Source: Defluviitaleaceae bacterium (GTDB taxonomy: Bacteria; Bacillota; Clostridia; Lachnospirales; WRAX01). From it: 64,000 bases of DNA. Positions within the stretch are counted from its first letter, which is position 1. Each line of letters starts with the position of its first letter. Made by a program: the position numbers and the translations under genes. The notes beneath the pieces are model-generated. The model searched no databases. It was not told the DNA's origin and was given only the letters and a program-made list of their open reading frames with translations. Shown here piece after piece: positions 1-64,000 of the stretch. The stretch lies in contig WRBK01000001.1 in NCBI GenBank assembly GCA_009784575.1, positions 1 through 64,000 on the forward strand, written 5' to 3'.

Positions 1-93
1 AAAAAAAAATTTATAAAGGGGGGGGGGGGGGGGGGGGCAATAGACAGTATGTATTTGTAATGAAAATGTAATGTTGAGTTATCCTTATATTTC
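1..93. other. Homopolymer-rich window edge with no gene
   Basis: Nine A residues are followed by a short AT stretch and then a run of 20 G residues at 18-37. No gene or signal is visible before the Nudix gene begins on the minus strand. Such a run next to poly-A is most simply a contig end or assembly artefact. A true simple-sequence tract cannot be excluded. Confidence 0.6.
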
Positions 94-513
94 TCACTGT
101 TTATCTAAAGCTATCAGAAACAACCCATGAATAGTAGGGTAAGTCAAATCATCTGGCAAAGAATCTGCAAAGCATACCTTCTCCATTTCACTATGAGCAG
201 GTATATCAGATAAGGCATGAACCACCGCAAAGAACACCTGCCCATTACCTGATATATCAATCCCACTAAAACTGCCGCTATACGAGCAGTCGCATAATGG
301 CTCTATATCAAAATCAACCGCCCCTGTTTCTTCAAACAATTCTCTTTTGGCGGCCTCTGGGGGTGTTTCACCTTTTTCTATATGTCCGCCCTGTGTTTCC
401 CATGTGGTTCTATTCTTGTGTTTGCTAAAAATCCATTTGCCTTTGTGCAGCGAGATAATATCTACATACTTGTATTCGCCAAGTGTGCCAAGTGGATATG
501 TTGTGCATTTCAT
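94..513 (-). CDS. Nudix hydrolase
   Basis: This 139-residue protein should hydrolyse a nucleoside diphosphate linked to another moiety; the substrate cannot be read from the sequence. The Nudix box is complete at about residues 43-65, beginning GGHIEKGE and continuing with REL and EETGA, so the metal-binding glutamates are present. The length suits a one-domain Nudix enzyme. The ATG follows a GAGGTGA ribosome site at normal spacing. It is the last visible gene of a minus-strand run with maf and the sirtuin, which suggests nucleotide housekeeping. I see no sign of truncation. Confidence 0.9.
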   Translation of the reverse strand: MKCTTYPLGTLGEYKYVDIISLHKGKWIFSKHKNRTTWETQGGHIEKGETPPEAAKRELFEETGAVDFDIEPLCDCSYSGSFSGIDISGNGQVFFAVVHALSDIPAHSEMEKVCFADSLPDDLTYPTIHGLFLIALDKQ

Positions 514-529
514 ATATGAATCACCTCGA

Positions 530-1126
530 TTACTCCAAATCCTCTAATGCCCAAACATCCACGCCTATATTTCCAAGCTCCACACATAGCCGTGAAATGG
601 GCAGCCCCATTACAGTGAAAAAGTCGCCCTCAATGCGCTCTACAAGCAACGCTCCGCGTCCTTGTGCGGCATATGCGCCAGCTTTGTCGAAGGATTCATC
701 GGATGCTATGTAGCCGCCTATTTCGTAATTGGTTAGTGGGCGAAAAAACACATCTGTCGCCTCTACAAAGCTATACGTCTCGTCCTCATTGCCTGTTTTG
801 ATGATGGCGACACCTGTGTAAACTGTGTGTTTGCGCCCTTGCAATGCCCTAAGCATAGCAAAAGCCGTAGCACCATCCGTTGGCTTGGTTAATACCTTGT
901 CATCAAGCGAAACTAGCGTGTCGGCGGCTATGATGATGGCTTCGCCTGATATCTGCGCTCGTACAGCTCTGGCTTTGCGCAGAGCCAATTGCTCCACCTG
1001 CTCATGCGCCAAAATTTCACCGTCTACGCTTTCATCCACATCGCTTACGATAATTTCGCAGGGGATTCCTGCTTGCTCCATCAGTTGTTGTCGCCTAGGC
1101 GAGCTAGATGCTAGAATGATTCTCAT
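530..1126 (-). CDS. maf: Maf-family nucleoside triphosphate pyrophosphatase
   Basis: Maf proteins hydrolyse non-canonical or modified nucleoside triphosphates (dTTP/UTP type) and have been linked to inhibition of septum formation. The N-terminus carries the family signature LASSSPRR, and the conserved AADT segment follows near residue 70. I take the ATG at 1126, just before IILASSSPRR and preceded by TGGAGA, rather than the upstream TTG. This gives 198 residues, the usual length. The gene starts about 13 bases after the sirtuin stop, so the two are probably co-transcribed. Confidence 0.92.
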   Translation of the reverse strand: MRIILASSSPRRQQLMEQAGIPCEIIVSDVDESVDGEILAHEQVEQLALRKARAVRAQISGEAIIIAADTLVSLDDKVLTKPTDGATAFAMLRALQGRKHTVYTGVAIIKTGNEDETYSFVEATDVFFRPLTNYEIGGYIASDESFDKAGAYAAQGRGALLVERIEGDFFTVMGLPISRLCVELGNIGVDVWALEDLE

Positions 1127-1139
1127 AGGCTTGTCTCCA

Positions 1140-1883
1140 TTATCCAATAGTTTTCATAACCTCATTAAACACCGCGCCAATACTTTTGTTTATAACCAAA
1201 TCTGCTCGGCTATCGTATGTCGTTTCACCTTTGTTAATTAACACTAGGTTGCTACCGCCAAAATACTCAATTAGCCCCGCCGCAGGGTACACCACAAGCG
1301 ACGTACCGCCTATAATCAAACAATCTGCGCGCCCTATGGAATTTATTGCAGAGCGCATCACATTATCATCAAGCGATTCGCCGTATAGCACCACATCAGG
1401 GCGTACTGTACCGCCACAACTTTCACATTTGGTTACATTTTCCCCTGCCAGCGCGTATTTTAAATCATATTTTTTCTTGCATTTTTCGCAATAATGCCTA
1501 TCATTCGCTCCATGTAGCTCCATCACATTCTTGCTGCCCGCCGCCTGATGCAAACCATCAATATTCTGCGTTATTACGGCATTTAGCAGACCCCTTGCTT
1601 CAAGCTGTGCAAGTGCTATATGCGCCGCATTTGGTCTGGCATCTGCATGTATCAAGTTTTCTTTATAATACCGAAAAAACAACTCAGGGTTTCGGCGATA
1701 GCAATAATTGCTAATAAGCTCCTCAGGTGATGCACCATAGTTTTTTTGCGCGGTATAAAGACCCTTTTCGGAGCGAAAATCAGGCATGCCGCTTTCGGTG
1801 GAAACACCCGCGCCGCCAAAAAAGACGGTGTTTTTGCTGGATTTTATGATTTCAGCTAGTTTATTAATGCTCCCAATGTCCAT
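1140..1883 (-). CDS. cobB: SIR2-family NAD-dependent protein deacylase
   Basis: Sirtuins remove acyl groups from lysine using NAD+, producing nicotinamide and O-acyl-ADP-ribose. The NAD site motifs GAGVSTESGMPDFR and TQNIDGLHQAAG are intact. The catalytic His lies in ELHG, and a four-cysteine zinc site is visible (CEKC, then CESC). The length of about 247 residues fits the bacterial family. The ATG at 1883 follows GAGGT with 6-base spacing and lies two bases from the preceding gene's stop, so it is preferred to the ATG at 1901. Symbol assigned by family. Confidence 0.92.
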   Translation of the reverse strand: MDIGSINKLAEIIKSSKNTVFFGGAGVSTESGMPDFRSEKGLYTAQKNYGASPEELISNYCYRRNPELFFRYYKENLIHADARPNAAHIALAQLEARGLLNAVITQNIDGLHQAAGSKNVMELHGANDRHYCEKCKKKYDLKYALAGENVTKCESCGGTVRPDVVLYGESLDDNVMRSAINSIGRADCLIIGGTSLVVYPAAGLIEYFGGSNLVLINKGETTYDSRADLVINKSIGAVFNEVMKTIG

Positions 1884-1884
1884 T

Positions 1885-2223
1885 TTATACCTCGTTGTCA
1901 ATAATATTTTTCCGCATCTCCAGCACCTTCTTCAAGCAATCCAAAGCCGCCTCTTCGGGGTTACAAAATGCCATGGCAGAATTACAAATATTGCTATACT
2001 CTTTACCAAAAATCATAGCATCCCTAACCAGGTGCGCAAGAGTCGCCGCACCATCAAGATGTATATAGCAAATGCAGTTTTCTTTGTAATTAATTTGCCA
2101 TAGCGTATCGCCGAGTTTATTTGATGCAAATGCATTAGATTCAATAAAGTCCGCAAAATCTAAGGCATTGCCCCTTGTGTTGTCGTTTAAAACATTTTGT
2201 ATAGCATCCTTGAAATCATTTAT
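1885..2223 (-). CDS. Hypothetical protein with a probable AUA start
   Basis: I do not recognise this 112-residue protein. The reading frame stays open to 2340, but the extra N-terminal part only mirrors the end of the glycosylase gene. The only good ribosome site, AGAGGAGG, sits inside the glycosylase 3' end, and 9 bases after it the in-frame codon is ATA (2223-2221). The nearby ATG is out of frame and hits a stop after 10 codons. So either translation starts at AUA or a single-base frameshift has split the N-terminus. The product is acidic to neutral, with Cys at several positions and no signal peptide. Confidence 0.6.
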   Translation of the reverse strand: MNDFKDAIQNVLNDNTRGNALDFADFIESNAFASNKLGDTLWQINYKENCICYIHLDGAATLAHLVRDAMIFGKEYSNICNSAMAFCNPEEAALDCLKKVLEMRKNIIDNEV

Positions 2224-2227
2224 TTCC

Positions 2228-2830
2228 CTATACCTCCTCTGAATATATCTCCCACAAATATAGTGACGCAACCGACCCATAAGGTGCATACCGCCTAGCA
2301 TACCGCTCAAACCGCTCGCGCGGCATATCTTTATGCCCATAAAGCCTCATCATGCCACGGCGAATGGCTAGGTCGCCAAAAGACATGATGTTTGGGCGTT
2401 GCAACGAGAAAATTAACAACATCTCTGCTGTCCAAACCCCTACGCCATCAAGCGCAGTAAGAGCCTTGATTACATCCTCATCATCCATATTTTTTAGCCC
2501 GTAAAAATCGATGCGCTCATCCATTGCTGCCTTCGCCACGCCCTTTATGTAGCTTGCCTTGCGCATGGACATTCCGCAAGCTTGTACACTATCTATAGAA
2601 ATCGCATGTAATCGCGCCGCATCCATGCTATATAGCTCGCGTAACCTACGTGTTACTGTTGCTGCGGCTTTTGCAGATATTTGTTGCCCCACAATGCTCT
2701 CAATAAGAGATGCAAAAATATCAGGATTTACCCCGCGTTGTATCATGCCTATTCTATCAATGGCGGCGGCAAGCTTTTTGTCCTTGGCGCGCAAATGACT
2801 TAATTCTTTTTCACCATATTCAAAATTAAT
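2228..2830 (-). CDS. DNA-3-methyladenine glycosylase (AlkA/HhH-GPD), probable AUU start
   Basis: This base-excision glycosylase of the helix-hairpin-helix superfamily should remove alkylated purines. The HhH-GPD core is clear: IVGQQIS, then LDGVGVWTAEMLL, then SFGDLAIRRG, which carries the catalytic aspartate. The TTG at 2794 would cut off the segment FEYGEKELSH that family members carry before RAKDKKL. Extending upstream, the only plausible start is ATT at 2830. It overlaps the preceding stop as ATTAA in the way ATGA overlaps do, and has GGTGAT about 5 bases upstream. That gives 200 residues. Confidence 0.85.
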   Translation of the reverse strand: MNFEYGEKELSHLRAKDKKLAAAIDRIGMIQRGVNPDIFASLIESIVGQQISAKAAATVTRRLRELYSMDAARLHAISIDSVQACGMSMRKASYIKGVAKAAMDERIDFYGLKNMDDEDVIKALTALDGVGVWTAEMLLIFSLQRPNIMSFGDLAIRRGMMRLYGHKDMPRERFERYARRYAPYGSVASLYLWEIYSEEV

Positions 2831-3761
2831 GGGATATCACCGCATTTCCTTCTGCATCTTTAGCTTTACGTACAGCGGCATTTGCCCGCTCAATAATCTC
2901 TGCAAGACTGGTGTCGCTTTGCTCTGCAATTGAGGTTGACACGCCCAAAGATGCCGTAATGGATAGGGATAAGTCAAAGCCTGTCATTACAAATTGTTGC
3001 TTGACGATATTGTCATGTATACGCCGTGCTGTTTTTGAAGCATATTTTGCATCTATACCAGGCAGCATAATAATGAATCGGTCGCCGCCATATCTCCCAA
3101 CTATGGAATCATCGCGCAATACATGCCTGATGCGCCTTGCCAATATCCTTAGCACCTCATCGCTTACGTCATGACCATGCTCGTCGCTCACACCCTTAAA
3201 ACCATCGGCATCTATCATCACAATAGAAAAAGGAATACTGTTTATCATGCAATATTGCAGACTTGCCTCTGCCGCATCTATAAAATAATGGCGGTTATAT
3301 AGCCCTGTTAGCCCATCCGTGGAGGCTAGCCGCTCTAGCTGTGTTCTCATCTCTGCAAGGGCGGTAAAATCGCGTAGGTCGTGTATATAGCGTACAACAT
3401 AAGGCTTGTTTGAAATCATCACACGCGTTAGTGTTATTTCGCATGGGATGATGTTGCCGTCTGGCTCAGAATGCATCCATTGGCTATGCGCATGACCTAC
3501 CTCAAAGGCTTGACACAATATCTCATGCGCCTTTACCTCCGAAAGCTCGCCGTCCGCTTGGTATTTCGGAGAAAGATTGTCAAACTTCTCAACACATTCA
3601 GTGGCATCCGAAAACTGAAAAAGCTTGACCATGCGTTCATTTATGTCTACAATATTTTGTTTTTCGTCAAAAATAGCGTATGCCAAAGGCAAAGAATCCA
3701 TTATTGCCTGTGAAAACCTTGTATTATTTTGTGACACTTTTGATTTTGAAAATAAGTTCAT
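2826..3761 (-). CDS. PAS-GGDEF protein, possibly a degenerate diguanylate cyclase
   Basis: The 311-residue soluble protein has a PAS-like sensor (about residues 20-130) followed by a GGDEF domain (about 145-305), the family that makes cyclic di-GMP. The signature reads RYGGDRF at 223-229, with Arg in place of the fourth-position Glu. The inhibitory RxxD site upstream is also absent (RDDS). The metal-binding region DADGFKG is present. Activity is therefore uncertain: it could be a weak cyclase or a GTP/c-di-GMP-binding regulator. The ATG at 3761 follows AGAGGTG with 6-base spacing. Cyclic di-GMP control would fit a motile organism. Confidence 0.88.
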   Translation of the reverse strand: MNLFSKSKVSQNNTRFSQAIMDSLPLAYAIFDEKQNIVDINERMVKLFQFSDATECVEKFDNLSPKYQADGELSEVKAHEILCQAFEVGHAHSQWMHSEPDGNIIPCEITLTRVMISNKPYVVRYIHDLRDFTALAEMRTQLERLASTDGLTGLYNRHYFIDAAEASLQYCMINSIPFSIVMIDADGFKGVSDEHGHDVSDEVLRILARRIRHVLRDDSIVGRYGGDRFIIMLPGIDAKYASKTARRIHDNIVKQQFVMTGFDLSLSITASLGVSTSIAEQSDTSLAEIIERANAAVRKAKDAEGNAVISH

Positions 3762-3868
3762 AAAAATCACCTCTAGTTACTATTTTATAGAATTTCGGAT
3801 GATTTTGCAAGTGGCAATTGTGCGGTGATATAGGAGGTGGGGGATTGCCGATTGGGAAATGAGAGACA

Positions 3869-3907
3869 ACCCCCGTCTTTTGCTTGTTTTAAAGCGAAGA
3901 CGGGGGT
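3869..3907. terminator. Inverted repeat, possible terminator
   Basis: An 11-base perfect inverted repeat (3869-3879 and 3897-3907, ACCCCCGTCTT and complement) encloses a 17-base loop. It lies between the acetyltransferase and the GGDEF gene, both on the minus strand. There is no clear T-run, so intrinsic termination is only possible. Confidence 0.45.
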
Positions 3908-3925
3908 GGTGGTCATATTCTGTAA

Positions 3926-3943
3926 GGGCGGTCGTGACCGCCC
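3926..3943. repeat. Short GC-rich palindromic repeat
   Basis: GGGCGGTC and GACCGCCC face each other across two bases, preceded by TGTAA. The architecture matches the palindrome embedded in purH at 18194-18212, so this looks like a small dispersed REP-like repeat. The rest of the 3762-3994 gap holds only the inverted repeat at 3869. Confidence 0.55.
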
Positions 3944-3994
3944 ACTTTCTATGTTAATGCTTGCCAGCTTCCTTATAGAAAAACCACAATATCT

Positions 3995-4633
3995 CTAAAC
4001 CCTAGCCCGATAAGAAATATAATATCCCTCACGTCTAAAGCCCAGATGCATAGCCGCGCCCGTCTCTGTAAAGTTATCGCGGTCTACCATAAAGAGGATT
4101 TCATGCTCCTGCTGTTTGGCAAAGCCCTTTTGCGCAGCGGTGCTTAGCAGGGATATTTTATCATCCATACTATCCGCCGCAACGCGATATATTTCCCAGC
4201 CGCTACGCATAATTACATAGCCCACAACCCCGCCATCGCGACTGATTATAAAAATATCCCAGATATGCGGATTTGTATGCAGTTCGGATAGCAAAAGCTC
4301 GCTATTCCAAAACATCTCAGGGCTGACCGCGTTATGGTAAGCGGCGAAAGTGGCGAAATTGTCAATTGTTACGGGAGCAATATCCCCTGCTGTTGGCAAA
4401 TCCACCATATCCTTTTGAGCGAGGCGCATCTCCAAGCAGTTATCAGACATGACTGCCCCAACTGAAAGCAAATACTTCTCGGGCGCAAGGGTGTTGTGAA
4501 AGCAAAAGTCTACTAAAAAGCCAGAGTAGTTAGCGGAAAGATTCTCCCATACACGCTCTATGTCATGCATATCCACATCGTCTATTTGGATATATTTAGC
4601 GTTACCATTTACTGTTAGTTTTATGTCGTTCAT
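3995..4633 (-). CDS. GNAT-family N-acetyltransferase-like protein
   Basis: This 212-residue protein resembles GNAT acyltransferases in its C-terminal half. A central strand reads GGVVGYVIM, and the end, MHLGFRREGYYISY, is the usual last element of such enzymes. The N-terminal half is divergent and its acceptor substrate is unknown. ATG start with GGAGA upstream. It follows dnaJ after 157 bases containing inverted repeats, so it is probably not tightly coupled to the heat-shock operon. Confidence 0.7.
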   Translation of the reverse strand: MNDIKLTVNGNAKYIQIDDVDMHDIERVWENLSANYSGFLVDFCFHNTLAPEKYLLSVGAVMSDNCLEMRLAQKDMVDLPTAGDIAPVTIDNFATFAAYHNAVSPEMFWNSELLLSELHTNPHIWDIFIISRDGGVVGYVIMRSGWEIYRVAADSMDDKISLLSTAAQKGFAKQQEHEILFMVDRDNFTETGAAMHLGFRREGYYISYRARV

Positions 4634-4670
4634 GTTATAGATTCTCCAATCTCAAGGGGTATAGAAGGGT

Positions 4671-4786
4671 AACTTGTTCAAGCTTCTAATACATATGCTT
4701 GATGAGCAAGTCGTACTAAACGCCTGTATAATCAGCTTTGTTACAACTTGCTCATCAAGTATGTCTCTTAAAAACTTGAGCAAGTT
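4671..4786. repeat. Nested inverted repeats downstream of dnaJ
   Basis: A 14-base perfect inverted repeat, CTTGATGAGCAAGT at 4698-4711 and its complement at 4746-4759, is flanked by related AACTTGTTCAAG (4671) and AACTTGAGCAAG (4773) segments. Together they could fold into a long stem just after the dnaJ stop. It may act as a terminator or RNA-stabilising element, or be a repeat remnant. Confidence 0.5.
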
Positions 4787-4789
4787 GCA

Positions 4790-5917
4790 TTACTTCTTAA
4801 ACTTATTAAAAAACCCCTTCTTGCCTTCCTCCACGCTTTCACCACCCGCCGCCGCAAACTGCCGCAACAGGTCTTTTTGTCCATCTGTCAAGCTTCTAGG
4901 CACAACCAATTTCAGCACAACAACCATATCGCCAGACCTATTGGGCGAATTGATATGCGGAATACCCTTGCCGCGCAATGTCACCATTGCATCGGGCTGG
5001 GTGCCAGCCGAAAGCCTGTGAAACTCCTCACCATATGGTGTATCTATGCTGATTTCGCCGCCGAGTGCGGCTTGCGTAAAGCTTATTTGCTTTTCCATAT
5101 AAAGGTCATTGCCGCGCCGCACATAGTTTGGGTGCGAGGATACCAAAATACGCACATACATATCACCCCGAGGCGCGCCAATGTCGCCCGCCTCGCCTTG
5201 CCCTGTGTAGCGTATGCTCTGCCCATTATCAATGCCTTTTGGCACACTAACGGCGATTTTTTTGCTTTTGTTCACTTTGCCGCCACCGCTACAGGTAGGG
5301 CATGGCTCTTTTATCACTTTGCCTGCCCCTCGGCATGCTTTACATGTTGTGGAGGTTTGCATGTAGCCAAGTGGGGTTTGCATAGTTTGCTGCACCTGTC
5401 CCGTGCCATTGCAAGGCTTGCAACTCTCAGGGGTCGTACCCGCTTTAGCACCCGTACCACGGCAATCATCGCAATTATCCTTTATATCAAACTCCAGCTC
5501 GCGCTCCACGCCAAAAATAGCATCTTCAAAGTCCACCTGCAAGGTAATCTCTACATCGCTACCCCTTGCAAGCCCACGCCGCGTACGCCGTCTGCCCCCA
5601 AAAACACCCATTTCATTGATAATATCAGCAAAGTCAGCAAAACTGCCAAAGCCACCGAACCCGCCGCCATGACCACTGCCGCCAAAGCCAGCCCCACTAG
5701 CCGCATGACCAAATTGGTCATACCGCGCTCGCTTTTCGGTATCAGAAAGCACGGTGTATGCCTCGTTTATCTCCTTAAACTTTGCTTCGGCTGTGGTATC
5801 ACCAGGGTTTGAATCAGGGTGATATTTTTTCACCGCTGCACGATATGCTTTTTTTAGCTCGTCGTCGGTAGCGCCCTTTGCCACGCCTAGTAGTTCGTAA
5901 TAATCTTGCTTTGCCAT
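4790..5917 (-). CDS. dnaJ: Chaperone DnaJ (Hsp40)
   Basis: DnaJ delivers unfolded clients to DnaK and stimulates its ATPase. The J domain at the N-terminus carries HPD (KYHPDSN). A Gly/Phe-rich linker follows, then four zinc motifs (CDDCRGTG, CKPCNGTG, CKACRGAG, CPTCSGGG) and the C-terminal client-binding domain. The 375 residues are typical of class I DnaJ. I choose the ATG at 5917 (MAKQDYYELLGV), preceded by AAGGGG. The longer frame to 6007 only overlaps the MNT-HEPN gene. It starts 5 bases after that gene's stop. Confidence 0.97.
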   Translation of the reverse strand: MAKQDYYELLGVAKGATDDELKKAYRAAVKKYHPDSNPGDTTAEAKFKEINEAYTVLSDTEKRARYDQFGHAASGAGFGGSGHGGGFGGFGSFADFADIINEMGVFGGRRRTRRGLARGSDVEITLQVDFEDAIFGVERELEFDIKDNCDDCRGTGAKAGTTPESCKPCNGTGQVQQTMQTPLGYMQTSTTCKACRGAGKVIKEPCPTCSGGGKVNKSKKIAVSVPKGIDNGQSIRYTGQGEAGDIGAPRGDMYVRILVSSHPNYVRRGNDLYMEKQISFTQAALGGEISIDTPYGEEFHRLSAGTQPDAMVTLRGKGIPHINSPNRSGDMVVVLKLVVPRSLTDGQKDLLRQFAAAGGESVEEGKKGFFNKFKK

Positions 5918-5922
5918 TTGGT

Positions 5923-6645
5923 TTAATCCCCTTCTTGTTGCAGTTGTTTCAGTGCATCTTCGCAATATTCTTGTAGTTCTGGTACATATTCTTGCGCTAT
6001 TTTCCACAAAGTTTCAATGTCAATTTCGTAATATTCATGAGCAATCACATTGCGCATTGCTTTAATTTTTGTCCATGGCATCTTCACAAATTTCGTCCTA
6101 AAGTCATCAGAGAGGCGGTTGGTATGTTCGCCGATTTGAAAGACACTCATAGAAACAGAATTTTTGTATGCAAAGTCATTACAAAATAATTCATAGTCGT
6201 TACCGAATCGCTCAATAAACTGAGGAATTTCTCTGCAATATTTCAAAACCCTTTTTAAAATTATCTCATCTCTTTGCAATTTGCTCAAAAATGATGACCT
6301 CCTCTGCTCTTCAGGCACAAACACTGGCTCTTCTAAAAAAACACCCGCCTCATATAAAAGCACATGGTCGCTAGAGATTCTTTTTATAAACTCCGAGTTG
6401 GGATTACTTATACTTACAACATCTACTTTTACGCCAAGTCTGTCCTGCATATCATTTTGAAAATCATTAGACATCCACTCGCCGTAAATATTGCCGCCCT
6501 CGCAACGCAAGTCAATATCGCTATCAGCAGTATTATCACCACGAGCATAAGAGCCGAAGAGGTAAACCCTCTCGACCCCATACTCTTTGGCTATAGGTTC
6601 AACAGCCTGTTTTATATCATATATGCTCAATTTGTTTTTGACCAT
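5923..6645 (-). CDS. Single-chain MNT nucleotidyltransferase-HEPN protein (fused toxin-antitoxin)
   Basis: Residues 1-105 form a minimal nucleotidyltransferase with GS at 31-32, DxD at 43-45 and a third Asp at 75, so the catalytic set is intact. Residues 120-240 form a HEPN domain ending in RNVIAHEY at 198-205, an exact RX4HXY motif. In MntA-HepT modules the HEPN protein is a toxic RNase. The nucleotidyltransferase antitoxin silences it by adding AMP to the Tyr of that motif. Those are normally two genes; here both halves lie in one open frame joined by a short linker. The gene begins 5 bases after dnaK and ends 5 bases before dnaJ, so it should be co-expressed with them. That the fusion is self-silencing is inference. 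Confidence 0.85.
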   Translation of the reverse strand: MVKNKLSIYDIKQAVEPIAKEYGVERVYLFGSYARGDNTADSDIDLRCEGGNIYGEWMSNDFQNDMQDRLGVKVDVVSISNPNSEFIKRISSDHVLLYEAGVFLEEPVFVPEEQRRSSFLSKLQRDEIILKRVLKYCREIPQFIERFGNDYELFCNDFAYKNSVSMSVFQIGEHTNRLSDDFRTKFVKMPWTKIKAMRNVIAHEYYEIDIETLWKIAQEYVPELQEYCEDALKQLQQEGD

Positions 6646-6650
6646 ATTTT

Positions 6651-8510
6651 CTACACTTCCTTATAATCACCCTCAACCGTATCCCCATCATTACCACTAG
6701 CATCGCCCTCATGATGATGCTCATGCCCATCATGTCCGCCAGCCTCACCAGCTGCCTGATACACCTTGCCCGCTATGCCCTGCATAATCTCCGCAAGATT
6801 GGCGATGTCAGATTTTAGGATATCGGCATCAGCCGCTGTCATGGTGTCTATATTCATTGCATCATTACTTGATTTTAGCTTGCCTAGTGCCGCTTCAAGG
6901 GATGCTTTGTCCTCATCCACAATCACTTCGGCATTATCCGCCATTAGCTTTTCTGTTTGGAAGATAAGGCTATCCGCCTCATTCTTCGTGTCCACGATTT
7001 CTTTGCGAGCCTTATCGGCTTCTTCAAATTGCTTTGCTTCGTCCACGGCCTTTTGTATGTCCTCATCGCTCATCTTAGAAGACGCCGTGATGGTGATTTT
7101 CTGCTCCTTACCTGTGCCTTGGTCTTTTGCGGTAACATTGACGATACCGTTTGCATCAATATCAAAAGAAACCTCAATTTTCGGCACACCGCGGGGTGCT
7201 GGTAAAATGCCGTCTAGCCTAAATTCGCCCAGCTTTTTATTATCCTTGGAGAATTGGCGTTCACCCTGCACAACCACGATATCCACGGCATTTTGATTAT
7301 CCGCCGCTGTGGAATAAACTTGCTTAGAATTTGCAGGGATAGCCGTATTGCGCTCAATAAGGCGCGATACCACGCCACCAAGGGTCTCAATACCCAAAGA
7401 AAGCGGAGTAACGTCAACCAGTATCAAATCTTTCAGCGATTCATCTCCGCTTAGCTTGCCCCCTTGAATAGCCGCGCCAATAGCCACACATTCATCGGGA
7501 TTTATACCCTTAAACGGCTCATGCCCCGTAATATTTTTAACAGCATCTTGGATGGCAGGGATACGTGTAGAGCCGCCCACCAAAAGTACCTTGCCAAGCT
7601 GCGCCGCAGAAATGCCCGCATCTTTCAAGGCATTATTAACAGGCTCTATGGTTTGCTCCACCAAATCCGCTGTTAGCTCATTAAATTTCGCGCGGGTTAG
7701 GCGCATGTCCATATGCTTTGGACCATCTTGATTCGCCGTAATAAACGGTATGTTAATATCTGTTTGCGTAACGGTAGAAAGTTCTTTTTTCGCCTTTTCT
7801 GCGGCTTCTTTAACGCGTTGCAGAGCCAGCTTGTCTTTGGCTAAATCTATACCCTCGGTATTTTTGAACTCTTTCACCAAAAAGTCGATGATGCGTTCAT
7901 CAAAGTCATCGCCGCCAAGGCGGTTAATACCGTTAGTGGAAAGCACCTCTACAACGCCATCTCCAATGTCAATAACAGAAACGTCAAATGTGCCGCCACC
8001 AAGGTCAAACACAAGGATTTTTTGTTCTTTTTCGTTGTCAAGCCCATAGGCGAGAGCCGCCGATGTCGGCTCATTGATGATGCGCTTAACATCAAAGCCA
8101 GCAATCTTGCCCGCATCCACAGTTGCTTGACGTTCATCATCCCCAAAATAAGCAGGAACAGTGATAACAGCCTCTGTTACAGTGCCGCCAAGATATGCCT
8201 CCGCATCCGCCTTTAGCTTTTGCAAAATCATAGCAGAAATTTCCTGCGGCGTATATGCCTTATCATCAACAGTTGTCTTTTGTTTCGTACCCATGGCACG
8301 TTTTATGGACATTACGGTGTTGTCTGGATTTGTGATGGCTTGGCGTTTTGCTGCCTCGCCTATGAGACGCTCGCCGCCCTTAGTAAAGCCCACGATGGAT
8401 GGCGTGGTGCGCCCGCCCTCGCTATTAGCGATAACAACGGGCTTGCCGCCCTCCATAACAGATACGCATGAGTTTGTAGTTCCTAAATCGATTCCAATAA
8501 TTTTAGACAT
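6651..8510 (-). CDS. dnaK: Chaperone DnaK (Hsp70)
   Basis: ATP-dependent foldase that works with DnaJ and GrpE. The ATPase domain opens with [12 protein letters not shown], and [10 protein letters not shown] and [11 protein letters not shown] are intact. The substrate-binding domain and helical lid follow, for 619 residues. The extreme C-terminus is unusual: it holds a His-rich stretch ([10 protein letters not shown]) and ends GDYKEV. The start is the first ATG, with AGGAGG upstream. Fourth chaperone-related cistron after hrcA and grpE, separated from grpE by two unrelated small genes. Confidence 0.98.
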
Positions 8511-8560
8511 ATTTTTTATTTCCTCCTAGATTTTTTATCAATACGAGTCCATAGCTATTT

Positions 8561-8920
8561 TCATTGTTTATTCATTTTGATTTTCATTTCATTGCGAAGC
8601 TGCTCCTGATACAAATTATTGTTGCAAGTTTTTAATTTGTTTGCGGAAACATCTTTTGTTTCTTTCTTTAAGATGAATGCGGTATTCTTTTTGCCATGGC
8701 ACGAGATGCAACCAGGAATGATTTTTTCTCCAGACACACCTGAGTCAGAGTTTATCATATGCATACCATGCTCTGCCTTTTTGTTGCACCCTTCAACAGA
8801 ACAAATCAGAGGTTCTGTTCTTGAAAAATTGATGTAGTGATTCAACCATGAACCACAATCACATTCACGTTCCGATGTTCCAGACTTGTGTGTCCAATTT
8901 GTTAATACAGATATTGTCAT
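8561..8920 (-). CDS. Small Cys/His-rich protein, HNH/treble-clef-like
   Basis: 119 residues of unknown function. Cysteine pairs appear as CDCGSW, CSVEGC and GCISCHGKK, with histidines between. The segment KIIPGCISCHGKKN resembles the zinc-binding end of HNH-type treble-clef folds, but no full HNH catalytic set can be shown. The ATG follows GGGGGCG at suitable spacing. It lies between the NTF2-like gene and dnaK, in line with the heat-shock operon, so it is probably heat-inducible. A DNA- or RNA-binding role is possible but not demonstrated. Confidence 0.7.
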   Translation of the reverse strand: MTISVLTNWTHKSGTSERECDCGSWLNHYINFSRTEPLICSVEGCNKKAEHGMHMINSDSGVSGEKIIPGCISCHGKKNTAFILKKETKDVSANKLKTCNNNLYQEQLRNEMKIKMNKQ

Positions 8921-8935
8921 AATTCGCCCCCATGT

Positions 8936-9313
8936 TTAATCTTTGCCAACTGCCCTTCCTATCCGCATCTCCTTACGCCACTGCGGCGGCTCGCCTATAT
9001 CCGCAAAATACTCATCAAGCCTAACAATCTTACTGCCAGCATCAAGTGTCACAAAGGATGTTACATAAACTGCAAAGCCCTCTGTATCATATACTTTTGC
9101 CACAAAGATAGGCGTATTGCCAGATAGCTCCATGCGCACAACATCTGCCTGCCAGTCACCAGGATATTCGCAATTAGCGCGGATGTATTCATTGACATTA
9201 AAGCTCTCATTGCTATCATGCCAGTTTATAGTAGCATCGTCCGCGAAGAAATCCTTCAACACAGCGGCATCTTGTGCCGCAACGGCGGTCATAAATGCTC
9301 TTGCATCAAACAT
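8936..9313 (-). CDS. SnoaL/NTF2-like protein
   Basis: This 125-residue protein has the pattern of the NTF2-like superfamily: an N-terminal helix pair (FMTAVAAQDAAVLKDFFA), the segment DDATINWHDS, and long strands ending with VRLDEYFADIG. Members are small cone-shaped enzymes or ligand binders. No specific substrate can be inferred. Start ATG with AGGAGGG upstream. It begins 8 bases after grpE and is one of three non-chaperone genes inside the operon. Confidence 0.75.
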   Translation of the reverse strand: MFDARAFMTAVAAQDAAVLKDFFADDATINWHDSNESFNVNEYIRANCEYPGDWQADVVRMELSGNTPIFVAKVYDTEGFAVYVTSFVTLDAGSKIVRLDEYFADIGEPPQWRKEMRIGRAVGKD

Positions 9314-9321
9314 AAGCCCTC

Positions 9322-9957
9322 CTAATTCGCCACAACAACCACAGCATGACGAATGATAGTATCTTTGTACATATATCCGCCCTGCAACTCCTCCGCCACA
9401 ACGCCTTCGCCTAGGCTCTCGTCTTCAATATGCGACACAGCCGAATGATACTTTGTATCAAAAGTCTCACCAACTGACGGTATCTTTTGAATCCCAAGAT
9501 TCTCTAGCATAGTATGCAATTGGCTTTGTATCATCAACATGCCAGCGGCATATGAATTTGATTTATCCGCATTTTTCGTAGCCAATGCAAAATTATCAAT
9601 AATAGGCAAAAGTGCCGAAACTACCTCGCGCACGCCTTTATCAAATATCTGTCCCAGCTCTTTAGATGTGCGGTTTCGGTAATTCTCAAATTCGGCGGCT
9701 TGATGGCGTATTTTGTCCATATATAGCGCGTTTAGCTCTTTTGCGGCGGCTAGTTCTAGCAAAAGTCCATCATGCTCTTTAGGCTCGGCATCCGCATCGT
9801 GGTTATCTAAAATAAAGTCATCCACAATTTCGCCTTCTAGCCCATTGAAGCTGTTTTTCTGCGGCTTGTCACCATCCTCCACCTTATCAATCACAATATC
9901 ATCTATAATCTCGCCAATAATTTCTTCTTCCATATCTCTTCGCTTTTTTTTCGCCAT
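9322..9957 (-). CDS. grpE: Nucleotide exchange factor GrpE
   Basis: GrpE releases ADP from DnaK. The first 60 residues are acidic and low-complexity. A long coiled coil (ELAAAKELNALYMDKIRHQ region) follows, with FENYRNRTSKE and the C-terminal beta domain (PSVGETFDTKYH to GYMYKDTIIRHA). At 211 residues it is a little long because of the acidic head. ATG with GAGGGG upstream; 3 bases after the hrcA stop. Confidence 0.96.
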   Translation of the reverse strand: MAKKKRRDMEEEIIGEIIDDIVIDKVEDGDKPQKNSFNGLEGEIVDDFILDNHDADAEPKEHDGLLLELAAAKELNALYMDKIRHQAAEFENYRNRTSKELGQIFDKGVREVVSALLPIIDNFALATKNADKSNSYAAGMLMIQSQLHTMLENLGIQKIPSVGETFDTKYHSAVSHIEDESLGEGVVAEELQGGYMYKDTIIRHAVVVVAN

Positions 9958-9960
9958 TTT

Positions 9961-10989
9961 CTACCCCTCCTCTTCCTTGTGTTCAAAAGCCATATTGCGC
10001 AAAACCGAAACCACCTGCGAATAATCCATGCGCGTAGGTCCTATGATTGCAATATTGCCGAAAAAATGTTCATTGATGCGTATTTTTGCCTTTATAATGG
10101 AGCAATCTTGCAACATGGTATTTTCGTTTTCTGCACCTATCACAACCTGTATATCCTCGGAATTATCAGCTAAAAGCGTGATAAGTCCATCTTTTTCCTC
10201 CAAAGCACCTACAATGGCGCGAGCCTTTTCAAGATTTGCAAATTCTGGAAAATCTAATATGTTCTTTACGCCTGATGTGTATATCTGCACATTATCGGCA
10301 GATGACAAAGCCTCCGAAATAGCGGCTATCAGCGGCGCGGCAATGTCAGGGTTAATATGCAAGTCCATAAAACGCTGTTCGGTAACGCCGATAAATAGAT
10401 TATTTAGCTCATCTCCACTAGCTCCGCCCAAAATGCGCGTTAGCTCCGCCGAGATACGCGCGGCTGTGGTGAGTCCTACTCCGCTTGCCTCTGGCAAAGG
10501 TAAAACACGATTTTTCACAGTATTTTGGTCTGTGATGAGCATAAGAGCAAAGATGCCGTCATCTACAGGAACAAGCTGGATATGCTTGATTTTATGCCTT
10601 TGCGCCATAATGTCCGCGGCAACGGTCGTATAGTTTGTAAGCAAGGATATAGCGCGGGAAAGCTCATGCATCAGAAGGTCCACTTGGTTTAAATTTTGTA
10701 AAATAGATTGCTTGAGAAATTCTGCCTGCTGATTCGTTAGCCGTCTTTTCGGCATTACCTCATCCACATAAAGGCGATAACCCTTATCAGATGGCACGCG
10801 CCCAGAGGATGCATGAGGTGCTACGATATAGCCCATCTCTTCAAGGTCGCTCATTTCGTTGCGAATGGTAGCGGAGGACACGCCGAGGTCGTATTTTCTT
10901 GCTATTGTGCGAGAACCAATAGGCTCTGCTGATTCGATATAATCGTTAATTATGGCTTCTAAAATTTTTATTTTCCTGCGGTTAAGCAT
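9961..10989 (-). CDS. hrcA: Heat-inducible transcription repressor HrcA
   Basis: HrcA binds CIRCE and represses class I heat-shock genes until chaperone load rises. The N-terminal winged helix reads RKIKILEAIINDYIESAEPIGSR followed by SSATIRNEMSDLEE, matching the family, and the 342-residue length is normal. It is the first gene of the operon, 39 bases from the CIRCE element, so it represses itself. ATG with GGGGTGAT upstream. Confidence 0.97.
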   Translation of the reverse strand: MLNRRKIKILEAIINDYIESAEPIGSRTIARKYDLGVSSATIRNEMSDLEEMGYIVAPHASSGRVPSDKGYRLYVDEVMPKRRLTNQQAEFLKQSILQNLNQVDLLMHELSRAISLLTNYTTVAADIMAQRHKIKHIQLVPVDDGIFALMLITDQNTVKNRVLPLPEASGVGLTTAARISAELTRILGGASGDELNNLFIGVTEQRFMDLHINPDIAAPLIAAISEALSSADNVQIYTSGVKNILDFPEFANLEKARAIVGALEEKDGLITLLADNSEDIQVVIGAENENTMLQDCSIIKAKIRINEHFFGNIAIIGPTRMDYSQVVSVLRNMAFEHKEEEG

Positions 10990-11028
10990 ATAATCACCCC
11001 GCTTTGTGTATGAAACATTTCATTTTTG

Positions 11029-11055
11029 TTAGCACTCTAAGCCAGTGAGTGCTAA
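11029..11055. promoter_or_regulatory. CIRCE operator
   Basis: TTAGCACTC, nine bases, GAGTGCTAA: a perfect CIRCE inverted repeat, located between the hrcA promoter and the hrcA start. It is the HrcA binding site. Confidence 0.98.
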
Positions 11056-11063
11056 CAAAAAAT

Positions 11064-11092
11064 AATATACCATGAATTGAAATATATGTCAA
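11064..11092 (-). promoter_or_regulatory. SigA-type promoter of the heat-shock operon
   Basis: On the minus strand TTGACA (11092-11087), a 17-base spacer and TATATT (11069-11064) lie directly upstream of CIRCE, so HrcA bound there would block transcription start. Confidence 0.85.
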
Positions 11093-11113
11093 GAGAATTT
11101 TTACAAAATATGC

Positions 11114-11147
11114 TTGCAATATTTAGTTCTATATAGTACAATACTAT
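11114..11147 (+). promoter_or_regulatory. marR-operon promoter with overlapping palindromic operator
   Basis: TTGCAA (11114-11119), 17 bases, TACAAT (11137-11142). The palindrome ATAGTA-CAA-TACTAT (11133-11147) overlaps the -10 box, a common arrangement for autorepression by MarR proteins. Predicted transcription start is near 11149, leaving a very short leader. Confidence 0.65.
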
Positions 11148-11164
11148 CTAGGGGGGTGATACAA

Positions 11165-11632
11165 ATAAAAAAATATGGCGGTTTCCTAATGACACGAATT
11201 AATAAGTTAAGCGGACGCGCTTGGGAGCGGTTACTGAAAGAGTGCGGCGTGGATGCCTTTAATGGTGCGCAGGGTAGGATACTTTATGTGCTATGGGAGC
11301 ATGAAAAGCTCACTATTACAGACATAGCACGCTTTACATCGCTAGCAAAAACAACCCTTACAAGTATGCTAGACCGAATGGAGACAGCAGGGCTTGTGGA
11401 GCGCGTGCCAGATACGCAAAATCGCAGGCAGATATTTGTCCTCTTAACAGAAAAGGCGAGGGGATATCGGGAGAAATACGATAAACTCTCTGATGATATG
11501 AACGATATTTTTTACAAAGGATTCTCGGATGAGGAAGTGGCGGGTTTTGAGAGCCAATTGCGTAGGATTTTGGCAAATTTTGAGAGTGATGATTTTGCGA
11601 TACCAAAAAACAACGAAAGCGAGGAAAGATAA
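11165..11632 (+). CDS. MarR-family transcriptional regulator, possible AUA start
   Basis: Winged-helix repressor. The recognition region reads LTITDIARFTSLAKTTLTSMLDRMETAGLVER, written here only as a description of the helix-turn-helix at roughly residues 45-80. The conserved FNGAQGRILYVLW segment precedes it. The first ATG is at 11189, but the family usually starts with a KYGGFL segment that lies upstream of that ATG. The strong ribosome site AGGGGGG (11150-11156) is 8 bases from an in-frame ATA at 11165. A GTG at 11156 overlaps the ribosome site and is unlikely. The stop overlaps the next ATG (TAATG). Confidence 0.85.
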   Translation: MKKYGGFLMTRINKLSGRAWERLLKECGVDAFNGAQGRILYVLWEHEKLTITDIARFTSLAKTTLTSMLDRMETAGLVERVPDTQNRRQIFVLLTEKARGYREKYDKLSDDMNDIFYKGFSDEEVAGFESQLRRILANFESDDFAIPKNNESEER

Positions 11633-12168
11633 TGCATCCAAAAGCAATGTTTTTATACGGAACAAACAAAGAGGGCGGCAACCCGAATTTCGCGCTATTT
11701 ACATGGTTTACACTATGTTGGGATGGCGAGCTTTGCGCCATGGTCTGCATAGGCGAGAACAAGCTTACAAAAGACCGCATTCTGGCAGAGGGCAAGTTTT
11801 CTGCTAATCTCGTAAGCGGGGCAATGTTGCCACTTGCGGACTACTTTGGTAACAAAAGCGGTTATGATGTAGATAAAATGGACATTGATGTGAAAACCCG
11901 CCGCGGTAAAGTGCTTGATGTGCCTATTTTATCAGATAGCCCTCTGATATACGAGCTGGAGGTAAAGCATCATATGCCTTTAGAAGAAGATAGTAGCGTA
12001 TTTATCTGCAAGATACGCAATGAAATAAAGCCAGAGGGCATAGGGGAAGGGAATTTGGAGGATTTTGTGCGCCAGACACCTCCTGCTCTAACCATTGGCT
12101 ATGAATATTACACCGTACAGCCCACATCCAAAGGCAAATGGGGGCAATGGAAGAACAAGGAGAGTTGA
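11632..12168 (+). CDS. Flavin reductase-like (FMN-binding split barrel) protein
   Basis: The 178-residue protein resembles flavin reductase-domain proteins, which bind FMN in a split beta-barrel. Recognisable parts are the N-terminal NFALFTWFTLCWDGELCAM strand pair and the NKLTKDRILAEGKFSANLVS segment. These proteins reduce flavins with NAD(P)H or use FMN for other redox steps; the partner is unknown. It overlaps the marR stop, so it is the likely primary target of that regulator. Confidence 0.75.
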   Translation: MHPKAMFLYGTNKEGGNPNFALFTWFTLCWDGELCAMVCIGENKLTKDRILAEGKFSANLVSGAMLPLADYFGNKSGYDVDKMDIDVKTRRGKVLDVPILSDSPLIYELEVKHHMPLEEDSSVFICKIRNEIKPEGIGEGNLEDFVRQTPPALTIGYEYYTVQPTSKGKWGQWKNKES

Positions 12169-12169
12169 T

Positions 12170-12610
12170 ATGGATTTTTTCTTAGAGCTTTCACATGAGC
12201 AATTTTATTGGCTTAGAAGAGTAGTTATCGCCGCCTACGGCGAAAAGGTGAGGTTTGCAAGGGACTGGGAGGGCGGCATCGCCACTGTTATAGTCTTTGA
12301 AAACGGTAGCTACATATGGTGTCTGCCATCAGAAAAGCCATATACCCAAGGAAGAGGAAGGGTTCATTTTCCTAGATTCACCAATAAAGAGGATTATTGC
12401 ATGGCTTACAGCCGCCTTGAGGGGGCTGGATTAACCCCAAGTGCCATAGGAGATTTCTCTGACAAAACAGGGGCGATGATGTCTGGCAAAAAGGTTGGTC
12501 AGTATACATTCTTATCATTTTGTGTGCAGGGACAGGGGCTAGATTTTGAGATATGCATGGAGCCAGAGCATTCTTGGGCTATAGTGACAGATGATGATTG
12601 GATATTTTAA
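12170..12610 (+). CDS. Hypothetical protein
   Basis: A 146-residue soluble protein that I do not recognise. I choose the ATG at 12170, preceded by AAGGAGA, instead of the frame's earlier codons inside the flavin reductase gene. It is rich in aromatic residues (several Trp and Tyr) and has no signal peptide or membrane segment. It follows the flavin reductase gene by one base and is in the marR operon. Confidence 0.75.
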   Translation: MDFFLELSHEQFYWLRRVVIAAYGEKVRFARDWEGGIATVIVFENGSYIWCLPSEKPYTQGRGRVHFPRFTNKEDYCMAYSRLEGAGLTPSAIGDFSDKTGAMMSGKKVGQYTFLSFCVQGQGLDFEICMEPEHSWAIVTDDDWIF

Positions 12611-12622
12611 ACGGAGGGTTAT

Positions 12623-13066
12623 ATGGATAAAAATGTAATTGAGTTTCTAGTTAAAGCCAAGCAGACCATCTTTGCGGGAAATGGCGAAAAACTAGAACCA
12701 TCAAGACCAAACTCAAAAAACTTGCGATTTGCGGAGGGCGATTTGCAATATATTGATACATATTTGGGTGGTGCAAAATTTGCGGGCGAAGAGGCTTTGT
12801 GGCGTGATGATAAGTCTTTTTGGGCAATGAATTATATTGGTAGGCTTTTGTCCCAAGATTCTTCGATTTTTGACTTTCTAAACGAAGCCTTATTGCTTGT
12901 GTCAGCCGAATACCCTTATCGCGGACCATTGCGGCATGAAAACGGGGATTATTTATACATCTGCGCCGTAGAGGGTGATTTTCATTGGTTCTCAGGTGTC
13001 GAGGAGGTATTTTACAAGGGCGATAAGGTTTATGAGCTTGTATTTCATGGCGGCGATGTGTTATAA
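12623..13066 (+). CDS. DUF5680-like protein
   Basis: 147 residues resembling the DUF5680 family, with the segments FLVKAKQTIFAG, YIDTYLGGAKFAGEEALW, YPYRGPLRHENGDY and the final VYELVFHGG. The function of the family is unknown. ATG with ACGGAGGG upstream. Last gene of the marR operon; the next gene starts about 200 bases on. Confidence 0.75.
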   Translation: MDKNVIEFLVKAKQTIFAGNGEKLEPSRPNSKNLRFAEGDLQYIDTYLGGAKFAGEEALWRDDKSFWAMNYIGRLLSQDSSIFDFLNEALLLVSAEYPYRGPLRHENGDYLYICAVEGDFHWFSGVEEVFYKGDKVYELVFHGGDVL

Positions 13067-13139
13067 TGGTATATAAAGTAAAATAGACATCTCCCCTGAC
13101 CTGTTTCACACAATTTTTCTTTTACTTTTTCTTCTCGAT

Positions 13140-13203
13140 GTTTTTCAAGTAAAAGCACTTGAAAAACACCCGCCAGAAAAATTTTCGCAAAGAGCGCGAA
13201 AAT
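13140..13203. repeat. Two hairpins between the DUF5680 gene and alaS
   Basis: An 11-base perfect inverted repeat GTTTTTCAAGT/ACTTGAAAAAC (13140-13150, 13157-13167) is followed by ATTTTCGC/GCGAAAAT (13181-13188, 13196-13203). They may end the upstream operon. No T-box signature is visible before alaS. Confidence 0.5.
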
Positions 13204-13268
13204 TACACTCGGAAAAATTGGTTCAACATGGGTTAGCGGACAAGTCTAATAACACGGAGGATACCATT

Positions 13269-15896
13269 GTGAAAAAACTCGGATTAAATGAAATACGCGA
13301 AAAATATCTAGCATTTTTTGAGAGCAAGGAGCATTTGCGCTTACCTAGCTTTTCTTTGATACCAGAAAATGACAAAACATTATTGCTGATAGTGGCAGGT
13401 ATGGCACCCATGAAGCAATATTTCATAGGACAAGCCACACCGCCCAGCCCACGCGTAACTACAAGCCAAAAATGCATACGCACAGGTGATATAGAATCTG
13501 TAGGCAAAACAGACCGCCATGGCACATTTTTTGAGATGCTTGGCAACTTTAGCTTTGGCAACTATTTCAAAGAAGAGACCATAGCATGGGCATGGGAATT
13601 TTTAACAAAACACATGGAAATCCCAGAAAGTAAGCTATCCATCACCATATATAATGACGATGACGAGGCGCATAAGATATGGAATGAAAAGGTCGGCGTA
13701 TCTGCCGAGCGCATTTATCGCATGGGTAAAGAAACCAATTTTTGGGAGCTGGCAAGTGGGCCTTGTGGACCTTGCTCTGAAATTTTCTATGACCGCGGAC
13801 CAGAATATGGCAAAGATGACTTCTTGGAAAGCGAGGCGGCCGGCGAAGACCGCTATATCGAGATTTGGAATCTTGTTTTCATACAGTTCAATAAATCCGA
13901 AGATGGCGAATACAGCAATCTACCAAAGCCTAGCATAGATACGGGCATGGGGCTTGAGCGCATTGCTATGGTTATGCAGGGCGAAAAGTCGCTGTTTGAT
14001 GTGGATGTGATGAAAGCTATAAGGGACGAAATTTGCAAGATTGGCGGCTTGAGTTACGATAATAATGCCAAAAAGGATATTTCCATAAGGCTGATTACAG
14101 ACCATATTCGCTCGGCAGTATTTATGGCCTCCGATGGCATTATGCCAGAGGGCGAAGGGCGCGGCTATGTTTTGCGCCGCCTTATTCGCCGTGCGGCGCG
14201 TCATGGTAGGCTTTTAGGGCTTACAGACCGCTTTTTGGCGCGGCTTGCGGCTGTTGTTACGGCTAATTTTGGCGCGGCATATCCAGAGCTTGTGGAAAAG
14301 CAAGATTTTATTGCAAAGGTCATTGACCAAGAAGAGCAAAGATTCTATGAGAACTTGGACAGCGGTATGAATCTGCTTGTTAAGCTAAAACAGGATGCTG
14401 TTGCCGCTGGCAAAAAAGATATAGCAGGCGCAGATGCCTTTAAGTTGCATGATACCTTTGGATTCCCGCTGGAGCTTACAAAAGAAATTTTGGAAGAAGA
14501 GGGCTTGGCTGTTGATGAGGCTGGCTTTCATGAAGAAATGGAAAAACAGCGCAACCGCGCAAGGGCGGCACGTGAGGATTCTGCTTATGCTGTGGGTGGC
14601 GGCTCTGCTTTTGATAGCATAGACGGCGAAGCTACGAGCTTTGCAGGATATACGCAAGAATGCGTAGAAAATGCGAAGATTCTGCATATTGCGACAGATA
14701 ATGTATTGGTTGACAAAGCCAGTGAGGGTACAGAAATTGCCGTAATTGTTGATAAAACTCCTGCGTATGCTGAAAGCGGCGGGCAAATGGCGGATTACGC
14801 AACCATCACTACCCCAAGCGGAGAAATATCCACAACTGATTGTATTAAGACTTCCAGCGGACAGTTTGCTCATATAGGTAAGGTGGTTTTTGGGGAAATT
14901 AGCATTGGGCAAGCCGCTAAAATAGCTATAGATAGCACGCGCAGAAATGGCATTACCCGTCATCATTCTGCTACGCACTTGCTACACATGGCATTGCGCG
15001 ATGTGCTTGGCTCACATGTAACCCAAGCGGGCGCGGCTAAATTCCCAAATCGCTTGCGCTTTGACTTTTCACATTTTGCGCCAGTTACGCCAGAGGAGCT
15101 TGCAAAGGTTGAAAATATAGTAAATAACACAATTTTGCGCGACTTGGCGATAAATATTGAGGAAATGCCAATTGCAGATGCCAAGGCAAGAGGAGCTGTG
15201 GCTCTTTTTGGTGAAAAATATGGCGATATTGTACGCGTTGTTGATATTGGCGGCATTTCTACGGAGCTTTGCGGCGGCACACATCTAAAATCTACCGCAC
15301 AAATTGGTTCATTTAAGATAATATCAGAAAGTGGCATTGCGGCAGGCGTGCGCCGTGTTGAAGCCATTGTTGGCGAGGCTGCTCTTGCGTATTTCAATGA
15401 TGCTTGCGCTAAGGTTGCCGAAATTTCGGCTTTCTTAAAGACACAGCCAGATAATTTGATGGCGCGTATTGAACAATTGATAAACAGTGCGAAGGATGCT
15501 GAAAAGCAGTTGGCAAAATTAAAACAAGCAGATGCAAAATCCAATGTTGATAGCATTTTGGCGGGCAAAGAAGATATTGGCGGCATAGCTGTAGCCAGCG
15601 CGACCCTTGAAGACATTGATGCGGAGGGCTTGCGCGGATTGTCTGATGATTTGATATCCAAACTGGGCAGCGGTGTTGTGTTGCTTGCTGGCATAGCAGA
15701 TGGCAAGGCTAACATTCTTGTGCGTGCCACAAAAGACCTAACACCTGACATACATTGCGGCAATATCGTAAAAGCCGCAGCTACAGCAGCTGGCGGTGGC
15801 GGTGGCGGACGGCCAGATATGGCGCAGGCAGGCATAAAGGATGCCGCAAAAGTGCCTGTAGCTATGGATGCCGCAAAAGCAGTTTTGAAGGGATGA
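13269..15896 (+). CDS. alaS: Alanyl-tRNA synthetase
   Basis: Charges tRNA-Ala with alanine. The class II catalytic core opens LNEIREKYLAFFESKEH and contains TGMGLERIAMV. The editing domain has HSATHLLHMAL and CGGTH, which hold the zinc and remove mischarged serine. The C-terminal DHHA1-type end carries a run of six glycines before RPDMAQAG. I use GTG at 13269, preceded by ACGGAGG, which gives 875 residues, the family length; the TTG at 13218 lacks a ribosome site. Confidence 0.97.
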   Translation: MKKLGLNEIREKYLAFFESKEHLRLPSFSLIPENDKTLLLIVAGMAPMKQYFIGQATPPSPRVTTSQKCIRTGDIESVGKTDRHGTFFEMLGNFSFGNYFKEETIAWAWEFLTKHMEIPESKLSITIYNDDDEAHKIWNEKVGVSAERIYRMGKETNFWELASGPCGPCSEIFYDRGPEYGKDDFLESEAAGEDRYIEIWNLVFIQFNKSEDGEYSNLPKPSIDTGMGLERIAMVMQGEKSLFDVDVMKAIRDEICKIGGLSYDNNAKKDISIRLITDHIRSAVFMASDGIMPEGEGRGYVLRRLIRRAARHGRLLGLTDRFLARLAAVVTANFGAAYPELVEKQDFIAKVIDQEEQRFYENLDSGMNLLVKLKQDAVAAGKKDIAGADAFKLHDTFGFPLELTKEILEEEGLAVDEAGFHEEMEKQRNRARAAREDSAYAVGGGSAFDSIDGEATSFAGYTQECVENAKILHIATDNVLVDKASEGTEIAVIVDKTPAYAESGGQMADYATITTPSGEISTTDCIKTSSGQFAHIGKVVFGEISIGQAAKIAIDSTRRNGITRHHSATHLLHMALRDVLGSHVTQAGAAKFPNRLRFDFSHFAPVTPEELAKVENIVNNTILRDLAINIEEMPIADAKARGAVALFGEKYGDIVRVVDIGGISTELCGGTHLKSTAQIGSFKIISESGIAAGVRRVEAIVGEAALAYFNDACAKVAEISAFLKTQPDNLMARIEQLINSAKDAEKQLAKLKQADAKSNVDSILAGKEDIGGIAVASATLEDIDAEGLRGLSDDLISKLGSGVVLLAGIADGKANILVRATKDLTPDIHCGNIVKAAATAAGGGGGGRPDMAQAGIKDAAKVPVAMDAAKAVLKG

Positions 15897-15900
15897 TGAT

Positions 15901-16394
15901 ATGGAACTTGTGAAGCTAAATATGCAGGATGAAGATATGATGATGGCTCTGTTGCCGCTTTATCAAGATTACGAAGCGACAATTTCGGAAGAGGAATTAG
16001 AAGATATTTTTCCTCCTGATAAGTTTCAGGAAAATTATGAGCATTTTACAGATCATTTTAATGGATTAACAACATATATTTGTATGATAGATGGCAAATT
16101 CAAGGGCTTTGTTGGCTTTCATGTGGATGCGAGACCTATAGCGGCTATGCTGATGGCTATGATGGTTGGGGGCATATATCCGAAATCTATACGGTTAAAG
16201 AATCGCGAGGAACTGGACTTGGCAAAGTTTTAGCCAAGAAGGCAATCGAAGACCTTAGCAAACTGAGTGTCAAAGGTGTTTATTTAACAGATATAGCTGA
16301 TAATGGTGCTTTTTGGAAGTCCCTTGGCTTTGCTGACACTGGCAAAATAGAGCCAGATGAGGGCGGACTAATTTACGAAAAGAGGTGCGATTAA
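15901..16394 (+). pseudogene. Frameshifted GNAT acetyltransferase
   Basis: Two frames together make one GNAT protein. The first (from 15901) encodes the N-terminus up to KGFVGFHVDA. The second resumes with ETYSGYADGYDGWGHISEIY and carries the acetyl-CoA loop SRGTGLG and the C-terminus. The switch is near 16126-16136 and needs a one-base change. It is not at a long homopolymer. Frame one alone ends at 16233 without the cofactor loop, so the gene is probably inactive unless the shift is a sequence error. Confidence 0.75.
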
Positions 16395-16395
16395 A

Positions 16396-17022
16396 TTGGA
16401 TATTTACGAAGCAATTAATACCCGTAGAACTGTACGGGATTTTGAAGATAGGCAAATTGACATGGCAATAATCGAGAAAATTATTGCTGCAGGCTTAAAA
16501 GCACCCACAAATGACCATATGAGAGATTGGGAATTTGTGGTTATTGGCGATAAGAGCAAACGAGCAGAGATTTTAAAGCTTATCCCAGAAACATTCACAA
16601 AAACTGAGGTGAGCGAATGGCTGGATTCATGGGATTCTGTGGATAATGACCAAAGGAATATGTACTTGGATGCCGTGCCGAAACAGCACGCTATGTTATA
16701 TAATGCAGGTTGCTTGATACTGCCGTTTTTTAAGCAAGAAGGCTCGCTATTACAACCAAAGTCTTTAAGCTCCCTAAATAGCTTTGCCTCCATATGGCTT
16801 TGTATAGAAAATATCCTGCTTGCGACGGTGGCAGAGGGCATATTTGGCGTAACAAGAATACCCATGGAAAATGAATCACGTCATATCAAGCGCGTGATTG
16901 ACCATCCATCAGATTATATTATGCCATGCTATATAGCACTTGGGTATCCCGCAAAAGGTGCCGCAATGCCTAAACAAAAGGGTGTGTCGGCGAAAGAAAA
17001 GATACGTATGAACGCCTGGTAA
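16396..17022 (+). CDS. Nitroreductase-family protein
   Basis: FMN-dependent oxidoreductase of 208 residues. The N-terminal FMN-binding signature INTRRTVRDFEDRQI and the following PTNDHMRDWEFVVI segment are clear; the C-terminal part IALGYPAKG also matches. The physiological acceptor is unknown. It starts at TTG 16396 behind GAGGTG, immediately after the acetyltransferase remnant, and is followed by a strong terminator. Confidence 0.88.
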   Translation: MDIYEAINTRRTVRDFEDRQIDMAIIEKIIAAGLKAPTNDHMRDWEFVVIGDKSKRAEILKLIPETFTKTEVSEWLDSWDSVDNDQRNMYLDAVPKQHAMLYNAGCLILPFFKQEGSLLQPKSLSSLNSFASIWLCIENILLATVAEGIFGVTRIPMENESRHIKRVIDHPSDYIMPCYIALGYPAKGAAMPKQKGVSAKEKIRMNAW

Positions 17023-17026
17023 TCAT

Positions 17027-17065
17027 AAAAAACAGTCATCCATTTTCAGATGACTGTTTTTTATT
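17027..17065 (+). terminator. Rho-independent terminator
   Basis: Perfect 14-base inverted repeat, AAAAAACAGTCATC and complement, with an 8-base loop and a T-run. Ends the nitroreductase transcript just before the purH promoter. Confidence 0.92.
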
Positions 17066-17074
17066 ATTCTTAAA

Positions 17075-17103
17075 TTGACATTACCGCCAATCTTCGCTAT
17101 AAT
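17075..17103 (+). promoter_or_regulatory. Consensus SigA promoter of purH
   Basis: TTGACA (17075-17080), 17-base spacer, TATAAT (17098-17103), 24 bases before the purH ATG. No purine riboswitch is visible in the short leader. Confidence 0.9.
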
Positions 17104-17127
17104 TATCTCAAAGAAAGGGGTGCGGTT

Positions 17128-18693
17128 ATGAAAAAACGTGCATTAATAAGTGTTTGGGATAAGACGAATGCTGTGGATTTTGCAAAAGGACTTGTTGGAC
17201 ATGGCTATGAGATTATTTCTACGGGTTCTACAGCAAAAATGCTGATAGATGCTGGCATTGATGCTATAGAGGTGACTAATGTCACGGGCTTTCCTGAATG
17301 CCTTGATGGGCGCGTAAAAACCCTTCACCCTGCCATACATGGCGGTATTTTAGCGCGGCGCGATATGCCTAGTCATATGGATTTTCTTGCCTCACAGGGC
17401 ATCTCCGCAATAGATATCGTGTGCGTTAATTTGTATCCTTTTAAAGAGACAATATTAAAGCCAGATGTCACATTGACTGATACTATAGAGAATATTGATA
17501 TCGGTGGCCCTGCTATGCTGCGCTCTGCGGCTAAGAATAATGATTCTGTGGCTGTGATTGTGGATGTGGCTGACTATGAAATGATACTTGATGAATTAAA
17601 TGAGAGTGGCGAGATATCTAAGCAAACACGCTTTGCTCTTGCGGCTAAGGCATATTCTCACACCGCTGCCTATGATGCTTTGATTGCGTCGCATCTGGGC
17701 AAACTAGCAGGACTACCTCCGTTTCCAGATAAAATCACATTAACATACGAAAAGGTGCAAGAGTTGCGCTATGGCGAAAACCCGCATCAGGCGGCGGCTT
17801 TTTATCGTGAGATTGGAGCTAATGCTAATGCTTTAGTCAATGCGAAGCAACTGCATGGCAAGGAGCTATCTTTCAATAATATAAATGATACCCATGGTGC
17901 ATTGGAGCTTTTGCGCGAATTTGATGGAGATATACCAACTATCGTTGCTGTAAAACATTCCACCCCTTGCGGCGTTGGCAGCGGACCAAGCCTGTATGAA
18001 GCTTGGCAAAAGGCATATGCCGCCGACCCTGTGTCCATCTTTGGCGGCATCATAGCTGCAAATTGCGAAGTGGATGAGGAAACCGCCACGGAAATCGACA
18101 AAATTTTTGTAGAAATAGTGATTGCGCCTAGCTTTAGCGATGATGCCATAAAAATCCTAACTAAGAAAAAGAATATAAGATTACTAACCGTAGGGGCGAC
18201 CTGTGGTCGCCCGAATACCGCGCAGGATTTCAAAAAAGTAAGCGGTGGTCTGCTAATACAAAATGCTGACGATACTCTCTTCGACGACAAAGACACCCTG
18301 ACCTGCGTAACCGAAAGAAAGCCAACCGACAGTGAAATGACCGACCTGCTTTTTGCTTGGAAGTTAGCAAAGCATGTAAAGTCCAATGGCATAGCAATAG
18401 CCAAAGATGGCGGCTCTATCGGGCTTGCGGGGGGACAGGTTAGCCGCATATGGGCTTGTAAACAAGCTATTGACCATGCTCATGAATTTTTGGGTGCAGA
18501 TGCTGCACAGGGCGCGGCTCTGGCATCTGATGCCTTCTTTCCCTTCCCTGATTGTGTGGAAGAGGCGCATAAGGCAGGCATAACCGCCATCATCCAACCT
18601 GGCGGTTCGAATGGTGATGCGGCATCTATTGAGGCTTGCAATAAATATGGCATAGCTATGGTGTTTACAGGGATGAGGCATTTTAGGCATTGA
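17128..18693 (+). CDS. purH: Bifunctional AICAR formyltransferase/IMP cyclohydrolase
   Basis: Carries out the last two steps of IMP synthesis. The N-terminal MGS-like cyclohydrolase domain begins KKRALISVWDKTNAV and contains TGFPECLDGRVKTLHP. The formyltransferase domain contains VKHSTPCGVGSG and ends SDAFFPFPDCVEEA with QPGGSNGD. 521 residues, slightly above usual. Residues about 355-363 (VGATCGRPN) are encoded by a GC-rich palindrome in a loop between domain segments. It is separated from purMND at 37 kb. ATG with AAAGGGG upstream. Confidence 0.97.
   Translation: MKKRALISVWDKTNAVDFAKGLVGHGYEIISTGSTAKMLIDAGIDAIEVTNVTGFPECLDGRVKTLHPAIHGGILARRDMPSHMDFLASQGISAIDIVCVNLYPFKETILKPDVTLTDTIENIDIGGPAMLRSAAKNNDSVAVIVDVADYEMILDELNESGEISKQTRFALAAKAYSHTAAYDALIASHLGKLAGLPPFPDKITLTYEKVQELRYGENPHQAAAFYREIGANANALVNAKQLHGKELSFNNINDTHGALELLREFDGDIPTIVAVKHSTPCGVGSGPSLYEAWQKAYAADPVSIFGGIIAANCEVDEETATEIDKIFVEIVIAPSFSDDAIKILTKKKNIRLLTVGATCGRPNTAQDFKKVSGGLLIQNADDTLFDDKDTLTCVTERKPTDSEMTDLLFAWKLAKHVKSNGIAIAKDGGSIGLAGGQVSRIWACKQAIDHAHEFLGADAAQGAALASDAFFPFPDCVEEAHKAGITAIIQPGGSNGDAASIEACNKYGIAMVFTGMRHFRH
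18190..18215. repeat. Palindromic repeat inside purH
   Basis: GGGCGACC (18194-18201), three bases, GGTCGCCC (18205-18212), preceded by GTAG. It has the same layout as the intergenic palindrome at 3926-3943 and encodes VGATCGRP in frame. It looks like a dispersed repeat tolerated in a surface loop. Confidence 0.6.
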
Positions 18694-18714
18694 TTTCAAA
18701 GAGGAGGAAGATAT

Positions 18715-18953
18715 ATGACACAAGTAACTTTAAGTGATTTTGCGGCGAATGTTTATGGATATATTGAGAAGCTTGATAGCGAGGGGATTACATTGGTCAA
18801 GAATGGGGAAAGCATAGCCGTGATAGCTGTTGCCCCTGAAAAAAATTGACATGGGCAGAAAAATACAGCGGTATTATTTCGTTGCCAGATGGTTTTGACG
18901 AAAAAGAATTTGAGATGAATAGGTTGTGGGAGAAATATGAAAGTCTTGATTGA
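18715..18953 (+). pseudogene. Decayed antitoxin gene (Phd/YefM-like)
   Basis: With AGGAGGAAG upstream, the ATG opens MTQVTLSDFAANVYGYIEK and continues to VIAVAPEK, then hits TGA at 18847. One extra A in the seven-A run at 18839-18845 would restore a frame reading TWAEKYSGIISLPDGFDEKEFE up to 18953. This resembles small antitoxins that precede PIN toxins. The 44-residue product lacks the toxin-binding tail, so it is probably non-functional. Confidence 0.65.
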
Positions 18954-19250
18954 TACAAAGTTATAATGGATGTCTTGCTGTCAAGAGTGCCGCATTATGA
19001 GCTATCATTGCAGTGCATGGTTTTTTGCGGCAAGCTGGGCAATGGTTATATTACCTCTACACAAACAAAAGATATTTTATTTTTTAGAGAAGAACAGATT
19101 TTCTAATGCAAGTGCCAAACGAATTATCGGCTGACCCAAGCAAAGTAACAGAGTTGAAATGGTTTGATATTAAGGATATACCAAAAGGAATTAGTTCGCC
19201 TGTAAAAAAGGCGGCTGGAGACTTTTGTAAATTGGGCAAAAAACAAAGGA
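18937..19250 (+). pseudogene. Decayed PIN-domain toxin gene (VapC-like)
   Basis: Starts ATG inside the antitoxin end with MKVLIDT, then a missing base gives stop TAA. Shifted frames supply VIMDVLLSRVPHYELSLQ, CGKLGNGYITSTQTKD, YFLEKNRFSNASAKRII and VTELKWFDIKDIP. PIN ribonucleases begin with a strand ending in the metal-binding Asp of LIDTN, then such helices. At least three frameshifts are needed, so the toxin is dead. It lies directly before rnz. Confidence 0.7.
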
Positions 19251-19257
19251 TGATACT

Positions 19258-20178
19258 ATGCTAGACATCGCCCTAGTGGGCTGCGGCGGCATGATGCCGC
19301 TACCAAATAGATATCTTAGCTCCGCACTTTTACGCTACGAAGGGCGCATGATGCTCATTGACTGTGGCGAAGGCACGCAGGTTAGCGTAAAACAGGTGGG
19401 CTGGGGATTTAAAAATATCGACTGCATTTGCATAACCCATTTTCATGCTGACCATGTGGCAGGGCTACCTGGGCTTTTACTGACCATTGGCAGCAGTGGG
19501 CGCGAAGAGCCTATCACCATTGTGGGACCGCAAGGGGTAGAACATGTGGTACGCAGCCTTTGTGTTATTGCCCCTGAAATTCAGTACCCCATAAACTTTA
19601 TTGAATTGCCCTACCGCGGCGAATCTAACATACCCATACCCATGACCAGCTATAAGCTGTCCGCCATACCTGCCAACCACAACTGCCCTTGCTTTGCATA
19701 TCGCATAGATATAAAGCGCACTGGCAAATTCGACCTCGCTGCTGCCCAAAAATTGCCGATACCTCGTAAATATTGGGGTTTTTTGCAAAGAGGCGACGAG
19801 ATAGAGCATGATGGGCGCATTTACACGCCAGAAATGGTGCTTGGTGCTGGGCGCAAGGGGCTTGCGGTGTCGTATTGCACAGATTCGCGCCCGCCACGAG
19901 GGCTGGCAAGTTTTGTAAAAAACAGCGACATCTTTATATGTGAGGGACATTATGGCGAGGACGAAAAGTTGGACAAAGCCAAAAGCCATAAGCATATGAT
20001 TTTTAGTGAAGCGGCAAAAATCGCCAAAGATGGCGAAGTAAAGGAGCTTTGGCTTACGCACTTCTCTCCCGCTATGCCAAATCCTGAAATTTTTATTGAA
20101 AATGCGCGCGCTATTTTTGAAAATAGCCATGTGGGATATGATAGGATGGTGGCTACGATTGGGTTTGAGAGAGATTGA
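19258..20178 (+). CDS. rnz: Ribonuclease Z
   Basis: Metallo-beta-lactamase-fold endonuclease that trims tRNA 3' ends. The metal motif is THFHADHVAGLPG, with further His residues in CEGHYGED and LTHFSPA. The 306 residues match the long bacterial form. The ATG is preceded by AAAGGATG, which overlaps the end of the dead toxin gene. Decayed toxin-antitoxin genes lie on both sides. Confidence 0.93.
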   Translation: MLDIALVGCGGMMPLPNRYLSSALLRYEGRMMLIDCGEGTQVSVKQVGWGFKNIDCICITHFHADHVAGLPGLLLTIGSSGREEPITIVGPQGVEHVVRSLCVIAPEIQYPINFIELPYRGESNIPIPMTSYKLSAIPANHNCPCFAYRIDIKRTGKFDLAAAQKLPIPRKYWGFLQRGDEIEHDGRIYTPEMVLGAGRKGLAVSYCTDSRPPRGLASFVKNSDIFICEGHYGEDEKLDKAKSHKHMIFSEAAKIAKDGEVKELWLTHFSPAMPNPEIFIENARAIFENSHVGYDRMVATIGFERD

Positions 20179-20180
20179 CC

Positions 20181-20498
20181 ATGGATAATATTAACATAGA
20201 TGATTTGAAAAAACAGGTTTTATCTAAGGGCATCCTTTGGACAGAAAACATAGCTTTGCGACTTAGAGACCGCGGAATCAAACGCGCTGATGTAATAAAT
20301 TGCATATTAAAAGGCGAAATAATAGAGTAATATATTGACGACACCCCATATCCAAGTTGCCTAACACTCGGCACTTCTGCAATAGGGAAAGCTGTGCGTG
20401 CTGTTTGCAGCTTGGATGCTGGTATCCAGTGTTGCATGATTACAGCATACTATCCTAGCCATGACAAATGGGAAGATGATTTTAGGACAAGGAGGTAA
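20181..20498 (+). pseudogene. DUF4258 protein gene with an internal stop
   Basis: The frame from ATG 20181 reads to codon 49 (KGEIIE), meets TAA at 20328, then continues in the same frame with YIDDTPYPSCLTLG and CCMITAYYPSHDKWEDDF to a stop at 20498. Family members carry Gln at the position of the stop, so one CAA to TAA change explains it. DUF4258 proteins often pair with YgiT-type zinc-finger antitoxins, as here. A 49-residue product is unlikely to work. Confidence 0.75.
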
Positions 20499-20504
20499 AA
20501 TAAA

Positions 20505-20737
20505 ATGACAACCTGTTTTCGTTGCGAAGGTAATGTGCAATCAGCAAAAAAACTCACGCCATTACTCTTGTTGATTGTGTGATTATAGTTAAAAATGTGC
20601 CTGCTCTTGTATGCAGACAGTGCGGAGAGGTGTATTTTATTGATGAAGTTATGGAAAATTTAGAAAATATTGCTGACAAACTGGAGAGTATAATAAAAGA
20701 GGTTGCAATTGTTGATTATTCAGACAATGTTGCCTAA
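20505..20737 (+). pseudogene. Frameshifted YgiT/MqsA-type zinc-finger antitoxin
   Basis: Preceded by AAGGAGG. The first frame reads MTTCFRCEGNVQSAKK and then goes out of frame at a seven-A run (20546-20552). With eight A it continues THAITLVDCVIIVKN, ALVCRQCGEVYF and ends EVAIVDYSDNVA. The two CxxC motifs of the zinc finger fall on either side of the lesion. It forms a pair with the DUF4258 gene and is probably inactive. Confidence 0.72.
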
Positions 20738-20845
20738 AACGATATAAAATCTGTAGATGAAAGATGTGATTGAATGAGTTGCAATGATATTACGCTACAA
20801 AAATTCACTGTTGTATTTTCAAATGATATATGTTATAATACTAGT

Positions 20846-20982
20846 GATCAAGCGATGGCATAGTCCAAGTGTCAGTATTCTTGGACTATGCCATGCAGCC
20901 GGGCCCTTTGAGGGCAGCAGCGGTACGAGAAATCGGACAGCCTGCGGGACACCTTCCCGCAGGCTGTCCGATTTTTTATATA
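20846..20982 (+). promoter_or_regulatory. NiCo (czcD)-like riboswitch with terminator
   Basis: The segment holds a 13-base perfect stem (20857-20869 with 20880-20892), then ATGCAGCCGGGC (20893-20904), which matches the conserved core of the NiCo riboswitch as I remember it. CAGCGG and GGGACA follow, as in that class. The 3' part is a 19-base perfect terminator stem (20931-20949 with 20955-20973) with a T-run. NiCo RNAs bind Co2+, Ni2+ and reportedly Fe2+, and relieve termination of metal-efflux genes. The next gene is a metal P-type ATPase. I have not aligned it to a covariance model. Confidence 0.82.
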
Positions 20983-21011
20983 CAGCATAAAATATCATGA
21001 GGTGATAAATT

Positions 21012-23042
21012 ATGAAAAAAGTTTTTGTGGCAATGAAAACCAATTATGAGCTAGTTTTGGCTCTCTTGTGCGGCGCGCTCATCCTTTGTGCATGGCTGTT
21101 ACAGACATGGGGGGTCTTGTATAGTGGCATTGCGCTATATGTTTTAGCCTATTTGGTTGGTGGCTTTGTTAAGACAAGGGAAGGCTTTTTGGAGGCAATT
21201 AAGGAAAAGGACTTGAATGTAGACATTTTGATGATGCTTGCGGCTATTGGTGCTGCCATCATTGGCTATTGGGGAGAGGGCGCAATGCTTATCTTTATCT
21301 TCTCTTTAGCGGGAGCAATGGAAACCTATACTTTCAACAAATCTCATAAGGAAATATCTGCCCTTATGGATTTGCAGCCAGAAACCGCAATAAGGCTAGT
21401 TGATGGCAAAGAAGAAGAGGTTGCTGTAGGAGATTTACATATAGGCGACATCATTTTGGTAAAGCCAGGCGAGCGCATCCCTGCCGATGGCTCTATATCC
21501 TTAGGCGAAACCAATGTGGACGAATCCGCGATAACAGGCGAATCTATACCAAATGAAAAGGGTGTTGGTGATGAAGTTTTTGCATCTACAGTAAATATGC
21601 GCGGCTCTATACAAGTGAAGATTAACAAGCCAAGTGACCAGACCCTGTTTCAAAGAATTATACGCCTAGTGCAAAATGCCCAAAGCGAAAAATCTCCATC
21701 CCAACTGCTTATAGAGAGATTTGAAGGACCATACGCAAAAATAGTTATTGCTGTTTCTACCGCCGTTATCCTTTTGGGCTATTTTGCCTTTGGCATGGAG
21801 CTTTCTGCGGCTGTTTACCGCGGCTTGGTGCTTTTGGTCGTTGCATCACCTTGTGCTCTTGTGGCATCTATCACGCCCGCCACATTATCTGCAATCTCAA
21901 ATGGCGCACGCAGCGGCATACTGTTTAAAGGTGGTGTTCAGTTAGAGAGATTAGCAAGCCTAAAGGTAATTGCTTTTGATAAAACAGGCACACTTACAAA
22001 GGGCAAGCCTGTGGTTACAGATATTTATGCTAAAAAGGGAATGACCGAAAAAGAGCTGATGGAGATAACATCTTCTATTGAGAGCCACTCTACCCATCCG
22101 CTTGCTGATGCCATCATTAACCACGCAAAGAGGCAATATGATATAACGGTGACAGCACCTACACTCATAGAAAATGTAGTTGGCTTTGGCGTAAAAGGTG
22201 AATATGACGGCAAGAGCTACAAAATAGGCAAGGCAGATTTTGTGAGCGATGCAGCCGAAGATTTTAATGACAATGCGGCAAGTCGCTTGCAAAAAGAAGG
22301 CAAGACCATTGTATTTATTGGCGATGATGAAGGCATAGTTGGTCTAATTGCTTTGAAAGACACAATAAGACCCGAAACAATAGATGCCATAGCAAGCCTT
22401 AAAGAGATTGGCATAGAATCTGCCATGATTACTGGCGATAACGAGCAAACCGCAAAGGTTATTGCTGAAGAAAGTGGGCTTACAAATTATTATGCATCAT
22501 GCCTGCCAGAAACAAAGGTGGATGTTGTAAAAGAGCTGAAGGAAAAATATCAGACTGTAGCCATGGTGGGCGATGGCATAAATGATGCCCCTGCCCTTGC
22601 TACAGCCGATATTGGTATAGCCATGGGCGAAGGCACGGATGTAGCCCTTGAAACAGCCGATGTTGTGCTTATGAAAAACAATCTTGGTTCTTTATCAAAA
22701 GCAGTGGGTCTATCCAAGCGCTTAAAGGTTGTTACAAGGCAAAATATCATCTTTGCCATATCGATTATGATGTTATTTGCTGTGGCAAACTTTATAACGG
22801 CTGTGCCTATACCTTTGGCGGTTATTGCGCATGAAGGTAGTACAATCCTTGTTATACTAAATGGCTTGAGACTTTTGAGGAGTAAAAAGGCAAAAGTTAT
22901 GGACAAAAGACATGTTGAAGCTTTGGGCATTGATTCATGCGAGGGTGATTTTTACAAGACATGCACAATGAGCATAGAAAAGTGCGCAAAAGTAGCACAA
23001 GGAGGGGTTTGCCCTTTGCAACCTGTAGCTAATCCAAGTTAA
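21012..23042 (+). CDS. P1B-4-type metal-export ATPase (Co/Fe/Zn type, ZosA/PfeT-like)
   Basis: A 676-residue heavy-metal P-type ATPase. The metal-site motif in membrane helix 4 is SPC (279-281) instead of CPC, and HEGST occurs at 607-611; these mark the P1B-4 group that exports Fe(II), Co(II) or Zn(II). DKTGT with the phosphorylated Asp is at 323, TGES is present, and GDGINDAPAL is intact. There is no N-terminal metal-binding domain. The C-terminal tail is Cys-rich (about 645-670). A NiCo-like riboswitch precedes it, which supports Co/Ni or Fe efflux. ATG with GAGGTGAT upstream. Confidence 0.92.
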   Translation: MKKVFVAMKTNYELVLALLCGALILCAWLLQTWGVLYSGIALYVLAYLVGGFVKTREGFLEAIKEKDLNVDILMMLAAIGAAIIGYWGEGAMLIFIFSLAGAMETYTFNKSHKEISALMDLQPETAIRLVDGKEEEVAVGDLHIGDIILVKPGERIPADGSISLGETNVDESAITGESIPNEKGVGDEVFASTVNMRGSIQVKINKPSDQTLFQRIIRLVQNAQSEKSPSQLLIERFEGPYAKIVIAVSTAVILLGYFAFGMELSAAVYRGLVLLVVASPCALVASITPATLSAISNGARSGILFKGGVQLERLASLKVIAFDKTGTLTKGKPVVTDIYAKKGMTEKELMEITSSIESHSTHPLADAIINHAKRQYDITVTAPTLIENVVGFGVKGEYDGKSYKIGKADFVSDAAEDFNDNAASRLQKEGKTIVFIGDDEGIVGLIALKDTIRPETIDAIASLKEIGIESAMITGDNEQTAKVIAEESGLTNYYASCLPETKVDVVKELKEKYQTVAMVGDGINDAPALATADIGIAMGEGTDVALETADVVLMKNNLGSLSKAVGLSKRLKVVTRQNIIFAISIMMLFAVANFITAVPIPLAVIAHEGSTILVILNGLRLLRSKKAKVMDKRHVEALGIDSCEGDFYKTCTMSIEKCAKVAQGGVCPLQPVANPS

Positions 23043-23068
23043 TAAATTATATGGAGGGTTAGAAGAAT

Positions 23069-23953
23069 ATGGAATTATGGTTTCTGTATGCCTTGATGGC
23101 TGCTATATTTGCGGCACTCACAACAATATTAGCCAAAATCGGTTTGAAGAGCGTAGATTCTCATTTAGCCACAGCCATACGCACAATGGCAGCTCTTGCA
23201 TTTGCTTGGGTTATAGTGTTTGTATTCGGCTCTCAAGGCGAGATAGTTTATATGGATACAAGAACATGGATATTCCTTGTACTATCTGGTCTAGCAACGG
23301 GTGGTGCATGGCTATGCCGCTTTCGCGCACTTAAACTTGAAAATGTAAACAAAGTAACGCCAATAACAAAAAGCAGCACCATATTAACCATGATACTAGC
23401 ATTTGTATTCCTTAGCGAGCCTTTGGGTTGGGCTATGGCGGCAGGCATGACCCTAATGGGGATTGGCACATGGTTAATGCTTGAACTAAAGAAAAACAGA
23501 GATAAAGCAAAAGAAAAAGGAACTGGCATGGCATGGCTTTTATTTGCGGCTTTAGCCGCGATATTTGCCAGTTTAACAGCAATTTTTGGTAGCCTTGGCG
23601 TTTCTGATATGGATGCTAGCCTTTGGACAGCTATAAGAACTGTGATTGTAGCAATTGTGAGCTGGGCGATGGTTTTTATGACGGGAGGTCAAAAGAAGAT
23701 AAAGGCAGTAAATGCCAAGGGTTGGGTGTTTTTGATACTATCTGGTATTGCTACGGGCGCAAGCTGGATATTTTTCTATCATGCCCTTAGATTAGGCAAT
23801 GCAAGCCATGTTGTTCCTATTGACCAACTAAGCATTATTATCACCATGGCATTTGCGCGGATTTTCTTGGGCGAGAGATTCTCTAAGCAAAGTCTTGTCG
23901 GGCTTGCTATTTTGACCATAGGTATCTTATTGCCATCGCTTATATCATTATAA
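23069..23953 (+). CDS. EamA/DMT-superfamily transporter
   Basis: A 294-residue membrane protein with about ten hydrophobic helices in two homologous halves. Each half contains a similar module (FAALTTILAKIGL in the first, FASLTAIFGSLG in the second), as expected for EamA domains. Substrate unknown. It starts 26 bases after the ATPase with GGAGGG upstream, so it is probably also under the metal riboswitch. A link to metal resistance is inference. Confidence 0.9.
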   Translation: MELWFLYALMAAIFAALTTILAKIGLKSVDSHLATAIRTMAALAFAWVIVFVFGSQGEIVYMDTRTWIFLVLSGLATGGAWLCRFRALKLENVNKVTPITKSSTILTMILAFVFLSEPLGWAMAAGMTLMGIGTWLMLELKKNRDKAKEKGTGMAWLLFAALAAIFASLTAIFGSLGVSDMDASLWTAIRTVIVAIVSWAMVFMTGGQKKIKAVNAKGWVFLILSGIATGASWIFFYHALRLGNASHVVPIDQLSIIITMAFARIFLGERFSKQSLVGLAILTIGILLPSLISL

Positions 23954-24041
23954 AAAAATTTATGAAATAAACAGACTTTTCAAAAATGATTACGTATGAT
24001 ATAATGATATGGTGAATGAGTGGTTTAAGGTGGTGACTTTG

Positions 24042-24638
24042 TTGAACTATGCTAAAATGACGGATTATGAGCTGGTTGCAGCTTGTATTGAGGGCGAGAA
24101 AAATAGCTTTGAGGAGCTTGTTTCGCGCTATAAAAATTTGGTTTATTCTGTCGTTTTGCGTATGGTGACAGATAAAGAGGATGCAAACGACCTTGCCCAA
24201 GAAGTTTTTATCAAGATTTATCGCAATCTGGAGAAATACAGCGAAGAATATAAATTTTCTACATGGACAATAAGAATCGCCACAAACCACGTCATAGATT
24301 GGCGCAGGAAGAAAAAATATGAAACTGTAAGCATAGATGATGAAGAAAATACTGTTGCGGGCGGCTTGATGGCTAATAGCGGTGCATCGCCAGAGGATGA
24401 GTACATAGCGGATGAACAAAGCCGCATGTTAAGGGACTTGGTGGCAGGGCTGCCAGATATTTATAGAGTACCCATTGTGCTGTATCACGAGCAGGGACTT
24501 AGTTATCAAGAAATATCTGAGATAACGGGCGAGCCGCTGTCAAAGGTAAAAAACCGCATATTTAGGGGGCGCAAGCTGCTAAAGGAAAGCTTGATGAATT
24601 TAAGGAGAGGTGGTGAAAGCTATGGTGTCGGCATGTGA
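24042..24638 (+). CDS. ECF-type RNA polymerase sigma factor
   Basis: Region 2 reads DLAQEVFIKIYRNLEKY and STWTIRIATNHVIDWRRKKK; region 4 reads LSYQEISEITGEPLSKVKNRIFRGR. There is no region 1 or 3, so this is an ECF factor of about 198 residues. I choose TTG 24042, which has GGTGGTGA upstream; ATG 24009 is an alternative. The next gene overlaps its end and encodes a zinc-type anti-sigma, so activity should be released by an envelope signal. Confidence 0.9.
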   Translation: MNYAKMTDYELVAACIEGEKNSFEELVSRYKNLVYSVVLRMVTDKEDANDLAQEVFIKIYRNLEKYSEEYKFSTWTIRIATNHVIDWRRKKKYETVSIDDEENTVAGGLMANSGASPEDEYIADEQSRMLRDLVAGLPDIYRVPIVLYHEQGLSYQEISEITGEPLSKVKNRIFRGRKLLKESLMNLRRGGESYGVGM

Positions 24639-25239
24639 GAAATACGGTGAATTGATGATGAAGTACATGGATGGGCGGCTTGATGATTTTGAGCAAATGA
24701 ATCTGGATAAGCACATGGAAGCTTGCGAAGCTTGCCGCGAAGACTTTGCTATGTATCAAGAGATGCTGGCTAGCTTTGACCATAGCAATGAAGAAATAAT
24801 CGAAGCTCCAGAGGGCTTTGCCGCTGCCGTAATGGAAAAGGTAGAGGATATAAACATTTATTTCCCAACAAAGATACGCAATGACGGCAAAGTGCTAGAT
24901 AGCGTTATAATGGCTGTTTGGGGATTCTTGGTGGCTACATTTGTTATGGGTAGCGCACTTTTGCTCTATAACGAGGCTATTTTTGAATGGCTAACTGCCA
25001 ATGGTCTGGGCGTTATTGTTGCAGCTTTGCAACCCATTGTGGATTTTGCCTTTGGTATAAGTAGCGCAATAGGTGGGTACACATCTATTGCTTCTGGCTG
25101 GTTTGGTACGAATATTAGTGACTTTGCGATAATTGCCCTAATTATCTTTGTTGGGCTGGTAGCTGTGCAGTTCTATATGTCGCCAAAATACGCTCAGGTA
25201 GCGGCACAGATTAAGAAAAGACGCAGGAAGATAATGTAG
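24622..25239 (+). CDS. Membrane anti-sigma factor with zf-HC2-type N-terminus
   Basis: The 205-residue protein begins with a zinc-binding segment HMEACEACRED (pattern HxxxCxxC), which holds ECF sigma factors. Two hydrophobic segments follow (around residues 95-115 and 165-185), and the C-terminus is a basic KKRRRK tail. It overlaps the sigma gene by 17 bases. The ATG at 24622 follows AAGGAGAGG; a GTG at 24613 is too close to it. What it senses is unknown. Confidence 0.85.
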   Translation: MVSACEKYGELMMKYMDGRLDDFEQMNLDKHMEACEACREDFAMYQEMLASFDHSNEEIIEAPEGFAAAVMEKVEDINIYFPTKIRNDGKVLDSVIMAVWGFLVATFVMGSALLLYNEAIFEWLTANGLGVIVAALQPIVDFAFGISSAIGGYTSIASGWFGTNISDFAIIALIIFVGLVAVQFYMSPKYAQVAAQIKKRRRKIM

Positions 25240-25246
25240 AAATAGT

Positions 25247-25275
25247 TTGACATTGTTTGTAATGCATGGTACAAT
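25247..25275 (+). promoter_or_regulatory. SigA-type promoter upstream of tsaD
   Basis: TTGACA (25247-25252), 17 bases, TACAAT (25270-25275). It fires toward tsaD 270 bases away and across the opposite-strand small ORF at 25363-25464, so its RNA would be antisense to that ORF. Confidence 0.75.
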
Positions 25276-25326
25276 GTAGATATATTCTTAGACATCGAAC
25301 CACCAGAAAATTTCAAATGGGAAAAC

Positions 25327-25357
25327 AATACCCTAGGGCCTCTATCCCTAGGGTATT
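25327..25357 (-). terminator. Bidirectional hairpin, terminator of the small ORF
   Basis: A 12-base perfect inverted repeat (AATACCCTAGGG and complement, 7-base loop). On the minus strand it lies 5 bases after the stop of the small ORF and is followed by GTTTTCCC. On the plus strand no T-run follows. Confidence 0.65.
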
Positions 25358-25362
25358 GAACT

Positions 25363-25464
25363 TTAGAAGAACAAGTCTCTCAAGTTTTTAAGTATAACCA
25401 AGATTACTTTAATGGCTTTCGCCATTTTATAAGCTTTGGCTATGTACTCTCGTTGCTTAGACAT
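25363..25464 (-). CDS. Candidate 33-residue basic small protein
   Basis: The ORF has a near-perfect ribosome site (AAGGAGGTGGGAAG before ATG) and is followed by a hairpin. The product has a Lys/Arg-rich N-terminal half and a hydrophobic patch (AIKVILVILKNL) with basic residues, ending RDLFF. I recognise no family. The size, ribosome site, terminator and an opposing promoter resemble type I toxin loci, but the hydrophobic stretch is short. It may equally be an amphipathic regulatory peptide. Confidence 0.5.
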   Translation of the reverse strand: MSKQREYIAKAYKMAKAIKVILVILKNLRDLFF

Positions 25465-25543
25465 CTTCCCACCTCCTTCTTTCAGTTGGGATGAAGTTAG
25501 CATAACATAATATGACAATTTTTGCAAGAAGAGGTAAATATCA

Positions 25544-26557
25544 ATGAATAAAATCAACATACTAGGCATAGAAACCTCCTGCGACGAAACCAGCGCATCC
25601 GTGGTGGCTGATGGGCGCGAGGTACTTTCCAACGTAATACATTCGCAGATAATGGAGCATAGAAAATATGGCGGTGTTGTGCCTGAAATAGCATCGCGCC
25701 GCCATATTGTTAAGATTGATGATGTGGTATCCGCCGCCCTTGATGAGGCAGGGCTTGCACTATCTGATATTTCCGCTGTGGCTGTAACACATGGACCAGG
25801 GCTTGTTGGTGCGCTTTTGGTCGGGCTTAATTTTGCAAAAGCTATGGCATATGCGGCGGGCTTGCCGCTTGTTGGTGTGCATCATATAGCAGGGCATATC
25901 GCATCCAATTATCTTGACAATGCCGCATGGCAACCGCCTTTTATCGCCCTTGTTGTTTCTGGCGGGCATACGCAGCTAATACATGTGCGGGATTATGATG
26001 ATTTCGTTATTATGGGCAAATCTCTTGATGATGCAGCTGGCGAGGCATACGATAAAGTGGCGCGTTGCCTTGGATTGCCCTATCCTGGCGGGGTGCAGAT
26101 AGATAGATTGGCGCAAGAGGGCAATGCCTCGGCTATAGACTTTCCGCGCGTGTTGCTTGGGGCTGGCAGCCTTGATTTTAGCTTTAGCGGGCTAAAATCC
26201 GCTGTGCTTAATTATCTTAATAGTGCGAAAATGGCGGAGCGCGAAGTATCCCATGCCGATGTTGCCGCTTCTTTTCAGCAGGCTGTGATTGAGGTACTAA
26301 CAAAAAAAGCCATGATGGCTTGTGAGATAGCAGGTTGCAATCAATTGGCAATAGCGGGCGGCGTTGCGGCAAATTCTGCATTGCGTGCCGCGCTGGAGCA
26401 GGCATGTTCAAAGAACAATATCACGTTAAATATACCAAAACCAATTTATTGTACAGATAACGCCGCGATGATAGCTGCCGCGGGGTATTATGACCATATC
26501 AAGGGGCGGCACGCGGGGCTTGTGCTTAATGCTGTGCCGTCGTTGGCGTTGTCGTGA
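25544..26557 (+). CDS. tsaD: tRNA N6-threonylcarbamoyladenosine transferase TsaD
   Basis: Transfers the threonylcarbamoyl group to A37 of ANN-decoding tRNAs, working with TsaB and TsaE. ASKHA fold: LGIETSCDETSASVV at the start, the metal-binding HHIAGH near residue 110, VVSGGHTQL and GGVAANSALR. 337 residues, as usual. ATG with GAGGT upstream. Its partners are not in this window. Confidence 0.96.
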   Translation: MNKINILGIETSCDETSASVVADGREVLSNVIHSQIMEHRKYGGVVPEIASRRHIVKIDDVVSAALDEAGLALSDISAVAVTHGPGLVGALLVGLNFAKAMAYAAGLPLVGVHHIAGHIASNYLDNAAWQPPFIALVVSGGHTQLIHVRDYDDFVIMGKSLDDAAGEAYDKVARCLGLPYPGGVQIDRLAQEGNASAIDFPRVLLGAGSLDFSFSGLKSAVLNYLNSAKMAEREVSHADVAASFQQAVIEVLTKKAMMACEIAGCNQLAIAGGVAANSALRAALEQACSKNNITLNIPKPIYCTDNAAMIAAAGYYDHIKGRHAGLVLNAVPSLALS

Positions 26558-26582
26558 AACACTGCTCTTCAGGATAATTTGT

Positions 26583-27398
26583 TTATTGTTCTTTAAAGAA
26601 TGACTCCACATTCAGCGGTATAATATTCAAATTATGCATAGTTAGTGCATCACCCTCTACTCTAACAAACCAAGCCCTATTCGAACTACCTCCATCTAAT
26701 GATATGGTGAGACGATTGCCGTTTAACTCCCAGGTGCCAGCAGTGCCACTCGGATTGAATCGGTACATTGTTCCATCTGCATGAAATTCATAGCTTGAAC
26801 CATACGGGGAATTCCATCTACCAATCAACGCGGAAGAGCCTTTTAACTCATCTCCACCAAACTGCTCTACGATACCTGACGGTTGCCCATCACGGACAAG
26901 CGGATCAAACCAATGGATTCGTTCGTAAAAAGTCTGATTTGCTAATACTTGCGCAGTGAAAATTGAATACAGGACATCAAAACCATCTTCATATGCAAGG
27001 GTTGACCAGCGAAAGTGGTCGTGTTCAAAACCATCAGGCACAATTTCTGGCTTCAGAAGAATTCTTCTAACATTTTCATCAATAACGAATGCTCCTTCGA
27101 TAGTCACCTGATTTATAGAACGCATGATAAATGTATCGCCGCTAAAAGAAATCTCGACAAATTGCCGATTCCGGTCACCTTGGTCTACAAATCGGTATGT
27201 ACCTTCAGGGCTTCCTGCGCCCATTGTCACGTTACCATCAGGCTGAACTTGCGTCACAGTGTTACTTCCAAGAGTGGGTGCAGGCGGTGTAGGAAATATT
27301 TGCGAGCCGCCTTGTGTACCGCCACCGCAAGCAGCAAAAAAGACCATCAGTAGCACTATTATCAATATGAATGGGAAAGAATGTCTAACTAATTTCAT
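26583..27398 (-). CDS. Secreted lipoprotein with C-terminal lipocalin-like (DUF5640-type) domain
   Basis: A 271-residue protein with a signal peptide and lipobox (VFFAAC) so that Cys 23 should be lipid-modified. A Pro/Gly-rich spacer follows. The C-terminal part carries GRWNSPYGSSYEFHADG and GTWELNGNRLTI, typical of small extracytoplasmic DUF5640-like beta-sandwich domains. Function unknown. The start at 27398 has GGGAGG upstream; the longer frame to 27452 lacks a signal peptide start. Confidence 0.82.
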   Translation of the reverse strand: MKLVRHSFPFILIIVLLMVFFAACGGGTQGGSQIFPTPPAPTLGSNTVTQVQPDGNVTMGAGSPEGTYRFVDQGDRNRQFVEISFSGDTFIMRSINQVTIEGAFVIDENVRRILLKPEIVPDGFEHDHFRWSTLAYEDGFDVLYSIFTAQVLANQTFYERIHWFDPLVRDGQPSGIVEQFGGDELKGSSALIGRWNSPYGSSYEFHADGTMYRFNPSGTAGTWELNGNRLTISLDGGSSNRAWFVRVEGDALTMHNLNIIPLNVESFFKEQ

Positions 27399-27516
27399 TT
27401 CTTCTACCTCCCTCAGCATTCTATACCTATTATGAAAAAGAGAGTATAGCATAGGCAGATGGTAAAGTCAAGCCTTTTAGTCCTCTCCATAGTAGTCGCA
27501 TCAATAAATTGTCATG

Positions 27517-28797
27517 CTATTTTGGGCTATGTTTTTTCTTCAACATCTCCGCAAATCGCCCCTCCCGCCCCTCATTCGTCGGATGATAATACACCTTGTC
27601 AGCCAATTCATCTGGCAGGCATTGCATATCCCGCGCCACTTTATCTGGTAGGTCATGGGCGTATTGATAGCCTTTACCATAGTTTAGCTCCTTCATTAGC
27701 TTGGTGGGCGCATTGCGTATCACCAGCGGCACGGGGGCTGTAGGGGTTTTATGGGCATCCCCCATTGCTGCGTGCATAGCGGAGTCTAGCGCGTTAGATT
27801 TGGGAGCTGCTGCCATATAAATTGCGGCGTGTGCTAAATTTACGCTACATTCAGGCATACCATTAAAGTGGCAGGATTGATAGGCGGCAACGGCAAGCAG
27901 GAGGGCGTTGCTGTCCGCCAGCCCAATATCTTCGCTGGCAAAGCGTATCAGGCGGCGGGCAATATATAGCGGGTCTTCGCCGCCATCCAACATGCGTGCA
28001 AGCCAATATACAGAAGCATCAGCATCACTATTGCGCATGGATTTGTGCAGGGCAGATATTAGATTATAATGCTCCTCGCCTGATTTATCGTACAAGGCAA
28101 GCCGCTTTGTGACCGATTGTTGTATAAGCTCATCGGATGTGGAAAGCTTGCCATTCGATATATGCGCACTATTTAGCACCATCTCAATTGTGTTAAGAGC
28201 CATGCGGGCATCACCATTAGCAAATTCTGCTAGTATTTCTAAATGTTTGCTTGGCACATCTGCAACAAGGCTAGTGTCCGTGCAAAAGCTGCTCACGGCA
28301 CGGTTTAGCAATTGCAATATATCATCAGAGGTAAGCCCATAGAGCAAAAACACTTTGCAGCGGGATAGCAAAGCAGAGTTTACTTCAAACGATGGGTTTT
28401 CGGTGGTCGCGCCGATTAGGATAACCGAGCCATTTTCTACATATGGCAAAAAGGCATCCTGCTGACTTTTGTTAAAACGATGTATCTCATCCACAAACAC
28501 AATGGTCTTTTTACCCCATTGCTGCTGGATGCTTGCCGCATCCATAACCGTTCTCACCTCTTTTATACCGCTGGATGTGGCAGAGAAATTGACAAATTCG
28601 GACTGGGTTGTGGAGGCTATTATTTGTGCAAGCGTGGTCTTGCCTACGCCTGGCGGCCCCCAAAATACCATGGATGGGATATTGTCAGCATCTATTAGAC
28701 GGCGCAAAAGCGCGCCCTCGGCTACAAGGTGGGGCTGACCTACATATTCTGCTAGGGTTTTTGGACGTAGCTTTGCGGCTAGTGGGGCATATATCAT
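27517..28797 (-). CDS. rarA: Replication-associated recombination AAA+ ATPase RarA (MgsA)
   Basis: Acts at stalled replication forks. Walker A is GPPGVGKTT, Walker B is VFVDEIHRF, and sensor 1 is [11 protein letters not shown]. The C-terminal tetramerisation part includes [21 protein letters not shown]. The ATG at 28797 ([21 protein letters not shown], cut here) has AAGGAGA upstream; the longer frame to 29103 runs over the opposite gene. 426 residues. Confidence 0.94.
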
Positions 28798-28810
28798 ATA
28801 TTTAATCTCC

Positions 28811-28839
28811 TTGAAAGTTAGGGTCAATCGTGTTATGAT
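28811..28839 (+). promoter_or_regulatory. Promoter of the aldo-keto reductase gene
   Basis: TTGAAA (28811-28816), 17 bases, TATGAT (28834-28839), 52 bases upstream of the gene, in the divergent gap with rarA. Confidence 0.6.
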
Positions 28840-28891
28840 TAATTTATCATTTTTTGGATGACAAGTCAAGTTTGCAAAGGAGAGTGGTGGC

Positions 28892-29833
28892 ATGAAAACC
28901 ATAGATTTGGGCAAGAGCGGCATGATAGCACCTGTGATAGCTTTTGGCTGTATGCGTATGCGTGATATGGATGCAAAGGATGCGGCAAGAGCTGTGCAGA
29001 CAGCAATGGATAATGGCATTAATTTCTTTGACCACGCGGATGTATATGGTGCGCATGGTCGCGCGGAAGAAGTTTTTGCGGCGGCTGTGATAGAGCTTGG
29101 CATGGCGCGTGAGGATATGATAATTCAAACAAAATGCGGCATAGTACGTAGTGTTGACCAAAAATCGACTATTGCATTTGATTTTTCCAAGGAATATATA
29201 ATTTCGGCTACAGAGGGTAGTTTGCGGCGGCTTGGAACAGATTACATAGACATTTTGTTGCTACATAGACCAGATACTTTGGTAGAGCCAGAGGAGGTAG
29301 CGGCAGCATTTGATAATCTGCATAGCCGCGGACTTGTACGGCATTTTGGTGTGAGCAATCAAAGCCCCGCTAAGATGAGATTGCTGCAAAAATACACGAA
29401 GCACAGATTGATTGTGAATCAATTACAATTTAGCATAGTGAACACAGGTATGGTAGACTTTGGATTTAATATGAATATGAAAAATGCAGCGAGCGTAGAC
29501 CATGATGGAGGTGTGCTTGAATATTGCCGTCTAGAAGATATAACAATACAAGCATGGTCGCCATTTAGGCTATTGGACTGGAGCGGAGTTTTTATTGACC
29601 ACCCAGATTATCCTGAACTAAATGCAGTGTTAGCGAGATTGGCAGAAAAATATAATGTGAGCAAGGATGCCATAGCGGCGGCATGGATATTGCGCCACCC
29701 TGCTAATATGCAGATTATTATTGGGTCTATGAATCCTGCTAGGATAGCCGATGTGGCATGTGCAGTGGATGTGATGATTACGCGTGAAGAGTGGTATGAG
29801 GTTTATATGGCGGTGGGGAATAGGTTGCCGTAG
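28892..29833 (+). CDS. Aldo-keto reductase family protein (YdhF-like)
   Basis: NAD(P)H-dependent oxidoreductase of 313 residues with a TIM barrel. The catalytic tetrad is visible: Asp in FFDHADVYG, Tyr in DVYG, Lys in IIQTKCG and His in LLHRPD. The cofactor site SNQSP and the C-terminal IIIGSMNPARI fit. Substrate unknown. ATG with AAGGAGAG upstream. Confidence 0.92.
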   Translation: MKTIDLGKSGMIAPVIAFGCMRMRDMDAKDAARAVQTAMDNGINFFDHADVYGAHGRAEEVFAAAVIELGMAREDMIIQTKCGIVRSVDQKSTIAFDFSKEYIISATEGSLRRLGTDYIDILLLHRPDTLVEPEEVAAAFDNLHSRGLVRHFGVSNQSPAKMRLLQKYTKHRLIVNQLQFSIVNTGMVDFGFNMNMKNAASVDHDGGVLEYCRLEDITIQAWSPFRLLDWSGVFIDHPDYPELNAVLARLAEKYNVSKDAIAAAWILRHPANMQIIIGSMNPARIADVACAVDVMITREEWYEVYMAVGNRLP

Positions 29834-29863
29834 GGGTAGTGGGGATAAATGCATAACCACCCC

Positions 29864-29893
29864 CGCTTTGCGTTCTAAAACGACCGCAAAGCG
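29864..29893. terminator. Inverted repeat between convergent genes
   Basis: CGCTTTGCG (29864-29872) and CGCAAAGCG (29885-29893) are separated by 12 bases, between the aldo-keto reductase and thyA, which face each other. Possible bidirectional terminator; no clear T-run. Confidence 0.4.
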
Positions 29894-29914
29894 ACCCCTC
29901 CACGGAAGGGAATT

Positions 29915-30745
29915 TTATATTGCTACAGGTATTGTTTGTTTAAAAGGATGTGGCTTGTAGTCTTCTAATGCGAAATCTTCCACCTTAAAGTCATAGAAAT
30001 TCTTAATATCGGGATTGATAATGAGCCGTGGCGCAGGTCTTGGCTCTTTTTGTATCAGCTCTTTTACTATATTCACATGGCGGTCATAGATATGTGCATC
30101 AGATATCACATGAACCAGCTCGCCCGCCACAAGCCCGCTTGCTTGCGCAAACATATGTAGCAATATGGCATAGCCGCATACATTCCAATTATTAGCAGTT
30201 AGAAAGTCCGCCGAGCGTTGGTTCAAGATGCCGTTTAGCACACCATCTTTTACATTATATGTCATGCTATATGCGCATGGGTAAAGGCTCATTGCATGTA
30301 AATCATCATGGTTGTAAATGCTCGTTATCATGCGGCGCGATGCGGGGTTGTTCTTTAGGTCAAGTAGCAGTCTATCCACTTGGTCATAGTCGCCATCGGC
30401 GTAGCGGTGCTTTATGCCTAGCTGGTAACCATATGCCTTGCCTATCGTCCCCCCTTCATCCGCCCAAGCATCCCAGATGCGGGATTTAAGCTCTGACACG
30501 CGGTTTGACTTTTTTTGCCATATCCATAGCATTTCATCTATGCAATTTTTAAAAAACAGACGGCGAAGCGTAAGCGCAGGAAATTCTTTTGATAAATCAT
30601 AACGGTTTACAATGCCAAATTGCTTGATGGTATGCGCCTTTGTGCCGTCTTCCCATACAGTGCGCACATTCTGACCTGTATCCCATGAGCCATTTTCTAA
30701 GATATCCTTGCAATTTTCTATGAATACTTTATCTGCATATGCCAT
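29915..30745 (-). CDS. thyA: Thymidylate synthase ThyA
   Basis: Makes dTMP from dUMP using methylenetetrahydrofolate. The catalytic cysteine lies in LYPCAYS, and the substrate-binding QRSADFLTANNWN segment and HISDAHIYDRHV are intact. 276 residues, standard. ATG with AGAAGGAAA upstream. A folate-cycle partner (folA) is not seen here. Confidence 0.96.
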   Translation of the reverse strand: MAYADKVFIENCKDILENGSWDTGQNVRTVWEDGTKAHTIKQFGIVNRYDLSKEFPALTLRRLFFKNCIDEMLWIWQKKSNRVSELKSRIWDAWADEGGTIGKAYGYQLGIKHRYADGDYDQVDRLLLDLKNNPASRRMITSIYNHDDLHAMSLYPCAYSMTYNVKDGVLNGILNQRSADFLTANNWNVCGYAILLHMFAQASGLVAGELVHVISDAHIYDRHVNIVKELIQKEPRPAPRLIINPDIKNFYDFKVEDFALEDYKPHPFKQTIPVAI

Positions 30746-30787
30746 TTTTTTCCTTCTTTCCCATACGATTTGTTAAGTTATAATTAG

Positions 30788-30816
30788 ATTATATATCAAA
30801 TTCTGTTTTTACGCAA
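30788..30816 (-). promoter_or_regulatory. Promoter of thyA
   Basis: On the minus strand TTGCGT (30816-30811), 17 bases, TATAAT (30793-30788), 43 bases upstream of the thyA ATG. Confidence 0.65.
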
Positions 30817-30836
30817 GTCTGCGTTATAGTGTTTTT

Positions 30837-30959
30837 ACTTGAAAAGGGTCTTGTGTCGAGTCCTAGTTGATGCAAGGCATCAACATATCGCGCGGCACCA
30901 GGCGCGTTGCGAACCTCGTTGATGCAAGCATCGATATGGGCAGAAGCCCATTTTCAAGT
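30837..30959. repeat. 123-bp palindromic element (MITE-like or structured RNA)
   Basis: ACTTGAAAA and TTTTCAAGT form the ends. Inside are GTTGATGCaaGGCATCAAC, CGCGC/GCGCG, a second near copy GTTGATGCAAGCATCGAT and the hairpin GGGCAGAAGCCC. The whole could fold as a multi-arm structure. There is no coding potential and no clear target duplication. The 30746-31165 gap otherwise holds the thyA promoter, a CCCTG/CAGGG hairpin near 31017-31034 and the inverted repeat at 31094. Confidence 0.55.
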
Positions 30960-31093
30960 TAAACAACTATAGGTTTATTGTGAAATTATCGCTCATATGT
31001 ACATATAATAAAGAAACCCTGCATCAAATACAGGGTGCATATTATTTATACATATCATCATGAAAATATGCCTATACAACAACGGGCGACTAC

Positions 31094-31160
31094 TACCAAC
31101 TTGCAATCTATTTAAGGGCTATGCGCTGTAAGGCTAGGAGTACTTGTCTGCAAGTTGGTA
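31094..31160 (-). terminator. Long-loop inverted repeat after glgB
   Basis: A 12-base perfect inverted repeat (TACCAACTTGCA at 31094-31105 and complement at 31149-31160) with a 43-base loop, 5 bases after the glgB stop. Could end the glgB transcript, but lacks a T-run. Confidence 0.45.
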
Positions 31161-31165
31161 TTATA

Positions 31166-33394
31166 TCACCCCTGCGCCTTCAAAATAACCACCCCAAGCG
31201 GCGGCAAACGAAGCCCAATGGAATACTGCTTGTCATTACAGAAAATCTCGGCGGGCTTTAACATCTCGGTATTTACAACGCCGCTGCCGCCATATTTCAC
31301 ATCATCAGAATTAAGAATCTCTGCATAGTCCGCCACATGATGAAGCCCTACGCGATGCTCTTCAACAGGGTTTGGCGTGAAATTGCAAATGAAAATCAGT
31401 GTTTCGGATAGGTTGTCAGAGAAGCGTGCAAAGGAGATGATGGAGCGGGCTTGGTCATGCACATCCACCCAGCTAAAGCCGCGTTCAGCAAAGTCATCAA
31501 ACCAGCAGGCTCGTTCGGCCTTATATAGATGATTCAGGTCTTTTGTGAAAATCTGTATTTGGCTATGATGGTCATAATCTAACAAAAACCAATCTAGCGG
31601 ACGCTTTTCGTCCCACTCGATAAATTGCCCAAATTCGCCGCCCATAAAGAGCAACTTTTTCCCAGGATGTCCATACATAAAGCCAAGTGCTACACGCAGA
31701 TTAGCGAACTTTTGCCATATATCGCCTGGCATCTTGTTTAGCAGGGATTTTTTACCATGTACTACCTCATCATGACTAAGCACAAGAACAAAATTCTCGC
31801 TATAGGCATACATCAAACCAAAGGTCAAGAAATTATGATGATAGCGGCGATAGATAGGGTCGCGCTCCACATAAGCAAGAAAATCGTTCATCCAGCCCAT
31901 ATTCCATTTAAGATTAAACCCCAAGCCGCCGTGGTCAACATGGCGCGAAACACCTTCGTAGGATGTGGATTCCTCTGCTACCATAAGCACATGCGGATAT
32001 GCGCCTAAAACCACACTATTCATATGCTTAATGAACTCCACGGCATCTAGGTTGATATTGCCGCCATATTTATTTGCTATCCAATTATTTTCGCGTTTGC
32101 TATAATTAAGATGAAGCATGGATGCTACAGCATCCACGCGCAAGCCGTCCAGATGGTATTGCTCAATCCACCAAAGCGCGTTTGCTATCAAGAAATTCTT
32201 GACCTCTTGGCGACCATAGTTAAATACAAATGTACCCCAATCGGGATGCTCGCCTTGGCGCGGGTCTTCGTGTTCATAAAGAGCTGTTCCATCAAATCTA
32301 CCAAGTCCATGGGCATCCTTAGGAAAATGCGCTGGTACCCAATCCAAAATAACGCCTAAGCCGTGCTGATGGCAATAATCCACGAAATATTTAAATTCAT
32401 CAGGATTACCATAGCGGCTTGTAGGGGCATAATAGCCCGTAACCTGATAGCCCCAGCTACCATCGAAAGGATGCTCCTGTACAGGCATAAGCTCGATATG
32501 CGTATAACCCATTTCTAGGGCATATGGTACGATTTCATGGGCGCATTCGATATATGTCATAAAGCCGCCACTATCATCGCCTTCGCGGGTATTGTCTGGG
32601 TTTTTCTTCCAACTTCCTAGATTTACTTCATAGATATTTATAGGACCATTAAGTGGATGTTCGTTATTATCACGCTTTTTCATCCAGTTTGCATCTTGCC
32701 ATTTGTAATTAGAGGCATAAACAAGCGAATTTGTAGAAGGGCGTAACTCAGCAAATTTCGCATATGGGTCGCTTTTTTGTAAAAGCACGCCATCGCGGGT
32801 TTTTATCTCAAATTTGTAACGGTCGTATTGTGCTAGCCCAGGGATGAATAGCTCCCAAATGCCGTTGGGTTGGCGCAAGCGCATAACATGGCGACGACCA
32901 TCGTAATTATTAAAGCTACCAATGACGCTTACGCGTGCCGCATTTGGAGCCCATACAGTAAATAACACACCATCTATGCCATCCATTGTCATCATATTTG
33001 CGCCCAATTTTTCTGCTATTTTATAATGTGTGCCTTGTCCAAATAAAAACATATCGAAATCGGTAAGCACAGGCGCGAAAGAGTAGGGGTCATATGCAAG
33101 AAAAGATTCGCCATTTTCGTAGTTCATATCCAGCATATACCGAAACCATTTGTCACGCCCCATAATTTCGCCCTCAAAGAAGCCGTCGGCATGAATCTTT
33201 GTAAGCGAAAAACGCTCGTATGTAGTGGGGTCTAGCACATCCACACGCATAGCCGTAGGCACAAAAGCACGCACAAATAGTTTTTGTGCTGCGCCATCTA
33301 CCTCCACCTCATGCATACCCAGTATGCGGTGTGGGTCGGCTAGTTGCGCGCCTATGATTTGTAAGATTTCTGTGGTGCTGATGTTTGATAGCAT
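31166..33394 (-). CDS. glgB: 1,4-alpha-glucan branching enzyme
   Basis: Adds alpha-1,6 branches to glycogen. After the N-terminal CBM48 regions comes the GH13 barrel with GLRVDAVASM (nucleophile Asp), VAEEST (acid/base Glu) and LSHDEVVHGK (third acid). 742 residues. The ATG at 33394 has AAGGATG upstream and is preferred to 33454. It stands alone, with no other glg gene beside it, which is unusual but not rare in Clostridia. Confidence 0.95.
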   Translation of the reverse strand: MLSNISTTEILQIIGAQLADPHRILGMHEVEVDGAAQKLFVRAFVPTAMRVDVLDPTTYERFSLTKIHADGFFEGEIMGRDKWFRYMLDMNYENGESFLAYDPYSFAPVLTDFDMFLFGQGTHYKIAEKLGANMMTMDGIDGVLFTVWAPNAARVSVIGSFNNYDGRRHVMRLRQPNGIWELFIPGLAQYDRYKFEIKTRDGVLLQKSDPYAKFAELRPSTNSLVYASNYKWQDANWMKKRDNNEHPLNGPINIYEVNLGSWKKNPDNTREGDDSGGFMTYIECAHEIVPYALEMGYTHIELMPVQEHPFDGSWGYQVTGYYAPTSRYGNPDEFKYFVDYCHQHGLGVILDWVPAHFPKDAHGLGRFDGTALYEHEDPRQGEHPDWGTFVFNYGRQEVKNFLIANALWWIEQYHLDGLRVDAVASMLHLNYSKRENNWIANKYGGNINLDAVEFIKHMNSVVLGAYPHVLMVAEESTSYEGVSRHVDHGGLGFNLKWNMGWMNDFLAYVERDPIYRRYHHNFLTFGLMYAYSENFVLVLSHDEVVHGKKSLLNKMPGDIWQKFANLRVALGFMYGHPGKKLLFMGGEFGQFIEWDEKRPLDWFLLDYDHHSQIQIFTKDLNHLYKAERACWFDDFAERGFSWVDVHDQARSIISFARFSDNLSETLIFICNFTPNPVEEHRVGLHHVADYAEILNSDDVKYGGSGVVNTEMLKPAEIFCNDKQYSIGLRLPPLGVVILKAQG

Positions 33395-33480
33395 GGTATC
33401 ATCCTTTCTTTGCGTAAGAACGTCCGCACGCTCCTTGTGGGCGTTCTGGAGCAATTTAGCAATAGCCTGACGAAAGCAGG

Positions 33481-33957
33481 CTAACGTACAGGTTTAATAT
33501 TTATCTTTCGTATTGCTTTGCGGTTCAAGAAAATTGCAAATGCCACAATAAGCCCAAAAAATATTGCTGTAAAAAATGAGGTAGATATTGTGGGTGTCGT
33601 AAGTCTTACATCGTTTGGATTATCGGGGTTATAAAAAATATAGTATGAATTACCTATATTGCCGATAGAAAGATTACCTCGAGTATTTTCGGTACGGTTA
33701 TCATCAGGTACTTGCCTGAGGTTATCTGCCCTAAAATAAGTGCTAATTGTTATGCCGACTGTTTCAAATATGATGAACACCCGACCATCAGAAACATTTG
33801 TGAACCTAGGTTCGTTTACGGAATTGGTAACCGTTGCCTCGACTCTTTGCCAATCTACGTTCAAATCAACAAAATCATCAAAGCCAATGATTACAAATAA
33901 GCCTGCTGTTATGGCAATAACTATAGCTACTGAGATTAGAAACTTCTTCAAACCCAT
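33481..33957 (-). CDS. DUF3592-like membrane protein
   Basis: 158 residues with one N-terminal and one C-terminal hydrophobic segment (about 5-25 and 128-147) and an extracytoplasmic region between, including DWQRVEATVTNS and YIFYNPDNPNDVRL. This pattern matches DUF3592-type proteins of unknown function. ATG near GAGCTAA. It starts 8 bases after the aspartokinase stop, so it may share that transcript. Confidence 0.7.
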   Translation of the reverse strand: MGLKKFLISVAIVIAITAGLFVIIGFDDFVDLNVDWQRVEATVTNSVNEPRFTNVSDGRVFIIFETVGITISTYFRADNLRQVPDDNRTENTRGNLSIGNIGNSYYIFYNPDNPNDVRLTTPTISTSFFTAIFFGLIVAFAIFLNRKAIRKINIKPVR

Positions 33958-33965
33958 TAGCTCAC

Positions 33966-35186
33966 CTATTCTTTGATATATTTCCCGCTCCTAAACTTTT
34001 CATGAACCAAATTTGCCGCTCCATCTGCCTCATCTATATCAATAAGCACGCTAGCGCGTATTTCGGATGTAGATATGCTATCGATGTTGATACCTGCATC
34101 AAAAAGAGCCTCAAACATCATGGAAGGCACGGCTGGATTTGTTGCCATGCCTGTAGAAACTACAGAGAGCTTGGCGATGCCTCCATGATAGCTTATGCTT
34201 TCAAAGCCTAAGCGATGTGTGCTACCGTTAAATGCCTCCATAACACCATCTACTTCATCCTTAGCAACGGTAAAGGAAATGTCCTTTGTGCCGTCATCCT
34301 GTTTGGCTTGCTGAATGAAATCGATGGAAATATTGCCTTTGTCCATAATAGAAAACACCTTAAACCACACACCAGGCTCATCTTTTATGCTAGAAATATT
34401 TACGCGCACAATATTTTTGTCCACGGCAACACCGCTGATATATATACCTTCCACTTTTGTCTCCTCCTTCACAATTGTGCCTTGGCTATCTTTCATGCTG
34501 GATTTTACAACTAGCTTTATGCCATATTTTTTGGCTAACCCAACAGAACGTTTTGCTAGCACATTTGCGCCAAGAGATGCCAGCTCTAGCATCTCAAGAT
34601 AGCTTATTTCTGGCAATTTCACAGCATTTTTTACTATGCGCGGGTCGGCAGAGTACACGCCCTCCACATCTGTATAAATCTCACAAGTATCGGCATGTAA
34701 AACAGCCGCCAAAGCTACGGCGGTAAGGTCTGATGCGCCGCGCCCTAAAGTTGTAAAATCCCCTCGGCGGTTAAATCCTTGAAACCCCGCCACGACCACA
34801 ATATTGTTGTTATCGAGTTCTAGCTTAATACGCTCGGCATTAATGGATTTTATGCGGGCATTGGAATGTGTTGATGTAGTACTTATGCCTGCCAGCCATG
34901 CATCGAGAGATACGGCGTGATGCCCCAAAGCCTGTATTGCCATTGCTAAAAGGGCGCAACTTTGCTGCTCGCCCGTAGCCAAAAGGGCATCAAGCTCCCT
35001 TTTGCTATGGTTTGGATTGGTTGTTTTAGCAAGCTCTATAAGCTCGTCTGTGGTGTCGCCGCGCGCAGAAACCACCACTACCACCTTATACCCTAAAAGC
35101 CGCGCAGAAACTACACGCCGCGCCACATTTGCCATGCGTTCTGGAGTGGCAACAGAGCTACCACCGTATTTTTGAACTATTAGCAT
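33966..35186 (-). CDS. lysC: Aspartate kinase
   Basis: First step of the lysine, methionine and threonine pathway. The N-terminal kinase motif KYGGSSVATPERM is present, with FTTLGRGASDLTA as the nucleotide/substrate region. Two C-terminal ACT domains follow (about 265-400), the usual sites of lysine or threonine feedback. 406 residues, the monofunctional form. The start ATG is preceded by AGGGAG. Confidence 0.94.
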   Translation of the reverse strand: MLIVQKYGGSSVATPERMANVARRVVSARLLGYKVVVVVSARGDTTDELIELAKTTNPNHSKRELDALLATGEQQSCALLAMAIQALGHHAVSLDAWLAGISTTSTHSNARIKSINAERIKLELDNNNIVVVAGFQGFNRRGDFTTLGRGASDLTAVALAAVLHADTCEIYTDVEGVYSADPRIVKNAVKLPEISYLEMLELASLGANVLAKRSVGLAKKYGIKLVVKSSMKDSQGTIVKEETKVEGIYISGVAVDKNIVRVNISSIKDEPGVWFKVFSIMDKGNISIDFIQQAKQDDGTKDISFTVAKDEVDGVMEAFNGSTHRLGFESISYHGGIAKLSVVSTGMATNPAVPSMMFEALFDAGINIDSISTSEIRASVLIDIDEADGAANLVHEKFRSGKYIKE

Positions 35187-35227
35187 ATATTTACACTCCC
35201 TAAATTATAGCATAATCATATATATTG

Positions 35228-35256
35228 AATATACCATTAAATGGCGCAAAAATCAA
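35228..35256 (-). promoter_or_regulatory. Promoter of the aspartokinase gene
   Basis: Minus strand: TTGATT (35256-35251), 17 bases, TATATT (35233-35228). It lies back to back with the response-regulator promoter. Confidence 0.5.
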
Positions 35257-35262
35257 TAACAT

Positions 35263-35291
35263 TTGCACAAAATCTGCCGATATAGTATTAT
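35263..35291 (+). promoter_or_regulatory. Promoter of the response-regulator gene
   Basis: TTGCAC (35263-35268), 17 bases, TATTAT (35286-35291), 54 bases before the ATG. Confidence 0.55.
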
Positions 35292-35344
35292 ATAAGTTAG
35301 AGTCTGCTTAGCAGGCTCTTATAGAGACTTTGAGGTGAGAAACC

Positions 35345-36946
35345 ATGAGGGCAATGCTAATAGACTATAATCCTGAAATCATAAATTACTACAAGAACTT
35401 TTTGCGTGCTGTTTTCCCTGATATTAAGGTGGTAGCCACACTTAGCGAATCTGTGGAGGCAAAGCTACATGAAGCAATTGCTGATAAAGACCCCAATCTT
35501 ATTATCACGGATATTAGGTTTTTTTCCATGTCATCATTACGCATAATTGGCGACATTACAGCGCGGTATCCGCATATCAAAACCCTTGTTTTGGGTACAT
35601 ACGAAGACCATGACTATCTGAGAGCCGCTATGGAAAAGGGTGCGGCGGATTATTTATACAAGCCCATAAAGGGTCGCGAATTTGAGGCTTGCATCAAAAA
35701 AATCATAAAAATATCGGAGGAAGCAAAAGAAAGAAGCGAAGAAGAGAGCTTCATTTTAGCGGAATATAGCAAAAATGTGGGGGCTTTTAAGGGCAGATTT
35801 CTTGCTAATTTGCTCGGAGGTGTACTTACGAGCGAAGACGAGATTATGGATTCCATGGAATATTTTGACATGAGATTCGCCTCGCCATATACTGCCATAA
35901 CCCTACGCATAGACCATTTCAAGCAAGTTATGAAAAATCTGGATGAAAAACAGAAGCATCTGCTGATATACCGCGTATATCTTGCGGTGCAAAAGTTTCT
36001 TGCGGCAAAAGATGCGGGACATGTGTTTATCAATAGCTTTAACTCTATATCCTGCATTTTGGGTGGGATTGATGAGCTAGAAGAGCTTATGGCTATCTGC
36101 GCAGAAATAAAGCAGGAAGTGCTGAAAAAGACTGAGCTATCGACTACCATAGGGCTTGGTCGCCCCAAGAAGAGCTTAGCAGAGGTTAGCATATCAGCAA
36201 AAGAGGCGGATGCTGCCCTGCGATACCGCTATTTGCTCGGTTATAACACAATAATTCCTATTGATTTCGCTGAGCCAGCAAATTACACATCATATCGCTA
36301 TCCCATACGAAAAGAGGATTTGCTTGTATATACTGCGGTTGCAGGGGAATATGAATATGCCGCACGTCTGCTCAAAGAAATTCTGGACACCTTGCGAGAT
36401 TCAGAAAATCTGCCGCCGCGCATATTGCCAAAAATTATGATGAAAATAGTGATAGCCATAAATCGTTATGCAAGCGAGCAACATATAGAAGTTGAATCAC
36501 GCTTTCGCGACTTTTTTAACTATAGCGACATTTTGAGCATTGAAACAATTGATGAGGCGGAAACATATATGAATACCGCGCTAAAGAGCTTTTGTGGGCA
36601 TATAGCCTACACACGTGCGCAAAATGCGGATAAAATGGTGCGCGAGGTTACTCTGTATATAGACTATAAATATTACGAAAATATCACATTAGAGGATTTT
36701 GCTATGGAACATCAAACAACGCCGCAGTATCTTGACAAAATTTTCAAAGAGAGGATGAAAATGTCAGTACGAGACTATTTAACAGGCGTGCGCATGAAAA
36801 AAGCTAAGGAGATTTTGCTTGCTGAAAGCGTGGAGGATGATGTGGTCTCAGCGCGTGTGGGCTATACGGATGTGCGCGTATTTCGCTCCGTTTTTAGGCG
36901 GCGCGAGGGGATGCTGCCTGCGGAATATGCAAGATATCGTCGATAA
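35345..36946 (+). CDS. Orphan AraC-type response regulator with atypical receiver
   Basis: 533 residues: receiver domain (1-115), a long middle region and a C-terminal AraC-type double helix-turn-helix (about 430-533, with TLEDFAMEHQTTPQYLDKIFKE and RVGYTDVRVFRSVFRR). In the receiver the phospho-accepting Asp 56, Thr 85 and Lys 106 are present. The usual second acidic residue of the metal pocket is replaced: it reads IDYN rather than DDE. The MPxMxG turn after the Asp is also missing. No histidine kinase is adjacent. It may bind DNA independently of phosphorylation. Confidence 0.88.
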   Translation: MRAMLIDYNPEIINYYKNFLRAVFPDIKVVATLSESVEAKLHEAIADKDPNLIITDIRFFSMSSLRIIGDITARYPHIKTLVLGTYEDHDYLRAAMEKGAADYLYKPIKGREFEACIKKIIKISEEAKERSEEESFILAEYSKNVGAFKGRFLANLLGGVLTSEDEIMDSMEYFDMRFASPYTAITLRIDHFKQVMKNLDEKQKHLLIYRVYLAVQKFLAAKDAGHVFINSFNSISCILGGIDELEELMAICAEIKQEVLKKTELSTTIGLGRPKKSLAEVSISAKEADAALRYRYLLGYNTIIPIDFAEPANYTSYRYPIRKEDLLVYTAVAGEYEYAARLLKEILDTLRDSENLPPRILPKIMMKIVIAINRYASEQHIEVESRFRDFFNYSDILSIETIDEAETYMNTALKSFCGHIAYTRAQNADKMVREVTLYIDYKYYENITLEDFAMEHQTTPQYLDKIFKERMKMSVRDYLTGVRMKKAKEILLAESVEDDVVSARVGYTDVRVFRSVFRRREGMLPAEYARYRR

Positions 36947-36959
36947 TTCTGAAATTTTG

Positions 36960-36988
36960 TTGACATTATTTGTGAGAGATGTTAGAAT
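36960..36988 (+). promoter_or_regulatory. Promoter of purMND
   Basis: TTGACA (36960-36965), 17 bases, TAGAAT (36983-36988), 48 bases upstream of the purM GTG. No guanine or PRPP riboswitch is visible. Confidence 0.7.
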
Positions 36989-37036
36989 TAGGGGTAGTAT
37001 AATATGAGAATGCTGTTTTAACATGGGAGGGCTCTT

Positions 37037-38089
37037 GTGGATAATAAACATTCAATACAAGCCGATAGCTACAAATTTTCTGGCGTGGACATAGCCGCTG
37101 GCTACGAATCTGTTGATATCATTAAGCATCATGTGGCAAAGACAATGCGCCAAGGTGTTATTGGGGGGATTGGCGGCTTTGGCGGTCTCTTTTCGCTTGC
37201 GGATTTTAAGCATATGCAAGAGCCTGTGCTGGCAAGCGGCACGGATGGTGTGGGTACAAAGCTAAAGATAGCCTTTGTGATGGACAAGCATGACACCATT
37301 GGTATAGATTGTGTTGCATACTCTGTGAATGATATTATCTGTACAGGTGCTGAGCCATTATATTTCCTTGACTATATAGCTTGTGGCAAAGTTGTTCCTG
37401 AACGTGTGGGCAAGATTGTTGAGGGCGTTGCTTTAGGATGCCAAATGGCAAATTGCGCGCTAATAGGCGGCGAAACGGCGGAGATGCCAGGGTTTTATCC
37501 AGAAGACGAATACGACCTAGCGGGAACGGCTGTAGGAATAATAGATAGAAAAGATATTATAGATGGCTCGAAAATAGCGCAAGGCGATGTACTTATTGGT
37601 ATTGGCTCCAGCGGGCTGCATTCCAATGGATATTCTCTTGTGCGCAAGCTTTTGCAACCAAGTAAAGATAATGTGGGCAAATATATTGATGAATTTGGAT
37701 GCACATTAGGTGAAGAACTTCTTGCGCCTACGAAAATATATGTTAAGACCATTCTTTCTCTCATAGAAAATTACGAAATTAAGGGCGTGTCAAACATCAC
37801 TGGCGGTGGCTTTATGGAGAATGTGCCTCGCATGTTACCTAAGGGTTTTGCGGCAAAAATAAAGACGGGTAGCTGGGATGTATTACCAATCTTTAAATAT
37901 CTTGAAAATATCGGAAAATTGGACACAATAGAAATGCACAATATATTTAACATGGGTGTTGGCATGGTTGTTGCGGTTTCGCGCGATGATGCTGACGATG
38001 TTGTGGAGTCCCTATATAAGCTTGGTGAAACAGCCTTTATAATTGGCGAAGTTGCGGAAGATTCTGATAAGGACTTTATATATGTATAA
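37037..38089 (+). CDS. purM: Phosphoribosylformylglycinamidine cyclo-ligase
   Basis: Closes the imidazole ring to form AIR in purine synthesis. Conserved [17 protein letters not shown]-type segment is seen as [16 protein letters not shown], with [11 protein letters not shown] and [16 protein letters not shown]. 350 residues. GTG start behind GGGAGGG. It overlaps purN by 8 bases, marking the purMND operon. Confidence 0.96.
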
Positions 38090-38675
38090 AATTGCTGTGC
38101 TTGTCTCTGGTGGCGGGACGAATTTGCAGGCTATCATTGATTCTATCGAAAGTGGTGGCTTGAAAGGCGTTGAAATCGTCTTAGTGGCATCTACAAATCA
38201 TAATGCTTATGCCCTTGAGCGTGCAAAAAAGCAGGGGATAGACACTGCTGTAATTGCGAAGAAAGACTTTGAAAGCGAGGTTGCACGCGAGGCAGTCTTG
38301 TTGCAACTTTTGCTGGACAGGCAGGTGCAACTTGTGGTATTATGTGGTTGCCTTATGATTATTGGAGAAAATATTGTAAAATCCTTTGAAAATCGTATTA
38401 TCAACGTACACCCTGCGCTTTTACCAAATTTTGGTGGCAAGGGCTTTCATGGACTTGCTGTGCATGAAGCTGTGCTTGCCGCAGGGGTTTCCACAACGGG
38501 TGCTACGATACATTTTGCTGACAAAGGCATAGATACTGGTGAAATTATACTGCAAAAAGAAGTAGTTGTTTTGCCCAACGATACACCTGAGATATTGCAA
38601 AAACGCGTGATGGAAGATGCAGAATGGCAAATTTTGCCACAGGCTATTGCTATGTTTGCTGAAGGGAGATTGTAA
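38082..38675 (+). CDS. purN: Phosphoribosylglycinamide formyltransferase
   Basis: Formyl-tetrahydrofolate-dependent transfer to GAR. The motif [12 protein letters not shown] is at the start, the catalytic Asn and His lie in [17 protein letters not shown], and the Asp is in [11 protein letters not shown]. 197 residues, normal. The ATG at 38082 ([11 protein letters not shown]) overlaps the purM stop; the earlier in-frame start lies inside purM. Confidence 0.96.
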
Positions 38676-38678
38676 GAT

Positions 38679-39950
38679 ATGAAAATTTTGGTCGTTGGTA
38701 GTGGTGGTCGCGAACATGCAATTTGTTGGGCTTTAGCAAAAAGCAAGCGCGTAACAAAAATATATTGTGCACCAGGCAATGCAGGCATTGCCCAAATAGC
38801 ACAAAATGTGGATATTGCAGTATCTCACTTTGATGAACTAATAGCTTTTGCAAAAAATGTAGCAATAGATTTGACTATTTGTCCCATGGATGATCCTCTG
38901 GTGGCGGGTATTGTAGATGCCTTTATGTCTGCAGGGTTGCTTATTTTTGGTCCTACCAAAGCTGCTGCAGAAATTGAGGGTAGTAAGGTTTATAGCAAGG
39001 ATTTTATGCGCCGCTATAATATTCCAACTGCGGAATATGGTGCTTTTGATACTTTCAATGCCGCTATGGCGTATTGCGCTACTGCTAAATTTCCGCTTGT
39101 GGTAAAAGTGGATGGGCTTGCGGCTGGCAAGGGTGTTATTATTTGCCAAAACATAGAATCTGCGGAACATGCGCTAAAGGATATTTTTGAAAGCAAGAAA
39201 TTTGGCGTGTCGGGTGAGCAAGTTATTGTAGAAGAATATTTGGATGGTGCGGAATGCTCTGTGCTTGCCTTTTGTGATGGCAAAACGATAATTCCTATGC
39301 CTGGCGCAAAAGACCACAAAGCTGCTTATGACCATGATATGGGGCCAAATACGGGCGGCATGGGAGTTGTTGTGCCGAATCCATACTATAAAGAGGATAT
39401 TGCTAAAGAATGTATGGAAAGGATATTTTTGCCAACAGTAGAGGGGTTACGCAAAGATGGGCGAGAGTTTGTTGGTGTGCTGTTTTTTGGGCTAATGCTT
39501 ACAGAAAGCGGCCCAAAGGTGCTTGAGTACAACTGCCGCCCAGGCGACCCAGAAACGCAGGCACTTTTGCCGCTTTTGGAAACGGACCTTGTGGATGTTA
39601 TTATGGCTTGCCTAGACAGAAATTTGGATAATATGGAGATTGTTTGGAAAAATAATGCCATATGTTGTGTGATGCTAGCATCTGGTGGATATCCTGGCGA
39701 TTATGAAACGGGCATGCCTATATGGGGAATGAATGATGTCGGCAAAGATGCTCTTATCTTTCATAGCGGCACAAAAAAAGATGGCGACAAGTTCGTGACA
39801 GCGGGCGGCAGGGTGCTTTGTGTATTGGTTTCTGCGGAGAATTTAGAAACTGCAAGAGCCTCTGCATATGATTCTGTGAGGAAAGTGAGCTTCCAAGATA
39901 TGCATTTTCGGAAGGATATAGGGGATTTGGGAGCAATAATACCAAATTAA
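38679..39950 (+). CDS. purD: Phosphoribosylamine-glycine ligase
   Basis: ATP-grasp enzyme that joins glycine to phosphoribosylamine. It opens with MKILVVGSGGREHAICW; the ATP-grasp core holds VVKVDGLAAGKGVI and GPNTGGMGVVVPNP, and LEYNCRPGDPETQ is intact. 423 residues. 3 bases after purN, with GAAGGGAG upstream. The order purM-purN-purD lacks purH, which is at 17 kb. Confidence 0.96.
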   Translation: MKILVVGSGGREHAICWALAKSKRVTKIYCAPGNAGIAQIAQNVDIAVSHFDELIAFAKNVAIDLTICPMDDPLVAGIVDAFMSAGLLIFGPTKAAAEIEGSKVYSKDFMRRYNIPTAEYGAFDTFNAAMAYCATAKFPLVVKVDGLAAGKGVIICQNIESAEHALKDIFESKKFGVSGEQVIVEEYLDGAECSVLAFCDGKTIIPMPGAKDHKAAYDHDMGPNTGGMGVVVPNPYYKEDIAKECMERIFLPTVEGLRKDGREFVGVLFFGLMLTESGPKVLEYNCRPGDPETQALLPLLETDLVDVIMACLDRNLDNMEIVWKNNAICCVMLASGGYPGDYETGMPIWGMNDVGKDALIFHSGTKKDGDKFVTAGGRVLCVLVSAENLETARASAYDSVRKVSFQDMHFRKDIGDLGAIIPN

Positions 39951-40123
39951 TTTCTATAATTTGGCGCAGAGAATTTGGATATCGTGCTATTTCTTAAATG
40001 AATATGTCAGAAATCGAATGGACATATTTAGTCGAATATGTAAATTTGCACAAGTATTCCAATAATCTTTGATATATTTTGGTTAAAATTATAGCTAAAA
40101 AACTTGATATATCCAAAGTTGCT

Positions 40124-40152
40124 TTGCTAGAGCGCGGTTTTTGTGGTATTAT
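40124..40152 (+). promoter_or_regulatory. SigA-type promoter of the flagellar cluster
   Basis: TTGCTA (40124-40129), 17 bases, TATTAT (40147-40152), 42 bases before flgB. The gap 39951-40123 is AT-rich and holds no gene. Confidence 0.75.
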
Positions 40153-40194
40153 GTAAATTAAGTCATTTTATGGACTTAGACTTGGAGGCTTGCT

Positions 40195-40572
40195 ATGCGC
40201 ATAGATGGTATGCATAACTTTACTAATGTTCTGGGGTCTGCCATGCAGGCTACGGTTGTGCGTGATAATGTTATCTCTAATAATATTGCCAATGTGGACA
40301 CCCCTGGCTTTAAGCGTAGCGTTGTGCGCTTTGAGGATATGCTTGCTGATGCTGTGCAGAACTTTCGCCGCACAGGCGCACTTGATTTGTCCACTTTGCG
40401 ACCCCAAATTCACCGTGAATATGACTTTTTGAACTATCGTATAGATGAAAATAATGTAGATATAGAATTTGAAATGGTGCAACTGTACCAAAACAGTATG
40501 CGCTTTGATGTGCTTTCAGGTGGCATTATACACCACTATCGCTTGATTAATATGGCAATAGCAGCGATGTAG
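40195..40572 (+). CDS. flgB: Flagellar basal-body rod protein FlgB
   Basis: Proximal rod subunit exported through the flagellar gate. 125 residues with the rod N-terminal motif NVISNNIANVDTPGFKRS and a C-terminal helix VQLYQNSMRFDVL. ATG with TTGGAGG upstream. First gene of the cluster. Confidence 0.96.
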   Translation: MRIDGMHNFTNVLGSAMQATVVRDNVISNNIANVDTPGFKRSVVRFEDMLADAVQNFRRTGALDLSTLRPQIHREYDFLNYRIDENNVDIEFEMVQLYQNSMRFDVLSGGIIHHYRLINMAIAAM

Positions 40573-40608
40573 TATTATTTTGCTTTTAATCCGAAAGGAG
40601 TTTTGAAT

Positions 40609-41061
40609 ATGAGCTTTTTTAATTCGATGAATGTAGCCGCATCGGGCTTAACGGCACAGCGGGCTAGGATGGATGTACACGCACAAAACCTCGCTAATAT
40701 CGATACTACAAGAACGGCTGAAGGTGGACCATACCAACGTCGTGTTGTTGTTTTTGAAGAAAGAAGGGAGGGCGCAAACAGTTTTTCTGACATTTTTGAC
40801 CGCGTTATGCAGCGCAGACCAGATGGCGGAGGCGGTGTTCGCGTTCATTCTATTGTAACGGATGATACACCAGGCCCACGGGTTTTCGACCCTGGTCATC
40901 CTGATGCTGATGCCGAAGGCTATCTAATGCGACCAAATGTGAATGTGATAGGCGAAATGGTGAACATGATTTCTGCTAGCCGCTCTTATGAGGCAAATAT
41001 CACATCTATCAGCATATCACGTAATATGATGCAAAGAACCTTGGAAATTTCTAGCAGATAA
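40609..41061 (+). CDS. flgC: Flagellar basal-body rod protein FlgC
   Basis: Proximal rod subunit. N-terminus MSFFNSMNVAASGLTAQR with the motif QNLANIDTTR; the C-terminus NVIGEMVNMISASRSYEANI is the classic FlgC end. The ATG at 40609 with AAAGGAG 8 bases upstream is chosen over a TTG two codons earlier. 150 residues. Confidence 0.96.
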   Translation: MSFFNSMNVAASGLTAQRARMDVHAQNLANIDTTRTAEGGPYQRRVVVFEERREGANSFSDIFDRVMQRRPDGGGGVRVHSIVTDDTPGPRVFDPGHPDADAEGYLMRPNVNVIGEMVNMISASRSYEANITSISISRNMMQRTLEISSR

Positions 41062-41134
41062 TCTGCTTTTAACGTTTTTGCCATTGTGGTTTCCGATATA
41101 TTAGGATGGGAACTGTTTACAGGAGGACAACTTT

Positions 41135-41494
41135 ATGAATATCCCAGCTATTAGTGGCTTGGGAGGCGTGGCGGCTGTACAGCCAAACGCGCAACCCATC
41201 ATAGATGCGGCGAATTTTCTGCGACCCCCAGTGGGAGTGCCGCAAATCCAAGAAGTCGAGACAGCGCAGTCATTTGACACGATATTTTCTGCCTATATGG
41301 ACATGGTTAATTCTGCTGGGCGCATGGAGGCGCAAGCACAAAGTCTGCAGATTGGCTTTGCTCTAGGTGAACATGACGATATGCTCTCTGTTGTTTTGGC
41401 ACAAGAAATGGCCTATACCTCGCTGTATTTTACCGTGCAGGTGACAAACAGAATCATTCAAGCCTATCAAGAAATTATGCGTATGCAGGTCTAG
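41135..41494 (+). CDS. fliE: Flagellar hook-basal body protein FliE
   Basis: Links the MS ring to the rod. 119 residues; the C-terminal half (LGEHDDMLSVVLAQEMAYTSLYFTVQV region, described) matches FliE, whose family end is LAYQEIMRMQV. ATG with AGGAGGA upstream; between flgC and fliF as in other Firmicutes. Confidence 0.93.
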   Translation: MNIPAISGLGGVAAVQPNAQPIIDAANFLRPPVGVPQIQEVETAQSFDTIFSAYMDMVNSAGRMEAQAQSLQIGFALGEHDDMLSVVLAQEMAYTSLYFTVQVTNRIIQAYQEIMRMQV

Positions 41495-41540
41495 TAAAGG
41501 TTTTACGTATATTTTGTCATTATGATTTGAGGTGAATACT

Positions 41541-43211
41541 TTGCGGGATAGGCTGCAAGCTTGGTATAGAACAGCATTAGAAAAGTGGAAAAACCTTACA
41601 AAGTCACAAAAATTAAAGGTGGCGGGTATAGCCGCCGCTGTTTTGGTGGCTCTTGTTTTAACACTATTTTTGGCTTTTAGGACAGATTGGCAACCAGCCA
41701 TAACGGGCGTAGACCCAGCAACGGCGGCTGAAGTTCAATCTGTACTTGACGATGCAGGCATAAATTGGAGAACTAACACCGACACGGGTATTGTTTATGT
41801 GCCTGCTCAACACCGCGACTTGGCTGTTACTACAGTGCTTTCTTCTCCTGCTCTTTTGGATAGGGCATATACCTTCCAAGATGCTATGGCTGACATGGGC
41901 ATGGGAACAACCTTTACCCAACAACATGAAGCTATATTGCGCGTACGTGAAGGCGAAGTTGCATCTATGCTTATGCGTCAAAATCATATAAATTCGGCAA
42001 CAGTTGGGCTTTCAATACCTAATGTACCTTCTTTTCTTATACAAGCAACCACGCCAGCTACAGCTACTGTAAGCGTATCTGGTGCGCGCGTGCTAACGCC
42101 TGAAGATGGAGAAGCCATCGCTCTTATTGTATCGCGGATGGTTGAAGGCTTGGCTATTGAAAATGTTTCGGTTGTTGATGACAACCTAAATGTACTCTTT
42201 AGAGATGGTCAACTTGGACTAAGCGGCGGTACGGGTGCTGCGGCTGAAATGGCGGCGGCTTTTTCGCTTGAATTCCACATTAGAGAAACTTACCGCAATA
42301 GTATACTAGAGATTCTTGGTCCATTATTTGATGACGTTAATCCTGCGTTTTTCTTAGACATAGACTGGCGTATAGTAAACTCTGTGATGACAGAATTCAC
42401 ATCGCCGCTTGGGGATGATACCTCGGAGGGACTTTATCAGTGGCGAGAGATTATAGAGCGGGCTGGCGATACGGTGGATGGTGCGCCTATTGGTGTACCT
42501 GGGCTTGATACCCAAGGCGGAATGCCTGGCGGCGACCTTTTTGCAGGGGCTACTGGTCCTGGCACCATGAGTATTGAGGAAAGAGAGTTGCGAGCACATT
42601 ATCTGCAAAATATGACTGAGACCATTTTTTCGGCAGGATTATTGCCAGGTCAGCTTTTGACGGGGTCTTCGGCGGTATCTATCACGCTCACAAATCATAC
42701 TGTACATGAGCAAACCCGCGTAGAAGAGCTAGGTCTTTTGAATGACATGACATGGCGCGAATGGGAAGCCTACATGGGAACGGGCGGCGTTGTTATTGAT
42801 GCTGACCAAATAGAACAATTGGAAACACATGTCTCGAATGCTACAGGTATACCTACGGTTTCTATTATAATACAGTACAGAAACCACTTTATTGATGAAG
42901 ATATTACGCCACTGCCGATTGCAGAGATTATTCTGCTTTCTTTGGTGCTTCTGTTTGTTGCTTTGTTGGCGTTTTTGATGATACGTCGCACTGCGCCAGA
43001 TGTTATAGAAGAAATAGAACCAGAACTTTCTGTGGAAGACATGCTTGTATCTAGCAGATTAGAGGATGAAAGGGCCGCAGAAATTGAACGCTTGGCAGAG
43101 ATACAGCATATGGATTCGCAGGTTAAAGAACAGCTTGACAAATTTGCGACAGAAATGCCAGAAAGTGTGGCGCAATTGCTACGAAATTGGATTAATGAAG
43201 ATTGGGAATAA
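41541..43211 (+). CDS. fliF: Flagellar MS-ring protein FliF
   Basis: Membrane ring that anchors the rotor. One N-terminal transmembrane helix (about 25-45), the two ring-building motif regions with REGEVASML and ASVTVSVSGARVLTPE-like text (here TATVSVSGARVLTPE), and a C-terminal membrane helix (about 455-475) followed by the FliG-binding tail LSVEDMLVSS and AQLLRNWINEDWE. TTG 41541 follows GAGGTGA; the GTG at 41532 overlaps that site. 556 residues. Confidence 0.94.
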   Translation: MRDRLQAWYRTALEKWKNLTKSQKLKVAGIAAAVLVALVLTLFLAFRTDWQPAITGVDPATAAEVQSVLDDAGINWRTNTDTGIVYVPAQHRDLAVTTVLSSPALLDRAYTFQDAMADMGMGTTFTQQHEAILRVREGEVASMLMRQNHINSATVGLSIPNVPSFLIQATTPATATVSVSGARVLTPEDGEAIALIVSRMVEGLAIENVSVVDDNLNVLFRDGQLGLSGGTGAAAEMAAAFSLEFHIRETYRNSILEILGPLFDDVNPAFFLDIDWRIVNSVMTEFTSPLGDDTSEGLYQWREIIERAGDTVDGAPIGVPGLDTQGGMPGGDLFAGATGPGTMSIEERELRAHYLQNMTETIFSAGLLPGQLLTGSSAVSITLTNHTVHEQTRVEELGLLNDMTWREWEAYMGTGGVVIDADQIEQLETHVSNATGIPTVSIIIQYRNHFIDEDITPLPIAEIILLSLVLLFVALLAFLMIRRTAPDVIEEIEPELSVEDMLVSSRLEDERAAEIERLAEIQHMDSQVKEQLDKFATEMPESVAQLLRNWINEDWE

Positions 43212-43244
43212 TTCGCGCTTTGGGCGTAGAAAGGTGGTGGCGAG

Positions 43245-44330
43245 ATGTCTGTTGTTACTGATGTTGATAATATGATGGCTGGTGCGCCAGATGGTCTGGT
43301 TCTTGGTGAGAGAGCTAGCGTGGATATTTCTGGTCTAAAGGGCAAGGAAAAAGCGGCTATTTTGCTTATTGCACTTGGGCCTGAAAAGAGTGCATCTATT
43401 TTTAAGCATCTTAAAGAAGATGAGATAGAAACGTTGACTCTAGAAATTGCCAATACCAATTTGATTATGCCTGATATAAAAGAGGCTGTGCTTAATGAAT
43501 TTTACGAGATTTGCTTGGCACAGCAATATATAACAGAGGGCGGCATACAACACGCCAAAGCTATTCTGGAAAAAGCCCTTGGCGAAAATAAGGCGTTTGA
43601 GATTATTTCTAAGCTTACGGTAGCTCTGAAGGCACGCCCATTTGACTTTATTAAGAAAGCTGATGCTAGCCAGATTCTTAACTTCATTCAGGCAGAGCAT
43701 CCACAGGTTATCGCGCTTATTTTATCATATCTTCGTCCACAACAGGCCAGTGCAATCTTGATTGAGCTAAGTCCTGAAAAACAGGCAGATGTGGCAAGAA
43801 GAATTGCTTTGATGGATAGAACATCACCAGATGTTATTAAGGAAGTGGAAAAAGCCTTGGAGAAGAAACTGTCCAGCCTAATGATGGAAGATTATGCTAC
43901 TGTTGGTGGCGTGGATTCTGTTGTAGAAATATTAAATTCTGTGGACAGGTCTACGGAAAAGAATATTCTGGAAATTCTGGAAGCAGAAGACAGCGACCTA
44001 TCCGAAGAAATCCGCAAAAAAATGTTTGTTTTCGACGATATCATCAATATCAGCGGGCGCGATATTCAACGTGTGCTGCGTGAAGGTATTGATAATAGAG
44101 ACCTTGCCATTGCGCTTAAAGGAGCTAGCGAAGAGGTTAAGAGCCTTATTTTCGCTAATATGTCCAAGCGTCTCGTGGCTATGATAGAGGAAGAAATGGA
44201 CTTTATGGGTCCTGTGCGTAAATCTGATGTGGAAGAGGCGCAACAAAAGATTGTTGGCATAATCCGCAGACTTCAAGACGTTGGCGAAATTGTTGTGGCA
44301 CGTGGCGGGGGAGATGATTTAATTGTCTAA
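43245..44330 (+). CDS. fliG: Flagellar motor switch protein FliG
   Basis: Rotor protein that meets MotA and generates torque. The N-terminal domain binds FliF; LKGKEKAAILLIALGPEKSA and EHPQVIALILSYL mark the N and middle domains, and MFVFDDIINI with the charged LRKM-type helix marks the C-terminal torque domain. 361 residues. ATG with AAGGTGG upstream. Confidence 0.96.
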   Translation: MSVVTDVDNMMAGAPDGLVLGERASVDISGLKGKEKAAILLIALGPEKSASIFKHLKEDEIETLTLEIANTNLIMPDIKEAVLNEFYEICLAQQYITEGGIQHAKAILEKALGENKAFEIISKLTVALKARPFDFIKKADASQILNFIQAEHPQVIALILSYLRPQQASAILIELSPEKQADVARRIALMDRTSPDVIKEVEKALEKKLSSLMMEDYATVGGVDSVVEILNSVDRSTEKNILEILEAEDSDLSEEIRKKMFVFDDIINISGRDIQRVLREGIDNRDLAIALKGASEEVKSLIFANMSKRLVAMIEEEMDFMGPVRKSDVEEAQQKIVGIIRRLQDVGEIVVARGGGDDLIV

Positions 44331-45135
44331 AATTTACAAGGCGTGGACCGTTAGCATAGACCGCGATAACGCAGTACCTATAAACCCGCAGGAGCAACCA
44401 CCTGAGGTAGCTGAACCTATTGCTTCGGCTGTGTATGTGAATACACAAGCTACGGTCGAAACAGAACAAGAAATCCGCGTAATGAAAGAAAAGGCTCACG
44501 CAAATGCGAAAGATATAGTGGATTTTGCGACAAAAGAGGCGGGTATGATTCTGGATAAGGCGCGGGCGGAAGCCGCAACTTTGATGGAAGAAACCGCACT
44601 AGCTCTAGACCAAGAACGCGCCGCAATATTGCTTGAGGCAGAGGCGCGTGGCTTTGAGATAGGCATAGAAAAAGGCAATACTGAAGCAGATACCATAATT
44701 GGTAAAGCTAATGACTATAAGAACGAGACCACAAGCGAGCGCGAGGCTGCCATAACGCGGCTAGAACCAGAGCTTGTAGAACTAATTATCCGAATTGTGA
44801 AAAAACTGATTTCGGATAATATCAAGGTCAATCCGCAGGTGATACTGCATTTGATACGCCAAGGGTTAAAGCAAACCAGCTTCAAAGGTGATATTACATT
44901 GCGTGTATCCAAGGATGATTATGATAATGTGGTAAAAAATCAAGATGAATTGCTGAAATCGGTGGAAGGCGGCGCAAAGCTTGCTATTGAAAGGGATGTG
45001 GCACTTTCTGCTGGGGATTGTTTGATAGAAACGCCGTTTGGCATTATAGATTCTAGTTTGGACATGCAATATGAGGAAGTGAAGGAGAGCCTGCGCCTTA
45101 TTTTGCAGGAAGAAATGGGTGATGGCACTGTTTAG
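44323..45135 (+). CDS. fliH: Flagellar export ATPase regulator FliH
   Basis: Dimeric regulator that holds the export ATPase FliI inactive and docks it at the C-ring. 270 residues with a long Ala/Glu-rich coiled coil (about 50-150) and a C-terminal globular part ending in a region like IETPFGIIDSSLDMQYEEV. TTG start behind GGGGGAG, overlapping the fliG stop by 8 bases. Confidence 0.92.
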   Translation: MSKIYKAWTVSIDRDNAVPINPQEQPPEVAEPIASAVYVNTQATVETEQEIRVMKEKAHANAKDIVDFATKEAGMILDKARAEAATLMEETALALDQERAAILLEAEARGFEIGIEKGNTEADTIIGKANDYKNETTSEREAAITRLEPELVELIIRIVKKLISDNIKVNPQVILHLIRQGLKQTSFKGDITLRVSKDDYDNVVKNQDELLKSVEGGAKLAIERDVALSAGDCLIETPFGIIDSSLDMQYEEVKESLRLILQEEMGDGTV

Positions 45136-46459
45136 CGTAGATTTGGATAAATACGAAGCCGTGCTGGAAAAAGAATCCTATGTAAAAAGCATGGGGCGCG
45201 TGGCGCAGGTCATTGGGCTAACCATTGAATCCCTAGGTCCTGAGGTGAATATTGGCTCTACCTGCTTGATACGTGCTGCGAAGTATAAAACCCCTGTAGT
45301 TGCTGAAGTTGTAGGCTTTAAAGACAATCATGTGCTACTTATGCCTTTGGGCAACATTTCTGGCATTGGTCCTGGTAGTATTGTGGAGGCAATGGGGAGA
45401 CCGCTATCTATCATGGTTTCGGATGCTATGCTTGGTCGCGTATTAAATGGGCTTGGGCAGCCAATGGATGACAAGCCGCCTGTGGAAGGCGTGGAATTTC
45501 CGATTACTAATATTCCGCCAAACCCTCTTGCGCGCAATCGCATAAAACAGCCGCTTTCGGTAGGCGTTAAGGCTATTGATGGGCTATTGACCGTTGGCAG
45601 AGGCCAGCGGATAGGTATTTTTGCTGGTAGTGGTGTGGGTAAATCTACACTTCTTGGCATGATTGCTAGAAACACAACAGCAGATATTTCTGTTATTGCA
45701 CTTGTTGGTGAGCGTGGCCGTGAGGTTCGCGAGTTTATAGAAAAGGATTTGGGCGAGGAAGGTCTGAAACGAAGCGTTTTGGTAGTTGCCACAAGCGACC
45801 AGCCAGCCTTAGTCAGGCTCAAAGCCGCCGAAGTTGCCACATCTGTTGCTGAATATTTCCGCGCACGTGGTAAAGATGTAATGTTGCTTATGGATTCGCT
45901 TACGCGATACGCCATGGCGCAGCGCGAGGTGGGGCTTGCGGCAGGTGAGCCGCCTGTTACGCGGGGCTATACACCATCAGTATTTGCTATGATGCCAAAA
46001 CTTCTTGAACGCGCTGGTACATCTGATAAAGGTTCTATAACGGGGCTTTATACAGTGCTTGTAGATGGTGATGACCTAACAGAACCTGTTACTGACACGG
46101 CTCGCGGCATTTTGGATGGGCATATTGTGCTTTCACGCAAAATTGCTAATCGTGCGCATTATCCGTCGATAGATGTTCTGGCCAGTGTTTCACGGGTTAT
46201 GAGTGACATTGTGGCAGATGAGCATAAAAAGGCAGCAAGCGAGATAAAAAAGAGCATGGCGATTTATGCCGATGCTGAGGATTTGATAAATATAGGCGCG
46301 TATGTGCGCGGCTCTAGTGCGGAGATTGATGATGCCATAGATAAACACTCGGCTATCAAGGAATTTTTGGTGCAGGGTGTTAATGAAAAATATAGCCTAG
46401 ATGATGCCACGAGCATCATGAATGGCATACTGGGAGCTAATAATAATGCCCAAATTTAA
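45122..46459 (+). CDS. fliI: Flagellum-specific ATPase FliI
   Basis: Energises protein export through the flagellar gate. The F1-like core has Walker A GSGVGKSTL (about 170) and Walker B VMLLMDSLTR, with GERGREVREF between. Ends in a helical part with KHSAIKEFL. 445 residues. The ATG lies inside the fliH end, and it overlaps fliJ by 14 bases. Confidence 0.97.
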   Translation: MALFSVDLDKYEAVLEKESYVKSMGRVAQVIGLTIESLGPEVNIGSTCLIRAAKYKTPVVAEVVGFKDNHVLLMPLGNISGIGPGSIVEAMGRPLSIMVSDAMLGRVLNGLGQPMDDKPPVEGVEFPITNIPPNPLARNRIKQPLSVGVKAIDGLLTVGRGQRIGIFAGSGVGKSTLLGMIARNTTADISVIALVGERGREVREFIEKDLGEEGLKRSVLVVATSDQPALVRLKAAEVATSVAEYFRARGKDVMLLMDSLTRYAMAQREVGLAAGEPPVTRGYTPSVFAMMPKLLERAGTSDKGSITGLYTVLVDGDDLTEPVTDTARGILDGHIVLSRKIANRAHYPSIDVLASVSRVMSDIVADEHKKAASEIKKSMAIYADAEDLINIGAYVRGSSAEIDDAIDKHSAIKEFLVQGVNEKYSLDDATSIMNGILGANNNAQI

Positions 46460-46895
46460 GTTCCGTATGCAATCTGTGCTATCCATCAAAGAAAAGGTCG
46501 AAGATTTAAAGAAAAACGAGTTTGGCAAGGCCATGGCGGCTTTGGCTGAAGCACAACGCGTAATGGTGGAGATGCAACAAGCGCGTGAAAATTGTATAGA
46601 AGACTTTAGAAATGGCATTTCGGGCGGTATAGACCCAGCGGCATTTAAGCGATACAATCTATATCTCGAAAAAATGAAGCTAGCTATAAAGCGACAAGCC
46701 TTTGTGGTAGAGCAATGCGAGGTCTTTGTTGAGCAAAAAAGGCAGGAATTGGTAGAGGCTATGCGAGATAGAAAGACGTTAGAAACCTTACGAGATAATG
46801 ACTATGAAGAACATTTAACAGAAGAGAAGAAACAAGAACAAAAGATTGTCGATGAGATTGTGAGCTATAGAGGTAGCAAATCAGGAAGCAAGTAA
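46446..46895 (+). CDS. fliJ: Flagellar export protein FliJ
   Basis: Coiled-coil stalk that couples the FliI hexamer to FlhA. 149 residues, charged and almost wholly helical, starting MPKFKFRMQSVLSIKEK, the typical FliJ opening. The ATG at 46446 lies inside the fliI 3' end and is preferred to an earlier frame start. Confidence 0.92.
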   Translation: MPKFKFRMQSVLSIKEKVEDLKKNEFGKAMAALAEAQRVMVEMQQARENCIEDFRNGISGGIDPAAFKRYNLYLEKMKLAIKRQAFVVEQCEVFVEQKRQELVEAMRDRKTLETLRDNDYEEHLTEEKKQEQKIVDEIVSYRGSKSGSK

Positions 46896-46914
46896 CCAGG
46901 ATGGAGATGGTATA

Positions 46915-47637
46915 ATGTCAAACCCAAGAGTGGCAGCAGCACCGCCAAGCGATATGAGAGCTCCGAAGAAAGGTAAAGCGGGGCTTGTTGTCATGCTCTC
47001 CGTTATTGGGTTTTTGCTGATAGTCATTGGTCTTTTTGTCTTCAATGTTTTTGGGCTACGCGACAATGTGCTATACCCGCTTTTGCGCGATGTGCCGCTT
47101 GTTGGCGGCATGATTCCTGCGGCTGAATATGATGATGGCGAAGTAATTGCAAGCGTTGCTGACCTTGAAGCAGAGATACAAGCCACCACCCTTGAAAATG
47201 CATCTCTTGAGGCACAATTGGAAAACCTAAGTCAGACGGTAGAGCAGTTGGAACGTGAGAATGAGCGTTTACAAGAATTTGCGGATGCGCATGGGCAGTT
47301 CTTAGCTGACCGTGATGCGCTCTATCGCGACATTGCTATGGATAATCCTGATGCTTTTATGAATTTCTTTGAGACGATGCATCCACAACTTGCTGAGGAA
47401 TTATTCATTAGCATTGCTATAATGCAATATGAGGACGAGCGTTGGCGCAATTATCTTAACTCATGGATAAATATGAATCCTGTTCAGGTGGCGCGAGTGA
47501 TAGAAAGTATGCTGACTACCGATATGCGCTTGATTGTGGACGTTATGACGGAACTGCCTGCGCCGTTTCGTGGCACTATTTTAGATAATTTGGCGGATGA
47601 TTCTGCTGCGGCGGTATTGCGGCATATGGAACCTTAA
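46915..47637 (+). CDS. MotE/FlbB-like flagellar protein (MgtE_N-type C-terminus)
   Basis: 240 residues with one transmembrane helix (about 25-47), a periplasmic coiled coil (LEAEIQATTLENASLEAQLE region) and a C-terminal part resembling the MgtE N-domain of MotE chaperones (MNPVQVARVIESM, LADDSAAAVLRHM). In other bacteria such proteins stabilise the MotC/stator system or are YlxF-like. Position between fliJ and fliK matches the Bacillus ylxF slot. Confidence 0.85.
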   Translation: MSNPRVAAAPPSDMRAPKKGKAGLVVMLSVIGFLLIVIGLFVFNVFGLRDNVLYPLLRDVPLVGGMIPAAEYDDGEVIASVADLEAEIQATTLENASLEAQLENLSQTVEQLERENERLQEFADAHGQFLADRDALYRDIAMDNPDAFMNFFETMHPQLAEELFISIAIMQYEDERWRNYLNSWINMNPVQVARVIESMLTTDMRLIVDVMTELPAPFRGTILDNLADDSAAAVLRHMEP

Positions 47638-47695
47638 TTTTGCTAAATCGCCATATGGCATTTAGATAAAAATTTTGAATGAGGGAGGTGAACGA

Positions 47696-49018
47696 ATGGT
47701 AAATAACATGGCAAGAGCAATTGGTCTTGAGGGTTTGACAACACCTGCAAGGAATGCAAATCGCAGTAATGATGTTAATGGCAGAACTTTTGACAGCTTT
47801 TTATCGTCGCCACAGCACGAGAATGCGGAGCGACAGCAGGAAAGACCTGTAAAAGTTGAAGGACAGCGTGATAATCGCCCTGTAATGCAGAGTGTGGAGA
47901 CTACACAAAGACAAACCGTGCAACCCGTTAGTGATGATGAGATGGCGACTGCTACAGTTGAAGATATCGTTGTGGATGCAACTGATACGATACAATCTAT
48001 TGCGGATGAAGCAACTGTTTTATCCCAACTGGAAGAAGATGTCATAGTTGAAATCGCCGCAATATTGGGTATAACGCCGCAGATGCTGATAGAGGTTTTG
48101 AATACACTTGGGATGACTGTTTTGGATTTGCAAGACGGCGAAGGGCAGGCGGAGCTTTTGCAATTACTGCATGGGCTAGACGATGGCGTGGCACTTTTGA
48201 GTCTGCCGTCAACATTACCGATAATGCAAGAAATCACGAAGGCAATGGAAAAGCACGCGCCCGTGATGCTTGAATATCAAGCTAAACAAGAGATGCAAAA
48301 TCAGCCGCAATATGTGGTGTTGGAAGAGACTGCATTGGCAGATTTTGATACATTGCCAGATGCTGAAATCATGCATACCGTTCGGGATGTAAGGGCTGAT
48401 GCCCCAGAGCCACAAGAGGCCGATATGTTAGCTGAATTTGAGGCTATGGACATTGCACAAGCGATGACACAAGGTGCGGCAGAAACTATTGCTACTACGG
48501 ATAATGCGCAGCCAAGCCTAGAGCCAATAATGGCGTTTGCACAGGCGGCGGAGCTACCGATTGATAGCTTTGCAAGAGCAGAAACAACGGCACAGCCATT
48601 GCCGCAAGCACCAATTAATCCGCAAAATGTAATGGAACAGATAGTTTCACATATGAAATTTGAAGTTCGTGGTGACATGGCAGAAATCCGCATTCAGCTA
48701 AAGCCCGATAATCTGGGTGAGGTAGCATTGCGTATTGCTACCCATAATGGCATTGTGGTTGCGCAATTTGTGGCCGAAAGCCAGCGTGTTAAGGAAATTA
48801 TTGAGGCGGGCTTTAGCCAGCTACGTGATACGCTGGAGCAGCAGGGTATTAATATAGCTGAAATTGAGGTCTCTGTATCGCAAGATAAGGCGGATAGTCA
48901 GTTTGAATTTGGCAGCAATGTATCTTCTAGTAGAATCCAAAATTTGATGGAGTTTTCTGCTGAAGATGACGCAGAAGAAGCGAATTTAGAAGAAAATCTG
49001 GTTGATTACCGAGTGTAA
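47696..49018 (+). CDS. fliK: Flagellar hook-length control protein FliK
   Basis: Secreted ruler that sets hook length and switches export substrate at FlhB. The first 300 residues are Gln/Ala/Asp-rich and low-complexity. The conserved C-terminal Flg_hook domain follows: VRGDMAEIRIQLKPDNLGEV, RVKEIIEAGFSQLRDTLEQQGI. 440 residues. The ATG at 47696 has GGGAGGTG upstream. Confidence 0.93.
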   Translation: MVNNMARAIGLEGLTTPARNANRSNDVNGRTFDSFLSSPQHENAERQQERPVKVEGQRDNRPVMQSVETTQRQTVQPVSDDEMATATVEDIVVDATDTIQSIADEATVLSQLEEDVIVEIAAILGITPQMLIEVLNTLGMTVLDLQDGEGQAELLQLLHGLDDGVALLSLPSTLPIMQEITKAMEKHAPVMLEYQAKQEMQNQPQYVVLEETALADFDTLPDAEIMHTVRDVRADAPEPQEADMLAEFEAMDIAQAMTQGAAETIATTDNAQPSLEPIMAFAQAAELPIDSFARAETTAQPLPQAPINPQNVMEQIVSHMKFEVRGDMAEIRIQLKPDNLGEVALRIATHNGIVVAQFVAESQRVKEIIEAGFSQLRDTLEQQGINIAEIEVSVSQDKADSQFEFGSNVSSSRIQNLMEFSAEDDAEEANLEENLVDYRV

Positions 49019-49038
49019 CGGCAGAAAGGAGAATGTGA

Positions 49039-50043
49039 ATGGCAAGAGTAGACGGAAATGGGCATTTAATGCATGATGTAACACAGGAAGTAGCAACGCA
49101 TAGCGTACGCGAATGGAATAATGATTTGGATAGAAACGCATTTCTAAATCTTTTGGTAACGCAATTGCGCCATCAGGACCCGCTTAATCCTATGGATGAC
49201 CGCGAGTTTATCGCACAGCTAGCACAATTTAGCTCATTGGAGCAAATGCAAAATCTTAACACCACATTTAACCGCAATCACGCATTTAGCATGATTGGCA
49301 GCCATGTAACGGGTCTCACGCGCAACCCAACAAACGGTGCAACACAAGAGGTTTATGGCATTGTGGATTCTGTACGTATGATAGCGGGCGAACCATGGCT
49401 GGTCATGGATGCTAACACCGTGCATGAACGGACATTGCGCGCCAGCGAAGTTCAGGTTGTGGACAGTAGCATGACGGAGGCATTGTTACGCCGTATATTA
49501 CAAGGCATGGAAGACAGCGCGGTATTTGACCTTGTTAATCAGAATTTGGCATTAGTTGGCAGATTTGTACAAGCCATAATGACGGATGCGCAAGGAAACG
49601 CCACAGGATTTATTGAGGGCAGGGTAGAATACATCGACTTTTCTGGCAATCCGCCGCTATTGATTATTGGCAATGATGCCATACATCTTGGGCAAGTGCT
49701 TTCTGTAGCAGACCAAGCAATGATAATTGGTCGCCCGATTGGTTTTTATGCTAACGACCAACTGCAACCTGCGAACTATATCCAAAATGTGCATATATCT
49801 GGTGAAGGTAATGCGTATCTGGTGATTGATGGCACAAACCATAGGATTGACCGTATCAATTTTGTAACAGAAGCATTGAGGCTACAAAGAGGAAATATTC
49901 AGGTTAATCATGGCACGATGCAAGGTACTATAAATAATGTATTTGTGCGCGAGGGTGCTGTATGGATAACGATTAATGACGGCACGACCACAGGGGATGC
50001 AATAAGATTTGCGGATTTTGCGGGCAGCAATGTGGAAGACTAA
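49039..50043 (+). CDS. flgD: Flagellar hook-cap assembly protein FlgD
   Basis: Caps the growing hook and aids assembly of FlgE. The N-terminal motif AFLNLLVTQLRHQDPLNPMDD and LAQFSSLEQMQNL is clear. At 334 residues it is longer than the usual 140-230, with extra C-terminal beta-rich sequence that looks partly repeated (IDFSGN, ADQAMIIG). ATG with AAGGAGA upstream. Confidence 0.93.
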   Translation: MARVDGNGHLMHDVTQEVATHSVREWNNDLDRNAFLNLLVTQLRHQDPLNPMDDREFIAQLAQFSSLEQMQNLNTTFNRNHAFSMIGSHVTGLTRNPTNGATQEVYGIVDSVRMIAGEPWLVMDANTVHERTLRASEVQVVDSSMTEALLRRILQGMEDSAVFDLVNQNLALVGRFVQAIMTDAQGNATGFIEGRVEYIDFSGNPPLLIIGNDAIHLGQVLSVADQAMIIGRPIGFYANDQLQPANYIQNVHISGEGNAYLVIDGTNHRIDRINFVTEALRLQRGNIQVNHGTMQGTINNVFVREGAVWITINDGTTTGDAIRFADFAGSNVED

Positions 50044-50070
50044 GAAGCGGAGAAACGAGGGGTGGATATT

Positions 50071-50448
50071 TTGCAAATCAATAGAAACATGATTATACCA
50101 CCAGTTAGCAACAAGGATGTTGCGCAAATAAATCAAAACACACCACAGATTAAAGAAGGCGCAAGCTTTGCCCAGATTATGGATAATACCATAAACAACT
50201 CTAGGCAATTGCAGTTTTCTAAGCACGCGAGCGTGCGCTTGTCGGATAGAAATATTGAGCTGACGGGCAGCCAGCTAGCACGCATAGAGGAAGGCGTGAC
50301 ACGTGCGCAAAGCAAAGGCATACGCGACAGCTTGGTATTAATTGACAATATCGCGCTTGTTGTAAATGTTGCTAACAAAGTGGTGGTAACGGCTATTAAC
50401 CAGCAAGACCAAGTTTTTACAAATATTGATGGTGCTGTGATTGTATAA
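50071..50448 (+). CDS. Flagellar operon protein (TIGR02530 family)
   Basis: 125-residue protein of the conserved but poorly understood family found between flgD and flgE in Firmicutes. Recognisable text: FSKHASVRLSDRNIELTG, then ARIEEGVTRAQSKGIRDSLVLID and VVTAINQQDQVFTNIDGAVIV. TTG 50071 has GAGGGG at good spacing; GTG 50062 is too near that site. Confidence 0.85.
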   Translation: MQINRNMIIPPVSNKDVAQINQNTPQIKEGASFAQIMDNTINNSRQLQFSKHASVRLSDRNIELTGSQLARIEEGVTRAQSKGIRDSLVLIDNIALVVNVANKVVVTAINQQDQVFTNIDGAVIV

Positions 50449-50534
50449 CTGGGCCTTTATGGAGGTTATAGCATCCTTGACTGACAGATGGGATGCTGCA
50501 CAGCGTGTCATACTCGTAACGGGAGGGACTTATT

Positions 50535-52076
50535 ATGATGCGTTCTATGTTTTCTGGTGTATCGGGTCTTAGGACACACCAGTCAAGAATGGATGTAATT
50601 GCAAACAATATCGCAAATGTAAACACGACAGGCTTTAAGGCTTCGCGCATGACTTTTGCGGACACCTTTAGCCAAACTGTACAGGGGGCATCTGCCCCTA
50701 GCGCACTCCTTGGGCGCGGCGGCACAAACCCGCAGCAGATAGGGCTTGGCGTTAATGTATCTAGTATACAGCGCATGATGTCACAAGGTGGCGCAATGCG
50801 TACCGACGACCCATTCCATATGATGATAGACGGCGACGGCTTTTTCGTTGTTGGTGACAATGTGGGCGGGCAATTCTTTACCCGCGCGGGCGATTTTATG
50901 CGCGACCGCGACTATAATATCGTTATGCCTAATGGTCTGCGCCTACATGGCTGGCCTGCACGCACAACGGGGGCTGGATTTTTGGACATACAGCCAAATG
51001 GGCAAACGCTGATAGACCGCGTACCTGTGCAGGGCATACAGATAACGCCAGAGATGCGTACCGTACCTGCGGGGGCTACGGGTTTTATCAACTTTGACGG
51101 CAACATAGCTCCGCCAGCACTTGTTGATGGTGCTGTAATTCCAGCGAACAATATAAGACCTAGCACTATGACATTCCATGATTCTTTGGGTAATGCTTAT
51201 ACAATGGATGTGGTATTTACACCTGCTGTGATAACTAATCCTGCTGGTGGTACACCTGCTACAACCAGAATTGTTGGCGCATGGAATATGAGCTTTGGCG
51301 GCGATGATAATGTGGCTAGACGTGCTGATGGCTCAACATTCAACCTTGTGCCAGCCTTGGCAGATATGAGAGTTTTCTTTGATGCAGCTGGTAATTTGGT
51401 TCATGTGCAAGACCGCGCCTCTACAGAAGTGGCGAACTTTGCAACCCCAGGATATCTGCCGCCTACTGGCGGTGCAGACCATGCATCATGGGCAGAAATA
51501 GTTTGGGGAAATGGTACTGCGCCTAATCTTGAGGATAGAGTTACTGAGTTCAGGTTTGGTCTGGACGGCTCTTCTCTTGGCTTGGTTTTTGGGCAAGAAC
51601 CGCCGATTGTCGGACCGCCAGCTTTTGCTACTGGCATAACCGTTAATATGAATGCTATGACACAAAGAGCAGGTCAATCTACCCCTGTAGGGCATGACAT
51701 GGACGGCTTTGCCCAAGGTACGCTCATCGGGCTATCTGTAGGGCCAGATGGCATTATAACAGGCACATACACCAATGGTCAAAGCTTTGCATTATGGCAG
51801 ATAGCCGTAGCAAGATTCCAAAATCCTGCGGGTTTAGAATCCGTGGGCAATAATCTTTTTGCTATGACTAGCAATAGTGGCGGTTTTGACGGCATTGGTA
51901 ATGAGCCAGGGGCTATTTCATCCACCATCCTTGGCGGCACGCTAGAGATGAGCAATGTGGATTTGGCTAGCGAATTTACTGAAATGATAACGACACAGCG
52001 TGGTTTCCAAGCAAATTCTAGGGTTATTACAACCTCGGATGAGATATTGCAAGAACTTGTGAATTTGCGTAGATAA
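50535..52076 (+). CDS. flgE: Flagellar hook protein FlgE
   Basis: Subunit of the hook. N-terminus MFSGVSGLRTHQSRMDVIAN with NIANVNTTGFKAS, and C-terminus VDLASEFTEMITTQRGFQAN, both typical. 513 residues, with central D1/D2 domains (IDGDGFFVV). ATG with GGGAGGG upstream. A perfect hairpin follows before flbD. Confidence 0.96.
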   Translation: MMRSMFSGVSGLRTHQSRMDVIANNIANVNTTGFKASRMTFADTFSQTVQGASAPSALLGRGGTNPQQIGLGVNVSSIQRMMSQGGAMRTDDPFHMMIDGDGFFVVGDNVGGQFFTRAGDFMRDRDYNIVMPNGLRLHGWPARTTGAGFLDIQPNGQTLIDRVPVQGIQITPEMRTVPAGATGFINFDGNIAPPALVDGAVIPANNIRPSTMTFHDSLGNAYTMDVVFTPAVITNPAGGTPATTRIVGAWNMSFGGDDNVARRADGSTFNLVPALADMRVFFDAAGNLVHVQDRASTEVANFATPGYLPPTGGADHASWAEIVWGNGTAPNLEDRVTEFRFGLDGSSLGLVFGQEPPIVGPPAFATGITVNMNAMTQRAGQSTPVGHDMDGFAQGTLIGLSVGPDGIITGTYTNGQSFALWQIAVARFQNPAGLESVGNNLFAMTSNSGGFDGIGNEPGAISSTILGGTLEMSNVDLASEFTEMITTQRGFQANSRVITTSDEILQELVNLRR

Positions 52077-52086
52077 TAAATAGCAT

Positions 52087-52130
52087 CCCCTCACCGTCAT
52101 TGCGAGGGTTCGCAATGACGGTGGCAGGGG
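52087..52130. repeat. 14-base perfect hairpin between flgE and flbD
   Basis: CACCGTCATTGCGA (52092-52105) and its complement (52110-52123), flanked by CCCCT/AGGGG, forms a strong stem with loop GGGT. It resembles a common dispersed palindromic repeat and has no T-run. It may cause partial termination or mark an mRNA processing point. Confidence 0.6.
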
Positions 52131-52215
52131 ATTACAATAAAATTTGACATTTCCCAAGATTTTGATATAATATTAGGTAGGCTTAAAATACTTTTGACCA
52201 CATGGAGGATACGCG

Positions 52216-52404
52216 ATGATACAAATAACCAGATTAAACGACAAAGAAATAGTGGTTAATTGCGAGCTTATTGAGCTTGTAGAGGCTAATCCTGATACCA
52301 CAATAACGACAACTACAGGGCGCAAGATAATTGTAAAAGAATCTGTAGAAGATATAATAGCGAAAACAAAAGCGTATAAACGCGATATATATACTAATAT
52401 GTAA
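52216..52404 (+). CDS. flbD: Flagellar FlbD-family protein
   Basis: 62-residue basic-acidic protein with the FlbD pattern MIQITRLNDKEIVVNCELIE and TTTTGRKIIVKES. The exact role in Firmicutes is unclear. ATG with TGGAGG upstream. Between flgE and motA, as in Bacillus and Clostridium. Confidence 0.9.
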   Translation: MIQITRLNDKEIVVNCELIELVEANPDTTITTTTGRKIIVKESVEDIIAKTKAYKRDIYTNM

Positions 52405-52418
52405 GGAGGCCGCTGGCT

Positions 52419-53222
52419 GTGGATATAGGATCATTAATAGGATTAATTGCTGGTATTGTATTTGTAATAGTGTCTATCTTGATAAATGGTAACTGGGAAT
52501 TTGCATCTGTTGCAGCCTTTGGGGATGCTCCCTCGGTTATGATTGTTATTGGCGGTGCTTTTGCATCTGTTTTTATCGGTCAACCGCTTCCTAGGTTTAT
52601 AGCGGCCATGAAGGCGACAAAGTTTGTTTTTATGCCACCAAACTATGACCATGCAGAAGCTATAACTCGCATAATCACGCTATCGAATTTGGCTAGGCGC
52701 GAGGGCGTTCTTGCTTTAGAAGAGTCTGCACAAAACATGGACGACCCATTCCTTCAAAAAGGCATAATGCTTATTGTGGATGGCGCAGATCCGGAGCTTG
52801 TACGTAGTGTCTTGGAAACTGAAATGACTTTTGTTGAAAATCGCCATAATGATATAAAAGCTGTGTGGGAGATGATTGCTTCTTTTGCGCCTGCATGGGG
52901 TATGGTTGGTACAATGGTCGCGCTTGTTCTTATGATGGGTAGCCTTACGGACATTGATGCATTGGCAGCAAACATGGCACTTGCTATGATAACAACATTT
53001 TATGGTGCTCTTATGGCGAATTTTTTGGCAGGACCTTTTGCACGTAAATTAAGCGTTTATAATGCTGAAGAAATGCTATTAAAAGAGGTATTAATTGAGG
53101 GTATGTTGTCTATACAAAACGGCGAAAACCCGAGAATTATAGAAGAAAAACTGAAGGCTTTCCTTGCACCTTCGCTAAGAGCTAGCGGTGACGGTGGCGG
53201 CGATGGAGGGGGCGAAAGCTAA
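52419..53222 (+). CDS. motA: Flagellar motor stator protein MotA
   Basis: Proton- or sodium-driven stator subunit with four membrane helices. VMIVIGGAFASVFIG, the cytoplasmic loop with charged residues that touch FliG, and the C-terminal helices FAPAWGMVGTMVALVLMM and MALAMITTFYGALMANFLAGP. 267 residues. GTG start behind AAGGAGG. The end of motA overlaps motB by one base. Confidence 0.95.
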   Translation: MDIGSLIGLIAGIVFVIVSILINGNWEFASVAAFGDAPSVMIVIGGAFASVFIGQPLPRFIAAMKATKFVFMPPNYDHAEAITRIITLSNLARREGVLALEESAQNMDDPFLQKGIMLIVDGADPELVRSVLETEMTFVENRHNDIKAVWEMIASFAPAWGMVGTMVALVLMMGSLTDIDALAANMALAMITTFYGALMANFLAGPFARKLSVYNAEEMLLKEVLIEGMLSIQNGENPRIIEEKLKAFLAPSLRASGDGGGDGGGES

Positions 53223-53995
53223 TGGCAAAGAAGCAAAAGAAAAAAGAAGAGGGCGCAAAGTCTGATTGGATGACCTCTTATGCCGACATGGTTACGGTTT
53301 TGTTTGCTCTCTTTGTTATGCTATATGCCATGAGTGAGGTTGATGAGGAACGCTGGGCGGAGTTTGCCCGTGCGGCATCTATAGGTACAGGTTCTATTGC
53401 GCCATTTGAGTTTGAAGGGCAGGGTGTAAACAATCTCATGGGCAGCGGCGTTATGGATTTGCCTGCTTTTGACCTAGCTGTGTTTGATTTTCAACCTGGA
53501 CAACATGGACAAGGACAGCATGGTGTACATCAAATGGAGATTACCGCGGATATTTTGCAGACATATTTTGGCGAGGCAGGGCTTGGAGATTCTATAGATG
53601 TAGAGTTTGATGGCGAAGGGCAGATTTTGATATCTACGCATGGCGACATGTATTTTGATAGCGGGCAGGCGTTTATCAGGTCTGAAACCTTCCCGATACT
53701 TGAGGTTATTGCTTCGGCAATAAATAATCTTTCGGGTGTAAGGGTATCTATTGAAGGGCATACCGATAATGTGCCTATAGCCACGGCTCGCTTCCCTGAT
53801 AATTTAGAGCTTTCTGTAGCGAGAGCTGCTAGCATATCGCGCTATTTCATAGATGTGCAAGGTGTAAATCCTGCTATTATTCGTGCAACAGGTTTTGGTG
53901 AACACCATCCTATTGCCGACAATACGACAGAAGAAGGCAGGCAAGCAAACAGACGTGTAGAGATACGTATTTATGAGATAAATGGAAATAATTAA
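53222..53995 (+). CDS. motB: Flagellar motor stator protein MotB
   Basis: Stator anchor with one membrane helix (WMTSYADMVTVLFALFVML), in which the Asp of YADMV is the ion-binding residue. The C-terminal OmpA-like domain binds peptidoglycan: GHTDNVPIA and RAASISRYFIDVQG. 257 residues. ATG overlaps motA. Confidence 0.95.
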   Translation: MAKKQKKKEEGAKSDWMTSYADMVTVLFALFVMLYAMSEVDEERWAEFARAASIGTGSIAPFEFEGQGVNNLMGSGVMDLPAFDLAVFDFQPGQHGQGQHGVHQMEITADILQTYFGEAGLGDSIDVEFDGEGQILISTHGDMYFDSGQAFIRSETFPILEVIASAINNLSGVRVSIEGHTDNVPIATARFPDNLELSVARAASISRYFIDVQGVNPAIIRATGFGEHHPIADNTTEEGRQANRRVEIRIYEINGNN

Positions 53996-54040
53996 ATAAA
54001 AATAGTTTCGTAGCCCGACCAAGGAGGGAGTGTATCAATT

Positions 54041-54538
54041 ATGGATAAAAACAAGGGCATGATGATGGTGATTATAGCAATGTTAGCGGTTATAATAATC
54101 GCCATTGCGGTTGCTATTGTGGTTTTGCTCACTGGTGATTTTGGTGGGGGAAATAATGGGGAGTTCGATGTACCGCATATCCCTCAAGCGCAAGAGTTTT
54201 CGGCGCAAGATATTGTTATTTTTGAGCTTCCAAATGCTATTACCACAAATTTGCTGCAATCGGCAGATGGCACGGGACATGTTGTGCGTGTTGAGGTTGG
54301 CATTGGTATAAATAATACAGACCAAGGTGAAGCAACTGATTTTCTAGAAATGCTGATAGAGCGTGACTTTGTTGTTAGAGACACTGTCACTACTATCTTA
54401 CGCAGAACTACCATACAACAACTTGAATCTGTTGGTGGAGATTCGGCCTTGGCTGATGATATCTTGGCAGCTCTACAAGATGAATTTGGCAGTACGCTTA
54501 TTGTGCGTGTATTTCTAGGTAATTTATTTGCGCAATAG
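54041..54538 (+). CDS. fliL: Flagellar basal body-associated protein FliL
   Basis: 165-residue single-pass protein near the stators. One N-terminal helix (about 10-30) and a periplasmic domain with MLIERDFVVRDTVTTILRRT, as in FliL. It carries an extra Gly/Asn-rich spacer. ATG with AAGGAGGGAG upstream. Confidence 0.9.
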   Translation: MDKNKGMMMVIIAMLAVIIIAIAVAIVVLLTGDFGGGNNGEFDVPHIPQAQEFSAQDIVIFELPNAITTNLLQSADGTGHVVRVEVGIGINNTDQGEATDFLEMLIERDFVVRDTVTTILRRTTIQQLESVGGDSALADDILAALQDEFGSTLIVRVFLGNLFAQ

Positions 54539-54574
54539 GCATTAGTGTGATAACCAAGGAGGTGTTAGCTAGCC

Positions 54575-55558
54575 ATGGGTGATGTTTTAAGTCAATCTGA
54601 AATAGATGAGCTGTTAAAGTCGATGTCTGACGGTGTTAGTCCTGAGGCAGATTCTTCGGAGACAAACGGCAAGAAAAGTGCCTTGCCATATGATTTTGCG
54701 CGTCCTCAAAAAATAAATAAAGAGCAATTGCGTACATTAGAGATTATGTATGACACTTATTGCCGTAGCCTCACTTCATTTTTATCAGGTTATTTGCGTA
54801 CACCTGTATCTGTGGAGGTTATTTCTGCGGAGCAGGTGACATATAATGAATTTTCCAATGCGTTGACAAACCCTTGTATACTTTCAATTGTAGAGCTTGC
54901 GCCGCTTAAAGGTTCAATCATACTTGAACTATCTGCGGGAATAGGTTATGCTATAATAGATAGGATTTTGGGTGGACCTGGTACGGGCATTAAGCGCATG
55001 AGAGAATTTTCTGAGATAGAGCAAATTCTGCTTGAACGTGTAGTGCATCATACATTAGGACCATTGCCTGAAGCGTGGGCAAATGTGGAGACACTAAGAC
55101 CACGCCTAGAGCGCATAGAGACCAATTCGCAGTTTGCGCAAATTGTTTCGCCTACAGACACAACCGCGCTGATAACAATGGCAATTAGGGTTGGTGCTGT
55201 AGAGGGTTTGATGAATTTTTGTATACCCATTGCTGTTATTGAGCCTGTTTTGGATAGACTATATACCAGATACTGGTTTTCTAGTGAAACGCCTGACGAT
55301 GAAACTGACTATGCGGAAGACTTGGAAAACAAAATAGAAACAGCAAATATTGATATTGCCGCTGTGATAGGGCGTACGCGAATAATGGTTTCCGATTTTG
55401 TAAATTTAGCTATTGGTGACATAATTCCGCTAGATTCCTATATTGATGCTGACTTAGAAATATATGTAGGTCCATTGCGCAAGTTTTTAGCAAAACCTGG
55501 TATTAGTCGAGGCAAAAACGCAATACAGATAACAGAAACCATAATAAGGGAGGAATAG
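54575..55558 (+). CDS. fliM: Flagellar motor switch protein FliM
   Basis: C-ring switch protein that binds CheY-P. The N-terminal CheY-binding motif LSQSEIDELL is present; GGPGTGIKRMREFSEIE and the C-terminal SpoA-like domain with IIPLDSYIDADLEIYVG follow. 327 residues. ATG with AAGGAGGTG upstream; FliY begins 2 bases after. Confidence 0.95.
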   Translation: MGDVLSQSEIDELLKSMSDGVSPEADSSETNGKKSALPYDFARPQKINKEQLRTLEIMYDTYCRSLTSFLSGYLRTPVSVEVISAEQVTYNEFSNALTNPCILSIVELAPLKGSIILELSAGIGYAIIDRILGGPGTGIKRMREFSEIEQILLERVVHHTLGPLPEAWANVETLRPRLERIETNSQFAQIVSPTDTTALITMAIRVGAVEGLMNFCIPIAVIEPVLDRLYTRYWFSSETPDDETDYAEDLENKIETANIDIAAVIGRTRIMVSDFVNLAIGDIIPLDSYIDADLEIYVGPLRKFLAKPGISRGKNAIQITETIIREE

Positions 55559-55560
55559 TC

Positions 55561-56760
55561 ATGGCTGATATGCTTTCACAAGAAGAGATAAATGCTTTGC
55601 TTGGCGGCGATGATTTTGAGTTGGATAACAACGGCAACGACGACACAGATGCCATGATGACCTCCGAGCAGAAGGATATATTGGGAGAAGTTGGAAATAT
55701 TTCCATGGGTACCTCTGCTACCACTCTTTCGGCCTTGCTTGGGCAAAAGGTTCATATAACAACACCGAAAGTAGACTTGATAAAATGGAATGATTTGCCA
55801 AATCGTTATGCCAAGCCATGTGTGGGCATTAGGGTAAATTATACCGTAGGAATACAGGGTACGAATCTGCTTTTGCTGAAACATCATGATGTTAAGGTTA
55901 TAACAAGTTTGATGATTGGTATGGGTGGCGAGGTAACAGAGGGTGACGACGAAATCACCGAGCTTGACCTTTCTGCTATATCAGAGGCAATGAATCAAAT
56001 GATAGGCTCGTCGTCAACATCTCTAGCATCCTTGATGCAGCAGCCCATAGATATAGATACCCCGGTTGCATTTGTTATGGATTCTGTAACAAACGAAAAT
56101 CTTGAGGACATGCCATTTAGTGGTGACTATGCTGTGTGTGTACAATTTAGAATGCAAATTGGTGATTTGATAGATTCCGAGATAATGCAGCTTTTGCCAA
56201 TGGAATTTGCACAAAGCTTATCGGATAAAATGAAATCGTATATAACGGGGTCTGCTGAAGAAGAAGAGCAACAAACTCAAACTGCTCCCCAGAAAGTGGA
56301 GGAAAATATGGCTACAGGAGGAGGTCCTACAATGCATACACAAGCAAATATGCAGCCACCGCCGCAAGCAGCGGATGCGCCCATGCAACAGTATGCGGCG
56401 CAGATACCACAGCCACAGCATGGCTATGCTCAACCGATGGCGCATCAAGCACCTGTAGCGGCAAGTCCTGCTCAATTCCAAAATTTCGATATTTCTGATG
56501 TCATGCAACAAAAAGAAAATATTGAGATAATAATGGATGTACCGCTAGAGGTCACTGTGGAGCTAGGGCGAACGGCGAAAAAAATTCGTGAAATTTTGGA
56601 GTTTTCGCCTGGGTCTATTATAGAACTTAATAAGCTGGCTGGCGAACCCATAGACATTTTAGTAAATGGTAAATTTGTAGCAAATGGTGAGGTAGTCGTT
56701 ATTGATGAAAACTTTGGCATTAGGGTAACAAATATAATTAATGCCGAGTATCGAATATAA
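55561..56760 (+). CDS. fliY: Flagellar switch phosphatase FliY
   Basis: 399 residues that combine a CheC-type domain with a C-terminal FliN domain. The CheY-phosphatase signatures are present twice (LGEVGNISMGTSAT and ISEAMNQMIGSSS). A Gln/Pro/Ala/Met-rich linker (about 235-310) separates the FliN part (VPLEVTVELGRTAKKIREIL). FliY replaces FliN in Firmicutes. ATG with GGAGGA upstream. Confidence 0.93.
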   Translation: MADMLSQEEINALLGGDDFELDNNGNDDTDAMMTSEQKDILGEVGNISMGTSATTLSALLGQKVHITTPKVDLIKWNDLPNRYAKPCVGIRVNYTVGIQGTNLLLLKHHDVKVITSLMIGMGGEVTEGDDEITELDLSAISEAMNQMIGSSSTSLASLMQQPIDIDTPVAFVMDSVTNENLEDMPFSGDYAVCVQFRMQIGDLIDSEIMQLLPMEFAQSLSDKMKSYITGSAEEEEQQTQTAPQKVEENMATGGGPTMHTQANMQPPPQAADAPMQQYAAQIPQPQHGYAQPMAHQAPVAASPAQFQNFDISDVMQQKENIEIIMDVPLEVTVELGRTAKKIREILEFSPGSIIELNKLAGEPIDILVNGKFVANGEVVVIDENFGIRVTNIINAEYRI

Positions 56761-56784
56761 TAATAGTAAAAAGGAGCGAGAAAA

Positions 56785-57150
56785 ATGGCGGATAAAACAA
56801 TATTGTTGGTTGATGATGCGGCAATCATGCGTATGATGTTAAAGGACATATTAACAAAAAATGGTTATGATGTTGTTGGCGAGGCAGAAAATGGCGTAAA
56901 AGCTGTGGAGAAATACAAGGAACTCAAGCCAGGTCTTACCGTTATGGATATTACGATGCCTGAAATGAACGGCATACAAGCGACCAAGGCTATAAAAGAG
57001 TTTGATGGGGGCGCGCTTATCATAATGTGTTCTGCTATGGGGCAACAGTCCATGGTTATAGAATCTATACAAGCAGGCGCACGCGATTTCATTGTTAAGC
57101 CTTTCCAACCTGATAGGGTACTTGAGGCTGTTCAAAAGGTGATTGGATAG
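56785..57150 (+). CDS. cheY: Chemotaxis response regulator CheY
   Basis: Single-domain receiver of 121 residues. The Asp pair DDAA at the start, the phosphorylated Asp in TVMDITMPEMNG, Ser in MCSAMGQ and Lys in IVKPF form a complete active site. Its phosphorylated form would bind FliM/FliY. ATG with AAGGAGCG upstream, right after fliY. Confidence 0.95.
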   Translation: MADKTILLVDDAAIMRMMLKDILTKNGYDVVGEAENGVKAVEKYKELKPGLTVMDITMPEMNGIQATKAIKEFDGGALIIMCSAMGQQSMVIESIQAGARDFIVKPFQPDRVLEAVQKVIG

Positions 57151-57160
57151 GGTATTTCTT

Positions 57161-57577
57161 ATGATTCTTTCTAGTGTTTTGACCACATTGGCGCAGGGAG
57201 TGACCATCGTTTCTACTGCACCTGCTTTGCTTGCACAGATATGGAATATGGTTGTTCTGATAGTTGCTTTTGCGGCTGTTGTGGCTCTGGCATATTTTTC
57301 TTTGCGGCTTATGGGTCGTGCAAAAAATAGCCGAGGTTTTGGCGGTAATATTAAAGTTATTGAAGCCGCAGGGCTGGGATTTCAAAACACTGTTCAACTG
57401 ATAAAAGCAGGCAATAAATATTTTTTAATAGGGGTTAGCCGCACGGGTATTACCATGATTGGTGAGGTGGATGAGGAATCTTTGAATTTTAGTAAGCCCA
57501 CAACACCACAAGTACCCTTTGAAAACGTTTTGTCGAAATTTTTTAATAAGGAAAAGGCAGAAAAAGAGGACGAATGA
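57161..57577 (+). CDS. fliO: Flagellar biosynthesis protein FliO/FliZ-like
   Basis: 138-residue membrane protein with one or two helices near the N-terminus (about 20-45) and a soluble tail with RLMGRAKNSRGFGGNIKVIEAAGL. FliO aids assembly of the FliP export gate. ATG 57161 is preferred to a TTG inside cheY. It overlaps fliP by 4 bases. Confidence 0.85.
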   Translation: MILSSVLTTLAQGVTIVSTAPALLAQIWNMVVLIVAFAAVVALAYFSLRLMGRAKNSRGFGGNIKVIEAAGLGFQNTVQLIKAGNKYFLIGVSRTGITMIGEVDEESLNFSKPTTPQVPFENVLSKFFNKEKAEKEDE

Positions 57578-58398
57578 TGACAAGGTTAAAGCGCAAGTAT
57601 ATCCTTAAAATATTGGCGGCTCTTGTTTTAGCTATTGCCTTTACTTTTGTTCCTACATTTGTTTTTGGTGGACAGGCTGTGTATGCTGTTAATATTCCTG
57701 ATTTTATAGTTATCGGTGGCGAGGATGCTGACATGGAAGCGTTTGGCAATTCGGTAACCTTACAAATTCTTTTCCTAACGGTACTGATAGCCCTCTTGCC
57801 ATCACTTTTAGTTATAATGACTAGCTTTACCCGACTTATCATTGTGCTTTCGTTTTTACGAAGCGGGCTTGGAACACAGCAAATGCCACCAAATACTGTG
57901 CTTGTTGGTCTTGCTCTTATACTCACCATGTTTATAATGAATCCCTATATTCAAGATATAAACGAAAATGCTTTGACACCTTTTGCGGCAGGGGAAATAA
58001 CACAAGAAGAAGCAATAGACACTGCAATGGGTTCGTTACGTACATTTATGCTACGCCAAGGTGAGGGCAGCTTTGTAGGTAGTACATTAGAAAATACGGT
58101 ATTTTTCTCGCAAATCGCGGGGGTAGAATGGAATGGGGCGGATGACCCAGATAGCATACCGAACCATATATTGATACCATCATTTATTTTGCATGAACTG
58201 ACAACGGGCTTTGCTATAGGTGTCATGATATATATTCCTTTTATTGTAATTGATATGGTTGTTGCTAGTACCTTGATGGCAATGGGTATGATGATGCTGC
58301 CACCAGCTATGATATCTCTGCCTTTTAAGGTTCTACTTTTTGTGGTAGTGGATGGTTGGAGATTGGTACTACATTCGGTTTTAGGTACTTTTCAGTAA
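57574..58398 (+). CDS. fliP: Flagellar export gate protein FliP
   Basis: Core pore subunit with FliQ and FliR. A cleavable signal peptide is likely at residues 1-30, followed by membrane helices LLPSLLVIMTSFTRLIIVLSFLR and the FIPFIVIDMVVASTLMAMG type C-terminus. 274 residues. ATG overlaps the fliO end. Confidence 0.95.
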   Translation: MMTRLKRKYILKILAALVLAIAFTFVPTFVFGGQAVYAVNIPDFIVIGGEDADMEAFGNSVTLQILFLTVLIALLPSLLVIMTSFTRLIIVLSFLRSGLGTQQMPPNTVLVGLALILTMFIMNPYIQDINENALTPFAAGEITQEEAIDTAMGSLRTFMLRQGEGSFVGSTLENTVFFSQIAGVEWNGADDPDSIPNHILIPSFILHELTTGFAIGVMIYIPFIVIDMVVASTLMAMGMMMLPPAMISLPFKVLLFVVVDGWRLVLHSVLGTFQ

Positions 58399-58426
58399 TG
58401 TTTGATATAGGTGCAGGAGGAGAAAG

Positions 58427-58699
58427 ATGAGCCAAGAAGCGGTACTCACCATTATGCAAAGTGCTATATGGACGGTTATTTTGGTGGCTGCACCTCCGCT
58501 TTTGCTTGGGCTTACCGTGGGTGTGCTTGTAAGTCTTTTTCAAACGGTTACATCAATTCAAGAAGCAACGCTTGCTTTTGTCCCAAAGATTTTAGCGGTT
58601 TTTCTCGCGCTAATTATTTTTGGTGCTTGGATGCTTAATATGCTACAAACCTTTATTGAGGAGTTATATACCTCTATTCCGCTGTATTTGTTGCAGTAG
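58427..58699 (+). CDS. fliQ: Flagellar export gate protein FliQ
   Basis: 90-residue two-helix membrane protein, part of the export gate. VGVLVSLFQTVTSIQEATLAFVPK is the conserved central part. ATG with AGGAGGAGA upstream. Confidence 0.95.
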   Translation: MSQEAVLTIMQSAIWTVILVAAPPLLLGLTVGVLVSLFQTVTSIQEATLAFVPKILAVFLALIIFGAWMLNMLQTFIEELYTSIPLYLLQ

Positions 58700-58717
58700 G
58701 CGAGGTGACACGAAATT

Positions 58718-59521
58718 ATGGATTTTGCTGCCTCGCAAGCAATAATAGACCTATATGCTAATGTTGATGTTTTTCTCGTGGTTTTTGTACGTGTCATGGG
58801 ATTTTTTATTATACTACCTGTTATGGTAGGGCAAAATATGCCTGTATATGCGCGGATTGGGGTATCTCTAGGTCTTGCCCTCATGGCTTTTACATCAGGC
58901 GTTATAGAAGTTCCTCCATATGAGCTTACCATTATTGGCTTTGGGTTTCTGATTTTGCAAGAATTTTTAATTGGACTGGTCATTGGCTTTGCTGTGATGA
59001 TGTATTTTTCAATATTTCATTTCGTTGGCCAACTAGTTGATTTTCAAATAGGCTTTTCCATGGTGTCTGTTGCGGACCCTTTCAGCCAACAGCAAACGCC
59101 TATCACAGGTAGTTTTTACTATCTTATCGTAAGCGTTTTTTTTGTCTGGTCGGGGGCTTTACACGCTGTAATAGAGGCTTTTTTTGGAAGCTTTGGTATG
59201 CTACCTATTGGCGAGGCGCATATTTTAGGAAATGCTGTGCTTACATTTTTTCTTTTCGAGGTAATCATAGAATATTTTGTATTTGGATTACGAATAGCGA
59301 TGCCAGTTATTGGCACAGTTATTATTGTTGATATAATATTAGGAATACTTGTAAAAGCCGTACCGCAGATGAATGTATTTGTGGTTGGTCTGCCTATTAA
59401 GGTATTTTTGGGAATGATAGTAATATACCTAACGTTGCCATTATTACAAGCCGCATTTGGTTTTGTTATGTATGATGTAATTGGAACAATATGGAACTTG
59501 ATAGGAGGGATGATGCCGTGA
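58718..59521 (+). CDS. fliR: Flagellar export gate protein FliR
   Basis: 267-residue integral membrane protein of the export gate with about six hydrophobic segments; VRVMGFFIILPVMVGQNMPVYAR and VDFQIGFSMVSVADPFSQQQTP are family-typical. ATG with GCGAGGTG upstream. Its stop overlaps the flhB GTG. Confidence 0.93.
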   Translation: MDFAASQAIIDLYANVDVFLVVFVRVMGFFIILPVMVGQNMPVYARIGVSLGLALMAFTSGVIEVPPYELTIIGFGFLILQEFLIGLVIGFAVMMYFSIFHFVGQLVDFQIGFSMVSVADPFSQQQTPITGSFYYLIVSVFFVWSGALHAVIEAFFGSFGMLPIGEAHILGNAVLTFFLFEVIIEYFVFGLRIAMPVIGTVIIVDIILGILVKAVPQMNVFVVGLPIKVFLGMIVIYLTLPLLQAAFGFVMYDVIGTIWNLIGGMMP

Positions 59522-60654
59522 TATTTTGGAAATTAATAACACGTATCAGTAATCGCCCTATCTCTATGTCCTTGACATTTTTTAACAACCAAGGGCCAGG
59601 TGAAAAAACAGAAACTGCTACACCAAAAAAGCGTGAAAAAGCCCGCAAAGAGGGTCAAGTAGCGCAATCGCAAGAAATAGGCACAGCTTTTTTGCTTATA
59701 GCGGCATTTATCGCTTTGCGTTTTTTTGCGCCGATGATGCTAAATAGAATAACCAGCATACTCCATTCAAATTTTGCCAATTTTGACCTAGCAACAAATT
59801 TCAGAGACCCTTCCTTTGCATCATGGTATATTTGGCAGACCTTTGGACAGGTTATACTAGTGATTTTGCCAATTGCGATGGTGGTTATGTCGGTAGGTTT
59901 GCTTGTTAATATCATGCAGGTTGGTTGGAAACCCACGGGCAAGCCGCTAAAACCCAAGTTTTCTAAACTTTCTCCAGCCAAGGGTATAAAAAAGGTCTTT
60001 GGTATGCGAATGTTTATGGAGTTATTTAAGGCACTATTTAAATTTGCAGTAGTGCTTGCTGTTGTATTCTTTGTGTTAGTTGACCAAGTAGATATGCTAC
60101 AAATGCTACTATATATGGATTTGCTGTCTGCCGTAGGCATTATTGCGGACACTTTCGTAACCGTTGGTTTAACAGTAGGTATTCTATATCTGTTTATAGC
60201 CGCCGCCGACTATGCCTTCAATAGGCGCAAACATGAAAAAGAATTGCGCATGTCTAAACATGAAGTTAAAGAGGAATATAAGCAAATGGAAGGCGACCCA
60301 ATGATAAAAGGCAAAATTAAGCAAAAAATGCGCGAAGTTTCTATGCGGCGCATGATGCAAGATGTGCCACATGCGGACGTTGTAATAACAAATCCAACGC
60401 ACTTTGCATGTGCTTTAAAATATGATAGAGAAAAGGGTGGTGCGCCTATATTGGTCGCAAAAGGTGCAGACCTAATGGCGCAACGCATTAAAGATGTGGC
60501 ACGCGAGAATTTTGTGACTTTGGTAGAGGATAAGCCTTTGGCAAGAACGCTGTATGCCGCAGTAAATGTAGGCGACGAAGTGCCGCCAGAGCTGTGGCAA
60601 GCTGTGGCAGAGGTGCTTGCGTATGTGTATCGTCTAAAAAATCCTGCATCTTAG
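59518..60654 (+). CDS. flhB: Flagellar export switch protein FlhB
   Basis: 378 residues. The membrane part is followed by the cytoplasmic domain with the autocleavage motif NPTH (VITNPTHFACALKYD). Cleavage there switches export from hook to filament substrates. N-terminal TETATPKKREKARKEGQVAQS is classic. GTG at 59518 with AGGAGGG upstream overlaps the fliR stop (GTGA). Confidence 0.94.
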   Translation: MIFWKLITRISNRPISMSLTFFNNQGPGEKTETATPKKREKARKEGQVAQSQEIGTAFLLIAAFIALRFFAPMMLNRITSILHSNFANFDLATNFRDPSFASWYIWQTFGQVILVILPIAMVVMSVGLLVNIMQVGWKPTGKPLKPKFSKLSPAKGIKKVFGMRMFMELFKALFKFAVVLAVVFFVLVDQVDMLQMLLYMDLLSAVGIIADTFVTVGLTVGILYLFIAAADYAFNRRKHEKELRMSKHEVKEEYKQMEGDPMIKGKIKQKMREVSMRRMMQDVPHADVVITNPTHFACALKYDREKGGAPILVAKGADLMAQRIKDVARENFVTLVEDKPLARTLYAAVNVGDEVPPELWQAVAEVLAYVYRLKNPAS

Positions 60655-60699
60655 AGTCCGTTTAAAATCTATCTTTACACGATTTTCTTCGCATTTTTG

Positions 60700-60728
60700 T
60701 TGACTTGGTTTGTAAATTGCTGTATAAT
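60700..60728 (+). promoter_or_regulatory. Consensus SigA promoter of flhA
   Basis: TTGACT (60700-60705), 17 bases, TATAAT (60723-60728), 46 bases before flhA. The 120-base gap after flhB holds nothing else. Confidence 0.9.
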
Positions 60729-60774
60729 AGAGTGATATGTATACAATTTTAGGAGAAATTTACAGGAGAGATTT

Positions 60775-62823
60775 ATGCGATTTGCTAAAGAATCCATTAT
60801 AGGCATTGCTATAGTTCTTATTGTGCTTGTGCTTATCGTGCCTGTACCACCTGGCTTTATGGATTTTTTGATTATGCTTAATATAGGCTTTGCGCTGATG
60901 ATACTGCTTAATGCGTTATATGCCAAAGAGGCTATGGAAATGTCATCTTTTCCACAGATTTTGCTTATTGCCACGGTATTTTCGCTTGTGCTTAACGTTT
61001 CTGCTTTGCGCTTGATTTTGGGTCAAGGCTTTGCGGGAAATGTTATAGAAATTTTTGGTGAAATGGTAATCGGCGGCAATGTGGTTCTTGGTATTATTAT
61101 TTTCGCTGTTATTGTTATAGTAAATTTTCTTGTTATCACAAAGGGTTCTGAACGTGTGGCTGAGGTTTCTGCCCGCTTTACGCTAGATGCCATGCCTGGC
61201 AAGCAGATGGCTGTAGATGCTGACCTTAACGCGGGAGCTATTACAGATGAAGAGGCGAAGGTGCGCCGCAAAAAGATTACCGATGAATCTAGCTTTCATG
61301 GTGCTATGGATGGTGCAGCAAAGTTCGTAAAGAATAATGCTATTGCCGCCATATTAATCACACTAATAAATTTGATTGGCGGCACGGTAATGGGCATGAC
61401 AGGTCTAGCTACAGGTGATTCTATGGATTTGGGCGATGCATTTCAAGTATTTTCGCTTATGTCCATTGGTGATGGTCTTGTGGGGCAGATACCTGCGCTA
61501 CTTATATCTGTTGCCACTGGTATCTTAGTTACAAAAACGCCCAGCGAAGATGGTATTTCTGCCCAGCTAGGCAAGCAGCTTTTCAATCAATCCACCGCCG
61601 TATATATAGCAGGGGGAGCCATGGTATTTTTAGGAATTTTTGGCCAGTTAGCACCGATTATGTTCGTGCCTTTCGGGCTTTTTGTTATATTCTTGGGGAC
61701 ACGTGTGGCTGGTCGCAAAAAAATTGCAGAAATCGAACACGAAATCACCGCAGAGGATACCGAAATTGAGGATATTCGCCGCCCAGAAAATGTGGTGTCG
61801 CTTCTTAATGTAGACCCGATAATTTTATATATTGGCTATGGTCTCATACCCCTTGTGGAGTCTTCTCAAGGTGGCGACCTGATGGATAGAGTCGTTATGA
61901 TACGCCGCCAAATCGCGCTTGAGCTTGGTGCGGTTGTGCCTTTTATCCGTATGCGAGATGACATTCGTCTTTCGCCTAGCGAATATAAAATCCACATAAA
62001 GGGCGTAGAGGTTGCTGGTGGCGACATTATGTTTGACCACTATATGGCGATGAATCCTGGCTTTATTGAGGAAGATATTGATGGCATAGAAACCGTAGAG
62101 CCATATCTTGGTTTGCCTGCCCTGTGGATTAATGAATCGCAGCGCGAGCGTGCGGAGGCATTGGGCTATACAGTGGTTGACCCGCCTGCAATAATTGCTA
62201 CTCATCTTACGGAAGTTATTAAAAATCATCTCCATGAGCTTCTTAGCCGTCAAGATGTGCAAGGGCTTATTAACAATATTCGTGAGGCAAATAGTGTGCT
62301 TATAGATGAGTTGATACCTAAGCTGATGGGTATTGGTGATATTCAAAAGGTGCTATGCAATCTTTTGCGCGAGGGCATATCTATACGCGATTTGGTGACA
62401 ATTTGTGAGACCTTAGCAGATTACGCGCAGATTACGCGTGACAGTGATATGCTAACAGAATATGTAAGGCAAGGATTGAAACGCTCTATTTCCAAGAAGT
62501 ATTTTGATGCTGATGTAAATACCGTTATTACGCTAGACCCTGGCTTGGAACAGCAAATTATGCAGAGTGTCCAACAAACAGAACAGGGCAGCTACCTTGC
62601 ATTAGACCCTAATACTACACAACAAGTTTTTGATAAACTATCTGTAGAGGTTAAGAAATTAACAAGTATAGGTCGCCAACCCATTATTCTGACATCTCCT
62701 ATTGTGCGTGCCTACTTTAAACGGCTGGTAGAACCCATAGCACCAGATTTGGTGGTGCTATCTTATAATGAATTAGAAGCAAATGCAGAGATACAATCAG
62801 TGGGCATGGTGAGTATTGCGTAG
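60775..62823 (+). CDS. flhA: Flagellar export protein FlhA
   Basis: 682-residue gate component with about eight membrane helices in the N-terminal half and a large cytoplasmic domain that docks export substrates. Conserved RVAEVSARFTLDAMPGKQMA and DADLNAGAI are seen. ATG with ACAGGAGAG upstream. It starts behind its own promoter. Confidence 0.96.
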   Translation: MRFAKESIIGIAIVLIVLVLIVPVPPGFMDFLIMLNIGFALMILLNALYAKEAMEMSSFPQILLIATVFSLVLNVSALRLILGQGFAGNVIEIFGEMVIGGNVVLGIIIFAVIVIVNFLVITKGSERVAEVSARFTLDAMPGKQMAVDADLNAGAITDEEAKVRRKKITDESSFHGAMDGAAKFVKNNAIAAILITLINLIGGTVMGMTGLATGDSMDLGDAFQVFSLMSIGDGLVGQIPALLISVATGILVTKTPSEDGISAQLGKQLFNQSTAVYIAGGAMVFLGIFGQLAPIMFVPFGLFVIFLGTRVAGRKKIAEIEHEITAEDTEIEDIRRPENVVSLLNVDPIILYIGYGLIPLVESSQGGDLMDRVVMIRRQIALELGAVVPFIRMRDDIRLSPSEYKIHIKGVEVAGGDIMFDHYMAMNPGFIEEDIDGIETVEPYLGLPALWINESQRERAEALGYTVVDPPAIIATHLTEVIKNHLHELLSRQDVQGLINNIREANSVLIDELIPKLMGIGDIQKVLCNLLREGISIRDLVTICETLADYAQITRDSDMLTEYVRQGLKRSISKKYFDADVNTVITLDPGLEQQIMQSVQQTEQGSYLALDPNTTQQVFDKLSVEVKKLTSIGRQPIILTSPIVRAYFKRLVEPIAPDLVVLSYNELEANAEIQSVGMVSIA

Positions 62824-62846
62824 CTCCAAAGGGGGACGGTTAGTCA

Positions 62847-64000
62847 GTGAAAATCAAGAAATTTACAGCACCAACAGAACAAGAAGCCATAGAAAAGGTG
62901 AAAGCTGAACTTGGGCCAGATGCTCTTATAATCAATATCAAGAGGATACAACCAGGTGGTCTGTTTGCTTTTTTCCGAAAACCGAGCGTTGAGGTTATGG
63001 CGGCATATGATGACAAATCTGCCAGCGGTGCAGCGGCTACTGTAATGACAGTAGAAGAGACTACCACGAAAGAAAATGTGATAGCGCAAAGTCAACATCT
63101 TGAACCAGATTTGGTGCAAAAGTTTGAATCATCAAAAAAAGATGTGCAAATAGCGCAGCAAGAAGAAAAGATTCAGATGCTCCAAGATATGTTGCTTGCT
63201 ACCAGCGATATGCTAAGCAAAGCGCAGAGCAATCTTACGGTTAGCAAGCATGTGGAAAGTGCGGAAAGTAGGATTTACCAAAACAACCTTCTGCAAATTT
63301 TCTATAACACGCTGATTGAAAATCAGGTAAATGAAGATTTTGCTCGCGAAACTTTGGATGAGCTTGACAAAAAAGAATTAGTGGAAAAATTAGATATTAA
63401 CTTTGTTGTGAAAATAGTATATAATAAGATTGTAGAAACAATTGGAGCACCATCTGCGCTAAAACCAACACGCTCCAAAGGCAATCCACAGATATTCGCT
63501 TTTGTAGGACCTACAGGAGTTGGCAAAACCACCACCATAGCTAAGCTAACGGCAGACCTTAGCCTCCATAAAAATCTGGATGTCGGGCTGATTACAGCTG
63601 ATACATACCGCATAGCTGCCATAGAGCAGCTAAAAACCTACGGCGATATATTGGGCATAGATGTGGCGGTGGCTTACAAACCAGAGGAATTAGTTGAACA
63701 TATTAGAGCAAAAAAAGACCATTGTGACATTATTTTGATAGACACGGCAGGACGGTCACATAAGGATGACAATAACCTAAGAGAACTAAAGGAATTTATT
63801 AACAGCCATGAATTGATAGAGAAATTCCTTGTTCTATCGCTAACCACAAAGTTTGATGACATGATGGACATTGTGGATAAATATTCTAGGATATGTGATT
63901 TTAGGATAATTTTTACAAAGCTGGATGAGACCAATAAAATAGGGAATATTGCAAATTTATCCCATAAAACAGGAAAAAAGTTGAGCTATATAACTTTTGG
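62847..64000 (+). CDS. flhF: Flagellar GTPase FlhF (partial, runs off the window)
   Basis: SRP-type GTPase that sets flagellar number and position. The N-terminal part (KIKKFTAPTEQEAIEKVK) is followed by a low-complexity B domain and the NG domain with P-loop FAFVGPTGVGKTTTIAKL, TADTYRIAAIEQLK, IDTAGRS and TKLDE. GTG start at 62847; GGGGGAC lies upstream. 385 codons are visible to the end of the window, with no stop. Confidence 0.95.
   Translation, partial: MKIKKFTAPTEQEAIEKVKAELGPDALIINIKRIQPGGLFAFFRKPSVEVMAAYDDKSASGAAATVMTVEETTTKENVIAQSQHLEPDLVQKFESSKKDVQIAQQEEKIQMLQDMLLATSDMLSKAQSNLTVSKHVESAESRIYQNNLLQIFYNTLIENQVNEDFARETLDELDKKELVEKLDINFVVKIVYNKIVETIGAPSALKPTRSKGNPQIFAFVGPTGVGKTTTIAKLTADLSLHKNLDVGLITADTYRIAAIEQLKTYGDILGIDVAVAYKPEELVEHIRAKKDHCDIILIDTAGRSHKDDNNLRELKEFINSHELIEKFLVLSLTTKFDDMMDIVDKYSRICDFRIIFTKLDETNKIGNIANLSHKTGKKLSYITF

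Follow-up and report, generated by a model that had tools for sequence, protein, structure and literature searches.

Type VII toxin-antitoxin (TA) modules of the MntA-HepT kind (Class I HEPN/MNT; Shewanella SO_3165/SO_3166) consist of two separate adjacent genes with MNT placed first, and the biochemistry of their RX4HXY/GSX10DXD pair has been established (PMC7641770). Fusion of the two halves into one chain has also been described. The DUF86 HEPN domain is 'occasionally fused to MNT' (Anantharaman 2013, PMC3710099) and a HEPN-MNT fusion has been cited on pAgK84 (Makarova 2009, PMC2701414), the HEPN domains in such fusions being typically devoid of the RNase residues and argued to be mostly domesticated (PMC3710099). 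Similarly, the aminoglycoside nucleotidyltransferases (ANT, AadA and kanamycin nucleotidyltransferase) carry a nucleotidyltransferase and a HEPN-like helical domain in one chain, and this domain has no RNase motif (PMC3710099). The HicAB fusion Slr1999 (PMC4963859) is another two-gene TA system found as one chain and is proposed to be self-regulated, whereas its toxin and antitoxin families are unrelated to MNT/HEPN. In SecB-associated toxin-antitoxin-chaperone (TAC) modules, the TA genes adjoin the gene of a dedicated SecB-like chaperone and the antitoxin bears a C-terminal addiction extension (PMC5105189, PMC6377645).

The locus studied here lies in a window of 64,000 nucleotides from a Defluviitaleaceae bacterium (contig WRBK01000001.1, positions 1 to 64,000). 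The first-pass annotation of this window had proposed a single-chain MNT-HEPN protein between dnaK and dnaJ with both active sites intact, and both claims were confirmed. The two domains are found within a single uninterrupted frame of 240 codons as assembled, with MNT first and HEPN second as in MntA-HepT modules. Pfam assigned Polbeta/NTP_transf_2 to residues 13-99 (E 6.4e-13 and 1.1e-9) and the HepT-like family PF01934 (DUF86) to residues 135-229 (E 1.6e-17), all over the gathering scores. The catalytic residues G31, S32, D43, D45, D75, R198, H203 and Y205 are all present and were invariant in the alignments with two-gene relatives. The ORF is confirmed as an MNT nucleotidyltransferase joined to a DUF86/HepT HEPN with intact catalytic residues. 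The GSX10DXD motif with its third Asp, the RX4HXY motif with the target Tyr and the families PF01909/PF18765 and PF01934 are shared with type VII modules. On the other hand, the two halves are not separate adjacent genes but one frame with a linker of ~20 amino acids and a possible internal hepT start, and they reside inside the dnaK operon rather than as a free-standing pair. The scores with the NCBIfam equivalog models (47 bits for MntA and 27.8 bits for HepT) are under the cut-off of 60, and the NCBIfam ANT models score far under their cut-off.

The AlphaFold2 model (mean pLDDT 78.7) shows an alpha/beta domain, a low-confidence linker (pLDDT <50 for residues 109-118) and a helical bundle; it was built from a six-sequence alignment and, with a pTM of 0.55, is uninformative about domain packing. 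The top Foldseek matches are the MNT antitoxins 8xeo, 8xeh and 7bxo, several of the nearest structures come from HEPN-MNT complexes and chains of the complex 7ae9 were also returned, whereas the whole-chain matches to ANT-type enzymes are weak. The coordinates of all the features are collected in the table.

Table. Features of the fused MNT-HEPN gene and its operon (window coordinates; strand as read in the window).
Feature	Coordinates	Strand	Basis or remark
Fused MNT-HEPN ORF	5923..6645	(-)	240 aa + stop, frame open
MNT (MntA-like) domain, residues 13-99	6349..6609	(-)	Pfam PF18765/PF01909; Foldseek
GSx10DxD motif, G31-D45; third Asp is D75	6511..6555	(-)	Residue check, alignment
Linker, residues 100-119, ~20 aa	6289..6348	(-)	Two-gene relatives have no linker
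HepT/HEPN part, residues 120-240	5926..6288	(-)	Pfam PF01934 at 135-229
RX4HXY motif, R198-H203-Y205	6031..6054	(-)	Residue check, alignment
T7 homopolymer, coding strand	6335..6341	(-)	Length sets fused versus two genes
Vestigial canonical hepT ATG, +1 frame, reads MRRVFF then stop	6351..6353	(-)	Matches start position of two-gene hepT
Internal Shine-Dalgarno AGAGGAGGT	6297..6305	(-)	Few bases ahead of TTG120
In-frame TTG, residue 120, candidate start of separate 121-aa HepT	6286..6288	(-)	Shine-Dalgarno, alignment
dnaJ	4790..5917	(-)	NCBIfam TIGR02349, equivalog above cut-off
dnaK	6651..8510	(-)	NCBIfam NF001413/TIGR02350, equivalog above cut-off
grpE	9322..9957	(-)	NCBIfam GrpE models, E 2.9e-30, under their cut-offs
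hrcA	9961..10989	(-)	NCBIfam TIGR00331, equivalog above cut-off
Perfect CIRCE operator TTAGCACTC-N9-GAGTGCTAA	11029..11055	.	Sequence
Sigma-A-like promoter TTGACA-17-TATATT, extended -10	11064..11092	(-)	Consensus scan only

A single chain had been put forward as a new layout, and this was not supported. Besides the published fusions, single-frame MNT-HEPN ORFs with intact GSx10DxD and RX4HXY motifs were found on two plasmids, Delftia pUO1 (NC_005088; assigned to PF01934 by Pfam) and one of Aeromonas salmonicida (NZ_CP110653; also of PF01934 type), and in two genomes of the order, G027 (C10) and G053 (C35), both of PF08780 type. The layout is therefore rare and not new. These other single-chain ORFs have low identity to the window protein, the two order relatives belong to a different HEPN family and none of the plasmid copies was seen in a chaperone operon. 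Of the listed matches to the window protein from genomes of the order (295) and the phylum (399), only the window itself is a clean single frame of DUF86 type. Among the papers listed by the literature search, none described TA genes between dnaK and dnaJ. What is distinctive here is the location in the chaperone operon together with a junction that depends on one base, the single-chain layout itself being known. The two MNT-PF08780 chains of the order relatives (L026, L104) come from two families of the order and are possibly a conserved fused lineage. In the Aeromonas and Delftia plasmids (L096, L097) the HepT part is annotated as a gene of its own with an internal start, so that such fusions may be hidden in annotation.

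The operon runs in the order hrcA, grpE, two small ORFs, dnaK, the fusion and dnaJ, and the fused ORF is separated from dnaK and from dnaJ by 5 bases each, as the first-pass annotation had described. Its proposal of control through HrcA also gained ground, as a perfect CIRCE operator lies directly downstream of the predicted vegetative promoter of the operon, which is the arrangement of an HrcA/CIRCE regulon. On the operon strand a single terminator-like match was obtained, a weak one within dnaK (8247-8233). In view of the perfect CIRCE, the promoter-like site and only this weak intra-dnaK match, the predicted control of the operon by HrcA is well founded in sequence. Transcription would be expected to increase with heat because the gene lies downstream of the CIRCE promoter; such a response would be a consequence of position and no proof of a chaperone-specific role.

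Seven consecutive Ts decide the junction of the two halves. In those relatives examined that have two genes, mntA and hepT overlap, the ATG of hepT falling on the final codons of mntA. In the window, ~66 nt of extra sequence, with the T7 run within, separate the old hepT ATG from the position which aligns with Met1 of HepT. With T7 the frames are fused, with T8 a 111-aa MNT and a 143-aa HepT starting from the canonical ATG are obtained as overlapping genes, and with T6 the MNT stops at 103 aa and hepT is left on the TTG with a near-perfect Shine-Dalgarno. Hence, the fused state depends on one base. An origin of the fusion from the standard ATG overlap through one indel was rejected because the additional ~66 nt are also required. 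A programmed -1 frameshift at T TTT TTA was considered as well; the heptamer is in frame, but the downstream structure is no stronger than chance (z 0.22) and this candidate was not adopted. A census of homopolymers within the called ORFs of the window (A/T of at least 7, G/C of at least 6) gave 20 comparable runs inside other ORFs, all of which stay open. At the start of the contig (window 1-37) an A9 run is followed by a G20 run, a pattern typical of an artefact of two-colour sequencing, and the position of G20 so near to the end points to Illumina data of the two-colour kind. All the readings of junction, fusion and internal start come from one assembly.

A separate start for the HepT half may be present within the fused frame. 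The TTG at residue 120 aligns with Met1 of HepT from G004, a genome of another genus in the same family, and is preceded by a Shine-Dalgarno with a predicted pairing energy of -11.5 kcal/mol to the anti-Shine-Dalgarno, the median of the called starts being -6.15. An equally strong Shine-Dalgarno was found at only 3 of the 1043 internal in-frame starts of window genes, TTG120 included. Such a near-perfect signal with an in-frame TTG at the HepT start suggests that ribosomes may also initiate here and that some free HepT may be made besides the chain, a prediction drawn from a single sequence that has no close orthologue in which conservation could be judged. This start makes the strictly single-chain, in-cis reading of the first-pass annotation doubtful.

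Related genomes had been named as the place to look for the same gene order, and the search gave a mixed answer. In G004, the gap contains a RelB-like gene, a PIN gene and then MntA and HepT, the last two as separate genes that overlap each other and immediately precede dnaJ. With identities of 47% (MntA) and 43% (HepT), they rank with the closest relatives of the fused halves. In G001, of the same genus as the window, a C-terminal HepT remnant lies just before dnaJ and retains conserved W, P, L and C positions, most of the gene being gone. The other family members have either different cargo in the gap (GNATs in G012, NUDIX, HIT and others in G006, ORFs of no recognised kind in G002, of the same genus, G007 and G015) or a short spacer only (G003, G008, G011 and G013). 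The two-gene pair and the remnant at the same gap make it probable that a two-gene module already occupied this place and gave rise to the fusion. The RelB-like antitoxin and PIN-domain toxin ahead of MntA-HepT in G004 form a mixed pair (L025; C71 ~6353-7023), GC-rich palindromic repeats (CCCCTCCACGGAGGGG) adjoin the HepT remnant in the gap of G001 (L063; C171), and two tandem MntA-HepT-like pairs were noted in G002 (L029; C57 4556-5732).

In the MNT tree the window groups with G004 and the phage-listed sequence MT840012 at 97/93; the HEPN tree gives no clear placement of window and G004, and only the MNT half speaks for their sister relation. Two ordinary MntA-HepT pairs elsewhere in the same genome, on C18 and C33, fall in a different clade from the fused MNT half, which contradicts a recent duplication from them. 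A phage origin found no support in the profile searches of viral contigs or in PHROG: the whole protein and the HEPN alignment found nothing in the viral contigs, the MNT alignment gave only three matches, all MNT relatives, and the fused protein had no PHROG match. Among GTDB genome contigs only one partial match was obtained, which covers 29 residues and comes from a Bacteroidetes MAG.

Beyond the anatomy, the operon with its operator and the two-gene form in G004, what follows is inferred. We give a probability of about one half to the reading that this is a type VII module within the HrcA/CIRCE chaperone operon, probably once of two genes, now in a single frame and possibly with two products. 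With the extra ~66 nt and the seven Ts, the MNT and HepT frames run together through the flexible linker. The MNT half would then add AMP to Tyr205 of the HEPN half and keep the RNase off, the transfer taking place within one chain or across a HEPN dimer. If the internal start is used as well, the two products would be the chain and the toxin, and the chain could serve as antitoxin in trans. That the fused and split states of such a CIRCE-controlled gene, with a self-modifying chain and free HepT, are switched by slippage at T7 seems unlikely.

It is possible, although we do not favour it, that this is an ordinary two-gene MntA-HepT pair in which the run is truly T8 or T6. Either the assembly would be wrong or the population would vary at this run, which is prone to slippage, and the fusion would be an artefact or one of its phases. 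Both of these lengths yield two genes as described above, and all other DUF86-type relatives among the matches listed from the 295 order and 399 phylum genomes are two ORFs or parts of them. However, the comparable homopolymers in other window ORFs do no damage, the data if two-colour Illumina would have few homopolymer errors and the ~66-nt insertion is present at any T count. Decay of the module, with fusion as a step in its loss, would fit the same-genus genomes, as G001 is left with a HepT remnant and G002 has a different ORF in the gap; we consider it improbable since neither domain has lost any invariant residue and no stop interrupts the 240 codons. Even less credence can be given to a domesticated nucleotidyltransferase in which HEPN is a substrate-binding domain without RNase role, as in the aminoglycoside enzymes. 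Most MNT-fused HEPN domains have been argued to be domesticated (Anantharaman 2013, PMC3710099), but these typically lack the RNase residues, whereas R198, H203 and Y205 are intact in the window protein.

The tie to the chaperones that had been proposed holds for operon position and HrcA, and dedicated coupling is doubtful. In its strongest form, the state of DnaK/DnaJ would control the folding of MNT and thereby the release of the RNase, with a logic similar to TAC modules. MntA-HepT in the dnaK-dnaJ gap of two genera with a remnant in a third genome, the CIRCE and the thermal-stress hypothesis for MNT-HEPN (PMC3710099) speak for it. Against it, the gap is permissive, as the GNATs, NUDIX, HIT, RelB/PIN and other ORFs of family members reveal, and four genomes have only short spacers there. 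Residence of a TA module in such a gap is by itself no evidence of chaperone coupling, which appears to be mainly positional, and we regard dedicated coupling as very unlikely. In contrast to TAC modules with their dedicated chaperone, the module described here sits in a housekeeping dnaK operon, and any dependency on the chaperones would be hypothetical.

As MNT-HEPN fusions have mostly been described with dead RNase sites (PMC3710099), the presence of an intact fusion here and of an unfused pair at the same locus in a relative makes the guarding of a toxin within its own chain testable. Moreover, a TA module under HrcA makes heat-linked translation arrest a testable question, and the dnaK-dnaJ gap across this family amounts to a set of natural insertions of different cargo into an essential stress operon. 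The grpE-dnaK gap also contains genes of its own: the two small ORFs (8561-8920 and 8936-9313, minus strand) code for a Cys-rich protein of 119 aa, to which Pfam gave no credible match, and for a SnoaL-like protein of 125 aa, which scored slightly below the gathering threshold, and G004 likewise has two small ORFs in this gap.

Follow-up and report, generated by a model that had tools for sequence, protein, structure and literature searches.

A chromosomal locus of a Defluviitaleaceae bacterium with the features of a type I toxin-antitoxin module and par/Fst-like regulation

The window (the whole 64,000-nt stretch of Defluviitaleaceae DNA analysed) contains a very small minus-strand ORF crossed by a promoter-like site on the other strand, and the question raised by this locus is whether the arrangement is a type I toxin-antitoxin module and, if so, how it relates to the systems already described. 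Our reading, to which we give a probability of about 0.8 on the basis of sequence comparison, is that this is a type I toxin-antitoxin module on the chromosome, regulated in the manner of par/Fst, with a toxin from an undescribed family. The ORF is very probably a self-toxin gene restrained by an antisense RNA from the opposite strand, and one of several matched pairs of this kind in gut Clostridia.

The ORF, its relatives and its neighbours

The ORF (25363–25464, minus strand) starts with an ATG at 25464, has its stop end at 25363 and contains 33 codons for the toxin-like peptide MSKQREYIAKAYKMAKAIKVILVILKNLRDLFF, which was characterised by its paralogues, alignment and predicted helix. The Shine-Dalgarno sequence GAAGGAGGTG (25470–25479, minus strand) lies 5 nt upstream of the ATG, as expected from the first-pass annotation, which had proposed a 33-residue ORF with a good ribosome site. 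One neighbour is a sigma-70-like/zf-HC2 anti-sigma pair (24009–25239, plus strand), the sigma-70-like gene of which we read as ECF type, and the other flank is tsaD (25544–26557, plus strand).

A protein search of 96 relatives with the window peptide found five places in its own genome, including that of the window, together with places in close relatives, and a 12-row profile run on all 16 genomes of the taxonomic family added G013 C77, G004 C131, G004 C148 and G011 C2. The peptide family comprised 17 copies, of which 15 were intact and 2 decayed, spread over 8 of the 16 genomes, with 5 copies in G000 (the window's own genome), 2 each in G001, G004, G013, G014 (in tandem) and G015, and 1 each in G002 and G011. 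Matches considered as chance or too weak were left out (G005, G008, G010, G002 C12, G015 C35 and G000 C6:43205), and so were the order-level matches from the search of 96 relatives, of which G016, G061, G027 and G091 were inspected. The paralogues and the conservation in relatives on which the annotation had staked its candidate were both found, with five copies in the own genome and a family beyond it, and the opposite outcome of no conservation was not obtained. A chance ORF had been considered and was dropped after the protein search found relatives of the peptide. Variability was highest at the third codon position (0.606 vs 0.452 and 0.319 at the other two), which is a coding signal, and at the level of sequence a conserved ORF is established.

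The decayed copy G000_C6 has neither a start codon nor the strong ribosome site; in the decayed copy G011_C2 the ORF misses the usual family end and runs on through the terminator. The decayed toxin ORFs (L064:569-670 and L110:475-541) keep the convergent promoter. Two of the G000 copies (L059 and L060) were located within 500 nt of contig ends (C2 and C41), so further copies in this genome may sit in assembly gaps. Only 2 of 30 tsaD loci examined had a convincing peptide match nearby, and these form an orthologous pair (G000 and G001).

A DNA search of the own genome returned the window copy only, and the protein search returned five; the cassettes share peptide and architecture and little DNA. 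This bears on the reading of the locus as a multicopy intergenic repeat element in which the ORF is chance or degenerate and the hairpin and repeats serve DNA mobility, as the occurrence of several intergenic copies per genome, two of them in tandem in G014, might suggest. We consider it highly improbable, given that peptide and architecture are conserved with little DNA, that the codon positions are biased and that no transposase occurs among the 20 scanned neighbours. Those 20 genes lie beside 13 cassette regions; 16 had a Pfam match at E up to 1e-5, none of them to a phage, plasmid or transposase family. The four neighbours with no Pfam match at this threshold encode 343–568 aa (L212:4558-6264, L214:570-1601, L216:5118-6611 and L216:7295-8767).

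The order-wide profile search (246 genomes) gave nothing convincing outside the family: 26 genomes had a match at E up to 0.1, 8 of them in the family, and the best other match had an E of 0.007, the weaker order-level matches not being inspected singly. The class-wide search (391 genomes) gave no strong match outside the family; one match in G324 (E 0.002) was set aside as chance, its stretch resembling, on a reading of the DNA, part of a longer coding region. No match was obtained at E up to 10 by tblastn with the window peptide against phage and plasmid records. A DNA pattern representing the end of the ORF plus the terminator matched 82 stretches in the genome collection, and among the 80 listed, hmmsearch identified L116, L125, L152, L175 and L196 as true members. 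L116, L125 and L175 came from Defluviitaleaceae MAGs and L152 from a Clostridiales MAG, while L196 is identical in sequence to the G002 copy. Ten of the matches listed were viral-contig stretches, and no family member was present in them. Two chassis patterns run over the 16 family genomes revealed no clear cassette with another peptide, the extra matches being judged from match starts only and control patterns giving similar stray matches.

Carriers included the Defluviitaleaceae genomes Lab288P1bin92 (G013) and Co191P1bin84 (G015) and the Clostridiales genome Pmx449_bin8 (G001). The consulted part of PMC7024585 gives Lab288 and Co191 as codes for two termite hosts, Labiotermes labralis and Cornitermes sp. 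Judged from these sequences, the family appears confined, as encountered here, to Defluviitaleaceae-like, partly termite-gut, Clostridia. Listings and abstract openings of open-access papers described neither the peptide family nor any type I module from these bacteria.

Promoters, terminator and leader of the cassette

Read on the toxin strand, the cassette consists of a promoter-like site, leader, ORF, terminator stem, start-region repeat (in most copies) and a reversed convergent promoter, and this order, the same in all 17 copies, is established at the level of sequence. The putative antitoxin promoter, TTGACA-17-TACAAT with TG before the -10 box (25247–25275, plus strand), was located by the promoter-like-site scan with 11/12 matches. 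It was the only site scoring 11/12, and so the best, among 27 promoter-like sites in 10 kb, a total no higher than in shuffles (mean 24.8), in agreement with the strong plus-strand promoter across the ORF that had been annotated. A convergent TTGACA-17-TATAAT-like site, chosen as the best site in its region, was established in 17/17 copies; its -35 box was TTGACA in 15 and TTGACG in 2. In the region 25239–25544 of the plus strand, the antitoxin promoter begins 8 nt past the anti-sigma stop, and just one plus-strand promoter-like site (at least 9/12) lies between it and tsaD, overlapping the antitoxin promoter (25257–25286). Expression of tsaD may rely on read-through over the toxin gene.

On the minus strand, best-site scoring placed a toxin promoter-like site, TTGCAA-17-TATGCT (25499–25527), with 8/12 matches. 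This site was scorable in 16 of the 17 copies (one contig ends too soon) and was very weak (4/12) in G002_C9. The antitoxin site outscored the toxin site in 13 of the 16 scorable copies, and the toxin site outscored the antitoxin site in three modules.

The annotated terminator hairpin was recovered after the stop as a 13-bp perfect stem with a 7-nt loop (25326–25358), which may serve both strands, and a stem of 11–17 bp was present at the same place in 17/17 copies. The automatic terminator scan did not list this hairpin because its T run is short. A weak plus-strand T run (TTGAACTTT) leaves room for read-through of the antisense RNA. The predicted antitoxin RNA (25282–25366, plus strand), with start and end both by prediction, would be about 80–85 nt long and gave a fold z of -3.3. 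Permissive Rfam scans of the cassettes returned sub-gathering matches only, none of them to a recognised type I toxin-antitoxin RNA family.

The leader can form a hairpin, TCCCA...TGGGA (25467–25491, minus strand), able to sequester the Shine-Dalgarno sequence, as indicated by compensatory changes and an arm-swap test. Within the 16 aligned leaders (decayed G000_C6 left out), AGGAGGTG was invariant. Of 80 cells, 87.5% kept the pairing of the 5-bp stem, against 82.7% for shuffles and 30–58% for slid versions; changes on both sides occurred in four cells, a count that would be lowered by the MAFFT register, which seems off in a few rows. Swapping arms among the 15 intact leaders weakened pairing, with only 2 of 20,000 permutations as good, and co-variation of the leader arms is thereby established. 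A stem of the kind that sequesters the Shine-Dalgarno sequence in the par/Fst plan is thus present in the family, except that it is absent in G004_C131 and is not the minimum free energy structure of the full-length window mRNA. In the fold of that mRNA (z -4.6), the ribosome site was partly paired with the 3' tail, not in the local hairpin. The toxin-side promoter-like site, the direct repeat, the leader hairpin and the sharing of the terminator hairpin by both strands go beyond the first-pass annotation.

Start-region repeat and cognate pairing

A direct repeat links the start region of the ORF to the antisense RNA. Copy 1 (25456–25491, minus strand), detected by alignment and a permutation test, covers the leader, ribosome site and first codons, and copy 2 (25287–25322, minus strand), detected by alignment and shuffles, lies within the 5' part of the predicted antisense RNA. 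To score the repeat, the 56 nt surrounding each start were aligned locally to the region from the terminator to the convergent promoter. The summed own-locus score was 567 vs 297.6 (sd 23.3) for permuted partners, and none of 20,000 permutations reached 567. The own partner gave the top score in its column for 16 of 17 copies and in its row for 13 of 17, and in 15 of the 17, the window copy included, the repeat exceeded all 500 shuffles of the region. It was not significant in G004_C131 (32/500 shuffles) and in the decayed G000_C6 (29/500). The window score of 28 was also reached by 3 of the 931 window ORFs (at least 20 aa, both strands), so the window repeat alone is unconvincing and the force of the evidence lies in the set of loci.

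Cognate RNA duplex energies showed the same behaviour, summing to -677.5 vs -406.7 (sd 24.3) for permuted partners (0/20,000). For the four intact G000 modules, cognate duplexes ranged from -36.6 to -44.4 kcal/mol and non-cognate duplexes from -12.2 to -28.9 kcal/mol. In the orthologous copies beside tsaD (G000 and G001), first codons and repeats differ together. The tandem cassettes of G014 (L056:425-908, 382 nt apart) have terminators that are alike and first codons that differ and match different repeats. Across the loci, co-variation of the repeat with its own start region is established, and the predicted antisense RNA has, in silico, complementarity to the toxin mRNA that would be suited to block translation. 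G004_C131 is the exception, with an intact ORF and a poor toxin promoter site, and with neither a significant repeat nor a leader stem. The two decayed copies differ, one having a repeat near the chance level and the other a strong one. Since the strong one, in G011_C2, still scores 47, loss of the repeat is not simply tied to decay of the toxin.

The layout of a type I toxin locus, as proposed by the annotation, is supported by the paralogous cassettes, the co-varying repeat, the leader able to sequester the Shine-Dalgarno sequence and the convergent site in 17/17 copies. Small ORF and antisense promoter occur together at one locus at the sequence level, the promoter-like site in 17/17 copies and the intact ORF in 15/17. 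In the mechanism we propose, the weaker minus-strand promoter would give an mRNA of about 175 nt, to be translated into the 33-aa cationic amphipathic helical peptide, and the stronger plus-strand promoter at the opposite end would give an antisense RNA of about 80 nt. Complementarity between the two RNAs would be complete across the terminator hairpin they share and partial at the direct repeats; there the antisense RNA, on pairing in the cell, would cover the ribosome site along with the start and first codons. Folding of the leader over the ribosome site would give the antisense RNA time to bind. Should the antisense RNA be exhausted, through silencing of its promoter or loss of the locus, the peptide would be made and would damage the cell's own membrane. 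Modules in one genome should not cross-silence, since each paralogue has its own matched repeat.

The points counted against the toxin-antitoxin reading are a peptide less hydrophobic than usual for type I toxins, the G004_C131 copy, the strong repeat in decayed G011_C2, the weak T run, the three reversed promoter rankings and the mRNA fold.

The peptide and its comparison with known systems

AlphaFold predicted a single helix for the window peptide (residues 2–32, pLDDT 90.3). Net charges of the members ranged from +3 to +7 and maximal hydrophobic moments from 0.49 to 0.76; a 19-residue stretch above a Kyte-Doolittle mean of 1.6 was absent in 14 of 15 members and present in 1. K16 and K26 (window peptide numbering) were invariant across the 15 members, and charge was found in the N-terminal part, with a mostly hydrophobic C-terminus. 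From its sequence and the predicted structure, the peptide is best described as a cationic amphipathic helix rather than a membrane span, as the annotation had judged. No family in Pfam and NCBIfam fits the window peptide, and NCBIfam, PHROGs and PADLOC gave nothing beyond weak matches, each by one member. Weak matches set aside were one to PSMalpha (Pfam; 1 of 15 members, not the window peptide, E 0.0094), one of another member to an unrelated viral family (E 0.0025) and one to a solved structure. The first two were ascribed to chance or to shared helical character, the third to chance.

The most likely action of the peptide is membrane damage, as judged from analogous type I toxins; TisB and SprA1, for example, are described in the consulted part of PMC8309996 as small amphipathic helices that disturb the membrane. 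They offer a plausible model for the action here, with the differences that no sequence relation was found and that the TisB antitoxin acts in trans, according to the same part of that source. The same helical character, together with the single weak PSMalpha match, would also suit a useful small protein (an exported antimicrobial, a PSM-like surfactant or a membrane regulator) whose dose is limited by antisense RNA, and SprA1, itself a type I toxin, acts on bacteria when supplied from outside (PMC8309996, same part). This reading is unlikely: a dedicated exporter was not evident among the 20 neighbours, which include an unspecified ABC ATPase (L218) and a MatE transporter (L219), and several orthogonal copies with their own antisense partners, together with decayed copies, fit toxin-antitoxin modules better.

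The closest regulatory likeness is to par_pAD1 (Fst, RNA I/RNA II). In the sections of PMC7472228 drawn on here, par_pAD1 has a 33-aa toxin, convergent promoters and a shared terminator at which RNA contact starts; the toxin start is sequestered by direct repeats and the Shine-Dalgarno sequence by a stem. The locus resembles it in each of toxin length, convergent promoter-like sites, shared terminator hairpin and sequestering stem, and in direct repeats that place antisense complementarity over the toxin start. The par/Fst combination of convergent promoters, bidirectional terminator and paired repeats was seen in the family, the repeat being non-significant in G004_C131 and decayed G000_C6. 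A U-turn candidate (YUNR) in the toxin-side terminator loop was found in only 2 of 17 copies, not including the window copy; the terminator-loop U-turn is not universal among par homologues (PMC7472228, same sections).

Unlike Fst, the peptide is unrelated by sequence, has no PxxxG motif, carries its charge at the N-terminus and is amphipathic rather than clearly membrane-spanning. The Pfam Fst profile matched 0 of 12 members at E up to 10 and 0 of 15 at E up to 1, the NCBIfam toxin models matched 0 of 12 at E up to 10, and PxxxG or PxxxC was found in 0 of 15; the charged C-terminal tail of the Fst type was not seen either. PF13955 was found in 0 of the 16 family genomes by a search of low sensitivity (control 1 of 14 genomes, Lactococcus lactis, below the cut-off). 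That the locus is simply a par homologue, its toxin a true Fst/Ldr member diverged past recognition, is suggested by the architecture and 33-aa length it has in common with par_pAD1 as described in that source; the failure of the Fst and NCBIfam toxin profiles, the missing PF13955 and PxxxG/PxxxC, and a charged N-terminal part with hydrophobic C-terminus, the reverse of Fst, make this quite improbable, somewhat more so than a useful small protein. With the par features present bar the U-turn and those of the Fst family missing, we claim regulation as in par with high confidence and make no claim of Fst membership.

The type I toxins of C. difficile and B. subtilis, according to the part of PMC6563280 consulted, carry a transmembrane domain, end in a charged C-terminus and lie mostly in prophage regions. 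The locus is like TxpA/RatA, BsrG/SR4 and relatives, as presented there, in its small peptide, antisense RNA antitoxin and several copies per genome. It is unlike them in having no evident membrane span and in that the scanned neighbours are not phage genes; the paired direct-repeat plan is that described for par.

As to origin, we suggest tentatively, and at somewhat less than even odds, that a separate toxin family, confined to a single lineage of gut Clostridia, acquired the full par plan, or evolved it independently, around a cationic amphipathic peptide instead of a membrane-spanning one and expanded into several mutually orthogonal modules per chromosome. Regulatory plan and toxin, joined in the Fst family, would then come apart here, and to find this plan with an unrelated peptide suggests that it is capable of reuse or reinvention. 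With four of their number in a single genome, the 15 intact loci form a set for testing antisense specificity against a changing start region, to which they are suited because the repeat must follow the codons to be covered.

Two other RNA features were observed. A hairpin with a GAAA loop (GGCGAAAGCC in the window) lies within the coding region (25366–25464) and in some other copies, with apparent compensatory changes in a few, judged by eye; the idea that it is a second RNA element was rejected, as by eye only a minority of copies have one. The Rfam gathering scan of the window returned a single element, a NiCo riboswitch (20835–20954, plus strand; 40.1 bits, gathering 37), located just upstream of a P-type ATPase gene (21012–23042).
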